Assembly (NCBI RefSeq): GCF_052324685.1
Contig: NC_135213.1
Span: forward strand, 4,117,646-4,181,645
Length of the DNA stretch: 64,000 nt
Origin: Brachyhypopomus gauderio
Taxonomy: Eukaryota > Chordata > Actinopteri > Gymnotiformes > Hypopomidae
Direction of reading: 5' to 3'
In this document: piece after piece, positions 1 to 64,000 of the stretch
How positions within the stretch are numbered: the first letter of the stretch is position 1
How the letters are laid out: each line of letters opens with the position of its first letter
The notes under the pieces: model-generated
The model's database searches: none
The model's input: only the letters and a program-made list of their open reading frames with translations
Told to the model about the DNA's origin: nothing
Made by a program: the position numbers and the translations under genes

Positions 1-7
1 GACTCAC

Positions 8-2987
8 CATTCCCAAGCGAACCTGTCCATGACTCTCAAACACCCTGCGACACGACCGACAGACAGCAGGAACACAGGCATGAGCAGGTTTCACACAGGT
101 TTCACACAGGTTTCATCCATTAGCAGGTTTCACACAGGTTTCATCCATTAGCAGGTTTCACACAGGTTTCATCCATTAGCAGGTTTCACACAGGTTTCAT
201 CCATTAGCAGGTTTCACACAGGTTTCATCCATTAGCATGTTTCACACAGGTTTCATCCATTAGCATGTTTCACACAGGTTTCATCCATTAGCATGTTTCA
301 CACAGGTTTCATCCATTAGCATGTTTCACACAGGTTTCATCCATTAGCATGTTTCACACAGGTTTCATCTGTGCTCTCCTCCCGACATTTCGGGCTCACC
401 TTTTCCTTTTAGCCTGGAAAAGAATGTCTTCCACAGTGGCTTTGAGGGACCCGGACTCGTCCTCCTTCAGCACCTCCCTGGACATCAGAAAGATCTCATA
501 TTCTAGCATCGCGTCCATAATACAATAGGTCACATGCCCAAATCCTGTAAATTAGCGGTTATTAGACCTCTGATCAAGAAAGCAAATCTCAACTGTACTA
601 TCTAATTATAGACTCATTTCCAACACATCATTTATATCCGAGATCATAGAAAAAGCTGTAGCCCAGCAATTATGCCTATATCTGCATATTAGTTATCAAA
701 CGCTAAACTAAATAAGTAGGTTTTCAACCTAGACTTAAAGATTGAGACTGTGTCAGAGTCCTGGACGCATTCTGGAAGGTTGTTCCAAAGCTGGGGGGCC
801 TTACAAGAAAAGGCTCTTCCCCCTGCTGTTACCTTATTAATTGTTGGAATTAATAAGGAATTTAACTGGAAGCCAATGCAGGGCTGATAGGACTGGTCTG
901 ATATGATCAAATCTTCTAGTTCTAGTCAGAACTCTGGCTGCAGCATTTTGAACTATTTGAAGTCCTCATTAAGTTGGAGGAAGTTTAGAGACATCCAGCA
1001 TTTAACATCTCTTATGCAGGCCACAATTTTTCCTAAACTGTGTTTGTCATCAGATTTGGCTGATGTATAAAGTTGAGTGTCATCTGCATAGCAGTGAAAG
1101 TTGATACCATGTTTGTTTATAACTATGCCCAATGGTAGCATATATAATGTAAAAGTGGTCCTAAGATGGAGCCTTGCGGGACCCCATATTTCACTTTTGT
1201 ACGTTTGGACGGAATATTATTGAGTTCTACAAACTGATAGCGATTAGTTAAGTAAGAATTATACCATGAAAGGGCTGTGCCTGAGATTCCAACCCAGCAT
1301 TCTAACCGTTCTAGCAAGATCCTGTGATCTATTGTGTCGAAAGCTGCACTAAGATCAAGAAGCACTAACAGAGATACTGTACAAAGCCTTGATGTGAAGC
1401 ACGGAAGAGATCATTTGTTACTTTGACTAATGCTGTTTCAGTACTGTGATTGGGCCTAAATCCAGATTGGAACTTTTCAAATATGTGATTCCTATGCCCC
1501 CTTAGAGACAGGTACAGTTCCAGGGGTTTCTCTCAAGGTTTCTTCCTCATGCCCTTAGGGAGTTTTTCCTTGTCACTGTCGCACTTGGCTTGCTCACTGG
1601 GGGCTTGGACTCGGACACTTGTAAAGCTGCTTTGTGACAACTGTTGTAAAAAAGCGCTATATAAATAAATTTGATTGATAACTAATAAACGAATGAAAGT
1701 GGTCCTACACCACAGCAGTGTTTAAAAAAACACCTGTTGTGTCCGATTCAGTTCCCACTCCGGTTCATGCTTCCTATGTTAGCGAACGCAGACATTCATG
1801 AAAAAATCCTGCACGAGACTGAGCCCTGACACTACGGATGCCAAAAGAGATGGCCTGAAAAGATGCCCTAGAAGGATCTTGACTAGCTATTTCACCTGTC
1901 TAAAATATATTCTCTGCTACTGAACCTCATGTTTTTATATACAGTTAGATTAATCCAAAACAAGGACCCTTTTTTACCTTTATGAAAATAATCAGAGTAA
2001 TAGTTATGCATGAACGTTTCATTTACTTCGGTTGGCTAACATTTAACAATTTTAAAATCCATAAGTGTTTCCATAAAAATATATTTGTTGTCAGTAAAAC
2101 GTGCAAATCATGTTTTGCTTTTCAGTTGTCGTAGTCAAAATATTATTCAGGAAGCACCTGCAAAAATATTTTCCTTTTTCAAAATGGACTTCGGAATCCG
2201 ACTTTTAGGGCATCTTTGTGTTTCTGCTTCAGTAATTTCAGGGTTCAGTTGTGTGCAGGATTTTTTCGTGAATGCGTGCGTCCGTGAACACAAGAATTCA
2301 GCACCCCTGTTGTGAGATGCTTCCCCTTCTGGGGAACGTGTGCTGTAAGGCTTTCTGGATGGAGTTCGGTCCCACACATACTGTGTTGTATGTGAATACT
2401 GTCCCTGTTTCAGTCTGTTAGAAAACCCATGTGTTGACGAGTCCTGACAGCAGTGCATCCTGTTATGTTTAATACCGAGTATTATAATTCATTATTTTCT
2501 AACTGTCATATATATACATATATTTAATTTTATGGTGCTGCAAACTGTCATGTGTATAGATATGGCTAAATGATTTTGAAGTATAATCAACAAAATTTCA
2601 ACGAAAAGCTGCAGAGAGATGCTTTTTAATTGGCAGACCACCCCTCTTAATTCTGGCCACTCTGGTGGAGTCAACATGGATCGGTCCCTATACCCATTAT
2701 ACCTCTAAACAGAGAGTGAGTTACCGAGAAGGGGATACAGCTCACATCGGGGTGCTGAATTCGACATTTTCCAATAACTGAAAGCGAGTTATAACTCATA
2801 TGTTGCCACCTCCACTCTAAATTAATACCATTAGAACATTTATATATGCAGTTAACTAGTTTTAAACTATGTTTATTATACGTTTAGCATATTTCCTAGC
2901 ACAGCTAGGGTGCTCGACGTCGTGAACTCACCATGTCCGCTCGTAGCCCCCTTCCCACCGCTTAGCTCTCTCTGGTTCGTCCTCCAT
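8..2987 (-). CDS. gtf2h2: gtf2h2, TFIIH subunit p44 (5' three coding exons; gene continues off the left edge)
   Basis: General transcription factor IIH subunit 2 (p44/SSL1) is the TFIIH core subunit that stimulates the XPD helicase in transcription initiation and nucleotide excision repair. Three minus-strand exons were traced: 2932-2987 ([18 protein letters not shown], phase 2), 400-477 ([18 protein letters not shown]... up to KRKR) and 8-44 ([12 protein letters not shown]). Each is bounded by AG/GT sites and the phases join. The sequence matches the conserved p44 N-terminus that precedes the von Willebrand A-like domain. The VWA domain, zinc finger and RING-like C-terminus lie outside the window. 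Intron 1 holds L2 fragments and a foldback element, and intron 2 is largely a 28-bp minisatellite. A 16-bp tandem repeat starts about 20 bp upstream of the ATG, so it lies in the 5' UTR or promoter. Identity is by recall of the human protein; I am confident. Confidence 0.93.
82..370. repeat. 28-bp minisatellite (about 10 copies) in gtf2h2 intron 2
   Basis: Tandem copies of a 28-bp unit reading AGGTTTCACACAGG then TTTCATCCATTAGC. The first copies have GCAGG and the later ones GCATG, so two variant blocks are visible. The array fills most of the 355-bp intron between the exons at 8-44 and 400-477, ending about 30 bp before the exon at 400. Confidence 0.95.
540..1495 (-). mobile_element. L2-type LINE fragment (reverse transcriptase and C-terminal part), broken
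   Basis: Minus-strand translation in several broken frames gives RT signatures in the expected order: [14 protein letters not shown] near 1440-1490, [18 protein letters not shown] at about 1310-1365, [13 protein letters not shown] near 1160-1200, [11 protein letters not shown] near 1080-1110, and the C-terminal [14 protein letters not shown] at 760-830. This is the non-LTR retrotransposon arrangement of the CR1/L2 group common in teleosts. The frame is interrupted several times and the endonuclease part is missing, so it is a 5'-truncated dead copy in gtf2h2 intron 1. Confidence 0.85.
1496..1682 (+). mobile_element. 3' end fragment of a fish LINE/SINE-type retroposon
   Basis: The stretch ends in AAAAAAGCGCTATATAAATA followed by AATTTGATTGATA, a tail typical of fish retroposon 3' UTRs. 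Upstream, the run CTTTGTGACAACTGTTG fits the same class. It is on the opposite strand from the adjoining L2 fragment, so it is a separate insertion or a rearranged piece. No coding capacity. Confidence 0.6.
1730..2330. mobile_element. Foldback (inverted-repeat) element in gtf2h2 intron 1
   Basis: Left arm at about 1784-1870 and right arm at about 2208-2286 are imperfect reverse complements: for example GAAAAAATCCTGCAC (left) against GTGCAGGATTTTTTC (right), and CTGAGCCCTGA against TCAGGGTTCAG. The centre is AT-rich unique sequence. No transposase was seen, so this is probably a non-autonomous DNA element. The outer limits are approximate because I could not define a target-site duplication. 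Confidence 0.6.
2331..2931. other. Remainder of gtf2h2 intron 1, no recognised feature
   Basis: AT-rich intronic sequence between the foldback element and the first coding exon. I see no exon-like or repeat signature beyond a short motif (GGTGCTGAATTC, near 2751) that also occurs, inverted, near 2290. Confidence 0.5.
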
Positions 2988-3007
2988 CACTGGGAGTCGC
3001 AAACCAA

Positions 3008-3246
3008 CACAAACCAGACTAACACAAACCCAGACTAACAGATACTCAGACTAACAGTTAACTAGACTAACACATACCCAGACTAACAGTTAACTAGACT
3101 AACAGATACTCAGACTAACAGTTAACTAGACTAACAGTTACTCAGACTAACAGATACTCAGACTAACAGATACTCAGACTAACAGATACTCAGACTAACA
3201 GTTAACTAGACTAACAGAGTCCGACTAACAGTTAACTAGACTAAAG
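3008..3246. repeat. 16-bp tandem repeat in the gtf2h2 5' UTR/promoter
   Basis: About 14 copies of a 16-bp unit with two alternating variants, CAGACTAACAGATACT and TAGACTAACAGTTAAC. The array starts about 20 bp upstream of the gtf2h2 ATG (minus strand) and so occupies the 5' UTR or core promoter region. Confidence 0.9.
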
Positions 3247-4690
3247 CTAATTGTACCTCTAACTACGCACCCTAGCTAGCTATCTATATAGAGGTATGCA
3301 GCCAGTATTCGCTGTTGTGTTCGCTAAAAAAGGTTAATAAACACGTTCGTGTGTTCTTCGTCACTCTGTCATCAGGACTAAGCAGAACATTTCATTTTAT
3401 CGATAGGAAAAGCTACTCTTACTAAAACGCAAACGATTTGACAGCTAGTTGCAGGCTCTGGTTGCAGGATTAGCTCTCCGACAATGAAATCTGATGCGGG
3501 ATTGTGCAACGACGTAACTGGTCCGTCCTTAAACCTCACAGGAACTATCGTTCCGCCCCAGTCTGTCACGTCTTTATCAGTTGTTATATTACAGTCATTA
3601 TGGCCACACTTTAACCCCTTTAATAAAGAAATTAGACACAAAATTTCTCATATAAATGACAAAACAAGAAAATAATACATTGTTCATTTCGATAATAACA
3701 GTTAAGACTTCTAAATGTACATCTAAATAAACAAATAAGATATTTTCAGAGGAGAGCAAGAAACAGTAGTTTGAGAAAAATGGATGGTCATGTTTGCAGT
3801 AAATAATACATTACAAAAGAATTTTAAAAAATAATAAATGAAATAAAAACAGGATTAAATAATAGTGAATTGTGTGGAGCAAAACCTTTTACAAATAATC
3901 TGTACCATCATTTAAAAAAAAGAGAGAAAATAAAAAATACAAATAACATCTAGAACTTCAATATTCCTTTTTCTCTTCAAACTCAAATACCAAAGCAAGA
4001 TTTCCCATTCCACACCAAGGAACATTTGATACATTTGTGATCTTACTAGCCCAATGATCACAAGGTATTAAAGTGCCACTTCTAGTTCCTTGGAGGGCAG
4101 TGGGGTTCTGACTAAGCTCACGAGACCTCTGCAGACTCTTTATTTACAGTAAATGGGCACCTCTCTACTTTTTAAAAGCTACAGTGAAACTGCAGTCAGT
4201 GCTCGTGCTCCAGACCTGAGAGTCAGTACATTTATGAACAGATTCTGATCAATGCAGATATGTGAATGGGGAGATGGGATCTGTTCTCAGATCAGCACTT
4301 TCCTTTTCGAGCCCGACCGTGAAAGGGCTGCAGCAACTGCAGCTTTGTCAGTGAAAAATAAAAGCACATGTCCAAAGACCAAAAACACACAAACACAGCA
4401 GTATCGTTACGTTCTTGGGACAGGAGGGTCTGCGTCTTATGTGGAATAACACTGCACGACTTTGATCCCATCCCAACACGGGCTAGCTCAGCAAAAACAA
4501 AAACAAAAAAACGATTGTAGATACTGTAACTGGGACACGTGAAAAGTCAAGTGTAAAAATCCGTAAGAATGTAAGAAAACAAACGTTAAAGGTGGCGACA
4601 ATAAAACCCGTATCACCACCACGTCTGGATTGGCTCAGAAGGACACAAGGGCAAAAGTAAAATGGCCCTGCAGGGACAGAGGCGAGGTCC
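3247..4690 (-). other. gtf2h2 upstream region and probable ocln 3' UTR
   Basis: No protein-coding exon is visible. The interval must contain the gtf2h2 transcription start (right side of the 16-bp repeat) and the ocln 3' untranslated region, which begins after the ocln stop at 4691. It is AT-rich, with several AATAAA-type signals on the minus strand (TTTATT on plus, e.g. near 4140). The UTR boundary cannot be placed from sequence alone. Confidence 0.45.
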
Positions 4691-6943
4691 TCACGGTCTC
4701 TGGTCGTAGCCGTTAACCCTCTTCTTGATGTGGGAAAGCTTGGCTTTCAGCTGTTTGGTCTTCCTCTTTTTCATGCGGTAATCTGCCGACTATGGAGGGA
4801 GAGAGAGAGATTATGATAACTCATTATTACACCGTCTTTCATCCCGTGTGTGTCTCAATGCTAATATGCTAAAACATTTAAACTTTGTTGTTTTTTTTTT
4901 TTTTTTAAGATACATGGAAACTGAAGTCTTGATTCATTAAAATGTCAAATTATAAGTATTCATTTGCATAAGCAGTCCAGTTCATTGCATATGTATTTAG
5001 TAATCGTTTTCTGTTTCATTTGCACAAACCAGTGTGAATGACATCACGTGACAAATGTAAATGAAGCTTTTGCATATGATAAATGTGGGAGCCATGAGCA
5101 CGACAGACATGAGTTTGGAACGCTTGATCTAAGGAAATCGAAACTACACTGAAACTCAAAATGGTGGAATTAGAGGTTTTAATTGAACAGGGAAAAACTA
5201 TGAGCTACAGGATTAACAAATTAATGATGTCGGGCCTGATGAGACACAATGACAAGACAAAAAAAAGAACTAAAGGAAACTCTAGATAAGCATCATGTAT
5301 CTATTACTTTGGCCTGTTGACCGACTTCAAAAATCATTCTTCTTGTGATCTTATCACCACGACAACAGTCATGACATGCAAAGGTCAGTACCTGCCCGTC
5401 GGTGACTTCTTGTTTTATGCACTTGTTTGAAGTTTAGTAAATTGCCTTTGTGGGAGCCAAATTACCAAATTAATGTACATGGATACCACCCTGCCCTTTG
5501 CCTGTTGATAGAAACATCCTACATAACAATTACAAATCCACAAAAAGGACCATGTATGCCATACTGCTCATGGAATCCTCTGCTGATCCCAGATCAGCTT
5601 GGACAGGAACATGCAAAACGCTGCACTGTACCACGTCTTGAACCACACCGTCATACAGCAACCCCCTTCCCCTCCAGGGTAAAGCAAGGTTCTACACTTG
5701 TGACCACTTTGTGCTGTTGATGTGATCATATATCACACAGTGGTGCAGGGTCACCAGACTCTCACAAATGTTGTTTCTGAGCAAGTCAGCAATCGAGTGA
5801 TTCATATCCGACATAACAAGGAGAGTGAATCCATGTCAGAGAACTACGAACACTGGATTCTCTCATTCTGGAGACACTGATTCACAATTGGTGCTTTCAC
5901 TTTTGTACACACAGTTTCATCTACATTCCTCATCTACAGTTTAAACCTATAATGTGATTGATTATAACTGTAAAAAGATAATACTGCCCCAATCTGTTGG
6001 GTAAAAATGCACCAGCAGGCTACCTCAAAATCCATACCCAAGTGATTAAGCACCACTTTTCATCCTACAAAAAGCTATTCTATTGGCCATCTTTTTGATC
6101 TAAATCCTAGCCACGCCCAATGCCAGATTTAATCATTTGAAGTGGACATTAGAGGCATGAAATGTTGGCTACAGTCTTGCTTTTAAAAACAGGTGTGTGT
6201 ATTAACCATTTAAATACATTATACATCTGCTTGGTTAAACTGTAAATTAGTGTCTTCTGGCTAACATAATTAGCTACATTAACTAGCCTATATTAAATTA
6301 GCAGGTAACATTCCTTCACTGTTTATCCCGTCTGTTCCTCATAATGGATCAGCTTCCCTCTACCAGTCAGTGGAACAGATCAACCATTGTCTACTACACT
6401 GGACACAAATCTACTGTTCTACTGAATACACTTGTGAAAGCACTCGTCACTGTTGTACCGATGGTGACCCATCACCAGTAATATGGTGGTCGGATTGGAT
6501 TGCTGGTCAGTTGTGAGCAGCAAATGGGCTGTAATTGATCAAGTACAAAGTGAACCAATGGCAAGTATTTCTGATTAATTGGCCATTGAGTGTATGTATA
6601 AAATTAATAGACCTAATAAATTAGATGCTCAGTGCAAATATGTTTCTCTCTGGTTTGGGGCATTGTGACATGTGGTGTCTTTCCTATATGTATAGGTAGT
6701 CGTTTGACACAAAAATATCTAACAAAGATAAATAGCTACATACTAAGTAAATGTGAAATGCTACATAACCAGAATAAGTAATTTAAGAATCTACTTATAT
6801 CTAGAAGACATTAGTTTTTAAACCTTTAATAGACATGTTGGTGTAGTTTTGATTACTCCATATTTACTCCAGCCATATTTTAATAACATGTCCTTTTCTA
6901 AGCTTGGTGTGGGTGCAGCTAAATTTCAGAGCCCCCCCTCTCA

Positions 6944-6977
<34 letters not shown>

Positions 6978-7999
6978 TTACTACAAGCCAGAAGCAAAAG
7001 AAAGAAAACAAACAGAAGTGAGATTCCAGATATTCTTTTTGGCATGTGAATGTTGGTGCATCATTCTAGAATTCTCCCTTATGTACACAATCCATGTCTC
7101 AGTAGTTCCAAAGCCATTAAAAGTAGAGCCCTATTTTAATTGGTTTCCTCTTTATCCCTGTTGTTTAAAGTGGATTTATCAAGTCGTTCAAATAGGTAAC
7201 ACCACCTCCATTTAAATTTAACCTGAATTTCTCCATATATCTCAAGAAATTCTATACACTATGTCTTCCTATTTATAAAAGTGTAAAGTTTACATTACCC
7301 TCTTCAAGTCCTTCAGTCGGTTGTAGTGCTCCATGGCATCCTGTAAACAACAAAGAGCAAAAAACACTCAAACACACAATTAACAGACAAAACAGACTGA
7401 TGCAGACTTGACCTGGGTTCATTTCGATGTCAGCTATGTTACGGCAGCATTTCTGACACGGTAAGGTCACCCACCTGGAACTGGGGACTGCCCTCCTGCA
7501 GACGGTCCAGCTCACGGTCCACCTCCAACAGGCCCATGTTGACGTCGTCCAGCTCGGCCTGCAGACGCTTGTATTCCATGTGATCCCTGTCAAACTGCCG
7601 CTTGTATCGGAGCCTCTCGTTGTCGCTTTTGATGGGAGGGAACTCTCTGAGGAGGGGGGGGGGTTACCAAGGTCATTATACAGCTTCACATTGCATTACA
7701 CAACTGCAGAGACAGCAATTTTCAGGGAATAGAATATCTCCGTCCACAGCGTGGGAACAATTATCAGAACAAATTTTATGACGCACCCTCCGTAGAGGAC
7801 AACGGGCAGCGTAAAATAGAATCTAAACCAGGGGTCACCAACGTGGTGCCCGCGGGCTTGTTTTAAAAATAGCTCACTATAGCGCCGTGCACCAAAGCGC
7901 TGCATCGTTTATGTTTTTTCTACCATTATAGATTGTCCGCGGTTGCTAGCGGTCTTCCCGTTTAGCAATTGACACTCGCACACGCACAACTTTCGGTCG

Positions 8000-8034
<35 letters not shown>

Positions 8035-11000
8035 CAACAACTTTTCGTTCGATTGATGCGTATTAATCTGGTAGCCCTCCGCAATATTTGGTACCCAAGA
8101 AGTAGCTACCAGTTTCAAAAAGGTTGGTGACCCCTGATCTAAACTATATTATTTTCTTGTAAATTTATGTCCCAATGATCATTGTATTAGCTACATACAG
8201 TACCCAGTATCTAATCCATAATTTAACGCACTGCTGAAAGTGCTACTCACAAAGATGATGGTTTAAGAGTGTTATGAGGAAAATGTTGGCATGTTCATGT
8301 TCTTTGGAGAAAGCCAGTTCTTTGTATGTACTTAATCTAGAATCTAGATGAAAGGCTGTATTTATAAATGGGGTCATTTTATTTCTTTACCTAAATAGTT
8401 TTGTGGACACAGGCATTTCAGTGAGATGATTACATTTACATGTGAATGAAGCATATTTTACTCAATTTAAGTATTTAAGTATTAATCAGAATACCTCTGC
8501 TAATGCTAATAAAGAAAATGTGTGTCGTGTTTTAAGATAATAGTTCTCTTTCCAAAAAATAAATAAATACAACTTTGCCAAGAGTTTATAAAAGATAAAG
8601 TTTATAATGTGTGTACTGGCATAAAAAGGTAGGTGCAATCAGCTCTATCCAGAGTTTTATAATCCAGGTTCAGAAAGTAAAAGTCCTCACCAGGATTTTG
8701 CTCAAGCTTGCTAGATTTTCTAATTAGTGCAATCCAGGTAAAATTAGTGGAATCAACACAATCCAGGAAGCCTGAGCAAAATCCTGGTGAGGACTTTTAC
8801 TTTCTGAATCTGGATTATACAACTCTGGCTCCATCACAAAATCACACAAGGCCCCCCCCCCCTCCTCCAGCTGCAGACAGGCAGATGATTAGCATGTTAG
8901 CATGGAGGTGGTTGTAGCTTTTCTCTCCAGGATTCTCCATCAGCCCAGTAAAAAATAAAAAAATAAAAAAACCTCAACAAGCTACAGTTTCAAGTTTGGA
9001 AAACCATTTCCAGGGCTTCTTACCCATCAAAATCGGCTTCGTCCAGTTCGTCGGCTGATTCTGCTCCCGTATCGTAGTCTTTAAGTTTGCTCCTCACCCC
9101 GCTCACTGTGCTGTTCAAGTCAGAGCTACTGTGGATGAGACGGACGTGTGAAGGTCATTACACACACGCAACACATTCAAGAGGTTCACTACAAACAAGC
9201 AGACGCATTAGAAACAAGACACCAGACATGAAGAAGCCCGCAAGCACCAGGAAAGGGGCACACAGCAAAAGACACACCATAAACACAGCGCAAAAGTACG
9301 AAAACACTTGTTCATAACAGATAATTATCATATTTATTTATTGTTTTATGTATCAATTAGTTTTTTGTGAATAATATATTACAAGCTGGCTGCTAGACAG
9401 AAAGAAGAAGTAAAAATGTCACCGACTACTGCAGAAAAAACTTCCTTTCTCTTCCCGGTGCAACATTCCATTCCTTCTACCCAATGGTTAGCAAGGAATG
9501 TGCATCATTCCACTTAATGTTATGCAACATTGTTTATATGTGTACAGTTTGTGTGTAAATGTAGTCTTCATTATAGGTTAACAGGTCAATTCTGTAGAGT
9601 TGACTAACTCTAAACTGAATCCATAACGTATAAATTAATTCACCTACGAAGGTCAAAGTTATTCAAAACAATATACCCATCACCTGGCAGACTGTTAATA
9701 GTTAATGCTTAATTTATGTCAGTTTCAACTCGTTCACAAAGTAGACCGGTCTTGCCTTGTGGTGGAACTGGCTATTCAAGCTCAAACAATAAACAAAAGA
9801 AAGTCCTCCCAAGGTCCTGTACAGCAAACATTCACAAAATATTTCTACTTTTTTGATTTCCTAGCCACCAGCTTTAACGGCCACATTAACAATTAAGTTA
9901 ATGGTTGACAAATGGAAAAGAAAATGTATTGTAGTTTTATTTTCAAGGCATTTTATGTCATTTTGGGTTTTTCCTCAGAGGAACTCACCCAGGGAGATAA
10001 AGTGGCTTCTCCACGTCTGGGGTTTGACTGAGAGTCCATGATTTGCCAACCTGGTCGTTGGAGTCATTCAAAAAAGCCTCAGGGTCCCCAGACACGTCGG
10101 TCACCTGCAGGAAGACAGAGGTCATATAGATCACAGTTCACACCAGCCTTACAGGACAAAGTGACCTAACATAGCTTTCATGTGTTTAATAAACAGGGTC
10201 GGCTTTCCCCAACACGGTCACAGCTGCAAGAGCGTAGTACAAAAAATGGTGCACTGTAGCTTTAAGACAAATACCAACAACAGTGCTGTTGGGAAAGTGG
10301 GCTGTGGTCACATTACCAAAATGTCCTTAAAATCTCAACCAGTACAAACTGGAGAATACTTTTTCTGTCACTGCCTTCTGTTGGTATAGTAATGGTTCTT
10401 TAAAGAACAGTGTGTTTTCTGAAGTTTCAACAGTGGGCCACAGTGGGTTCCATCTCTCTATATGGTAAATAGTCTGTGGATACATCATGTGCAAGTAAAA
10501 CCGGTTCTGCTAGTTTCTATGTAGATATGCAGATAGTATCGACAGATACCAGCGGACAAACATGACAAAACCACCCCAGCTCACACTGCTCACCAGTCTG
10601 ACCCACAGTCAATACCAGCTGACCATCTAAAACTGGATTCAAAAGTGATTGAGATCACTTGAGAACTTTAGACAAGTGTCATACTTGTAGTGGAAGTATG
10701 TATCTACATTTCCAAGTTATTTACATAATGGAGGTTATATGAATTTTCAACTGTTTGCACCATAAACCAGTGAAAGGGCATGTCAAAGATTCTGGGTATG
10801 TTCTGAAATGATCAGCTACTGAACATGGTTCCTTGATATTATGTTACTCCCTGCCACGGAGTACTGTGACGTTCATAAAATCAGTCCCATATTGTAAATA
10901 ACAGGTCTCCGTGATGGTGTACACACCCATTTCTCGACACCATGAGAAAAGCCATCGTTGTAGGTTTTGGGTTCCTCCCAGAGCACACGCTGCCTGCCGT

Positions 11001-11093
11001 ACCGGTTCATCTGTTGGCGGGTTTTCACGGCGAACACCAGCAGAATGATCAGCGCCACCACCACCAGGAACCCTAGAATAATGGCGACTGCCT

Positions 11094-11125
<32 letters not shown>

Positions 11126-12237
11126 GGTTTATTTACTACATCTCATTGCTAGAAAGCATGACAACAACATGGAAGGTAATAATAAAAGTTTCCAAATTTG
11201 GTGTTTGATGGAGATGTCCAGGACTCTCCAGGACCTGCTCACCTCCTGAGGTTCCACCACGCAGTAGTGATACATGTACTGGTTAATGAAGATGCCAGAT
11301 GCTTGAGGCTGGTTTTGATACTGAGCACACAGCTGCCATATCATGTTGTACATCATGGAGCCAGAGGACTGAGCCGTGGGGTTAACGGCCACCAGGTACA
11401 CGATGCTGGCGACGAGCATGAGGAAGGCCAGGATCACCGTGATGATGATGGTCGCCAGGTAGAACTTGGTGGACTTTGCCGTACTCTGCCTGGACACCAC
11501 CAAGATGAATATGACCAGCACGGCTATAAAGGTGATGGCAGAAATGCCGATGATGAAGCCCTTGCCGGTCACAGGGTCAACGTATCCGCCGTATCCATAG
11601 CCGCTGTAACCCATTCCGCCGCCGTACATGCCGCCCCCATAGCTCCCGTAACTTCCACCGTAGGAACTCCCGGCGTAGCCCATACCGCCACCGCCGTAGC
11701 CCATACCGCCCATAGCGCCCATGCCGAGGCCGCCCATGCCCATGGCCTCCATGTCGTAGTCCCATGCCAGCGTGGATGCCACGCAGACGAACACCCCCAC
11801 GCACATGATGATGATGATGATGCACATGATCTTCATCACGCCCGGAGGCGACTTCCAGCTGTAGTAGTGCAGCAGCTCGTCATCGGGGTAATGGTAAAAG
11901 GTGTGTTGGGAAGATCGGTGGGGACTAAAGGAAAAGAGAAAGACATTGAAACAGAGATGCCGAACCCTGATCTCCTAAAACAGGGGTGCCAGCGTTTGGC
12001 TGACTGAAGACTTTTGCTCCAACAGTTATTTAGCACATCTGGTACTAACATTAAGATGTGAAGTGAGACTTCATGAGCTGGATGAGGTGTGTTAGATTAG
12101 AGTTGGACCTGAACTCTGCAGGGCGAGTAGATCACGAGGACTAAACATGCATGCGTAGGTTTTATTTTATTTGCACCTACAGTGTAATATTTTATGAAGA
12201 ATTTTAATACTTACGATCTAGTCTTGGTTGTTGGCAT
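4691..12237 (-). CDS. ocln: ocln, occludin (tight-junction MARVEL protein)
   Basis: Occludin is a four-pass tight-junction membrane protein whose cytoplasmic tail binds ZO-1. Eight coding exons: 12215-12237, 11243-11924, 10927-11091, 9989-10104, 9024-9128, 7475-7646, 7299-7340, 4691-4789. All phases close to a 467-residue product (human 522). After a short N-terminus lacking the PPPY segment of mammalian occludin, residues 40-62 form TM1. Loop 1 is rich in Gly, Tyr and Met (GMGGLGMGAMGGMGYGGG). TM2 and TM3 follow, loop 2 holds NPTAQSSGS, and TM4 begins in the 10927 exon (AVAIILGFLVVVALIILLVF). The C-terminus is the occludin/ELL coiled coil (YKRLQAELDDVN, NRLKDLKR, KLSHIKKRVNGYD). marveld2, of the same family, lies immediately upstream in the same orientation. 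A non-coding exon with donor at about 12897 and an acceptor at about 12303 suggest a spliced 5' UTR. Which fish ocln paralogue this is was not determined. Confidence 0.93.
4790..7298. other. ocln last intron, no gene
   Basis: AT-rich intron of 2.5 kb. It contains a 25-nt poly(C) run at 6944-6968 and scattered mobile-element-like sequence that I could not assign, but nothing exon-like on either strand. Confidence 0.5.
6944..6968. repeat. Poly(C) run of 25 nt
   Basis: Uninterrupted C tract, followed by A8 after a single G. It lies in the last ocln intron. Confidence 0.95.
7829..8136. mobile_element. hAT-type miniature element with 8-bp target duplication
   Basis: The 308-bp element has perfect 14-bp terminal inverted repeats CAGGGGTCACCAAC/GTTGGTGACCCCTG, flanked by identical 8-bp direct repeats ATCTAAAC at 7821-7828 and 8137-8144. 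An 8-bp duplication is the hAT signature. There is no transposase. A 33-nt poly(C) tract lies inside at 8000-8032; on the other strand it reads AAGTTGTTGTT then poly(G). Inserted in ocln intron 5. Confidence 0.93.
8649..8828. mobile_element. Foldback miniature element in ocln intron 5
   Basis: About 56-bp arms at 8649-8704 and 8773-8828 are near-perfect reverse complements (e.g. GTCCTCACCAGGATTTTGCT against AGCAAAATCCTGGTGAGGAC). The centre carries two copies of CAATCCAGG. Non-coding; the family was not identified. Confidence 0.8.
11094..11123. repeat. Poly(G) run of 30 nt forming the ocln exon 3 acceptor tract
   Basis: On the minus (sense) strand this is C30 immediately followed by AG and the exon starting at 11091, so the polypyrimidine tract of this 3' splice site is a homopolymer of C. 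Confidence 0.95.
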
Positions 12238-12299
12238 TGTGTTTTTGATGGACGCTTAAAACGTCCTTACCGAACAGGTTTTACGTTTTGCGTAAATAA

Positions 12300-13000
12300 T
12301 ATCCTGGGGAAGAGAATAAACACGAAAACAATTATATCACTTAAAACAGCATTACTACATTGATGTTCATATGAGAACTAGTCTTATTCAGCGATAGCAA
12401 GAGAGCAGTGTGCTGCCTTATCTAACATGTGAACATCCCTGTGTAGAAAGGTCAGTAATCACCAAGATTAGATTGTAATTTACGCAATTACGTGATTTAT
12501 GGGATCTGGTAAAATTACAGACTTAATTGGAGATGGACAATTAATAAAACAACCGACCTAAAATCCATCTACGAAATATTTTATAGGTTACTATATTGTC
12601 ATTTAAATATCAGCACTCGAAATGTTTTTAACAAGAATAAAGAGCATATAAAGTTGCACTGATTTGAAAAACAAATTTATACAAATTTATACAAATCGAA
12701 AATGGAAGAATTGGACACACAAATAGTATAAATAGATACGCTAAATGTCCCAGATTAAAAATGTAAGTCTTAACAAAAACGAAATAGTTTGTCTTTTGTC
12801 TCAAATGTATCATCGTAACGTGTTTGCTACATATATGACTAAATATGCAACGTATTTTATTAACAGTCAAACATCCAACACAGTGAGAGCTTACCTGTGT
12901 CTCAGCACTACACGCACGGCCAGGTGAGGAACGCTTTCTCTTCACCGAGATGTGTTACGCAGCAGGTAAAACAGACGGCAGGTAAACGCCCCACGGCCTC
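12300..13000 (-). promoter_or_regulatory. ocln: ocln 5' UTR exon and promoter region
   Basis: On the minus strand a likely non-coding exon ends at about 12898 with CACAG then GTAAGC. The exon holding the ATG has an acceptor CTTCCCCAG near 12303. The transcription start should therefore lie a little right of 12900. No TATA box was identified with confidence. Confidence 0.5.
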
Positions 13001-14772
13001 TATTCATCTTATTACGGGCACATCCTTGAAAGTGGCCCGCCTCAGCCTTTGAAAACGTCTTAATGCATGCAGTATATGAGCTAGGAGCGAGATTATGGGG
13101 GCAGGTCATGTGTGTTAAAGGTGCTTCTCGACCATGGAGCAACTCCAACTGAGTTGAATGGGAACGAACCGAGTGTGACTTAAAAAGCACTTTGATTTAT
13201 GGGTGCACACAGTGAAGTGAGGAAGTGATCGAAACAGACTTATACAAAACGTTTCGTCTGATTCACAGAGTTGTGGATATGGAATAAATGAAAATCAGCC
13301 TGTGATTCTGTAATCTAAGCCAAACGCTGGACTCCTGTGGACTTTTTAAGCGTGTTTAACGCCTATAATAAGCCTATAATTTTATTTATAAAGGCTACCG
13401 AGAAGTGGAATGCCAAGGAAAATTGCATATAATTAATTGTGAGATTAAGGCATTTTTTACAAGCCCACAATAAAGAAATCAGAACTTAGTAACATGATTT
13501 ACAACCCTTTGCTCTCTCCTTTTCCCCAAAGACTATATATAGCCCACATAAAGTGCGTGAAACCAATTACAGCCCGTAAGGCGAAACTCGCCAAGAAAAC
13601 CTGGAGAACCAGTTGACGCGCGTTTGGAATTACGCATGCGCAGCATCACTACACTCTCGTCTCTAGACTCTCATTGTGCTCGTGCAGCGTCACGTATGCG
13701 GAACTCAGTCACGTGTTTCCCCAGGAGAACAACAGCTCCTCAAATAAAGTTCAAAAAATGCTGAAGGGTTTGACGGCGGTTTGCCGCCTCAAACTCGGTG
13801 ACACAATAGTGTAACCCGGGGAGAACGGAAGACAGTGAGAACAAACAAACAAACAGGAAATAACGTATCCGGCTTGTCCTGCTCCACTTTCCATATTAAG
13901 TCAATTGTTTGTAACCTAACAGATCGTCTCGAAATGGACCGAGAACGATTAAGCGATACCGCTGCTCTTGTTCAGAATAAATAGCCTAAACATAATGACA
14001 ATTTAAAGAAAAACATATACATCTTTGTAGCCCTCAAAGATCAATAGCCTACCAGATAAACGCTCAGTAATGAAATCATCATCAGAAGGTCCGTTATTTA
14101 AACACACACAGACTTGATGGCAACGCACGTGTTTTACTTGAATTCTGGCGACATAAAAGCGTACAAAAATGAATCCCTGGGTACATGTATATAAAAAAAA
14201 TGTACAAAACTCATTTAAAATACACTGGTAAGACAATTGTAAAGGTCACATAAAGGACTCAGCAAAACAATTGCTATAATTGTCTAAATGATCTAGGCCT
14301 AAGCTACAAAAATCTTAAAAACCAACTTCACGTCATGTTACATTGATGGCTTTATCTTTATCACATCAACATAAAACACCCTTCTGAAAATTCACATTAA
14401 AATGTACAGAACTATAATTCATGTTACAGAATGAGCGTTATTAACAATTTACTAGTTTCACCTTCAAACAGAAAACACTTTTATTTTCCCTCATAAAGGA
14501 TTGGTTTCTGGAGGTAAGCTTTATGGAGGATTGGTGGAAGGGAAGAGAGGTTACAAAACCTTTAATGGCAACATCTCATGCTTTTAATAAGCAAAGTCTA
14601 AATGTTCTATGGCTCAAAAGTGATTTTGTATTAGAAATGAAAATGCCAACATTACACCCAGAGCTGAGCGATAATACAAACATCACGGTGGAGCACTAGG
14701 CAGGCGGTATAGGTGACTAATTAGAGGCCACGGTCACTGGGAGCTGACTGACTTTGAGCTATGGCAGCCATC
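13001..14772. other. Region between ocln and marveld2
   Basis: No gene. The left part is ocln upstream sequence with a CpG-containing, NRF1-like ACGCATGCGCAG near 13632 and an E-box CACGTG near 13710. The right part, about 14000-14772, is probably the marveld2 3' UTR (AT-rich, ending at the stop at 14773). Confidence 0.45.
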
Positions 14773-14900
14773 TTAACTGTATCCATCATTCCAGTCCATC
14801 ACTTTGTCATACTCCTGAATCTTCTGCTTAATGTGAGAGAGCTTGTTTTTTAAATATTCACATCTTTCCTTCTTCTCCAAGTAAGCAGGGTCCTAGTAAT

Positions 14901-14944
<44 letters not shown>

Positions 14945-17900
14945 ATTTAAATGATCCTTGAACTTCCTTCTCACTTGTTCTACAGGGTTGATTTTCAAGC
15001 ACAAATTACAATTAAAGCTAGCTTGTGAAATTTAACCCATAAATAGCCATAATGTGTATGTGGAAACAAAATCCATAACACTGAGTCATCAAACTCACAT
15101 GAATACTATGACACATGAGTATTGTGATTCTTACAGACTGCAAATGGTTGAGGCAATGAATACTACAGATAAGTCCAACAAATTACTGCATAAATGTGTC
15201 AATGACTGGATTTCATAGGCTTCAGAGTGGTGGAGTCACAGGTCTGGGATCAAAGTTAACATTAGCTTATGCCAAGTTAGCCTGCTCCATTTTGCACATT
15301 ACTGGTCATTTACACTTATTTCCCCTCAGATGGGTTTGGGGGGGGGGGGGGGGGGGGTGATCTTATTGGCTGCACTAACCGTTAACGGCCAATTGGCCAA
15401 CTTGGGACAATAAAACAACCAATCGGGTAACAAAAACATCACTTACAGACTTTTTTCTCTTGTATTCCTGCACGAGGGTATTGATCCGCTCTTGTTCCTG
15501 AAAAAAAGAAACAAAACAAAAATATGAACGTCATCGTAATCTACCTAACTCAGTTATCCGATCACCTCAAGATGACGCCTGACCTAACTAACCTGAAAGT
15601 TCCCAAGCTAAAAATACTTTAGATTTAGTTTCTGAAAACAGTGGCCCATATTTAGTGACGACCCGGTACAATATTCTTTTGCATCCTAAAAAAATATGAT
15701 AAGAACACAGCTCACACCAGGTCCTAGATCAGTGTTCGTTTGTTCAGATAACTGATAAATAAGGGCCAGTGTCACAAAGCACAAAGTTGTGTCACAAAGT
15801 TGTGTCCATGAGAGTAAGAAGGAAAGAATGAAAAAGAGAGAACTGTGATATAACAACCTCTTATATATGCTTCTCCACATGATTTGAACCGAAAATACAC
15901 TACACGAACTCAGTCATACTATTAAAGTGCTGGTTTGTAATTAAAGAACATTTAAAAGTTTAAAGTTCAGAAAAATCCTAATTAAGCGTCTGATCTGGGG
16001 TCAGCTGACTCTACCATCTGACTGGACGGTCGAGGTGGCAGGTTATTTATCATGTTGTCCATCTCCTCGAACTTCTTGGCCAGCACTTCCACCTCCGCGT
16101 GCAGCTCCTTGTATTCTGCATACTGGTCGTTAAACACAGCCTTGTACTGGTCTCTCTCCTCGTCGGTGTGGATGGTGGGATACTTCCTGCAGGGGCAGCG
16201 GGCACACAGAAACTCATCAATATCGGCCCCAAACATTTGTTATACACCCCCAAAATAAAGTACTTGACTTGTTCAATCGTCTGATGACACGGGAAGTGCC
16301 TGAACTCACGCTACGTAATCTGCGATGATGACGGGCTTGGGGATGTGTCCGGCTGGGATGTGGCCCCTCAGGTACTCTGGCTCCATTATATGGGGCGGCG
16401 CCATCAGTCCGCTGTCCGTGGACTCTGGGATTGCGCCCAATGGGGGTTTGTAGATAGGGCCTGAGGTAGTAGACTCTGCACCAAGCTTGGAATGGGGGTG
16501 GAGCATAAATCAGAAAAGGGGTGGGGCTAAAGGATATTGGGATTTCAAGGGACTTTTAGGTCGAGCAAATATTTACCATCGTGAGCGGAACCGAAGCAAC
16601 TGTCTTCATCTAAACAGAACAAATAGACAATAATTACTGAAAAATCTGAAAAAATGTGAGCGGTCACTGCCATATTACTACACAAATACACAAAATTTCA
16701 AGAACCAGCTGTGTAAAAGTACTGTATGTGCAGGGGTGGAAAGTAACTAATTACATTTACTCACATCACTGTAATTGAGTACTTTTTATGAGTAATTTGT
16801 AATTTTCTGAGTAGTTTTTGAAATATGTAATTTTTACTTTCACTTGAGTACATTTTGACCCAAGTAGTTTTACTTCACTACATTTGAACGCCCTCACATT
16901 ACTGAGTAAAAAAATATTGATGGTGAAAAATTAAATGCCGGCAGAAATTTAAACTTCCCAGAGTCCCAGAACTGAAGGCCAATTGCGTGGCCTTGCCTTG
17001 CGCGCGCCCTTTCCATTGTCTCATAATCAGGTCGTAATCTGGTGCTCTTTTTTTCCAAAAGGATGAGATTGTTCTATCTTTAAATCTTCTATTTATCAGG
17101 TTCTGTGGGATCCTGTGGACATTTTATTGTGAAAAGTGGAATCCTGTGGGCACTGTATTTTGAATAGTTGGATCCTGTGAGCACTTACTTTTAAATTGTG
17201 GGATCCTATGAGCATTTTTTTATTTTTGATGTGGGATCCTGTGGGCATTTTATTGTGAGAAGTGGAATCCTGTTGCATTTTAGTTTGATTTGTGGCATCT
17301 TGTGGGCACTTAATTTTGTGTGCATTTTGTTTTTTGAATAATTTGTAATTTAAATTTCTTTATTCTTATCATAGTGTTGTCCGTTGGACAATAGGACTGA
17401 AAATTGTTTGCACTTTATGGTACAGGTTGTGATTGTCCTTGTGCTGTGAGGAAGTATGTTCCTGAGCCCAGGTGATGTTTTTGCAAGTGTGGATGTGCAC
17501 TTAAATACGCTTTGAAATCGATTAAAACAACTTGTGCTGAATTTGGTTCATGATTCATCCATGCATTAAATAACTGAACGTAACTAAGTAACTTTTACTC
17601 AAATTACATTTTAAATGAAATAATTTTGTACTTTTACTCTGAGTAGATTTTAGGCAAAGTAATGATACTTTTACTCAATTACAATTTTTCAGTACTCTTT
17701 CCACCTCTGTGTATGTGTATATTGATGGACAGAGATAAAAAAAGAAAAAATTTGCACAGCTAATCCCCGAAATATCCTGTTTCTCAGAAAAGTTTGCAGA
17801 TTAAGACTATGATGGCTCTGGTGGATAATACATGCTATGATCTTCCTATAGTGGGAGATGTTTTGGCTTGAGTGGTTCCCCCTCCCACACTTTGGGATCT

Positions 17901-19307
17901 ATCGCCCTGCAGTTTCATGGCTCTCTGACTTAATCCCCTGACTCAAATCAACCTATGCATGTTTAAGAAACATCTTAAACAGTATTTCGTTTTTGGGGTG
18001 GTGATTCACATCTTGCCAGAACCTTACACCCATGTGTAGAAGAAGACCACGGATCAGTTATGCAACGATATGTAAACTGCATGTTTTTGGTTTTGGTAAC
18101 CTGATAACCGATATATCGATATATCATCACATCCCCTCACCTCCTGCTCCAGCGCCTGCCTGCGCATACGTGCTGCCTCGTGCCTCCACAGTTTGAGGCA
18201 AACGCCGATGCTGATCAGGTATAGCAGCGTGTTGAGGAAGAGGAAGATGATGGCGGCGGTCTGGCCAGCCTCTGTGCGGCAGAAGACGGCGTTGGGCCCC
18301 TGGTTGAACTGTGGGTAGTAGCAGAGGCCACCGCGCAGCGTGTCGCGTACGTACACGGTGGCCGCCGCCATGTACAGAACGGCCAGCAGGACGTTGAATC
18401 CGCACTCGGTCAAGGGCCACCAGCCCGAGTCCAGGAGGATGGTGCGGTAATACATGGTCATTCCCAGCACCAGCAGGATGACGGTGGCGACCCACGCCAG
18501 GCCGGCCACCACCAGGATGAAGGGCGTACGTGGCCCGTTGTAGTTGGCGCCGTAGCCCCCGTAGCCGCCGTACATCCCACCCATGGAGCCGCCGAACGTG
18601 GTCTGTTGCGAGTAGCCGAACAGGTTGTACCACTCGTTGTCCTTGTGCACGTAGGCGCACACGCAGGCGAACACCGCGGCGCCCAGCAGCAGCTCGGCAC
18701 AGCCCAGGATCCGCAGGAGTCCGGCCCACGACTTCATGTAGTCGTAGCGCTGGTGGTACTCCTCCACCCGCTCGCTGTACGTCATGGCCGTGCGCCCCGA
18801 CAAGCCCGACGCCGACTCCGCCGGCTCGCCCAGGAGGGCGGCGTGCTCCTTCCGAGACGCGTAGCTGCCCCCCGAACCGCCGTACGGGTCGGTGTAGCAG
18901 CTGGGGGCCCCGGGCGAGGGAGCCCGGGACTGCGGAGGAGAGCAGCGCACGCCCGACGTGGTGGAGTTGAAGGTGTCGGGCGGCGGGAGGGAGTTGGGCT
19001 TGCTGCTCCGAAAGCTGCCGCCCCGGAAGAAGTTCTTCACCGAGTCGGGGATGAAGCGACGCACGGGTTTTATGTCCATGGCGTCATCGGGCTGGTCCTC
19101 CACATCGCTGGGGTCAAACTCGGGCCCCACCGGGGGGTTGTCCGGGAGGGGAGGAGGCGGGAAGGGCTCGTCGCTGAGGACAGACATGGCCCCTTCGCTA
19201 TATGGGACGTACTGGTCCCGAGCCAGGGAGCCGACTGGTACCTCATCATAGAGTGGGTGCGCTCTGATCCGATCGAAATATCCTGCTGATCCGTTTCCTG
19301 CTGACAT
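14773..19307 (-). CDS. marveld2: marveld2, tricellulin
   Basis: Tricellulin is the MARVEL protein that seals tricellular tight junctions. Six coding exons: 18141-19307, 16577-16609, 16310-16485, 16015-16186, 15447-15497, 14773-14892. Phases close to 572 residues (human 558). The ATG at 19305-19307 gives [20 protein letters not shown]; an acceptor sits just upstream in the 5' UTR. The long cytoplasmic N-terminus is proline-rich ([12 protein letters not shown]). The four-pass MARVEL region spans roughly residues 185-370, with a Gly/Tyr-rich first loop ([17 protein letters not shown]). [10 protein letters not shown] then leads into the occludin/ELL coiled coil ([38 protein letters not shown]), ending DWNDGYS. 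It shares the ELL architecture with adjacent ocln, consistent with an old tandem duplication. A non-coding first exon is likely near 19969-20040. Confidence 0.95.
14904..14941. repeat. (AC)n microsatellite
   Basis: About 19 AC units in the last marveld2 intron, starting about 12 bp from the exon edge at 14892. Confidence 0.95.
15338..15357. repeat. Poly(G) run of 20 nt
   Basis: Uninterrupted G tract in the intron between the exons at 15447 and 14892 of marveld2. It lacks the AAGTTGTTG flank found at the other G tracts. Confidence 0.95.
16731..17709. mobile_element. hAT-type non-autonomous element with 8-bp target duplication
   Basis: The 979-bp element begins CAGGGGTGGAAAGTAACT and ends with an imperfect inverted copy (AGTACTCTTTCCACCTCTG). 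The 8-bp direct repeat TGTATGTG flanks it at 16723-16730 and 17710-17717. The sub-terminal ATTACATTTACTC and TTACTCAATTACA stretches repeat the fish hAT pattern. The centre (about 17095-17330) holds degenerate repeats built on GGATCCTGTGGGCA. No transposase. Lies in marveld2 intron 1. Confidence 0.9.
17718..18140. other. marveld2 intron 1, right part
   Basis: About 420 bp of unique intronic sequence; only a short inverted TATCGATATATCGATATATC-like run near 18112 was noticed. Confidence 0.4.
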
Positions 19308-20160
19308 GGGTTTTGGTCTTAGTGCTTGATGCCTAAATGAAGACTGAATGGACAATACAAATGATTCAGTGAGATAAGGAAGTTTATCTGTGCTTCGCTG
19401 TAATTGGTATAGCCTATGGGCTACCTGGCTTGAGGGAATATAAACTTATTAAACAAAATTAAATAACCGCATTTTTTATAGGCCTGCAAGAGCGATGAAT
19501 CTGAATCTGATGAATCTAATCAATAATCACAAACCACAACATTTTAACAACTTATTGTTGTAACTAATACTGGCCTATATTCAAAGGCTAAAACGTGATT
19601 TAGTACAACCCAAACGTGTTCGAGACGTGTTAAACACTTTGGGTTACGTGCTCGAGTTTCAGCGACTAGTCGCTACCGGTCGAGATTGCCACAGGACGTT
19701 GTCGCCTTATACTAAATTTTATATCGACGTACCAGCAATTATATAAACAGATCAACCAACGTTTTGCCGTTTCCTGGCAAACGCGAAACCTCAAACGCAT
19801 CGCGAAGTTAACACCCGAGCGAGGTAGTTCAAAGTCTAACGAAAAAGACGGACTAATCGGAACATTTTAAAAACTGTTTAACAGTAGCAACGTAAATACT
19901 ATTTAACCAAGCTTTCTTCTGTGCCGAGTGCTCACGCCTAACAGTGTTTATTTTAAACATATTGCTTACCTGTTGTGAGTAAACACACCTGTCCCGGCCG
20001 CTTGGTTCGCAGGTGAAGGGCTTGATCACGTGACCTACCTCGCCCTAATGCGTTTCGGTTATTCAGACGGAAAAAACCCACAAACGTCCAGAAACCCGCC
20101 CAACTTGTCCACGACACACACTAATGTTACCAGGCGGAATGTGGGGGGCTATTCAATTTC
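19308..20160 (-). promoter_or_regulatory. marveld2: marveld2 5' UTR and promoter region
   Basis: Minus-strand acceptor GTCCATTCAG near 19345 and a donor CAACAG then GTAAGC at about 19968 define a spliced 5' UTR. A palindromic E-box TCACGTGA at about 20025-20032 (USF/TFE type) lies within or just upstream of the first exon. No TATA box was seen. Confidence 0.45.
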
Positions 20161-22221
<2,061 letters not shown>

Positions 22222-22936
22222 TGCAAGAACCGAGCTGGTTTTTATCTTTTCTCTTTTAGCCGTTAGTTAGCTGTCAGACCCGAATATAAGTGACTGGACG
22301 AACAGCAACGCTTGGACAGTTCGGGCTTCCGATCGACGAAACCAGTCGTATGGCCCGCACGGTGTTTACCACGCCGCTCAGAGACGCTCCACGACAGACA
22401 CGTGCCCGTCGGCGCGTGCGGGCGCGCGTGCGGAGGGCGCGGTGACGTCCTCGTCGCGCGCGGGGACGTCATCGGCGCGCGCCGGGCCGAGAGGCGGGAC
22501 CGTTCTGACTTTAAAGGGATACCGAGGCAACAGAAACACCGCCTGTCATATCCAAGAGGAGTTGAGTCTAGTTAACGTTCACTTTCTGACAAACCTGTCT
22601 GTAGACGTTATTACGGTGAGTTTGTGGCGTATCGTGAAATGTAAAAAAAAAGACCACGTAAAAGCTGACTCAGCTTTTTTAGTTAACGTTAACTTCTCCG
22701 AGCTAGCTTAGCATAGCTCACCGTCACTAGTGTTTACCTCCACATAAGCACCTAACAGAACTGATACTAACATACAGTGTTGGTGTATAAAACACGCAGT
22801 TGATCGTGATGTCCTGTAGATAATAGTCGTGCACGTATCTGTATGAGCGTCTTCAGATGATGTGTGCTCCATCATGAGACGTGTTTTCATTTTCTAGCAC
22901 TGGGTAGTCTATCTGTGTGGATGGGAAGAGCTGATA
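22222..22936. promoter_or_regulatory. Divergent ak6/rad17 promoter (CpG-rich)
   Basis: The 715 bp between the two ATGs is CpG-dense at 22320-22500, with CRE-like GTGACGTCC (about 22440) and GGACGTCATC (about 22463). There is no TATA box. On the plus strand a non-coding rad17 exon probably ends at 22615 (TTACG then GTGAGT) and the coding exon has an acceptor TTTTCTAG at 22890-22897. The same divergent pairing is known for human AK6/TAF9 and RAD17. Confidence 0.75.
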
Positions 22937-25900
22937 ATGTCACAGCTTTCTCTAGGAGGAACAGCGTCCTCCGGTAAAGTAAGTTTCACATCTTCACTCA
23001 TGGGCAGCAACTTTGGATAAACACGCTTCACACACCATTCTTGAGTGGTTTTCAAAACACTGCACCGATATTACCCTGCCAGATAACTTCTCTCCTGTTA
23101 TCTCTCTCTCTCTCTGGTTTAGTTAAACAGCTGGGTTGAACCGTCCTTTGGTGATCTTCTGGGAAGCTCTGGACTGAACAGCCTCTCCTTGACTAAAGGG
23201 CCCCTTTCAGGAGGAGCCAAGTCCAAGACTCGGTCCACTGCTGCGGACGTCGGTGGGAAGAAGGCCAGGAAGAGAAGAGGAGAGCCCCAGGGCTCCAGAC
23301 CTCTGTCCCTCCCCAGGAGGCCAGACTCACAGGAGCCCCAAGATGAACCCTGGGTGGATGTGTACGCCCCTCAATCACAAGTATGGATGACGATTCTCCA
23401 TGACCTGAAAAAACACACACAATGCACTAATTACTTTAAACACATGAATGTCTTAGTTGTATTAGTAATTATTATTACTGGGTGCTAATGTTTCACTGAA
23501 TGTGATCTGGAGTAATTGAACCCATCCAACGATGTCCCTCTTATCTCTGATTTAGGCTGAGCTGGCGGTACACAAAAAGAAAGTTGAGGAAGTTGAGAAC
23601 TGGTTGAGGGCTCATTTGGACTTGAATAGTGCGAACAAGGTGTGTATAACGCTAACAAACAGAGATTTGTTTCTTCTGTGAATAAATACGTTTTGCTGCC
23701 GGAATCTCTATCTTCTGGAGCATGACCTTTTGTTGAGAAGATTATTTCTGTCCCACATCTAACACACGTGGTTCAGCTAGTTTCTGATTAAAAGACTTTG
23801 AAGACATTGAAATGTGCCTTATTTCTGGCTTGTAGCTGCACTTTGCAAGATAGTAGATCACCAGAATGGAAGTGCAGATAGCTTTACACTTTCTTGTTTT
23901 AGCATTTCTGTTAAACGAGTTGCTGGAATGTCGCCACAGGGTGGTGCTGTTCTTTTGTTGACTGGTCCATCTGGCTGTGGGAAGACGGCTACAGTTCAAG
24001 TGCTGGCCAGAGATTTGGGTTGCCAGATCCAGGAGTGGTCCAACCCTGTCACCACCTCTGAATACAGAACGGATGACTCCTTCAGACAGACTTTCGATCC
24101 AGGTGCCCTGAATCTAGTTCCATTGGCACTCCAGTGTTACTCACTCTGCCGAGCACCTTGTGTTTATTTGTTAAATTGTTTGTGCATTTATTATCTATTC
24201 AGTTTGCTTAAACATCTGTTCATTAAATGTCAGTTCTGTCTTGGATTTAAAATTACAATTACATGTCACAAATTCCGTCTGGTGTAGTTGTTCATGCTGT
24301 TTGCTCCCGTAAATTTTAAAGTTTCAAATAGAGTTGTTTTGGTTTCCCATACGCCACCAGAGTATGTGGTCACAGATGGTTGCTTTCCTCTTTCCCAGAC
24401 TCCAGGTTTAACGGTTTCCAGTGGAGCTCTCAGACAGGGGCTTTCCAGGAGTTCCTGCTCAGAGCGAACAAATACAAGCGTCTCCAGATGACCGGAGAGA
24501 GCTGCGCTCAGGACAGGAAGCTCATCCTTGTGGAGGTGCGGTACATGAGCTATCTGTGATTTAACACACCCGATAGCGGAGCAACGTCTCATCTTCGTGT
24601 GTCTCCACAGGATTTGCCGAACCAGTTCTACAGGCAGCCGGGGAGCCTGCACGACGCTCTGAGGTACGGGCGATGTGAGGAGTGACCGCGCTCTTCCCCG
24701 TGAGCCGCACGTAAGGGAGCGGTGGGTGTCGGAGCCTCGACGCTCAGCACTCTGGTTCTTCTCCCCCCTTGCAGGCGCTTCGTGAGGACGGGCAGGCGGC
24801 CGCTGGTCTTCGTGGTGTCCGACAGTCTGAGTGGAGACGGCGGTTCCAGACTCCTCTTCCCAAAGGAGGTGCAGGAGGAGCTGGGCGTCCATACCATCAG
24901 GTTAACGTTTCGCTATGTTGAGAGGCAGAGAGAAGAACCCGAGGAGACACCTCTCGGGTTCCACACCTCACCCGCTCGTTGTAAAACGACTGTTTCACTT
25001 TCACACGTACCTCGAATCAGCCAGCTGGCATTTCAAGTAATTTTTCAATGAGTGTGATTGATGTTCCATGAGATGACGGTAGGAGGAGCTAGTAAACCCT
25101 ACGCATATTAAAAAGCTCATTTGCATACTGATTTTTACTGGTTTGCTTTATGGTTCACCTCATCACCATCTCCCTCTTCAGTTTTAACCCCGTAGCTCCC
25201 ACCAGCATGATGAAGGTGCTGACTCGTATTGCTAGCACTGAAGCTAGCAAGGTAATGGCTAATGAGCACCACACCACAGAACGGTTCGCTTAATGGTGTC
25301 CCGTCTGCTTTGTGCGTGACGACACATTGTGTGTGTGTGTGTGTTTTTCAGAGTGCGGGTAGAGTCTCCGCCCCTGAGAAGGCGGTGCTGGAGCAGCTGT
25401 GTGCCGGAAGCTCGGGAGACATTCGCAGTGCCATCAACAGCTTGCAGTTCTCTTCGTTCAGCGGTGCGTACGTGCTCTCTCCCGGGCCACGCCGCAGTCC
25501 GTCCCAGTCTCTGATTGGCTAGGAGCTTAATGAATATGAATGAGGGCTCACCAGGGCGCGCTGACTATACAATAATTACAGAGTCGGTGGCTTCTGTGGT
25601 AATGCAGGTTCTGGGATTCATTTGCAGACAGATCTCTGGAAAGGGGTCCATGGGTTTCAAAAAAGGGCAAGTCGGCCGCAAGAGGCCCAGCCAGGACCAG
25701 GGGGGGAAGTCGCTTGGGGAAACCCACAGACGCCCTAGACGACAGCCCCGCTATCGGAGGAAAAGACGCCTCACTCTTCCTCTTCAGAGCCCTGGGGAAG
25801 ATCCTGTACTGCAAACGTCAGTCACACTTGTGTGTCTTTTAACGTCCGTCTTTTTTTACGAAGAAGGAGCAGCTACGTGGTTTTAAGCTGCCAGAGCTGC

Positions 25901-26051
25901 TGTAGTCTTATTGACTTTGGCCATATTGCTGCAACAGCTTCAAGTGATGAAGGTTGTGGTTTTAGGTGAAGGCCACGAGGGTTGTGTAGTTCCGGGGTTA
26001 CCGCCGCACCTTTCATCGCATCAGAGAGACAGACTGCTTGTTGACCCAGAG

Positions 26052-26143
<92 letters not shown>

Positions 26144-27813
26144 CTCCCCCTGATGCTCCTGACCCCATCTCTCTGCTTCCTCAGCTCGTTATAGAACGCT
26201 CTCACATGTCGGGGGAGTTCTTCAACCTCTACCTGCACCAGAACTACCCGGACTTCTTCACAAACGTGGAGGACCTGGCCCGGGCCAGCGAGTACCTCTC
26301 GGACGCCGACTTCCTGACCGCCGAGTGGAGTGTGAGGGTTTCTAGAAGTTATACAACCGAGATCCACTCTGGTTACACATGAGCTCTGATGCACACATCA
26401 GGACTCCATATGATGTCCTAGTGAGCTTAATTATACTGTTTAATTTGGTCATTGATAACTGACATGTTGAACACGGACATCCTTAGTGTGCCTGACTAGA
26501 AGCATATTGGTGGATTTCTTAGTGCCTTAGACCAGTGATGTTCAGGTTTAGTCTTGTGTGCTAGAAGACTGGTGCTGCTTATTATTAAACCCCTTTGACG
26601 AGGTTGAAGAACCATTGTCATGTTACTGTTCTCCTTCTAGTCCAGGTCCACCATGGCGGAGTATGGATCATCGGTGGCCACTAGGGGGCTCATTCACTCT
26701 AATTCAGCTCGTGCACATGCCACCAGCCAATCGCTCGTCGGCTTCAAGCCCCTTCACAAACCCCATTGGCTGCATATCAACAAGACGGTAAAGAAGGAAT
26801 CGTTCCGGACTTTAAGGCCTACTGATTAATTCGTTAATTAAAGGGATGCGTAAGATTGGATGTTTTATGGTCTCTGACATGTTTGGTTTTGTTTGGCCTA
26901 CAGTACCGCGAGAACTACCTGGCAGCTCAGTCCCTGTTCATCAGCTTCTGCTTGACACCCGTCAGCCTCATGACGGAGCTAGTGCCCTACCTCGCCCAGC
27001 TGAGCAACCCCATGAGGAATCAAGGTCCCACACACACACACACACACAGTCAGTAAATTCTACACTGCAGGCTGTGCTGATATAATCCCACATTTTCCAC
27101 CTACTATTTCGATGAAAAGAACATTAGTTTGTAATCTTGAAATGATATTCAAACCTTGTATTGCTGCAGTCGCTTTGTGACATTGCGCAGTATAATGTGC
27201 CAATGTTCTCCTGAGCTATGCAAAGAAGAAGGGATAGGTTAGCCGTCACTCTCAACGGGGTTGGTTCGAAGGATCTGGAAGCGCATTGAAAGCGACAGCA
27301 CTGCTCACAAGTGGAGACGCCTGTGGAAAACTGTGTTTGACATCGCATCTAGTGTGAAATTGTTTCCTGTGCTTACAGCTCAGATAACCTTCATTCAAGA
27401 CGTGGGCCACCTTTCTCTCAGGAGATTCCCTGGCAGGTATGTCCCAAGTCCAAAGACCAAACGGAGAAACGTTCACCAAAGTGTGAAGGAGTTCCAATAC
27501 TGCACTGTGTGAGTGTGCACTCGCACGGTGGATAATAACCCGAGACGAACCTCATTTGAACTCTTTCAGGTTAAAACTCGAAGCACTCAGCGACAAAGAA
27601 CCTGGCGGCCTGGACGTGGATGACGAAGACGCAGGAGTCCAAACGGCCGCCCAGGGAAGCAGCACTTTGTTAGGGGATGCCATAGCGGCCTCCTCCCCGT
27701 CCAGCAGCCAGGACCCAGGGGTTGATTTCCCTGGCAGCCAACCACAGCCAACCACCGCAAACACCTTATTGGACGAGGAGGACCTTTTAATTGAGGAGTA
27801 TGACAGTGACTGA
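22937..27813 (+). CDS. rad17: rad17, checkpoint clamp loader
   Basis: RAD17 replaces RFC1 in the clamp loader that places the 9-1-1 complex on damaged DNA and licenses ATR signalling. Sixteen exons, all in phase: 22937-22978, 23123-23380, 23556-23639, 23940-24102, 24399-24535, 24611-24663, 24775-24900, 25182-25251, 25352-25463, 25628-25816, 25966-26051, 26185-26331, 26641-26787, 26904-27024, 27379-27436, 27570-27813. The product is 678 residues (human 670-681). Seen: N-terminal NSWVEPSFGDLL, DEPWVDVYAP, Walker A GPSGCGKT (residues 137-144), Walker B LILVED (about 224-229), SDSLSGD, GSSGDIRSAINSLQF (sensor 2 region), and an acidic tail ending LLIEEYDSD. The tail keeps SQ sites in SSSQDP and GSQPQP, matching the region of the ATR sites in human RAD17. 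It looks intact. AATAAA lies at 28165-28170. Confidence 0.97.
26052..26142. repeat. (CA)n microsatellite, about 45 units
   Basis: Begins at the exon 11 donor of rad17: the donor GTACAC flows directly into the CA run, which ends about 43 bp before exon 12. It is probably polymorphic. Confidence 0.97.
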
Positions 27814-28922
27814 CCAATCACAAGCTGTGATTTCCTAGTCGTAATTCACCATCGCTGCCTTGAGGCTCAAAAGCTTCCTCCATGTTTCTAAAGCACTGGG
27901 TTTATGTCGTCTTTTTTAAATAATGTGAATTAAGTAGGACGTTTGTAATATTTATTTTTCAGTCCAAACAAAAGTTGTTACATTTGTCCTGCGTCTCTTT
28001 GTGTAATAGTGGACCTATTATACTTCATCATGAGGACATAAGTGATTGTTACGTGGGGTCCATTAAATGGGTGTTTGCTCAGAACCATTTCGTGTTCACT
28101 GTAGTAGTTCTGACGTGTTGATTTGTTTATTTGCCACATCTTGGCAGCAGCACCACTTTACAACAATAAACAATTGTTTTGCGATTTTCATGCCCTTTTA
28201 TTTACTTCGCTCGTATTGTGACAGAGAGCAAACTATTCCGATTGTTATTCCGATAACTATTCCGATTCCGATATGCTTTGGAGAGCAGGGGAATGAAAGT
28301 GAGCAGGAGTAAAACAGAATACATGTGTGTGAATGAGAGATGGAGGAGTTTGATCTGCTGTGGAGAACCCTAAACGGGTAATGCCGAAAGAAGAAGCAGT
28401 AGTATTGTAACGGAGAGACACGTCATAGTTACGTGTGATGAACGTCACGCTGCACCGCGCGCCCAGCTCGTTACGCAACACTCCTGCACGCACTCGGATC
28501 AGATCCAGCCTGCAGCTATTCAAACCTCGCCTGGAAGTGACACCCGTTCCAGCTGTTTACATGTGTTACAAGGTCTAGCCTCCTGGATCAGTAAAAATAA
28601 ACAGTGTAAGTGTGACTTCTTCGCCGTCACTGGACGTTTAGCTGAAACTAGATCCTCGTCTGTGTGTGCGCTGTATCCACACAGGTGTACTCCAGGTGAG
28701 TTTCTTGGGTTCCTCCATAGTTTCAGTGGCATCTTGTTTGGGAATTTAAGGAAGGGATGAGTAATTTATATTAAACGAAGAGAGCACAGAGCGCATATAC
28801 ACGCAGACACCAGATGGCTCTCGAAATAGCGGATCACTCCATACTTTCCTCTCCATCAGGGTCTTCACATGCCCGATTAGTAGCGCCGTTGCGCCTTTGC
28901 GTTTTTCCTGCTGTTGGCAGCG
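27814..28922 (+). promoter_or_regulatory. rad17 3' UTR and ccdc125 promoter/5' UTR
   Basis: The rad17 3' UTR runs to AATAAA at 28165-28170. CpG-rich sequence at 28420-28500 contains CRE half-sites (TTACGT, CGTCAC). A non-coding ccdc125 exon probably ends at 28695 (TCCAG then GTGAGT), with an acceptor TGTTGGCAG at 28912-28920, two bases before the ccdc125 ATG. Confidence 0.55.
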
Positions 28923-31017
28923 ATGCAAGGAGCCAGAGGACAGGGGACAACAGAAGACGACATGACGGAGGGAGACCTGGGCGACGGCATGGGTGCCCGG
29001 TCCTTATCGCACCTGGACACTTCCCACAGGACCAGAACCGGGACCAAAGGGAACTTCACGGATTTGTTGACCCAGACGAGGCTCTCCAAGCGGGGCGGTG
29101 AACCCTTCTCCTGGACGTCGTGCAGTGCCATGTACGCCACTTTCAGAGAGGAGTTGGAAGCAGATCAGGTCTCACACTGGAGAGAGAGAGACTCAGGTAA
29201 ACCACACCAAACATGCCATCATGTTTAAGGTTTTGTAACTTCACGTTATTTTGTCACATTAACAGGAAATGTAATAATTCAGAACGACATAAGCCATTTT
29301 TGGAACAGCATTTCTGAAGTTAAATTAAGGTTAAGGTTTCTGAAGTTAAATAAAATGTAAGCAGGATTAAGTTTTTCCACCCTTCTACAAGATGAAATTC
29401 CTAGGACAATCACTTCCTGTTCGTGTCCTGTTCTGATAGCTTCTGTTTGCTCTCCTTGTTGACTCTGGTGTGTTCTGCAGAGCATGTCAGTACCAACACC
29501 TGCTGCATCATAGTTCTGCTAACATGGCGCCTTTGGGAGCTTTACGTACAAAAACAGATCATTTTCAGACATTGGTTTCTTGGATGCCTAATGATTTGTC
29601 ATCTGGTTTAATACTTATATCAAACACTGAAACACAACACAGTGAGTGTCTAACACACGTCAGCTTTTCCCCTGTGAAACTGCTGCATGAGGCATTCGTT
29701 TGGCACTCCACTGACCTGGGATCAGAAGTAATGGCTGAAATAACTGCAACGTGAACAGGAATCTGTTTTATTTGTTTGGTGCTTTTTCTGAACAGCTGTT
29801 ACCATGACAAAGCTTTACACAAGCTGGTTTTACTATCATGCTGCTCTCCCATAGACGCCAGTGTTGAGGACTCCAGTGAGGTGTTACAGAGAAGACTGCA
29901 GGAAGTTACGGAGGTATGACGGCTCCACACACACACACACACACACACACAACACTCATCACAACCACAAACTCACAGAAAGATTTGATTTGCTCAGTTT
30001 TGCTATGCTTAATCAGCTGATATGTTTAACCAATACTTTGAAATATAATTAATTTTTAATGGCATTTTGTGAATAGAATTTTGCACGCACAGGAAAATGC
30101 TTTTAATGTAAAAACACATGATACAGTCCTCTACAAAAGTATTAGAACAACAATCAAATTTCCTTTTTGTTGTTCCCTGAAGACATTTGGGATTGAGATC
30201 AAAAGATGATTGAGAAGAGTTCAGAATTTCAGCTTTTATTTCCTGGTGTTTACAAGTTGTTAAACTTGTTAGGACATATTACTGTTTGTATTAGACAGCA
30301 TTTTTAGGTGAGCAAAAGATTTAGAAAAAATAATCATAACATTTGGTGGCATAACCCTTGCTTGCGATAACTGCCTCCATCTCATCTCATCAGTCCAGAA
30401 CATTGTGTTCCAGAACTTTTGTGTTCCATCTTTGTACTTCTGTGCACATTCCAATCTGGCCTTTTGATTTCTCCTGCTGATGAGTGGCTTGTGGTATGGC
30501 CATATGTCTCCTCTCGGTCTTCTTCAAGCAGTGGAGTCGATACCTTTACACAGTACCTAACTACTGTTGTTCTTCTTGGCCGACCTGTGTGACGTCTGTT
30601 TCTCAGTACACCTGCAGTTTCTTTCTTTTTCAGGACATTCCAAATTGTTGTGCTTGCAATGCCTGATGTTTGTCCAATAGCTCTGATCGAGTTTCTCAGT
30701 TTTTCTCAGCTTCAAAATGACTTACTTTTCTCCCATAGATAGAACACTTTTCTTCATGTTAATTTCATGTCAAGCTTTTTTTATGTTTAAACCCAGACTA
30801 CAAACTTATACAAGTCATACAGAGCTGTTTAATGTTTGAACAGTCATGGTCTGGTGCTAGGGAACTGGTCTTGTGACCGGAGAGGCAGCGATTCCCAGGC
30901 CTGAGACCACGACTAAGGTGCCCTTGAGCAAGGCACCTAACTCCAACTGCTCCCCGGGCCCCGGGCTAGTGCTGCCCACCGCTCGGGTCATGTGTGCACC
31001 ACAGCCCCCTAGTAATC

Positions 31018-31082
<65 letters not shown>

Positions 31083-34000
31083 CTAACTGCACAGATGGGT
31101 AAATGCGGAGGACAAATTTCAAACTCTTGTCTCATACTCCTCTTTTGATCTTAAACCCAAATGTCTTCAGTGAATAACAAAAACAAAAGAATTTGCCTCG
31201 CTGTTCCAATACGTTTGTAGAGGACTGTAGGCATCAAGAGCTGTATTCACGAGGCTAATGAATCGATTCAAACACTGGGGCACATTGTGGACATCAGTGC
31301 TGACATGATGAACATATTGGCACGGTGGGTTTTCACAATGGGGAGACCAGGACTGAGGAGGGTACCGTTGAGCGTGGAACATGACGTCCTGGGCTGTTGT
31401 TCCCCGCAGGAAGTCGAACTGTTGCGGACAGAGCTGGAGGTCACCCATCGACACCTGGAGGGCAAGCACGAAGCTCTGAGGATCTTGCAGGGACAAGTAA
31501 TGCCCATCGATCAGTTGTTACGCTGTACTGTACGAAATACAGTCCGATGCATTTCCATTCACCACACCTCTAGCACAGTAGGAATGCCTCATTGGCCATC
31601 GGTATGGTTTGATCTGACTTGATATGCATGTCGTTATTGTTCCCACCATGAAGGCCATATTGGACAAAGCAACCAGCCACACCAAGATCTTGCTCCAGAA
31701 GAGTGAGGAACGAACCAAAGCTCTGGAAAAGGTGAGGTCTTCATGCCAGGACCTGATTTGATGCTCTAGGGTCATCACTTGTATTTTACACTCTTCTGAA
31801 ATTTTGATGGACCTGATTAGTCCTGGTATTGTGGAGATGCTTCACAGACCAGGATGGCACTCGAGGCCACTTACTGTATGAAGGTGGGCCGGTGTGTTTT
31901 CAGACTGTGGTATGATGGTCTGAACTCTCTGCCCTGCAGGAGGTGAACGCTCTGCAGTGGGAGATCACCTTCAACCAGGTGCAGTTTAAGAACATAGAGC
32001 ACGCATGGAACCTGAAGTGTGAGAGGTGAGTGACCGGATGTTAACACCTCTTACGCAGTTGCTAATGGTTGCTAGCAGTGGTTGCTAATGTCTGCTAGCA
32101 GCACTGGGTACATATGCGTTTGTTGCTTTTCTGCGAAGTCTCGAAGGAGCTGTTTTACGGTTTTGCTTACTTCTAAGATTTTACATTTCATAGTTTATTG
32201 TGGACATTGGGGATAATCTGTCTGGATCAGGGTGTGTGCAGAAAACAAGGCACTGAGTCAAGGCCTCAGCAAGAGGATGGAACAACTGCAAGAGCTACAG
32301 ACCGAGAACTCCTGTAAGTCTAATTAATGCTTGTCCTCTAATTGATGTCTGTCCTCTAATTAATGCTTGTCCTCTAATTGATGTCTGTCCTCTAATTAAT
32401 GCTTGTCCTCTAATTGATGTCTGTCCTCTAATTATTGCTTGTCCTCTAATTGATGTCTGTCCTCACAGCTTAGTTGTTTGGACCCGGTTTAAAGGAATAC
32501 ACATGAAAGCTAATGTTTCTTTTAATGAATACAAGCTGGTTGGCTGTGGCTAGCGTTATGATAATGAGATGGTACTCATTATAACAAGGCTGAATTTATT
32601 GCTGATACTATTTTAGAACATAACATTGATTTTCTGTGTTTGACTGAAACCTGGCAACAAACAAATGACTACCTTGCACTGAACCAAGCTATGCCAACTG
32701 ACTATCAATTTGTGGACAAACCATGCTTAACTGGACGTGGTGGAGGACTAGCTATTGTGTTTAAATCAGAGTTTAAAGTTAAAACTGTTCCAGTCCCTCA
32801 TACGTCTTCATTTGAGTGTTTAGCAGTACTAATTACTGCTGCTAGCCCTCTACTGATTGTACTCGTTTATCGCCCCCCCCAAAACATCTCCTGTTTTTAT
32901 TTCTGAGCTTTCTGAGTTACTCGCTTCATTATGTCCTCTTTACTCAAACATTTTGCTGCTTGGTGATTTTAATATCCACGTTGACTCTGGTAACTGTCCA
33001 CTTGCCAAAGAACTTTTAAATGTGCTCCAGTGTTTCGAACTTACCCAGAACGTAGACTTTTCTACACATAATAAGGGTCATATTCTGGACATTGTTTGTT
33101 TTACTGGCATATCACCTACTAATCTCCATGGTATTGATGTAACTATATCTGACCATAAGGCTGTTCTCTTTGATTTTACTCTACCATGTTATAAGCAGGG
33201 GAAGTGTAAACCACGCCAGTTCACTTTTAGAAATACAAAGAATATCAGTCCTCTTGCAATTATGGACTTATTTGATCACACTGCTACACCTGAAATAATG
33301 GACCCTGATATTTTATTAGCCCATTATGACAGAACATTCTCTTCTATTTTAAACAGACTGGCTCCTCCCAAAACTCGCACTGTTACATTTTCATATTCGG
33401 CTCCTTGGTTTACACCAGAGTTGCGCAAACTAAAAGCTTCTGGACGATAAATTGAGCGTCTTTGGAAGCGAACTGGTCTGACTGTGCATGGCCATGCTTA
33501 CAAAGACTTTGTGGCGAACTACAAGGAAGAATTGAAAAAAGCTAAAACTTTTTATTACTCAAATGTCATTCAAGGTGCCCATGGCAATCCAAGAGCTCTT
33601 TTTTCCACTGTTAGTAAGTTACTGCATCCTGCAAAATGCTCTACCTTAGTTCCATCTACTGAACTATGTTGTCGGTTCATGGCGTTCTTTAACCAGAAAA
33701 TAGCTACAATCTATTCTCAATTTCCATCCAATCTAGCATCTGCTGATTTTGATTCTTCCTCTACACGTTTTAATGGCAGCTGTCTGTGCACTTTCAATAC
33801 TGTGCAGGAAGGTTTCGTCTCACAGTTGATTATGACTTCTAGAGCCACCACGTGCCAATTAGATCCGATGCCAAAATCCTGGGTCAAAGCTTGCCTTACC
33901 ACAATTTGCCCTTTTATTACACAGTGCGTTAACGCCTCACTGATCGCAGGTCTAGTTCCAGCTTCCTTGAAGATGGCTGCCATTACTCCTGTTTTAAAGA

Positions 34001-35712
34001 AAAATGGCTTAGACCCTGAAAATCTGGCAAACTACAGGCCTATCTCCAATGTTCCTTTCCTCGCCAAAACTCTAGAACGGACGGTAGCTACTCAGTTAAC
34101 TGAACACATTGAATAAAAATGAGCTGTTTGAGGTGTTTCAGTCCGGCTTTAGGAGAAATCATAGCACTGAAACTGCACTAGTGAGGGTGGTTAATGACCT
34201 TCTTATAGCAGCTGACCAGGGGTTGGTAAATTTACTCATACTATTAGACCTGACAGCTGCATTTGACACAGTCTGCCACAAGACATTACTAACTTGGCTC
34301 TGTAATCTAATTGGCATATCTGGAACTGTTCTTTCTTGGTTTCAGTCTTGCCTTACGGATAGGCAACAGTTTGTTTCAATTGGAGGTTTTAGATTTTTTT
34401 ATCTAAAACGTTAGATAAAAAAAACATTTTTTTCATTTTATCACACGGTGTCCCTCAGGGTTCAGTGCTTGGTCCACTACTTTTTATACTGTACTTGCTC
34501 CCTCTTGGTGACATTATTAGGGGTCATGGGCTACAGTTCCACTGTTTTGCTGATGATGTACAGATATACATATGCACTAAACCTTCTGTCAGTCTACCGC
34601 CTCCTGTTCTGACTAAGTGTCTAGCTGATGTGAGGACATGGATGAAGGAGAACTTCTTGAGTCTAAACAGTAACAAGACAGAGGCTATATTAATTGCTTC
34701 TTCTGGTACACTCAAGAAGATTGGCAATAGTGCTGTCTCTATTCCTGAAGTTACTGTCACATCATCAACCCAGATCAGAAATCTGGGAGTCATCCTAGAC
34801 TCAACCCTCTCATTTGAACAACACATTACGAACATCTGTAAGACAGCCTTTTTCATTTAAGGAACATTGCTAGGATCCGACCATTTCTTTCCCATACTGC
34901 TGCTGAGGCTATTGTTCATGCATTTGTGACATCTAGGATTGACTACTGTAATGCTGTATTGCATGGACTCCCGGCTCGGCTGTTGAACAGGCTTCAGTAT
35001 GTGCAAAACTAAGCTGCAAGTGTTTTAACTCATACCAGATCCTGGGTGCATATTACGCCCATTCTGGAACGTCTTCACTGGCTCCCTGTCCAGTATCGTA
35101 TTCAGTATAAGGTAATTGTGCTGGTGTTTAAATCTCTGAATGGCTGTGCACCATCCTACCTCAGTAGTCTCCTTCAAACATACTCTCCAGTACGCACCTT
35201 GCGCTCATCAGAGCTGCACTTGCTCAAAGTTCCTAGCAGCAAGTTGCGCACTATTGGTGATGGGGCCTTTAGTGTGGCTGGGTCAACGTTATGTGCACTA
35301 TTGGTGATAGGGCCTTTAGTGTGGCTGGGTCAATGTTATGTGCACTATTGGTGATAGGGCCTTTAGTGTGGCTGGGTCAAAGTTATGGACCTGTTGGTGA
35401 TAGGGCCTTTAGTGTGGCTGGGTCAAAGTTATGGACCTGTTGGTGATAGGGCCTTTAGTGTGGCTGGGTCAAAGTTATGGAACAGTCTGCTGCTTGAGTT
35501 ACGTACTTGCCCATCTGTCACTATATTCAAGGCACATCTAAAAACCCATCTTTTTCAGTTGGCTTATGGCTGAGCCTATGTTGTTTTATTTGTATTTTTG
35601 TATTGTATTTTAACGTTAAAATTGTATTTTAATGTTCTTATATTTTCCTTCTATTGTTTGCTATTATTGTGCAATGTCCTTGGGTGTATTGAAAGGCGCT
35701 TATTAAATAAAA

Positions 35713-35765
<53 letters not shown>

Positions 35766-37286
35766 TATTAGAATGTTCTGGGAAGAGTGTGTATTAATGG
35801 TGCTGTTGATTGGTTCTCCTGATGTTCTCCAGCACTGAGTCAGCAGTGTCTAGAGCTGCTGGGGTTACTGAGCGCTCAGGAGAGAGGAGACTTCCAGAAG
35901 ACCCAACCTCCATGCAGCAAAGGGAGAGAGGGATCTTCACTGGAGGTGGGATGGATGGATGGATGGATGGATGGATGGATGGATGGATGGACCAGCACGA
36001 AGAATTTTAAGATGGACAAATGGCTGGCCAGTTGGTTTGACAGACAGACTGACATGTGCATGGATGTCTGTGTGTGCCAGCTGGCTGTGTACGGGGCGTG
36101 CCAGTGTGTGTGCGACGCAGGCGAGCCGTGTCCCTGTGCGAAGAGCGCAGCCGCAAGCCGCAAGCAGGTTCTCCAGCTCCAACAAGAGGTACCAGCGTCC
36201 AACATGGCGGTTATGTTCATCCACGACAACAGCATCCAGCACTAGCTAATGAGACGGAAGGAGTATCCATGGATTTGAGCACTTGCCAAAAATGTGTGTT
36301 TGCGTGTGTGTGTGGGTTTCTCCCTGTCAGCTTGAGCAGCAGAGGAGGAGGAAGGAGGAGGCGTATGTGATGGTGGACGCATTCCGCATTGCTTTTGAGC
36401 AGCAGCTGCGGAGGGGAAGCGAGGAGGTTCTCCGGCTGGCCGCGTGTGACGGACGCTTACCGCCATCGCAAAGAGGTGCAGGGGTCGGCGTGCAGAAATT
36501 GCCACGGCTGATGCGACGCACGTGACGTGTGCCGTTACTGAGTGCGTGCTGCATCCCCCGTTGCAGGGAAGCCGGGCGTGGCCAGCGTGGCTGAGAGGCT
36601 GAGAAGGTTCCTGCCGTCCGCCAGGGAGGGAAACGTCCCAAACGACCCCATGGAGACCCTCCAGTTGTTGCTCGATCTGGTCCGTGTGCCTGACTCTGCG
36701 ATTCATCACGTGACAAGGTTTACATATAGTAGCAGAGAAATCGGGTGGCATAAGTATAACTTTTAATTGTTCTACACCTCACGTGACCTTTCCGCATCGA
36801 TTTACAATACTACGCAGACTACAATTATGCTAAACTATGCAGCCACCTAAACGGCATGTGGCATTCAGCACAGCTTTTCCCTGTGCTCTCGTAACAATGA
36901 AAGGCGGTTACAACAGTCAGACACGTGTTTACCCAGCTGTGCCTCTGTGTCAGCTGTGTGACAAGGAAGAAGCCCTGGCACATCAGAGGAAGGTGAGCTA
37001 CATGCTGGCCCGTAGCTCCGAGGACCTGGACAAGCGCGCGCAGGAACCCTGCGTGTCCCGGCACCACGCGGGGGACGGAGGGGAGGCCTGCGGCTGCTCG
37101 GCGGACAGCACCGCTGGCCCGTCTCCCCATGATCCTGGTCCCATCACCGAGGTTGTGGACAGCACCTGTGGCCCATCTCCCCATGATCCTGGTCCCATCA
37201 CCGAGGTTGTGGATCTTCAGGAATTTGACGGTTCGGTGGCGGGCCAGCCAGGCGACGCTGCCGTGAAGACAAAGGTTGATGATTGA
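28923..37286 (+). CDS. ccdc125: ccdc125, coiled-coil domain protein 125
   Basis: CCDC125 is a cytoplasmic coiled-coil protein linked to Rho-GTPase control and cell motility in mammals. Eleven coding exons in phase: 28923-29196, 29855-29913, 31410-31496, 31654-31731, 31940-32025, 32231-32313, 35833-35945, 36081-36188, 36331-36475, 36567-36679, 36954-37286, giving 492 residues (human 511). Hallmarks: [15 protein letters not shown] at the N-terminus, coiled coil [40 protein letters not shown], a Cys-rich segment [33 protein letters not shown], and [18 protein letters not shown] near the end. The last exon carries a perfect-frame 18-residue duplication (37107-37160 and 37161-37214). Intron 6 (32314-35832) hosts an L2 LINE, and intron 2 hosts a Tc1-like element with a nested SINE. 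AATAAA lies at 37605. Confidence 0.93.
30124..31227. mobile_element. Tc1/mariner-type element, broken, with long inverted ends
   Basis: Terminal inverted repeats CAGTCCTCTACAAAAGTATT (left) and its inverted copy ending AATACGTTTGTAGAGGACTG (right), extending inward for about 70 bp (CTGAAGACATTTGGG on both sides), flanked by the TA target duplication (30122-30123, 31228-31229). Minus-strand fragments such as [11 protein letters not shown] (about 30385) resemble Tc1-like transposase, but the frame is broken many times. A SINE is inserted in it. Confidence 0.85.
30842..31125 (+). mobile_element. tRNA-derived SINE with internal (GT)n
   Basis: The left part keeps a degenerate B-box region (GGCAGCGATTCCCAGG) followed by the family core CCTTGAGCAAGGCACCTAAC and CTGCCCACCGCTC. 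A (GT)n run occupies 31021-31080, and the 3' part is GCACAGATGGGTAAATGCGG. The same family occurs inverted at 51247-51450. It is nested inside the Tc1-like element. Confidence 0.85.
32314..32466. repeat. 36-bp tandem repeat in ccdc125 intron 6
   Basis: About four copies of a 36-bp unit made of two 18-bp halves, TTAATGCTTGTCCTCTAA and TTGATGTCTGTCCTCTAA. It begins just after the exon 6 donor. Confidence 0.9.
32540..35715 (+). mobile_element. L2-type LINE, nearly full ORF2 but broken
   Basis: Plus-strand pieces give, in order: apurinic endonuclease (FLCLTETW near 32636; [15 protein letters not shown] near 32950; [10 protein letters not shown] near 33150), then reverse transcriptase ([18 protein letters not shown] at 34025; [16 protein letters not shown] at 34137; [34 protein letters not shown] at 34447; [12 protein letters not shown] at 34540; [15 protein letters not shown]), then the C-terminal [10 protein letters not shown] region. 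At least five frame breaks separate the pieces; one lies at a C8 run near 32872. The 3' end is TTATTAAATAAAATG followed by an (ATT)n tail. The sequence fits the CR1/L2 clade. It sits sense-oriented in ccdc125 intron 6. Confidence 0.88.
35231..35480. repeat. 47-bp tandem repeat inside the LINE
   Basis: Five copies of a unit containing TTGGTGATAGGGCCTTTAGT and GTGGCTGGGTCAAAGTTATG, arranged head to tail in the C-terminal part of the LINE coding region, where other copies of the family have one. Confidence 0.92.
35716..35768. repeat. (ATT)n microsatellite tail of the LINE
   Basis: About 17 ATT units directly after the AATAAAATG at the LINE 3' end, as expected for L2-type elements that end in short repeats. 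Confidence 0.95.
35948..35991. repeat. (ATGG)n microsatellite
   Basis: About 10 ATGG units starting three bases after the ccdc125 exon 7 donor. Confidence 0.95.
37107..37214 (+). repeat. In-frame 54-bp coding duplication in ccdc125
   Basis: Two consecutive copies encode [18 protein letters not shown] and [18 protein letters not shown]. They differ at only a few bases, so the duplication is recent relative to the gene. Confidence 0.95.
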
Positions 37287-38202
37287 AGACACCTGACTTA
37301 TTTTAGAGTCTTTACGTTACTAATGTAATCACGTATCTGCTTTTTAAGTAAACTGTTGTGAGAACCGTTGAGGTACACAAAGAAGCCATTTTAAAGACAC
37401 AGAAAAAAGAAAAAAGTACATTGAAAGTTAATGTTTATTTCTTTGTAATCAGATTTATACTGGAAAAATATTCAGAAGTTGAATTATCTATGTATAAGTG
37501 TTTGTATATTATACAATATATAATATTGCGTAATTACATTTTATTGGTGTTAATATTTTAATATCTACTTAATTAGGTTTATCTTAGGCCTAATATATTT
37601 CTTGAATAAAGGTACATTTTTGCACCAGATTTCACCTGTTGATCGTTAATAAATAATAATACTACATTTTATTTATAAGCGCCTTTCACAACACTCAAGG
37701 ACACTACAAGAAATAAAACAAATTATGGAGAGAACACAATACGCACCAGAGGACACAAAACATACAATAGACAATAAAGTAAATCACAGGGAATAGGCTA
37801 TTGTGAACAGGTGAGTTTTGAGTCTAGATTTAAAAAGAGGAAGAGAATCAATGTTACGGATGTCAGGTGGGAGGGAGTTCCAGAGTTTGGGAGCACAGCG
37901 ACTGAAAGCTGCTTCCCATGGTACTCATACAAGCAGGACAGGTGCAATGTGTTGGAATGAATGAGTTTTAGAAATAATACGAACAGCTGTATTCTGAACC
38001 AGCTGAAGCTTAATTTATAAAAAAAATTAACAAATAAAAAAACAGCCATTAAAATTATTTTTTGTAAATGTAGCGTGAGAACGTGAGAACGAACTTCATA
38101 TCCCAGTGTGCAACACGGCGGAAGTGCTTGATTAATGCTGTCCGTGCGGAAAAAGGATTAGCATGAAACTTCTTGAAGCAGAGTTGGAACTTATCAAAGC
38201 AC
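37287..38202 (+). other. ccdc125 3' UTR and fam151b upstream region with a LINE 3' fragment
   Basis: The ccdc125 3' UTR has AATAAA at 37605. Then comes a LINE 3' fragment (37650-38035, separate entry) and about 165 bp of fam151b 5' sequence. A 17-codon upstream reading frame starts at 38163. Confidence 0.6.
37650..38035 (-). mobile_element. LINE 3' end fragment
   Basis: On the minus strand it ends in GAAAGGCGCTTATAAATAAA followed by a short ATT-like tail, with CCAAACTCTGGAACTCCCTC-type sequence upstream. This matches the 3' region of the L2-type element in ccdc125 intron 6 in layout. It is 5'-truncated and non-coding. Confidence 0.7.
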
Positions 38203-38216
38203 ATGGGCATAAATAA
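38163..38216 (+). promoter_or_regulatory. fam151b: Upstream ORF overlapping the fam151b start
   Basis: ATG at 38163 opens a 17-codon frame (MKLLEAELELIKAHGHK) that stops at 38216, past the main ATG at 38203 and in a different frame. It has A at -3, whereas the main ATG has C at -3 and G at +4. If the transcript starts upstream of 38163, translation of fam151b would be dampened. Confidence 0.45.
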
Positions 38217-41200
38217 ACGCAGTCTGCGCCTTTACTGCACATGTGCCGTGATTCTTATCGCAACGTTTGTATGTGTCGCCTCGTATCTTTGGTTTGAAGC
38301 GCCGACAAGCGCCACAGGTTGGTGTATTTATCTGTCAGTGCTAAGGCAGGTGCCTAGTTAAGTGTACACGGACAGCCAAACTGCACTAGCTGTTTTGTAA
38401 AGCATATCTAACTAGATAACTTGGTTATTTTGAATTGTTGAAAGATTTGACAGACTCCAGTGGAAATGGGGGCGCTAATGTTTATCATAATGCATCTAAA
38501 ACGACCTGACATTTTCTGATTCAGCGTCCATGCGGGACCAAACCTTGGAGTTCTTCAGTAAAGACTCCATGCAGGTGAGGGACGCTGCAGACATCACCTG
38601 GTATCATGCCGCCAACAGCAAGGACAAGATCAACGAAGCAATTAAAGGTGAGGATCAATCTTTCAGGTTAAGCGTTATTTTATATTTAACGGATCTATTC
38701 CTAAAGGCTTATCTATGACAGAAGTTTTTAGGACTTTAAGCTCTAGTGCATATCTCCTTCCATATAGCCAAAACCTTTTGCAGAGATTTAAAATGTTGAA
38801 GGACACTGGCAAGATCCAGAAAGATGTTACGTTGTCTTTGTCTTTTAGAGAAATTAGAGCAAACCATTTTTGATAGAAACGTAATATAATTTACTATTAG
38901 AACTGGTATGGGTTTTGCAGGACTGGTTGTGAGGTCTCCAGGAGCTGCTGGTCTCCAGGAGCTGCTGGTCTCCAGGAGCTGCTGGTCTCCAGGAGCTGCT
39001 GGTCTCCAGGAGCTGCTGGTCTCCAGGAGCTGCTGTTGGTTTGATCTCAGATTTGTTGGTTCTTGCCTCATCTGTGTAGGTCCTGCTCAGATGATTGAAG
39101 CCGATGTTCTTCTCAGGGGTCATGACCCCCAGGAACCCATTATGGCACACCCTCCTCTTACAGACAGTGACATCACACTGCAGGAGTGGCTAGGGGCAGT
39201 AGAGAACTCAAACAAGGGAATCAAACTGGACTTCAAAAGGTTGGCCAATGCAGCTGCATCGGAAATTTAATGAAACGTTTTGTCATTTCAGATTGGTTAT
39301 TTGTTGTTTTCTTAAATTGTGCAGACCGGCCCATACTGTACATATTAGTGAAAGGCACTTCCAGGTCTGGGCTCAATAACCAATAATCTTAATAATAATA
39401 AAAATCTTAATAATTGCTTTACTATGCCAAAGTTCATACAGTTTCACACCATTCAAATTTCCTCACGTACTTGAGAAGATCCAGAAAGACAATCAGAATG
39501 ATTTAGATATGCAAACAACTTATTTTGGTTTAGGTGTAAAACATAGAATTAGAGCAAACTATATATAGGAAGAGATATTATACGTGACTATTCAATGGAC
39601 AATGTGTTGCTGCTGAGAATGATGGCCATTTTGTTTTTTCATGAGCTGGTCTCCTCCTCCTCCTTGGTTACCACAGGACACATTTTTGTCTGAGAGTGTT
39701 TATTAGTATGGCTGCATGGGACTACATGGGAGTTGTTCCTGTAAAATTTAAGTGCGTTGGCAAAATGACAGGAAACTGACCAATGAAATTAATGTATTTC
39801 ACTACAAGGGCGGGCCTATAGCAGCATGGTCTTAGCATTCTGAAGAAGGGGCTATGGTATAGTTAGTGAAATGTCCCTGTGTATGGACATGCTGCTTTGC
39901 TCATCTAACTACACATGCAATAGACATCGTGTTTTCAAGGGGGGCGTGGAGGAGGGTGAGGGGCGTGTCTGGAGGAGGGTGAGAGTCGTGTCTGGAGGAG
40001 GGTGAGGGGTCGTGTGGAGGAGAGTGAGGGAGTCGTGTGGAGGAGGGTGGGGGGGTCGTGTGGAGGAGGGTGGGGGGGTCGTGTGGAGGAGAGTGAGGGG
40101 CGTGTCTGGAGGAGAGTGGGGGGGTAGTGTGGAGGAGAGTGAGGGGCGTGTCTGGAGGCGGAACCAGTGACCTCCTCTTCTGCGCAGCCTGCCGGCGGTG
40201 GAACCCTCCATGGCTCTACTGGAGGAGGCTCGTGCTCGACTGAAGGGGCCCGTGTGGCTCAATGCAGACGTTCTTCCAGGGCCTGGGGGCAAGGCCACAC
40301 CCCTGGACGCCCAGGCCTTCCTACAGGCAGTGGCTCTGGGAGCCCAGGAGGACGTGCTGTCCTTGGGCTGGACCACCGGATGGTCCCAGGACTCAGACAA
40401 CCCAGGTAACGCGTGTCCCTGAATTGTGCAACCTTCTTAATGCACAAGGATATTATTTGGTGCCTCTCATGCCAAGACATTGCAAGATTAAACCTTTTTT
40501 CCCCCCCACACTTGATAACCCGTACGATTTGTTCTAGAGTACGTGTTCTTCATTAACATCCTGAGAGGCCTCGACACCATCTGGAGCTCCATTACAGACT
40601 GTCGTCAGCGCTGACTGCCCTCCTTCATCCTGCGTTGGTTTCTAGGTTACGGCTGGGAGATGGTTCAGCAGATGGAGGCGGTGTGTAGGCCCCTGGGGCG
40701 GCCCGTCACGTTCCCGGTGCGGGCGGCTCTCCTGTCCAAGTCCTTCCCACAATTCCAGTGGCTCCTGCAGCAGTCTGACAGGTGGGCGGCGTCTTGGGCA
40801 ACACGGTGCGTTGCTATTGGGTGAGCCGGATGCTGATGTGGCTCGGGTGTGTGCGCCGCGGCCTGTTTGCATCTCGAGTGGCTGTACGCAGCGGGCCACT
40901 GATGGGCTGGTTGATTGGTTTCGTGTTATGTAACAGACGCAGCTCATTAAAATCTCTTTGAAGCACTAGTGGTGTAATTCGAGGTCTTGTTCGAGGCTGG
41001 AACAGACACACTCCATTAAGCTGGAAGATGCATGGAGTTGAAGTGCTTACAGCAGGCGGTGCGCTGGTACTAATCCATCCCCCTTCCCCCACTCCCCTGA
41101 GCACTCCAGCATCCAGCCCCGCCCCTCCCCCTCTCCCAGCCCCGCCCCTTCCGCCTCCAGACCTGTGCTGTAGCAGCGAGTGTACAACTTGACGCCGCCC

Positions 41201-41992
41201 CTCGCCACAAGGCCAATCGGGGGAGTTGCACGTCCCGGTCGCCACGGGAATCACCGTGGAAGAGGGGGCAGTAGTTGAAGCCTTTTGCCATGTTCACGCT
41301 TTTGTTGTGAAACAGTCAAACACGCGGGTGCAGTCAGGGCGCTTATTGGGGAGGTGATCTACAGAAAGTCAAACTACACAGGAGCTAAGCAACATACACG
41401 GGTCCTCTGTGAACGTGCAAAACAAAAGAGTTTGTCTTCAAGACAGGTGTCCAGCGCACAAGCTGCTATCAAAACCTCCGGGACAGAAGAGATAGAAAAA
41501 TGTCTGGGCATCTTTTGGTTGTTAGTTTAATTTCATTTGTAGTACCCAGAACAGTTAAATACACAGAGGAAATTAAGAGTTCATTAATATTAATACTTCA
41601 GGTTTGGATAATTGATAATGGTGTCAGGAATACGGGAATGAAAACATGTGTCCATGTGTATAAATGGAAATTCTGAACATGTAAGTATTTGAATGAGTAA
41701 TAACACTTCACAATTTATTATTGTGCCGTCATACATACCAAACGTAGTGTCCAGTAATATGGTGGTATGTTCATGTTGTTGACGTCATTATGCACCTCCT
41801 CCTTCCTCCTGTACTGTCCATGGTCTCTGTCCGTCTCTCAGGTACACCCTGACCATATGGACGGGCCAGAACGATGTGCTGGATGTGGAAGATCTCTTAC
41901 CCTACAGGCAGCACTTCCACAAGTCCAGGATCTACTATGATCTACTGGATTCCCAGCTTTCCCAGTTTAAAACACTGCCTGGGTACATGTGA
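38203..41992 (+). CDS. fam151b: fam151b, menorin-family protein with DUF2181 domain
   Basis: FAM151B belongs to the menorin/FAM151 family (PLC-like phosphodiesterase fold, DUF2181) and is needed for photoreceptor maintenance in mice; its substrate is unknown. Six exons in phase: 38203-38317, 38525-38647, 39080-39239, 40188-40405, 40646-40781, 41842-41992, giving 300 residues (human 276). The N-terminus carries one hydrophobic segment (YCTCAVILIATFVCVASYLW), probably a signal anchor. Conserved blocks: DITWYHAANSK, MIEADVLL, IMAHPP, NKGIKLDFK, GPVWLNADVLPGPGG, LSLGWTTGW, RPVTFPVRAALL, YTLTIWTGQND, and the final KTLPGYM. Minisatellites occupy introns 2 and 3 close to the acceptors. A hairpin element lies in the 3' UTR, and AATAAA is at 42223. 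It neighbours ankrd34b and dhfr, as in human 5q14.1. Confidence 0.95.
38936..39036. repeat. 18-bp tandem repeat in fam151b intron 2
   Basis: About 5.5 copies of GGAGCTGCTGGTCTCCA plus one base, ending about 45 bp before exon 3. Each unit is itself partly palindromic (GGAG...CTCC). Confidence 0.93.
39240..39935. other. fam151b intron 3, left part
   Basis: About 700 bp of AT-rich unique-looking sequence with no exon or element recognised. Confidence 0.4.
39938..40162. repeat. G-rich 23-24-bp minisatellite in fam151b intron 3
   Basis: About nine degenerate copies built on GGAGGAGGGTGAGGGGCGTGT, with variants containing G7 runs. It ends about 25 bp before the acceptor of exon 4 (40188), leaving only a short stretch for branch point and polypyrimidine tract. 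Confidence 0.92.
40782..41841. other. fam151b intron 5, no gene
   Basis: 1.06 kb. It includes a C-rich patch at 41080-41150 (repeated CCCCGCCCCTCCCCC-like words) and AT-rich sequence. Nothing exon-like. Confidence 0.4.
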
Positions 41993-42032
41993 AAGGAAGA
42001 ATGGGATTTCTGAATGGGCGGCTTCCTGTCCT

Positions 42033-42141
42033 GGGGTGGGTTTCCCGAAACGTTCGTAGCGCTAAGTACTTCGTAACCTCGTATGAAACGTATGAGGTTA
42101 AGAAGTACTTGGCGCTAAGAACGTTTCGGGAAACACACCCC
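42033..42141. mobile_element. Foldback MITE/hairpin in the fam151b 3' UTR
   Basis: Two 50-bp arms (42033-42082 and 42092-42141) are reverse complements with about five mismatches, separated by a 9-base loop. Key words: GGTTTCCCGAAACGTTCGTA and its partner TTCTTAGCGC on the opposite arm. It starts 41 bp after the fam151b stop and ends before AATAAA at 42223, so it is probably transcribed in the mRNA. Confidence 0.9.
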
Positions 42142-42749
42142 TGTTGAGTACAAGTGACATGTTGGAGCTGACAGGAAACACTGAACTGGTTTACTGGGCA
42201 GATTCATGACTGTAATTCAGGGAATAAATGACAAAGCATACCGAGTCATGGTGGAATTCAGTCTTTTACACTGACAGTATACGCAACACTTAAACTACAG
42301 TTTCAGTTCTGGAAGGATGTAATGGTGCGTCTTGCCTCAATTCACTACGTTGCAGTATGACCTCGACAGTGGATTGACTTCAGTGTTGGGTTTTTAACCA
42401 TGACAATTTACAATTTTAGAATTTTTTATTTCAACGCAGTAACACAGGTCGAGGGTGCATGATAAGGACACAAGTCTACAACATATAGCTCACCAGTTAT
42501 AGCTACATGCATGTTACATTTTACTATATTTACTGTCTGAAGTTAATTGAGATGTCAAGAATTTTTGGAGTTTCTTTTTCTTGCTCTCAAGACACAAGCA
42601 TTTTGAATCTTACAATTTAAAACAACCAGTGCATTTTCATGTCCAAATAAGCAGAATAAACACAATGTCTGACTACTCTCAATCACAATTTCTGAATCAT
42701 GCATTCGTAACTTCAGGGCGGCTTGTATGTTCTGAACACTGCCAACCAT
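42142..42749. other. Convergent 3' ends of fam151b and ankrd34b
   Basis: fam151b polyadenylation signal AATAAA at 42223-42228. The rest, AT-rich, is probably the ankrd34b 3' UTR on the minus strand. No coding signature. Confidence 0.5.
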
Positions 42750-47131
<4,382 letters not shown>

Positions 47132-47700
47132 TCTCGCGCTCTGCGGACCTCGGTCCCTCTCAGTTTGGGCTCAGGAGTGTCTCTCACCCCAGCGGAAAGG
47201 CCGTGTTATCCGACGCTCCGGATCAAAAGAGCTGAAGAGTCAACAAGTGCACATCATAAATGAGAGCTCGCGTGTCTATGCGTGCGCAGGTTCGCGATGT
47301 GTGGCGTGAAGAAGGAGCGCGAGCGCGAGCGCGAGGTAATGAGCGCGAGACAACAGGTGCGCGCGAGCTCTCAGGTCTGGAGTCGGCCCCTTAAAAGTCG
47401 AGTGGGTGTGTGAGACTCACGGGGAGGAGAGAGAGGCAGGCTCGACACCGCCATGACACGACTTCGCACGTCGAGCCTATGCGCAATCTGGCCATTCATC
47501 CACCCTCCGTGGACGAGGTTACGGAGCTGGAGGACGGAGAGCGCGAGCGCGCTGCGCCCACACCTCCATGGATGTGACGCCATGGCGTCCCTGAACCGCA
47601 GGGCCCCCGTCAGCTGACATCACCGTGACGTAGTGCGGGCCCTTCGTCTTTTGTGCCACCGCGCAGAGGGGCGTCATGAGTGTAGGTGTGGGCATCGGCG
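47132..47700 (-). promoter_or_regulatory. ankrd34b: CpG island, probable ankrd34b promoter and first exon
   Basis: CpG-dense sequence with repeated GAGCGCGAGCGCGAG (47317-47335). A good minus-strand donor (GCGAGAG then GTAAGC) at 47131 would splice to the acceptor at 45092. No TATA box or defined start was seen. Alternatively the island could drive an unrecognised plus-strand transcript. Confidence 0.5.
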
Positions 47701-49007
47701 AGACGAGTTAAGCAGGTAATGGAGAAGACGTCCAAGAAGTGTGCGCAGATGCAATGTACTTAAAATAAGAGAATGCAAATAGGAAAAGGAGGAAAATGAA
47801 ACAGTACTGACTAGCAGACGCCCAACAGATCAGTTTTACAATCCACCAATTGGAATGCCTTCCATTTCTTGTCTTATTTAAGGGAAGTTTATTTTTACCT
47901 TTCCCTTGCTTGTTGTCAGCACAGGCCTGGATCTCTAATCTGCGTTTTGATGTTATACACTTTTAAAAGGGACCAAGTTTCCAGTGGCACGCCACTACAG
48001 ACCCTCAACAAGCACATTAATGGCTTGATCTTGTTTTCCTAGACCTGCCCTCTCCTGCCTTACACTTCAAAAGCGATCTAGAGGCTGAAGAATGCACTCA
48101 TGATGAATATTAAGAGTTTATGTCACTACACAACCGCCTGCTGATGAACTGTATCTGTTCAATTTGATGTGCTCTGCATAGCCACAATAAATCCCAGGGG
48201 CAAGATGTGGAGAGGTAGACAGGAAGACAGCCAATCAGGACCAAACAACTCCATCTGTAATTAAGAGCAAGAGTCACTTATGTACCACTTAAGTGTGTGT
48301 GTGTGTGTGTTGACCTATCAATCAAACTAATTTCGCAGTTAGCACAAGCCTATGTCGCCTCCTGCAGGGCTGAGACTAATCAGCCTGAAAGGTTAGATCT
48401 GACTGCAGCCTCTGGCCTTTGTCAGAGGGGTGTTTAAGTGAGGGCTGTGTCAGTGGGGTCAACTGGGAAAGGTGACGATGTGTGTGAGACGGAGCGGAGA
48501 GAGGCTGAGATTATGTGTGTGCAATGTTGTCATCCAGCCTGAAAAACCACACAAGAAGCTTTTTGCCAATAATTAGTCCTCCAGACGATAAAGCAAAATG
48601 CAAATTCATGGGTGGAACAAAGTATTGAGCTGGATGATACAACCGCTACACGTCAAACAAGCACACACTCACACACACAGATATGGAGATAAACACTGTT
48701 TTAATAGCACCGAATACATGGAGATTAAAAGGCAGAAAATAAGTAACACAATTTTAACCTTATAACCTCACCCTATGCAGTGTCCACCAAAATGATTGGC
48801 TATTAAAAAAGTGTGAAATGCAGTTTCAAGTATTTCTCAGTCAGTGCTCCAGCCTTAGTTAATAAAGATATTTCTGACTGATCTCCTCTGATCTTGATGA
48901 ACAACAGTATTAAACTGGCCATGTAAACCGTCCTTTCCAACCCCACGAGATGATCCAGGAGCTGTGGAGGTGGGAGAGTCCTGAAGGCCGTCCGAGATCA
49001 CTCCTCA
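47701..49007. other. Gap between ankrd34b and dhfr
   Basis: 1.3 kb without any gene. The right part is the probable dhfr 3' UTR. A short (GT)n lies at 48295-48310. Confidence 0.45.
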
Positions 49008-57404
<8,397 letters not shown>

Positions 57405-57600
57405 GACTAGCGAGCACACTCCCTCACGTCCGTTACCGGGATTACGGTCCCGGGTAGAAGCAGCGCGCGAGGATTCACGAGGCGCGCGCCAAATGAAATC
57501 ACCTTCCGGCAACACGCAGATCTCGCGAGACAGAGAGGATCACGCTCCACGTCTTGGACTTGCACCTTTGGACACTTTTAGGCCTTGTTGTTTTAGTACA
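57405..57600 (-). promoter_or_regulatory. dhfr: dhfr promoter with E2F-type and TCTCGCGAGA elements
   Basis: On the minus strand ATTTGGCGCGCGCC (57481-57494) contains the E2F consensus TTTGGCGC about 80-90 bp upstream of the ATG. The palindrome TCTCGCGAGA occurs at 57521-57530. E2F control at G1/S is established for mammalian DHFR. TCTCGCGAGA is a known CpG-promoter element (bound by BANP). No TATA box. Confidence 0.75.
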
Positions 57601-58189
57601 TGACATTTATTCAGCTTATGTATGAACGGTGGAGCTTGTTGCTCACACCACGTCTGTGAGCACAATGTGAGACAGCAACACCGTAGGAGGATGAATCAGG
57701 ATGACCATACCGACTCTTACAATAATAACCGATTACATTTATTACACTTTCACTCGCACATATAAAATACTAATTATGCTCACAGCGTTGTTTCACTTTT
57801 CCTCCGCTTTAAATCTTGCCATCTTGATATATATTTTAATTCATAGTTTATTATAGTATTATAGTAATAGTAATAATTAGTGTTCAAAGTATTTTTCTGC
57901 ATAAATTACATGGGTGTGTGTGTGTGTGTGTGTGGTCCTCCATCAGAACAGTGCTGTAACAGGAAAAGTGACTTCAGCGCCATTTAAACTGAAGCAGGTT
58001 TGCAGGGAATAATTTTTATTGGTTTTACATTGCATTTAAATTGCAAGTTATTTCACAATTTACAGGACATTCAATCTGCTTGTGAAAGTTTATCTTTTCA
58101 AGCCTGCTTTGAGAAATCTGGGTCTTTATAACATCTCTGGGATTTATCTCTCAGGATTTACAGTCCTGATGAAGAGATACTAGAGCTTT
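57601..58189. other. Between dhfr and the first C2 gene
   Basis: Contains a (GT)n run at about 57909-57933 and the likely 3' UTR of the C2 gene, with AATAAA on the minus strand near 58015. No msh3 exon was recognised on the plus strand. Confidence 0.5.
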
Positions 58190-58594
58190 TTAACTGACTG
58201 ATAGGTTGTAGATCAACGTGCCCTTTTTTGTCATGGCACACGCAATATCGGTAAAAGTGCCCTTGGAAAGTGTTTTGGTGCAGGTGCCCAGAACGTCATC
58301 GTCCTTCACGTCTTCGTCATACACCACCATCTTCAGAACCTGCCCGGATTTACAGCTGGCAAAGCTGAACACTTCGGACCAGCCGGGATAAGCCGTGCTC
58401 GGTTTGGTGACGGTCCTTCCTCCGCTGACCTTGTTACACGAGACCATAACGTACGGGTCTGGCTTGTTGCCGAGGGCGTCGCCCGCCAGGTCCCGGGCCC
58501 TGAGGCTGCGCACGGTGACGGCCGCGGTGGAGATCATGACGTGGAACACCAGCACCAGGACGGTGAGACACATCAGACGAAGACAGAGACCCAT
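58190..58594 (-). CDS. Small secreted perforin-type C2-domain protein (copy 1)
   Basis: 134 residues in one coding exon: a hydrophobic signal peptide (about residues 1-25) followed by one C2 domain and nothing else. The domain resembles the C-terminal C2 of perforin-1: VRSLRARDLAGDALGNKPDPYV (D39, D46), GWSEVFSF, VYDEDVKDDDVLGTC (D93, D95, D98-D100), ending GTLIYNLSVS. These acidic loops fit Ca2+-dependent membrane binding, which I infer. Cys53, 81, 105 and 119 align with the four cysteines of copy 2, suggesting two disulfides. The ATG at 58592-58594 was chosen because an acceptor (CATAACAG) lies just upstream. A non-coding exon with donor near 58768 is preceded by CATATAAA. No pore-forming MACPF domain is present. 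It may be annotated as perforin-like in fish. Confidence 0.85.
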   Translation of the reverse strand: MGLCLRLMCLTVLVLVFHVMISTAAVTVRSLRARDLAGDALGNKPDPYVMVSCNKVSGGRTVTKPSTAYPGWSEVFSFASCKSGQVLKMVVYDEDVKDDDVLGTCTKTLSKGTFTDIACAMTKKGTLIYNLSVS

Positions 58595-58810
58595 ACTTCC
58601 TTCTGTTATGAGCAAGGGGACAAAATGAAGCTTGCAGAACTTGCATGCAAACAGTTTGTTGTTTGGATTACAGTAGAAAATTGAACAGAAGCTTTCTTAA
58701 CCTTAATTAACTGCTTTAAAGGCAGAAAACACTGTTTCAGGGTTTGAAGTGGATGGATAGCTCTTACCTGAAGATTCAAAACCCCAAGTTGCTCTCTGCT
58801 AAAACTAGTC
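58595..58810 (-). promoter_or_regulatory. 5' UTR intron and TATA-type promoter of C2 copy 1
   Basis: Minus strand: TATATAAATT-like TATA box near 58815, about 45 bp before a non-coding exon donor (CTTCAG then GTAAGA) at about 58768; the acceptor is near 58608. Confidence 0.5.
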
Positions 58811-58902
58811 CCAATTTATATGTGTTCTGGAACATACTCTGACCTTGAACTTATCAACAGGTGAACAAGTCTCACGTACATCATCCAATAAGAACATAGG
58901 CC

Positions 58903-58904
<2 letters not shown>

Positions 58905-58958
<54 letters not shown>
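58905..58958. repeat. (TA)n microsatellite
   Basis: About 26 TA units at the left edge of duplicated segment A. An equivalent run occurs at 61556-61610 beside segment B. Confidence 0.96.
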
Positions 58959-58959
<1 letters not shown>

Positions 58960-59180
58960 CGCCTTGCATACATATTCATACCGTGGGTATATGTTAGACA
59001 TACAGCTTGTACCAGCATGTGTTTAGATTACTCTGACATACAGTGCCTGACTTAACCCTCTATTGCACACATTATTACACCAACATATAAAAAAAAGTGT
59101 TTTTATTTTTTAAAGGGGTACATTATGGTACGTTGCCATATGGAAACATTGTGCAACAATGGAAACAAGATCAAACAGAT

Positions 59181-59643
59181 TGTAACGAATGAGAGCTAAG
59201 AGGCGGACACAAAATCTGAGGAGAGCAGGGTTTAATGGCTGGAGTATTAACATAGGGGGTAAGAGGGTGACGAGGCATACTAATAAAATACAAACTATCA
59301 CAAACCAAGAACTGATAACCAGACAGGATGACTCAGAATACAAAAGACAGAGGAAAAACAAATACAAGAACTCAGAACAAGGCCAATAAACAGAACAACT
59401 TACAAGGCAGGAATACGAACAACCAGGATTACTAACACAATGACTTCCAAAGAGGGACTCAAACACGGAGTACAAGTACCAAACAAATCAAGACAAACTA
59501 GACACACCTGAAATTAAGGAAGGAGGGACAGACAAGACAAGGTGAACAACAGAAGACACTGGACTAACTGGGGAACGGATCTAAACAAGGTTACACAGAA
59601 GACAAGGACAGGACTGACAGCGGGACGGGATTCATATGTGACA
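59181..59643. mobile_element. Solo LTR-like insertion (fossil retroelement), 5-bp target duplication
   Basis: A 463-bp sequence that starts TGTAAC and ends GTGACA (TG...CA ends), flanked by the 5-bp direct repeat CAGAT at 59176-59180 and 59644-59648. The duplicated partner segment (around 61820-61830) has the uninterrupted site with a single CAGAT. No coding sequence: it looks like a lone LTR left from an LTR retrotransposon. Family unassigned. It is younger than the local duplication. Confidence 0.8.
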
Positions 59644-59934
59644 CAGATCATAGAACTTTCATATATGAATTTAATTAGTTTTGTTCACTGAAAAATGTTA
59701 CAATTCAGTAATCAATGAGAAATAAATGATTAATGAATTGTAACATCAATTGTAACAGAATTACATTTACTGGATGGAAAAGGGTTTTAAACAGCACGTC
59801 CACTATTAAAATACTTTTTGCAGTTTAAAAATGAAACGGTGTTTATAGATCACTTTTTATTGCTCTTGAAGTCATTGGGAAACACACTACAGTCGGTTCT
59901 CGATCTCTAATGATTCTCATTTGAACAGAGCTAC

Positions 59935-60056
59935 CTAGAGCTCATAGCTGTAGTACAGAGTGCCGTGCTGCAGTGGGCAAGCCATGCTCTGGTGAAGGCC
60001 TGGCTGAGCAGCAATGTTACAGGTGCCCAGCTTGTCGTCAAAGTTCAGGTCCTTGT
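59935..60056 (-). pseudogene. Truncated C2-domain gene (3' end only)
   Basis: Codes for the last about 40 residues of copy 2 (KDLNFDDKLGTCNIAAQPGLHQSMACPLQHGTLYYSYEL) almost unchanged, ending in TAG instead of TAA. Everything upstream, including signal peptide and first Ca2+ loop, is gone: homology ends at 60056, where a hAT-like element starts. It has no promoter and is surely non-functional as this protein. Confidence 0.92.
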
Positions 60057-60061
60057 AGGCC

Positions 60062-61174
60062 TATAAAAGTGGTGGGCCGTTATCTGCGTTAACGGTGTTC
60101 GATAATTTGATACTCTTATCGGGCGATATAAAAAATATTTATATTTATAATAATAAGTTGGGTTGGGAATTGGGTCAAAATGGGTAAGCAAACTATGATG
60201 ACTTTCAACTTGATAGTTTAGCTCGGCTGTATTCTTAACCAAATTGCACAGTAGGGAAGAGAACGAGTTTTAAACCTGTGAATTACAAATCGTACGTGTG
60301 TTTACATGGATGCAGTCACGAAGTCGCCAGGTTTGCTTCATGGAAAATTCATTTTTAAGAAGTTTCCTAATGGAGACATTGACAAGACCAAAGTTTGTTT
60401 GCACCTTATGCAACGCGGAATTAGTTTATTGTAGGAGTTCTACCAGTCTTTAAACGCAAAGCACCCGTTTGCTAATGCTGCTGACGCTGGTCAAGCACTG
60501 ATGCAGCCCAGGGGAAGAGTCGCTGAAAACAGGTTAAATGTACTAAATGTACTTACATTTCAAATCTCATGTTTAGCTGAATAAACATGTTATCAACCCC
60601 TTTTAATGTACAGTATGTAGGCTTACAAATTCATGTTTGACTGAATATGCCTTCTTAAAGTATGTAGGCATACAGTACTATTTTCATGTTTAACTGAATA
60701 AAGCGTTGAACACGAGTACAGTACATTTTTTTTGAGCATGTTTTTTTTTTCTTCAAGTATCAAAGTAGAACAGCTTCCTCAAGCAGTCATTGATGCATTT
60801 TGGAAACAGGAGATGAGCCCCTGGTCTAATGCACCCTCTGTATTAAGAAACCCTATCTCAAAGACTAGAGGCGGTCCTTGCATAGAGGCATTGCTAGGCA
60901 ATTGCCTTGGGCCCCTCCCACTGCAGCCCACTGTAGGGGCCCCCTGACTAGCTAACTTATTTCTTGCATATTAATGTTGATGGGCCCCCTAGCTAAATTC
61001 GCCTTGAGCCCCCAAATTGCTAAGTCCGCCACTGTCAAAGACTGACTTTTAGTTATTACTTGGGTAGCACGCATATTCTGAATGAGCCATTTTAATCTAG
61101 ATTAATCTAGATTAATTTCAAGATTTCAGTGAGGTTAATCTAGATTTTAAAAATGTATCTATGCCCACCCCTAA
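60062..61174. mobile_element. hAT-like non-autonomous element, hosting a smaller one
   Basis: The left end, GTGGTGGGCCGTTATCTGCG, then GCGATATAAAAAATATT, and the right end, AATGTATCTATGCCCACCCC, recall fish hAT elements with TAGGGGTGGGC-type termini. The ends are imperfect and no target duplication could be defined because the left flank is a broken gene. The right part has palindromic AATCTAGATTAATCTAGATT. No intact transposase. A 169-bp element is nested at 60866-61034. Confidence 0.6.
60866..61034. mobile_element. Nested 169-bp hAT-type miniature element
   Basis: Ends TAGAGGCGGTCCTTGCA and, inverted, CAGTGGCGGACTTAGCA (imperfect TIRs), with 8-bp direct repeats TCAAAGAC at 60858-60865 and 61035-61042. 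It contains GGGCCCC/GGGGCCCC words. Inserted after the surrounding element. Confidence 0.88.
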
Positions 61175-61182
61175 TATATATA

Positions 61183-61545
61183 TACAGTCCCTGACATAAG
61201 TTCTGTCGCTTATCCATGTTGTGGAAACAAAAGGTTATAACCTGACTTTAAATTCATCGATTGGTTTTAGAAATTACTCATATGAAAGCTGAAACCCTCC
61301 CAAATGAGATTTAATTTACGAAAATAAATTCGCTTTACTGCAGAAATATTGATCATTTAATGAACACAGAAAGGTCAGATTTTGGCAAGACAAAAGTTTT
61401 GTTGCCCACAGAAAGTAAGGTGAAAATCAAACAAATAATTCACTTCATATATGCTTAATAACACTGGTGAATGACATTGTGGTGCTATTAGAGCCATATT
61501 TAATATTTTGTGTGACTTCCACGAGCTTGAAGAACCGCATATACA

Positions 61546-61548
<3 letters not shown>
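61183..61548. mobile_element. Tc1-like element remnant
   Basis: It begins ACAGTCCCTGACATAAGTTC, the style of fish Tc1-like termini, and later has GTGTGACTTCCACGAGCTTG, a recurrent sub-terminal word of those elements. The opposite terminus was not found, so it is a truncated remnant. Confidence 0.6.

Positions 61549-61551
<3 letters not shown>

Positions 61552-61615
<64 letters not shown>
61552..61615. repeat. (TA)n microsatellite
   Basis: About 27 TA units with short GTGTG/CACAC caps, at the left edge of duplicated segment B. It reads open in all frames (IYIYIY) but is not coding. Confidence 0.96.
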
Positions 61616-61618
<3 letters not shown>

Positions 61619-62226
61619 CCTTGTATACATATTCATGCCGTGGGTATATGGCAGACATACAGCTTGTACCAGCATGTGTTTAGATTACTCATACAGTGCC
61701 TGACTGAACCCTCTAACATTATTACACCAACATATTAAAAAAGTGTTTTATTTTTTAAAAGGGTACATTATGGTACGTTGCCACATGGAAACATTGTGCA
61801 ACAATGGAAACAAGATCAAACAGATCATAGAACTTTCATATATGAATTTAATTAGTTTTGCTCACTGAAAAATGTTACAATTCACTAATTAATGAGAAAT
61901 AAATGATTAATGAATTGTAACATTGTAACATCAATTGTAACAGAATTACATTTACTCGATGGAAAAGGGTTTTAAACAGCACGTCCACTATTAAAATACT
62001 TTTTGCAGTTTAAAAATGAAACGGTGTTTATAGATCACTTTTTATTGCTCTTGAAGTCATTGGGAAACACACTACAGTCGGTAGTCTCATTTGAACAGAG
62101 TTACTTAGAGCTCATAGCTGTAGTACAGAGTGCCGTGCTGCAGTGGGCAGGCCATGCTCTGGTGAAGGCCTGGCTGAGCAGCGATGTTACAGGTGCCCAG
62201 CTTGTCGTCAAAGTTCAGGTCCTTGT
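61611..62226. repeat. Segmental duplication, copy B (partner 58959-60056)
   Basis: Collinear with copy A without the 463-bp insertion, and continuing into the intact C2 gene. It therefore preserves the original arrangement. Confidence 0.93.
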
Positions 62227-62491
62227 CCCACACTTCGAACTGGAGGTGGTCGCCAGCCCTGCAGTCTGGGAAGTAGAAGCTGGCTCCCCATGTCGGGTTG
62301 CTGGTGTCCTTATGGAACTCGGTCATGCCGCCGAAAGCAGGGCCGCACCACACCTTGACGTACGGGTCGGGGGGGTTAGGGGCGGGGTCGCCCTTCAGGC
62401 CGCTGGCCCGCAGGCCGTACACCCGCAAGGCCGCATCGGCGGACGACAGCGCCAGCACCAGCGTGAGCGCGTACAGCGGGAGGGCGTTCAT
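62105..62491 (-). CDS. Small secreted perforin-type C2-domain protein (copy 2)
   Basis: 128 residues in a single coding exon: signal peptide MNALPLYALTLVLALSSADA, then one C2 domain: LRASGLKGDPAPNPPDPYV (D35, D42), GGMTEFHKDTSNPTWG, VWDKDLNFDDKLGTC (D89, D91, D95, D96), ending TLYYSYEL. It shares the four-cysteine pattern (49, 77, 101, 115) and both acidic loops with copy 1 3.5 kb away, but much of the rest differs, so the split is not recent. The ATG at 62489-62491 is preceded by an acceptor (CCTGCCTAG); the in-frame ATG at 62537-62539 lies upstream of that acceptor and is probably intronic. A non-coding exon with donor AACAG then GTGAGA is likely near 62850. Predicted secreted, Ca2+-dependent lipid binder; no pore-forming part. 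Function unknown. Confidence 0.87.
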   Translation of the reverse strand: MNALPLYALTLVLALSSADAALRVYGLRASGLKGDPAPNPPDPYVKVWCGPAFGGMTEFHKDTSNPTWGASFYFPDCRAGDHLQFEVWDKDLNFDDKLGTCNIAAQPGLHQSMACPLQHGTLYYSYEL

Positions 62492-62950
62492 GGCTTCGTC
62501 TAGGCAGGGGGGAATATCGAGAAATATAGAGAAGGTCAAGTGTCAACAGCGACGGTTAATCGGCTCGGCTATGCCGGCAGCTCTGTGCGGTTCAGTATTG
62601 TTCTCGAGCTGAACTGTCTGATTCGGGGCTACACACGGCCCATCAGCAAGATCAGATGAGCTGAACCGCGCAGTGCTTGGATCTGGAAGGTGAGAGGGTT
62701 CACACCTCGGGATGAGATCCACGGGTCAGAATGGACCAGCCAGTGACCCTGACCTCACACCACAAGGATAAGAAAACACAGACAAAAGGCCCCAGAAGTA
62801 CAGAGAGAAGTGTGGAACTATTGTTAGGAAATACTCGAGCCGATCTCACCTGTTCTGCAGAGTCTGAATACGAGCAGCTTTCCTGGACGGTGAGAAGTTA
62901 CTCTGCACCTCGACCACCCTGAATATAAAGCAAACACGATGCACGTGACG
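62492..62950 (-). promoter_or_regulatory. 5' UTR intron and promoter of C2 copy 2
   Basis: Minus strand: TTTATATTCAGG (TATA-like) near 62920, a non-coding exon ending at about 62851 (AACAG then GTGAGA), and the acceptor CCTGCCTAG at about 62500. The organisation matches C2 copy 1. Confidence 0.5.
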
Positions 62951-63586
62951 ACCTTGAGCAAATCAGCAGGCATTTTATAGCTTGAAAACCTTAAAAAGTA
63001 CCTCCTGAAAAACCCTGATGTGTTTATCAGACAGCACGACAAGTGGACTAGTCACGTATTCAGGGTCTTTGCGTAAGCCTATCATTGTGTAAATAAACCA
63101 AGAGAACTGCATGTTACAAAAAAAAGTTAAAAAAGAAACAAGTAACAAAAAAGAAACAAGGAAAGTCAACACCAAACCTGTTCATGCTCCCCAAATGTAA
63201 TATCCATTTGACTCAGGTAGTCTAATTAGACAGAATATTGACAGTAGTGTTGAGTAATGTAAAGTGATCATTAAAGTGAAAAGCCCACACTGCTCTGAGC
63301 AGAAAATAAACTACAAACTACACGGACATTTTAAGGCCTTTTATTTTAAACCAGGTTCAAGGAAATGTAAACAATATGAGCACTTCTGCCTGTCTGAAAA
63401 CTGTAAAAAGATTTACACATTCGTAAAAGGTGACAATGTGCTTTACTTCATGACTACAAATAACCTATAAAAGTAGCTGTTAGTACGTTTAAAAAGGACT
63501 TTAGATTATGTCAGATAAATGACTGCAGCTATATTGAGAATCCTCATTTATTTTTTATATTTAAGTGTAGTAAGAATATTGTTGAT
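62951..63586. other. Region between C2 copy 2 and the LRR gene
   Basis: AT-rich, no exon recognised; the right part is the probable 3' UTR of the gene at 63587. Confidence 0.4.
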
Positions 63587-63965
63587 TCACGTCCAGATGA
63601 TCTTTAACTTATGGCGCCTCCTGCTGGCCCTGTTCTGTAATTTCTTGATATTGCTCAGCGTCATAGACCAGCAGCCGCTCACGTCCAGCGTGGACAGGCG
63701 ATAGCAGGAGTTCACCAGTCGCACCATGCCCGCCATGGTGACGTCGGAGCGCCTCAGGCTGACGCGTCTCAGGCACTGCAGCGGGGCCTCGTGCGAGTCG
63801 CCACGGCGATCCAGGACCTGCTGGAACACGGGGTCCAGCGGACAGGGGGCGGCGGTCAGAGACAGGGTGTGGAGGTGCGGAGCGCCTCTCAGCAAGGCCC
63901 GCAGCGCCCCCTTCAGGGACCTCCAACACAGAACCGGCCTCAGCTGCCTCTCGTCCAAGGAGAAA
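63587..63965 (-). CDS. Leucine-rich-repeat protein, last exon (F-box/LRR-like; rest off the right edge)
   Basis: A terminal exon with acceptor TTCTTGACAG and 125 codons to TGA. It reads FSLDERQLRPVLCWRSLKGA, then LRRAP-type leucine-rich repeats: APHLHTLSLTAAP, LRRVSLRRSDVTMAGMVRLV, CYRLSTLDVSGCWSMTLSNI, and a basic end (RASRRRHKLKIIWT). The spacing (LxxLxLxxC/S, about 25 residues) fits the cysteine-containing LRRs of F-box/LRR (FBXL) proteins. I do not recognise the exact family. The upstream exons would decide it and are outside the window. The reading frame in the exon is intact. Confidence 0.7.
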
Positions 63966-64000
63966 CTGTCAAGAACACGTTCTTAGTTAATATCGCATAT

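Follow-up and report, generated by a model that had tools for sequence, protein, structure and literature searches.

A tandem pair of predicted secreted C2-only proteins resembling the perforin C2 domain

The Locus and Its Genes

The window, meaning here the whole stretch of DNA that was analysed, covers 64 kb (C3:4117646-4181645) of a Brachyhypopomus gauderio genome of 796.5 Mb in 840 contigs. Its minus strand carries two intact genes, A and B, and a fragment of the second, which is what an initial annotation of the locus had proposed (Table 1). Pfam scores the C2 domain at 56.5 bits in gene A and at 52.7 bits in gene B, against a gathering cut-off of 22, and C2 is the sole family above cut-off in either protein. 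Aligned with each other, A and B show 37% identity (E 1e-29, from a single comparison).

Table 1. Features of the A/B locus, in window positions
Feature	Position	Strand	Description	Pfam C2
Gene A	58190..58594	-	Leader + C2, 134 aa, single coding exon, stop counted	E 3.6e-15
Inferred 5' UTR intron, gene A	58603..58767	-	Donor CAG/GTAAG, acceptor CAG; consensus sites only
TATA-like box upstream of gene A	58815-58820
Partial duplication of 61617-62226 (gene B 3' part + 3' flank)	58960..60056		Contains the fragment
Insertion, solo-LTR-like	59181..59643		463 bp; TG...CA ends between CAGAT direct repeats
Fragment of gene B	59938..60054	-	117 bp; last 39 codons, 5' part absent
Gene B	62105..62491	-	Leader + C2, 128 aa, single coding exon, stop counted	E 5.6e-14
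Inferred 5' UTR intron, gene B	62500..62849	-	Donor CAG/GTGAG, acceptor CTAG; consensus sites only
TATA-like box upstream of gene B	62974-62979

The initial annotation also saw no MACPF pore domain here, and none was found, either above the Pfam cut-off in A and B or in the seven minus-strand open reading frames of at least 70 aa considered around them. Searches by tblastn and profile gave no further perforin-type C2 in the 10 kb before the window or in the readable portion of the 40 kb after it, part of which is N. Searches for relatives in viral contigs (112 pattern stretches) and in prokaryote contigs (120) confirmed none.

The N-termini of both proteins are presumed to be signal peptides, as had been annotated. 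The window contains 113 ATG-to-stop frames of 60 aa or longer, and by best 11-residue N-terminal hydropathy gene A stands second among them and gene B sixth. Plausible cleavage sites fall, on our reading, between ISTA and AV in A and between SADA and AL in B. Removal of the presumed signal peptide would leave mature proteins of approximately 108-110 residues, with computed isoelectric points of 8.72 (A) and 5.35 (B).

The four cysteines of the C2 region, earlier described as matched, do align: 53, 81, 105 and 119 in A with 49, 77, 101 and 115 in B. Two additional cysteines stand in the leader of A, at positions 4 and 9. The C2-region cysteines would form two pairs, one of them perforin-like (105/119 in A, 101/115 in B) and the other extra (53/81 in A, 49/77 in B).

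An exon layout shared by the two genes, with spliced 5' untranslated regions, had been part of the same description. Its single coding exon stands, whereas the splicing is read from consensus sites. One donor-like 8-mer occurs in the 320 nt scanned for A (at 58767) and one in the 520 nt scanned for B (at 62849). At window density the expected numbers are 0.04 and 0.065, where the density is taken from eight such sites on the minus strand of the 64 kb, the donors of A and B counted in. An acceptor lies close to the ATG in both genes (58603 and 62500), and the B stretch has three further acceptor-like sites. Comparison of the two promoters by eye gave no convincing alignment.

The fragment differs from gene B at two of 117 nucleotides, both in third codon positions, with no amino acid changed. 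It has neither a start codon nor the 5' two thirds of the gene, and is therefore best regarded as a dead partial duplicate of B. The duplication to which it belongs matches its source in two pieces by blastn, one at 92.4% and the other at 90.7%; the match ends at 60056, and below 58960 it continues into AT repeats. The 463-bp insertion interrupts only the fragment's copy, the copy at gene B being free of it. The insertion looks like a young solo LTR, its class and exact ends being our own reading.

Elsewhere, the window holds exons with MARVEL and occludin domains, a Rad17 exon and an ankyrin gene; downstream of gene A, on the same strand, lies a DHFR exon. The names occludin, marveld2, ankrd34b and dhfr go beyond these domain assignments and are likewise our reading. 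Six overlapping repeat copies, spaced 39-41 bp apart (56974-57291), sit on the upstream side of the minus-strand DHFR exon. A long repetitive stretch at 52642-53421, open in three minus-strand frames, resembles a minisatellite array, and at 1126-1410 a minus-strand frame that matches reverse transcriptase (Pfam RVT_1, E 5.1e-9) marks a piece of a retroelement. The fish perforin loci named in PMC7574235 have MPEG1-, S100- and PAQR4-like genes as their markers. The words dhfr and ankrd34 are absent from the main text of that paper, so the A/B locus is not named there.

Calcium-Binding and Docking Residues

In perforin, aspartates D429, D435, D483, D485 and D491 have been given roles as Ca2+ ligands (PMC10400287). 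On our mapping of residues in a 19-row alignment, these align with D39, D46, D93, D95 and D100 of gene A, and with D35, D42, D89, D91 and D96 of gene B. The acidic Ca2+ loops are thus intact in both proteins, as first annotated, and because the ligand aspartates of perforin are kept, A and B would be expected to bind Ca2+.

The residues with which perforin docks tell another story. In mouse perforin these are the aromatics W427, Y430, Y486 and W488 (PMC10400287). The corresponding places hold A37, A40, V96 and D98 in gene A, and K33, P36, L92 and F94 in gene B; the mouse perforin construct in the alignment itself has alanines at all four. Hydrophobic stand-ins are therefore found at two places in B (L92 and F94), while loop 1 of A has small alanines, and one aliphatic residue (V96) stands in place of Y486. 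Loop 1 reads DPYV in both proteins, and its length is that of the synaptotagmin-like rows of the alignment.

This weakens the initial reasoning from perforin's use of its C2: with the docking aromatics mostly lost, A and B need not attach to membranes in its manner. Since those aromatics are mostly absent, insertion in the style of perforin is not to be expected, least of all in A.

Relationship to Perforin and Other C2 Domains

Among proteins of the PDB, the top sequence match is SmC2P1 (3w56/3w57), at 56 bits for gene A, 64 bits for gene B and 82 bits for a profile made from the two. For B, perforin entries come next, at 42.3 to 37.7 bits, with the best other entry at 26.8. The joint profile gives perforin 47.1 bits over profile positions 24-132, an alignment that reaches the end of the domain. 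Its 49.4 bits for a synaptotagmin-7 chain are the sum of two domains (27.5 and 19.9), and its 46.9 bits for dysferlin are likewise summed over several. Gene A by itself behaves differently, placing perforin in row 13 (26.5 bits) below cPLA2-delta (33.5), synaptotagmin-7 (31.4) and others.

The perforin-like character of the C2 domain, as initially annotated, is therefore borne out for gene B and for the joint profile, and not for gene A alone. The profile search that had been proposed as its check divides in the same way: the best match is SmC2P1, with perforin next for B, but A alone puts other classes above perforin. As A ranks perforin so low, it is tied to perforin through B, SmC2P1 and the joint profile.

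The genome itself offers a second comparison. A Pfam search found C2 domains in at least 148 places, A and B included, with 150 of 305 candidates scored. From the 146 places besides A and B, 28 loci were compared, eight taken from the search output and 20 chosen by us. A profile made solely of A and B gives 42.4-54.9 bits to all six perforin exons that combine MACPF and C2, and at most 31.3 bits to any of the other 22 loci. Thus, among those tested, the nearest C2 domains in the same genome are those of the perforins. Four loci that had been chosen as candidate perforins for their long frames (L014-L017) were set aside, the profile giving them 9.6 bits or less. Five of the six perforin exons lie in one orientation on contig C108 (L009-L013; G000:C108:275000-373700) and constitute a perforin cluster; the sixth is on C4.

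These exons also bear on an explanation, which the initial annotation had itself named, that A and B are simply the 3' ends of longer, MACPF-containing transcripts. In all six, MACPF (E 3.4e-38 to 7.4e-40) and C2 share one open frame, which argues against such an explanation. Moreover, A and B, without MACPF in frame, each have their own start codon, a hydrophobic leader, and consensus splice sites just upstream. The explanation was therefore rejected.

Tree and Origin

A tree was built from 19 rows: A, B, SmC2P1 (Sm standing, we assume, for turbot), the mouse perforin C2 construct, six perforins of the same genome, and five synaptotagmin-like and four PKC-like domains, the last two names being our reading. 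Thirteen of the 28 scored loci lie outside it (L006-L008, L014-L017, L019-L022, L024 and L026). The seven perforin C2 domains form one group (support 91/83), and in 92% of 200 bootstrap trees a single branch sets them apart from the other rows. SmC2P1 stands next to this group (84/83). The attachment of A and B is near the base of the tree. All perforin-type rows together receive 72/44, so A and B are joined weakly to perforin, and A groups with the synaptotagmin-like and PKC-like rows at 76/64. Long-branch warnings apply to A, B, SmC2P1, mouse perforin and L018.

Seven tests asked whether particular rows could be held together, and none was rejected, with p-AU values of 0.108 to 0.338 in six and 0.415 in the seventh. 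As one clade, A and B give a p-AU of 0.30. The value of 0.415 belongs to A, B and SmC2P1 as one clade, which is not rejected, yet is absent from the recovered tree. An arrangement joining the C2-only genes with the fish perforins against mouse gives 0.118, and is not rejected either. Gene B, the joint profile and the genome comparison point to a perforin-type C2, with low support from the tree.

Where such genes came from is a matter on which the describers of c2PRF1, a published teleost family of this architecture, suggested two origins; the order in which the family and perforin appeared is not reliably resolved there (PMC7574235). A doubtful reading, but one with some chance of being correct, is that the C2-only genes descend from an old secreted C2 gene that donated its C2 domain to perforin, and are not tails broken off from perforin. 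Two observations form its basis. A, B and SmC2P1 fall outside the perforin group in the tree, and loop 1 of A and B has the ordinary C2 length, one residue above that of perforin and SmC2P1. Were this reading true, the gene from which perforin took its C2, itself missing, would have a living relative here. The opposite arrangement, in which the C2-only genes group inside the fish perforins, also escapes rejection (p-AU 0.118). A wider tree in which these genes are placed would help to tell whether the C2 of perforin came from a secreted gene or the C2-only genes left perforin.

Possible Functions

The reading that we judge to be probable, from the features of the sequence, is that A and B are secreted, Ca2+-dependent phospholipid binders of the c2PRF1 kind that tag membranes in innate defence, and that the fragment is a dead duplicate. 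Here, the proteins would be released into plasma or mucus, media rich in Ca2+, would hold two disulfides, and would load two to three Ca2+ ions. Their targets would be the head groups of anionic phospholipids exposed on damaged or foreign membranes. With most of the docking aromatics of perforin absent, a Ca2+ bridge would contribute more to the contact than insertion of aromatic residues. The result would be a tag or coat on damaged or foreign membranes, in the service of innate defence.

Other roles are, of course, conceivable for a free C2 domain. Members of c2PRF1 have tentatively been proposed to be membrane adaptors (PMC7574235), in which case the C2 would keep further factors attached to membranes or to pores of the perforin kind. 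The Ca2+ ligands kept in A and B would suit such an adaptor, and the six perforin exons of the same genome could supply the pores. However, the mature proteins have no second domain, no partner is known to us, and isoelectric points as far apart as those of A and B do not suggest one shared partner. Such a role seems rather unlikely. A competitor or decoy, filling membrane sites and thereby shielding bystander cells from perforin, would be expected to look like a perforin-type C2 without a pore domain, as A and B do. With the four aromatics of perforin absent in A and partly replaced in B, though, its competition would be weak, and the many lipid sites on a membrane would presumably demand a high concentration. 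The loss of the docking aromatics makes this role less likely, and we regard it as distinctly improbable.

Two further alternatives question the family assignment or the function itself. The proteins might be secreted C2 domains of another class (PKC, synaptotagmin or cPLA2-like) that share with perforin only C2 ancestry. In favour of this are the low rank of perforin among the PDB matches of gene A, the position of A in the tree, and the synaptotagmin-like length of the DPYV loop. Against it, the alignments of SmC2P1 and perforin with the joint profile run through to the domain's end and take in the C-terminal cysteine pair, and all six perforin C2 domains score above the 22 other genome loci tested; there is, in our view, little chance that it is right. 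Finally, A and B might have little or no function, being young or decaying duplicates of the last exon of perforin. The locus is certainly unstable, with its fragment, its LTR-like insertion and its AT repeats. But at 37% identity both genes keep open frames, Ca2+ ligands, four cysteines and a hydrophobic leader, features likely to have been broken without constraint, which makes lack of function very hard to credit.

Whichever role applies, A and B are a good pair for testing whether a free perforin C2 serves as lipid tag, adaptor or competitor. They are diverged members at a compact locus, of which B keeps hydrophobic loop-3 residues and A mostly does not.

Comparison with Known Systems

The closest published description is that of c2PRF1, a teleost family whose members consist of a secretion peptide and a C2-like domain only (PMC7574235, 2020). 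That paper annotated perforin homologues in ten fish species, reported c2PRF1 in several teleosts, and described the Ca2+ residues as conserved in most members. Genes A and B share each of these features: a leader, a single perforin-like C2, absence of MACPF and EGF-like domains (by Pfam), and Ca2+-binding residues kept at five aligned aspartates. Judged by these, the tandem genes are probably a further pair of the teleost c2PRF1 kind. The initial interpretation is largely right, and not new, the 2020 paper having already reasoned along similar lines on Ca2+ and membranes.

No other account of C2-only perforin relatives was recognised among the titles and abstract openings searched, in which few subscription journals are represented. 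By their titles, two further papers deal with PKM-zeta and with soybean C2 proteins, the soybean one containing the name SmC2P1 once. A "C2 domain protein" is mentioned in turbot spleen (PMC5790011) and in turbot liver (PMC11659141), and a "C2 domain-containing protein" in trout gill (PMC11129561); as mentioned there, these may or may not be c2PRF1. The C2 proteins of PMC6369366 and PMC11061238 were considered and, as those papers present them, are different C2 proteins.

SmC2P1, itself called a "C2 domain protein," is 34% identical to A and 41% identical to B. Its loop 3 is one residue shorter than that of mouse perforin, as in A and B, and it has cysteines one, three and four of the four that align in A and B. 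It differs in having no second cysteine and in a loop 1 that is one residue shorter than theirs.

The C2 of perforin-1 (3nsj, 4y1s, and the six exons of the same genome) resembles A and B in its C2 sequence type, its Ca2+-ligand aspartates, its C-terminal cysteine pair and its last strand. Perforin, however, has MACPF and EGF-like domains ahead of the C2 (PMC3477005). Neither A nor B combines these three in one protein; they have the C2 without MACPF, without the EGF-like domain and without most of the docking aromatics, and they add an extra pair of cysteines.
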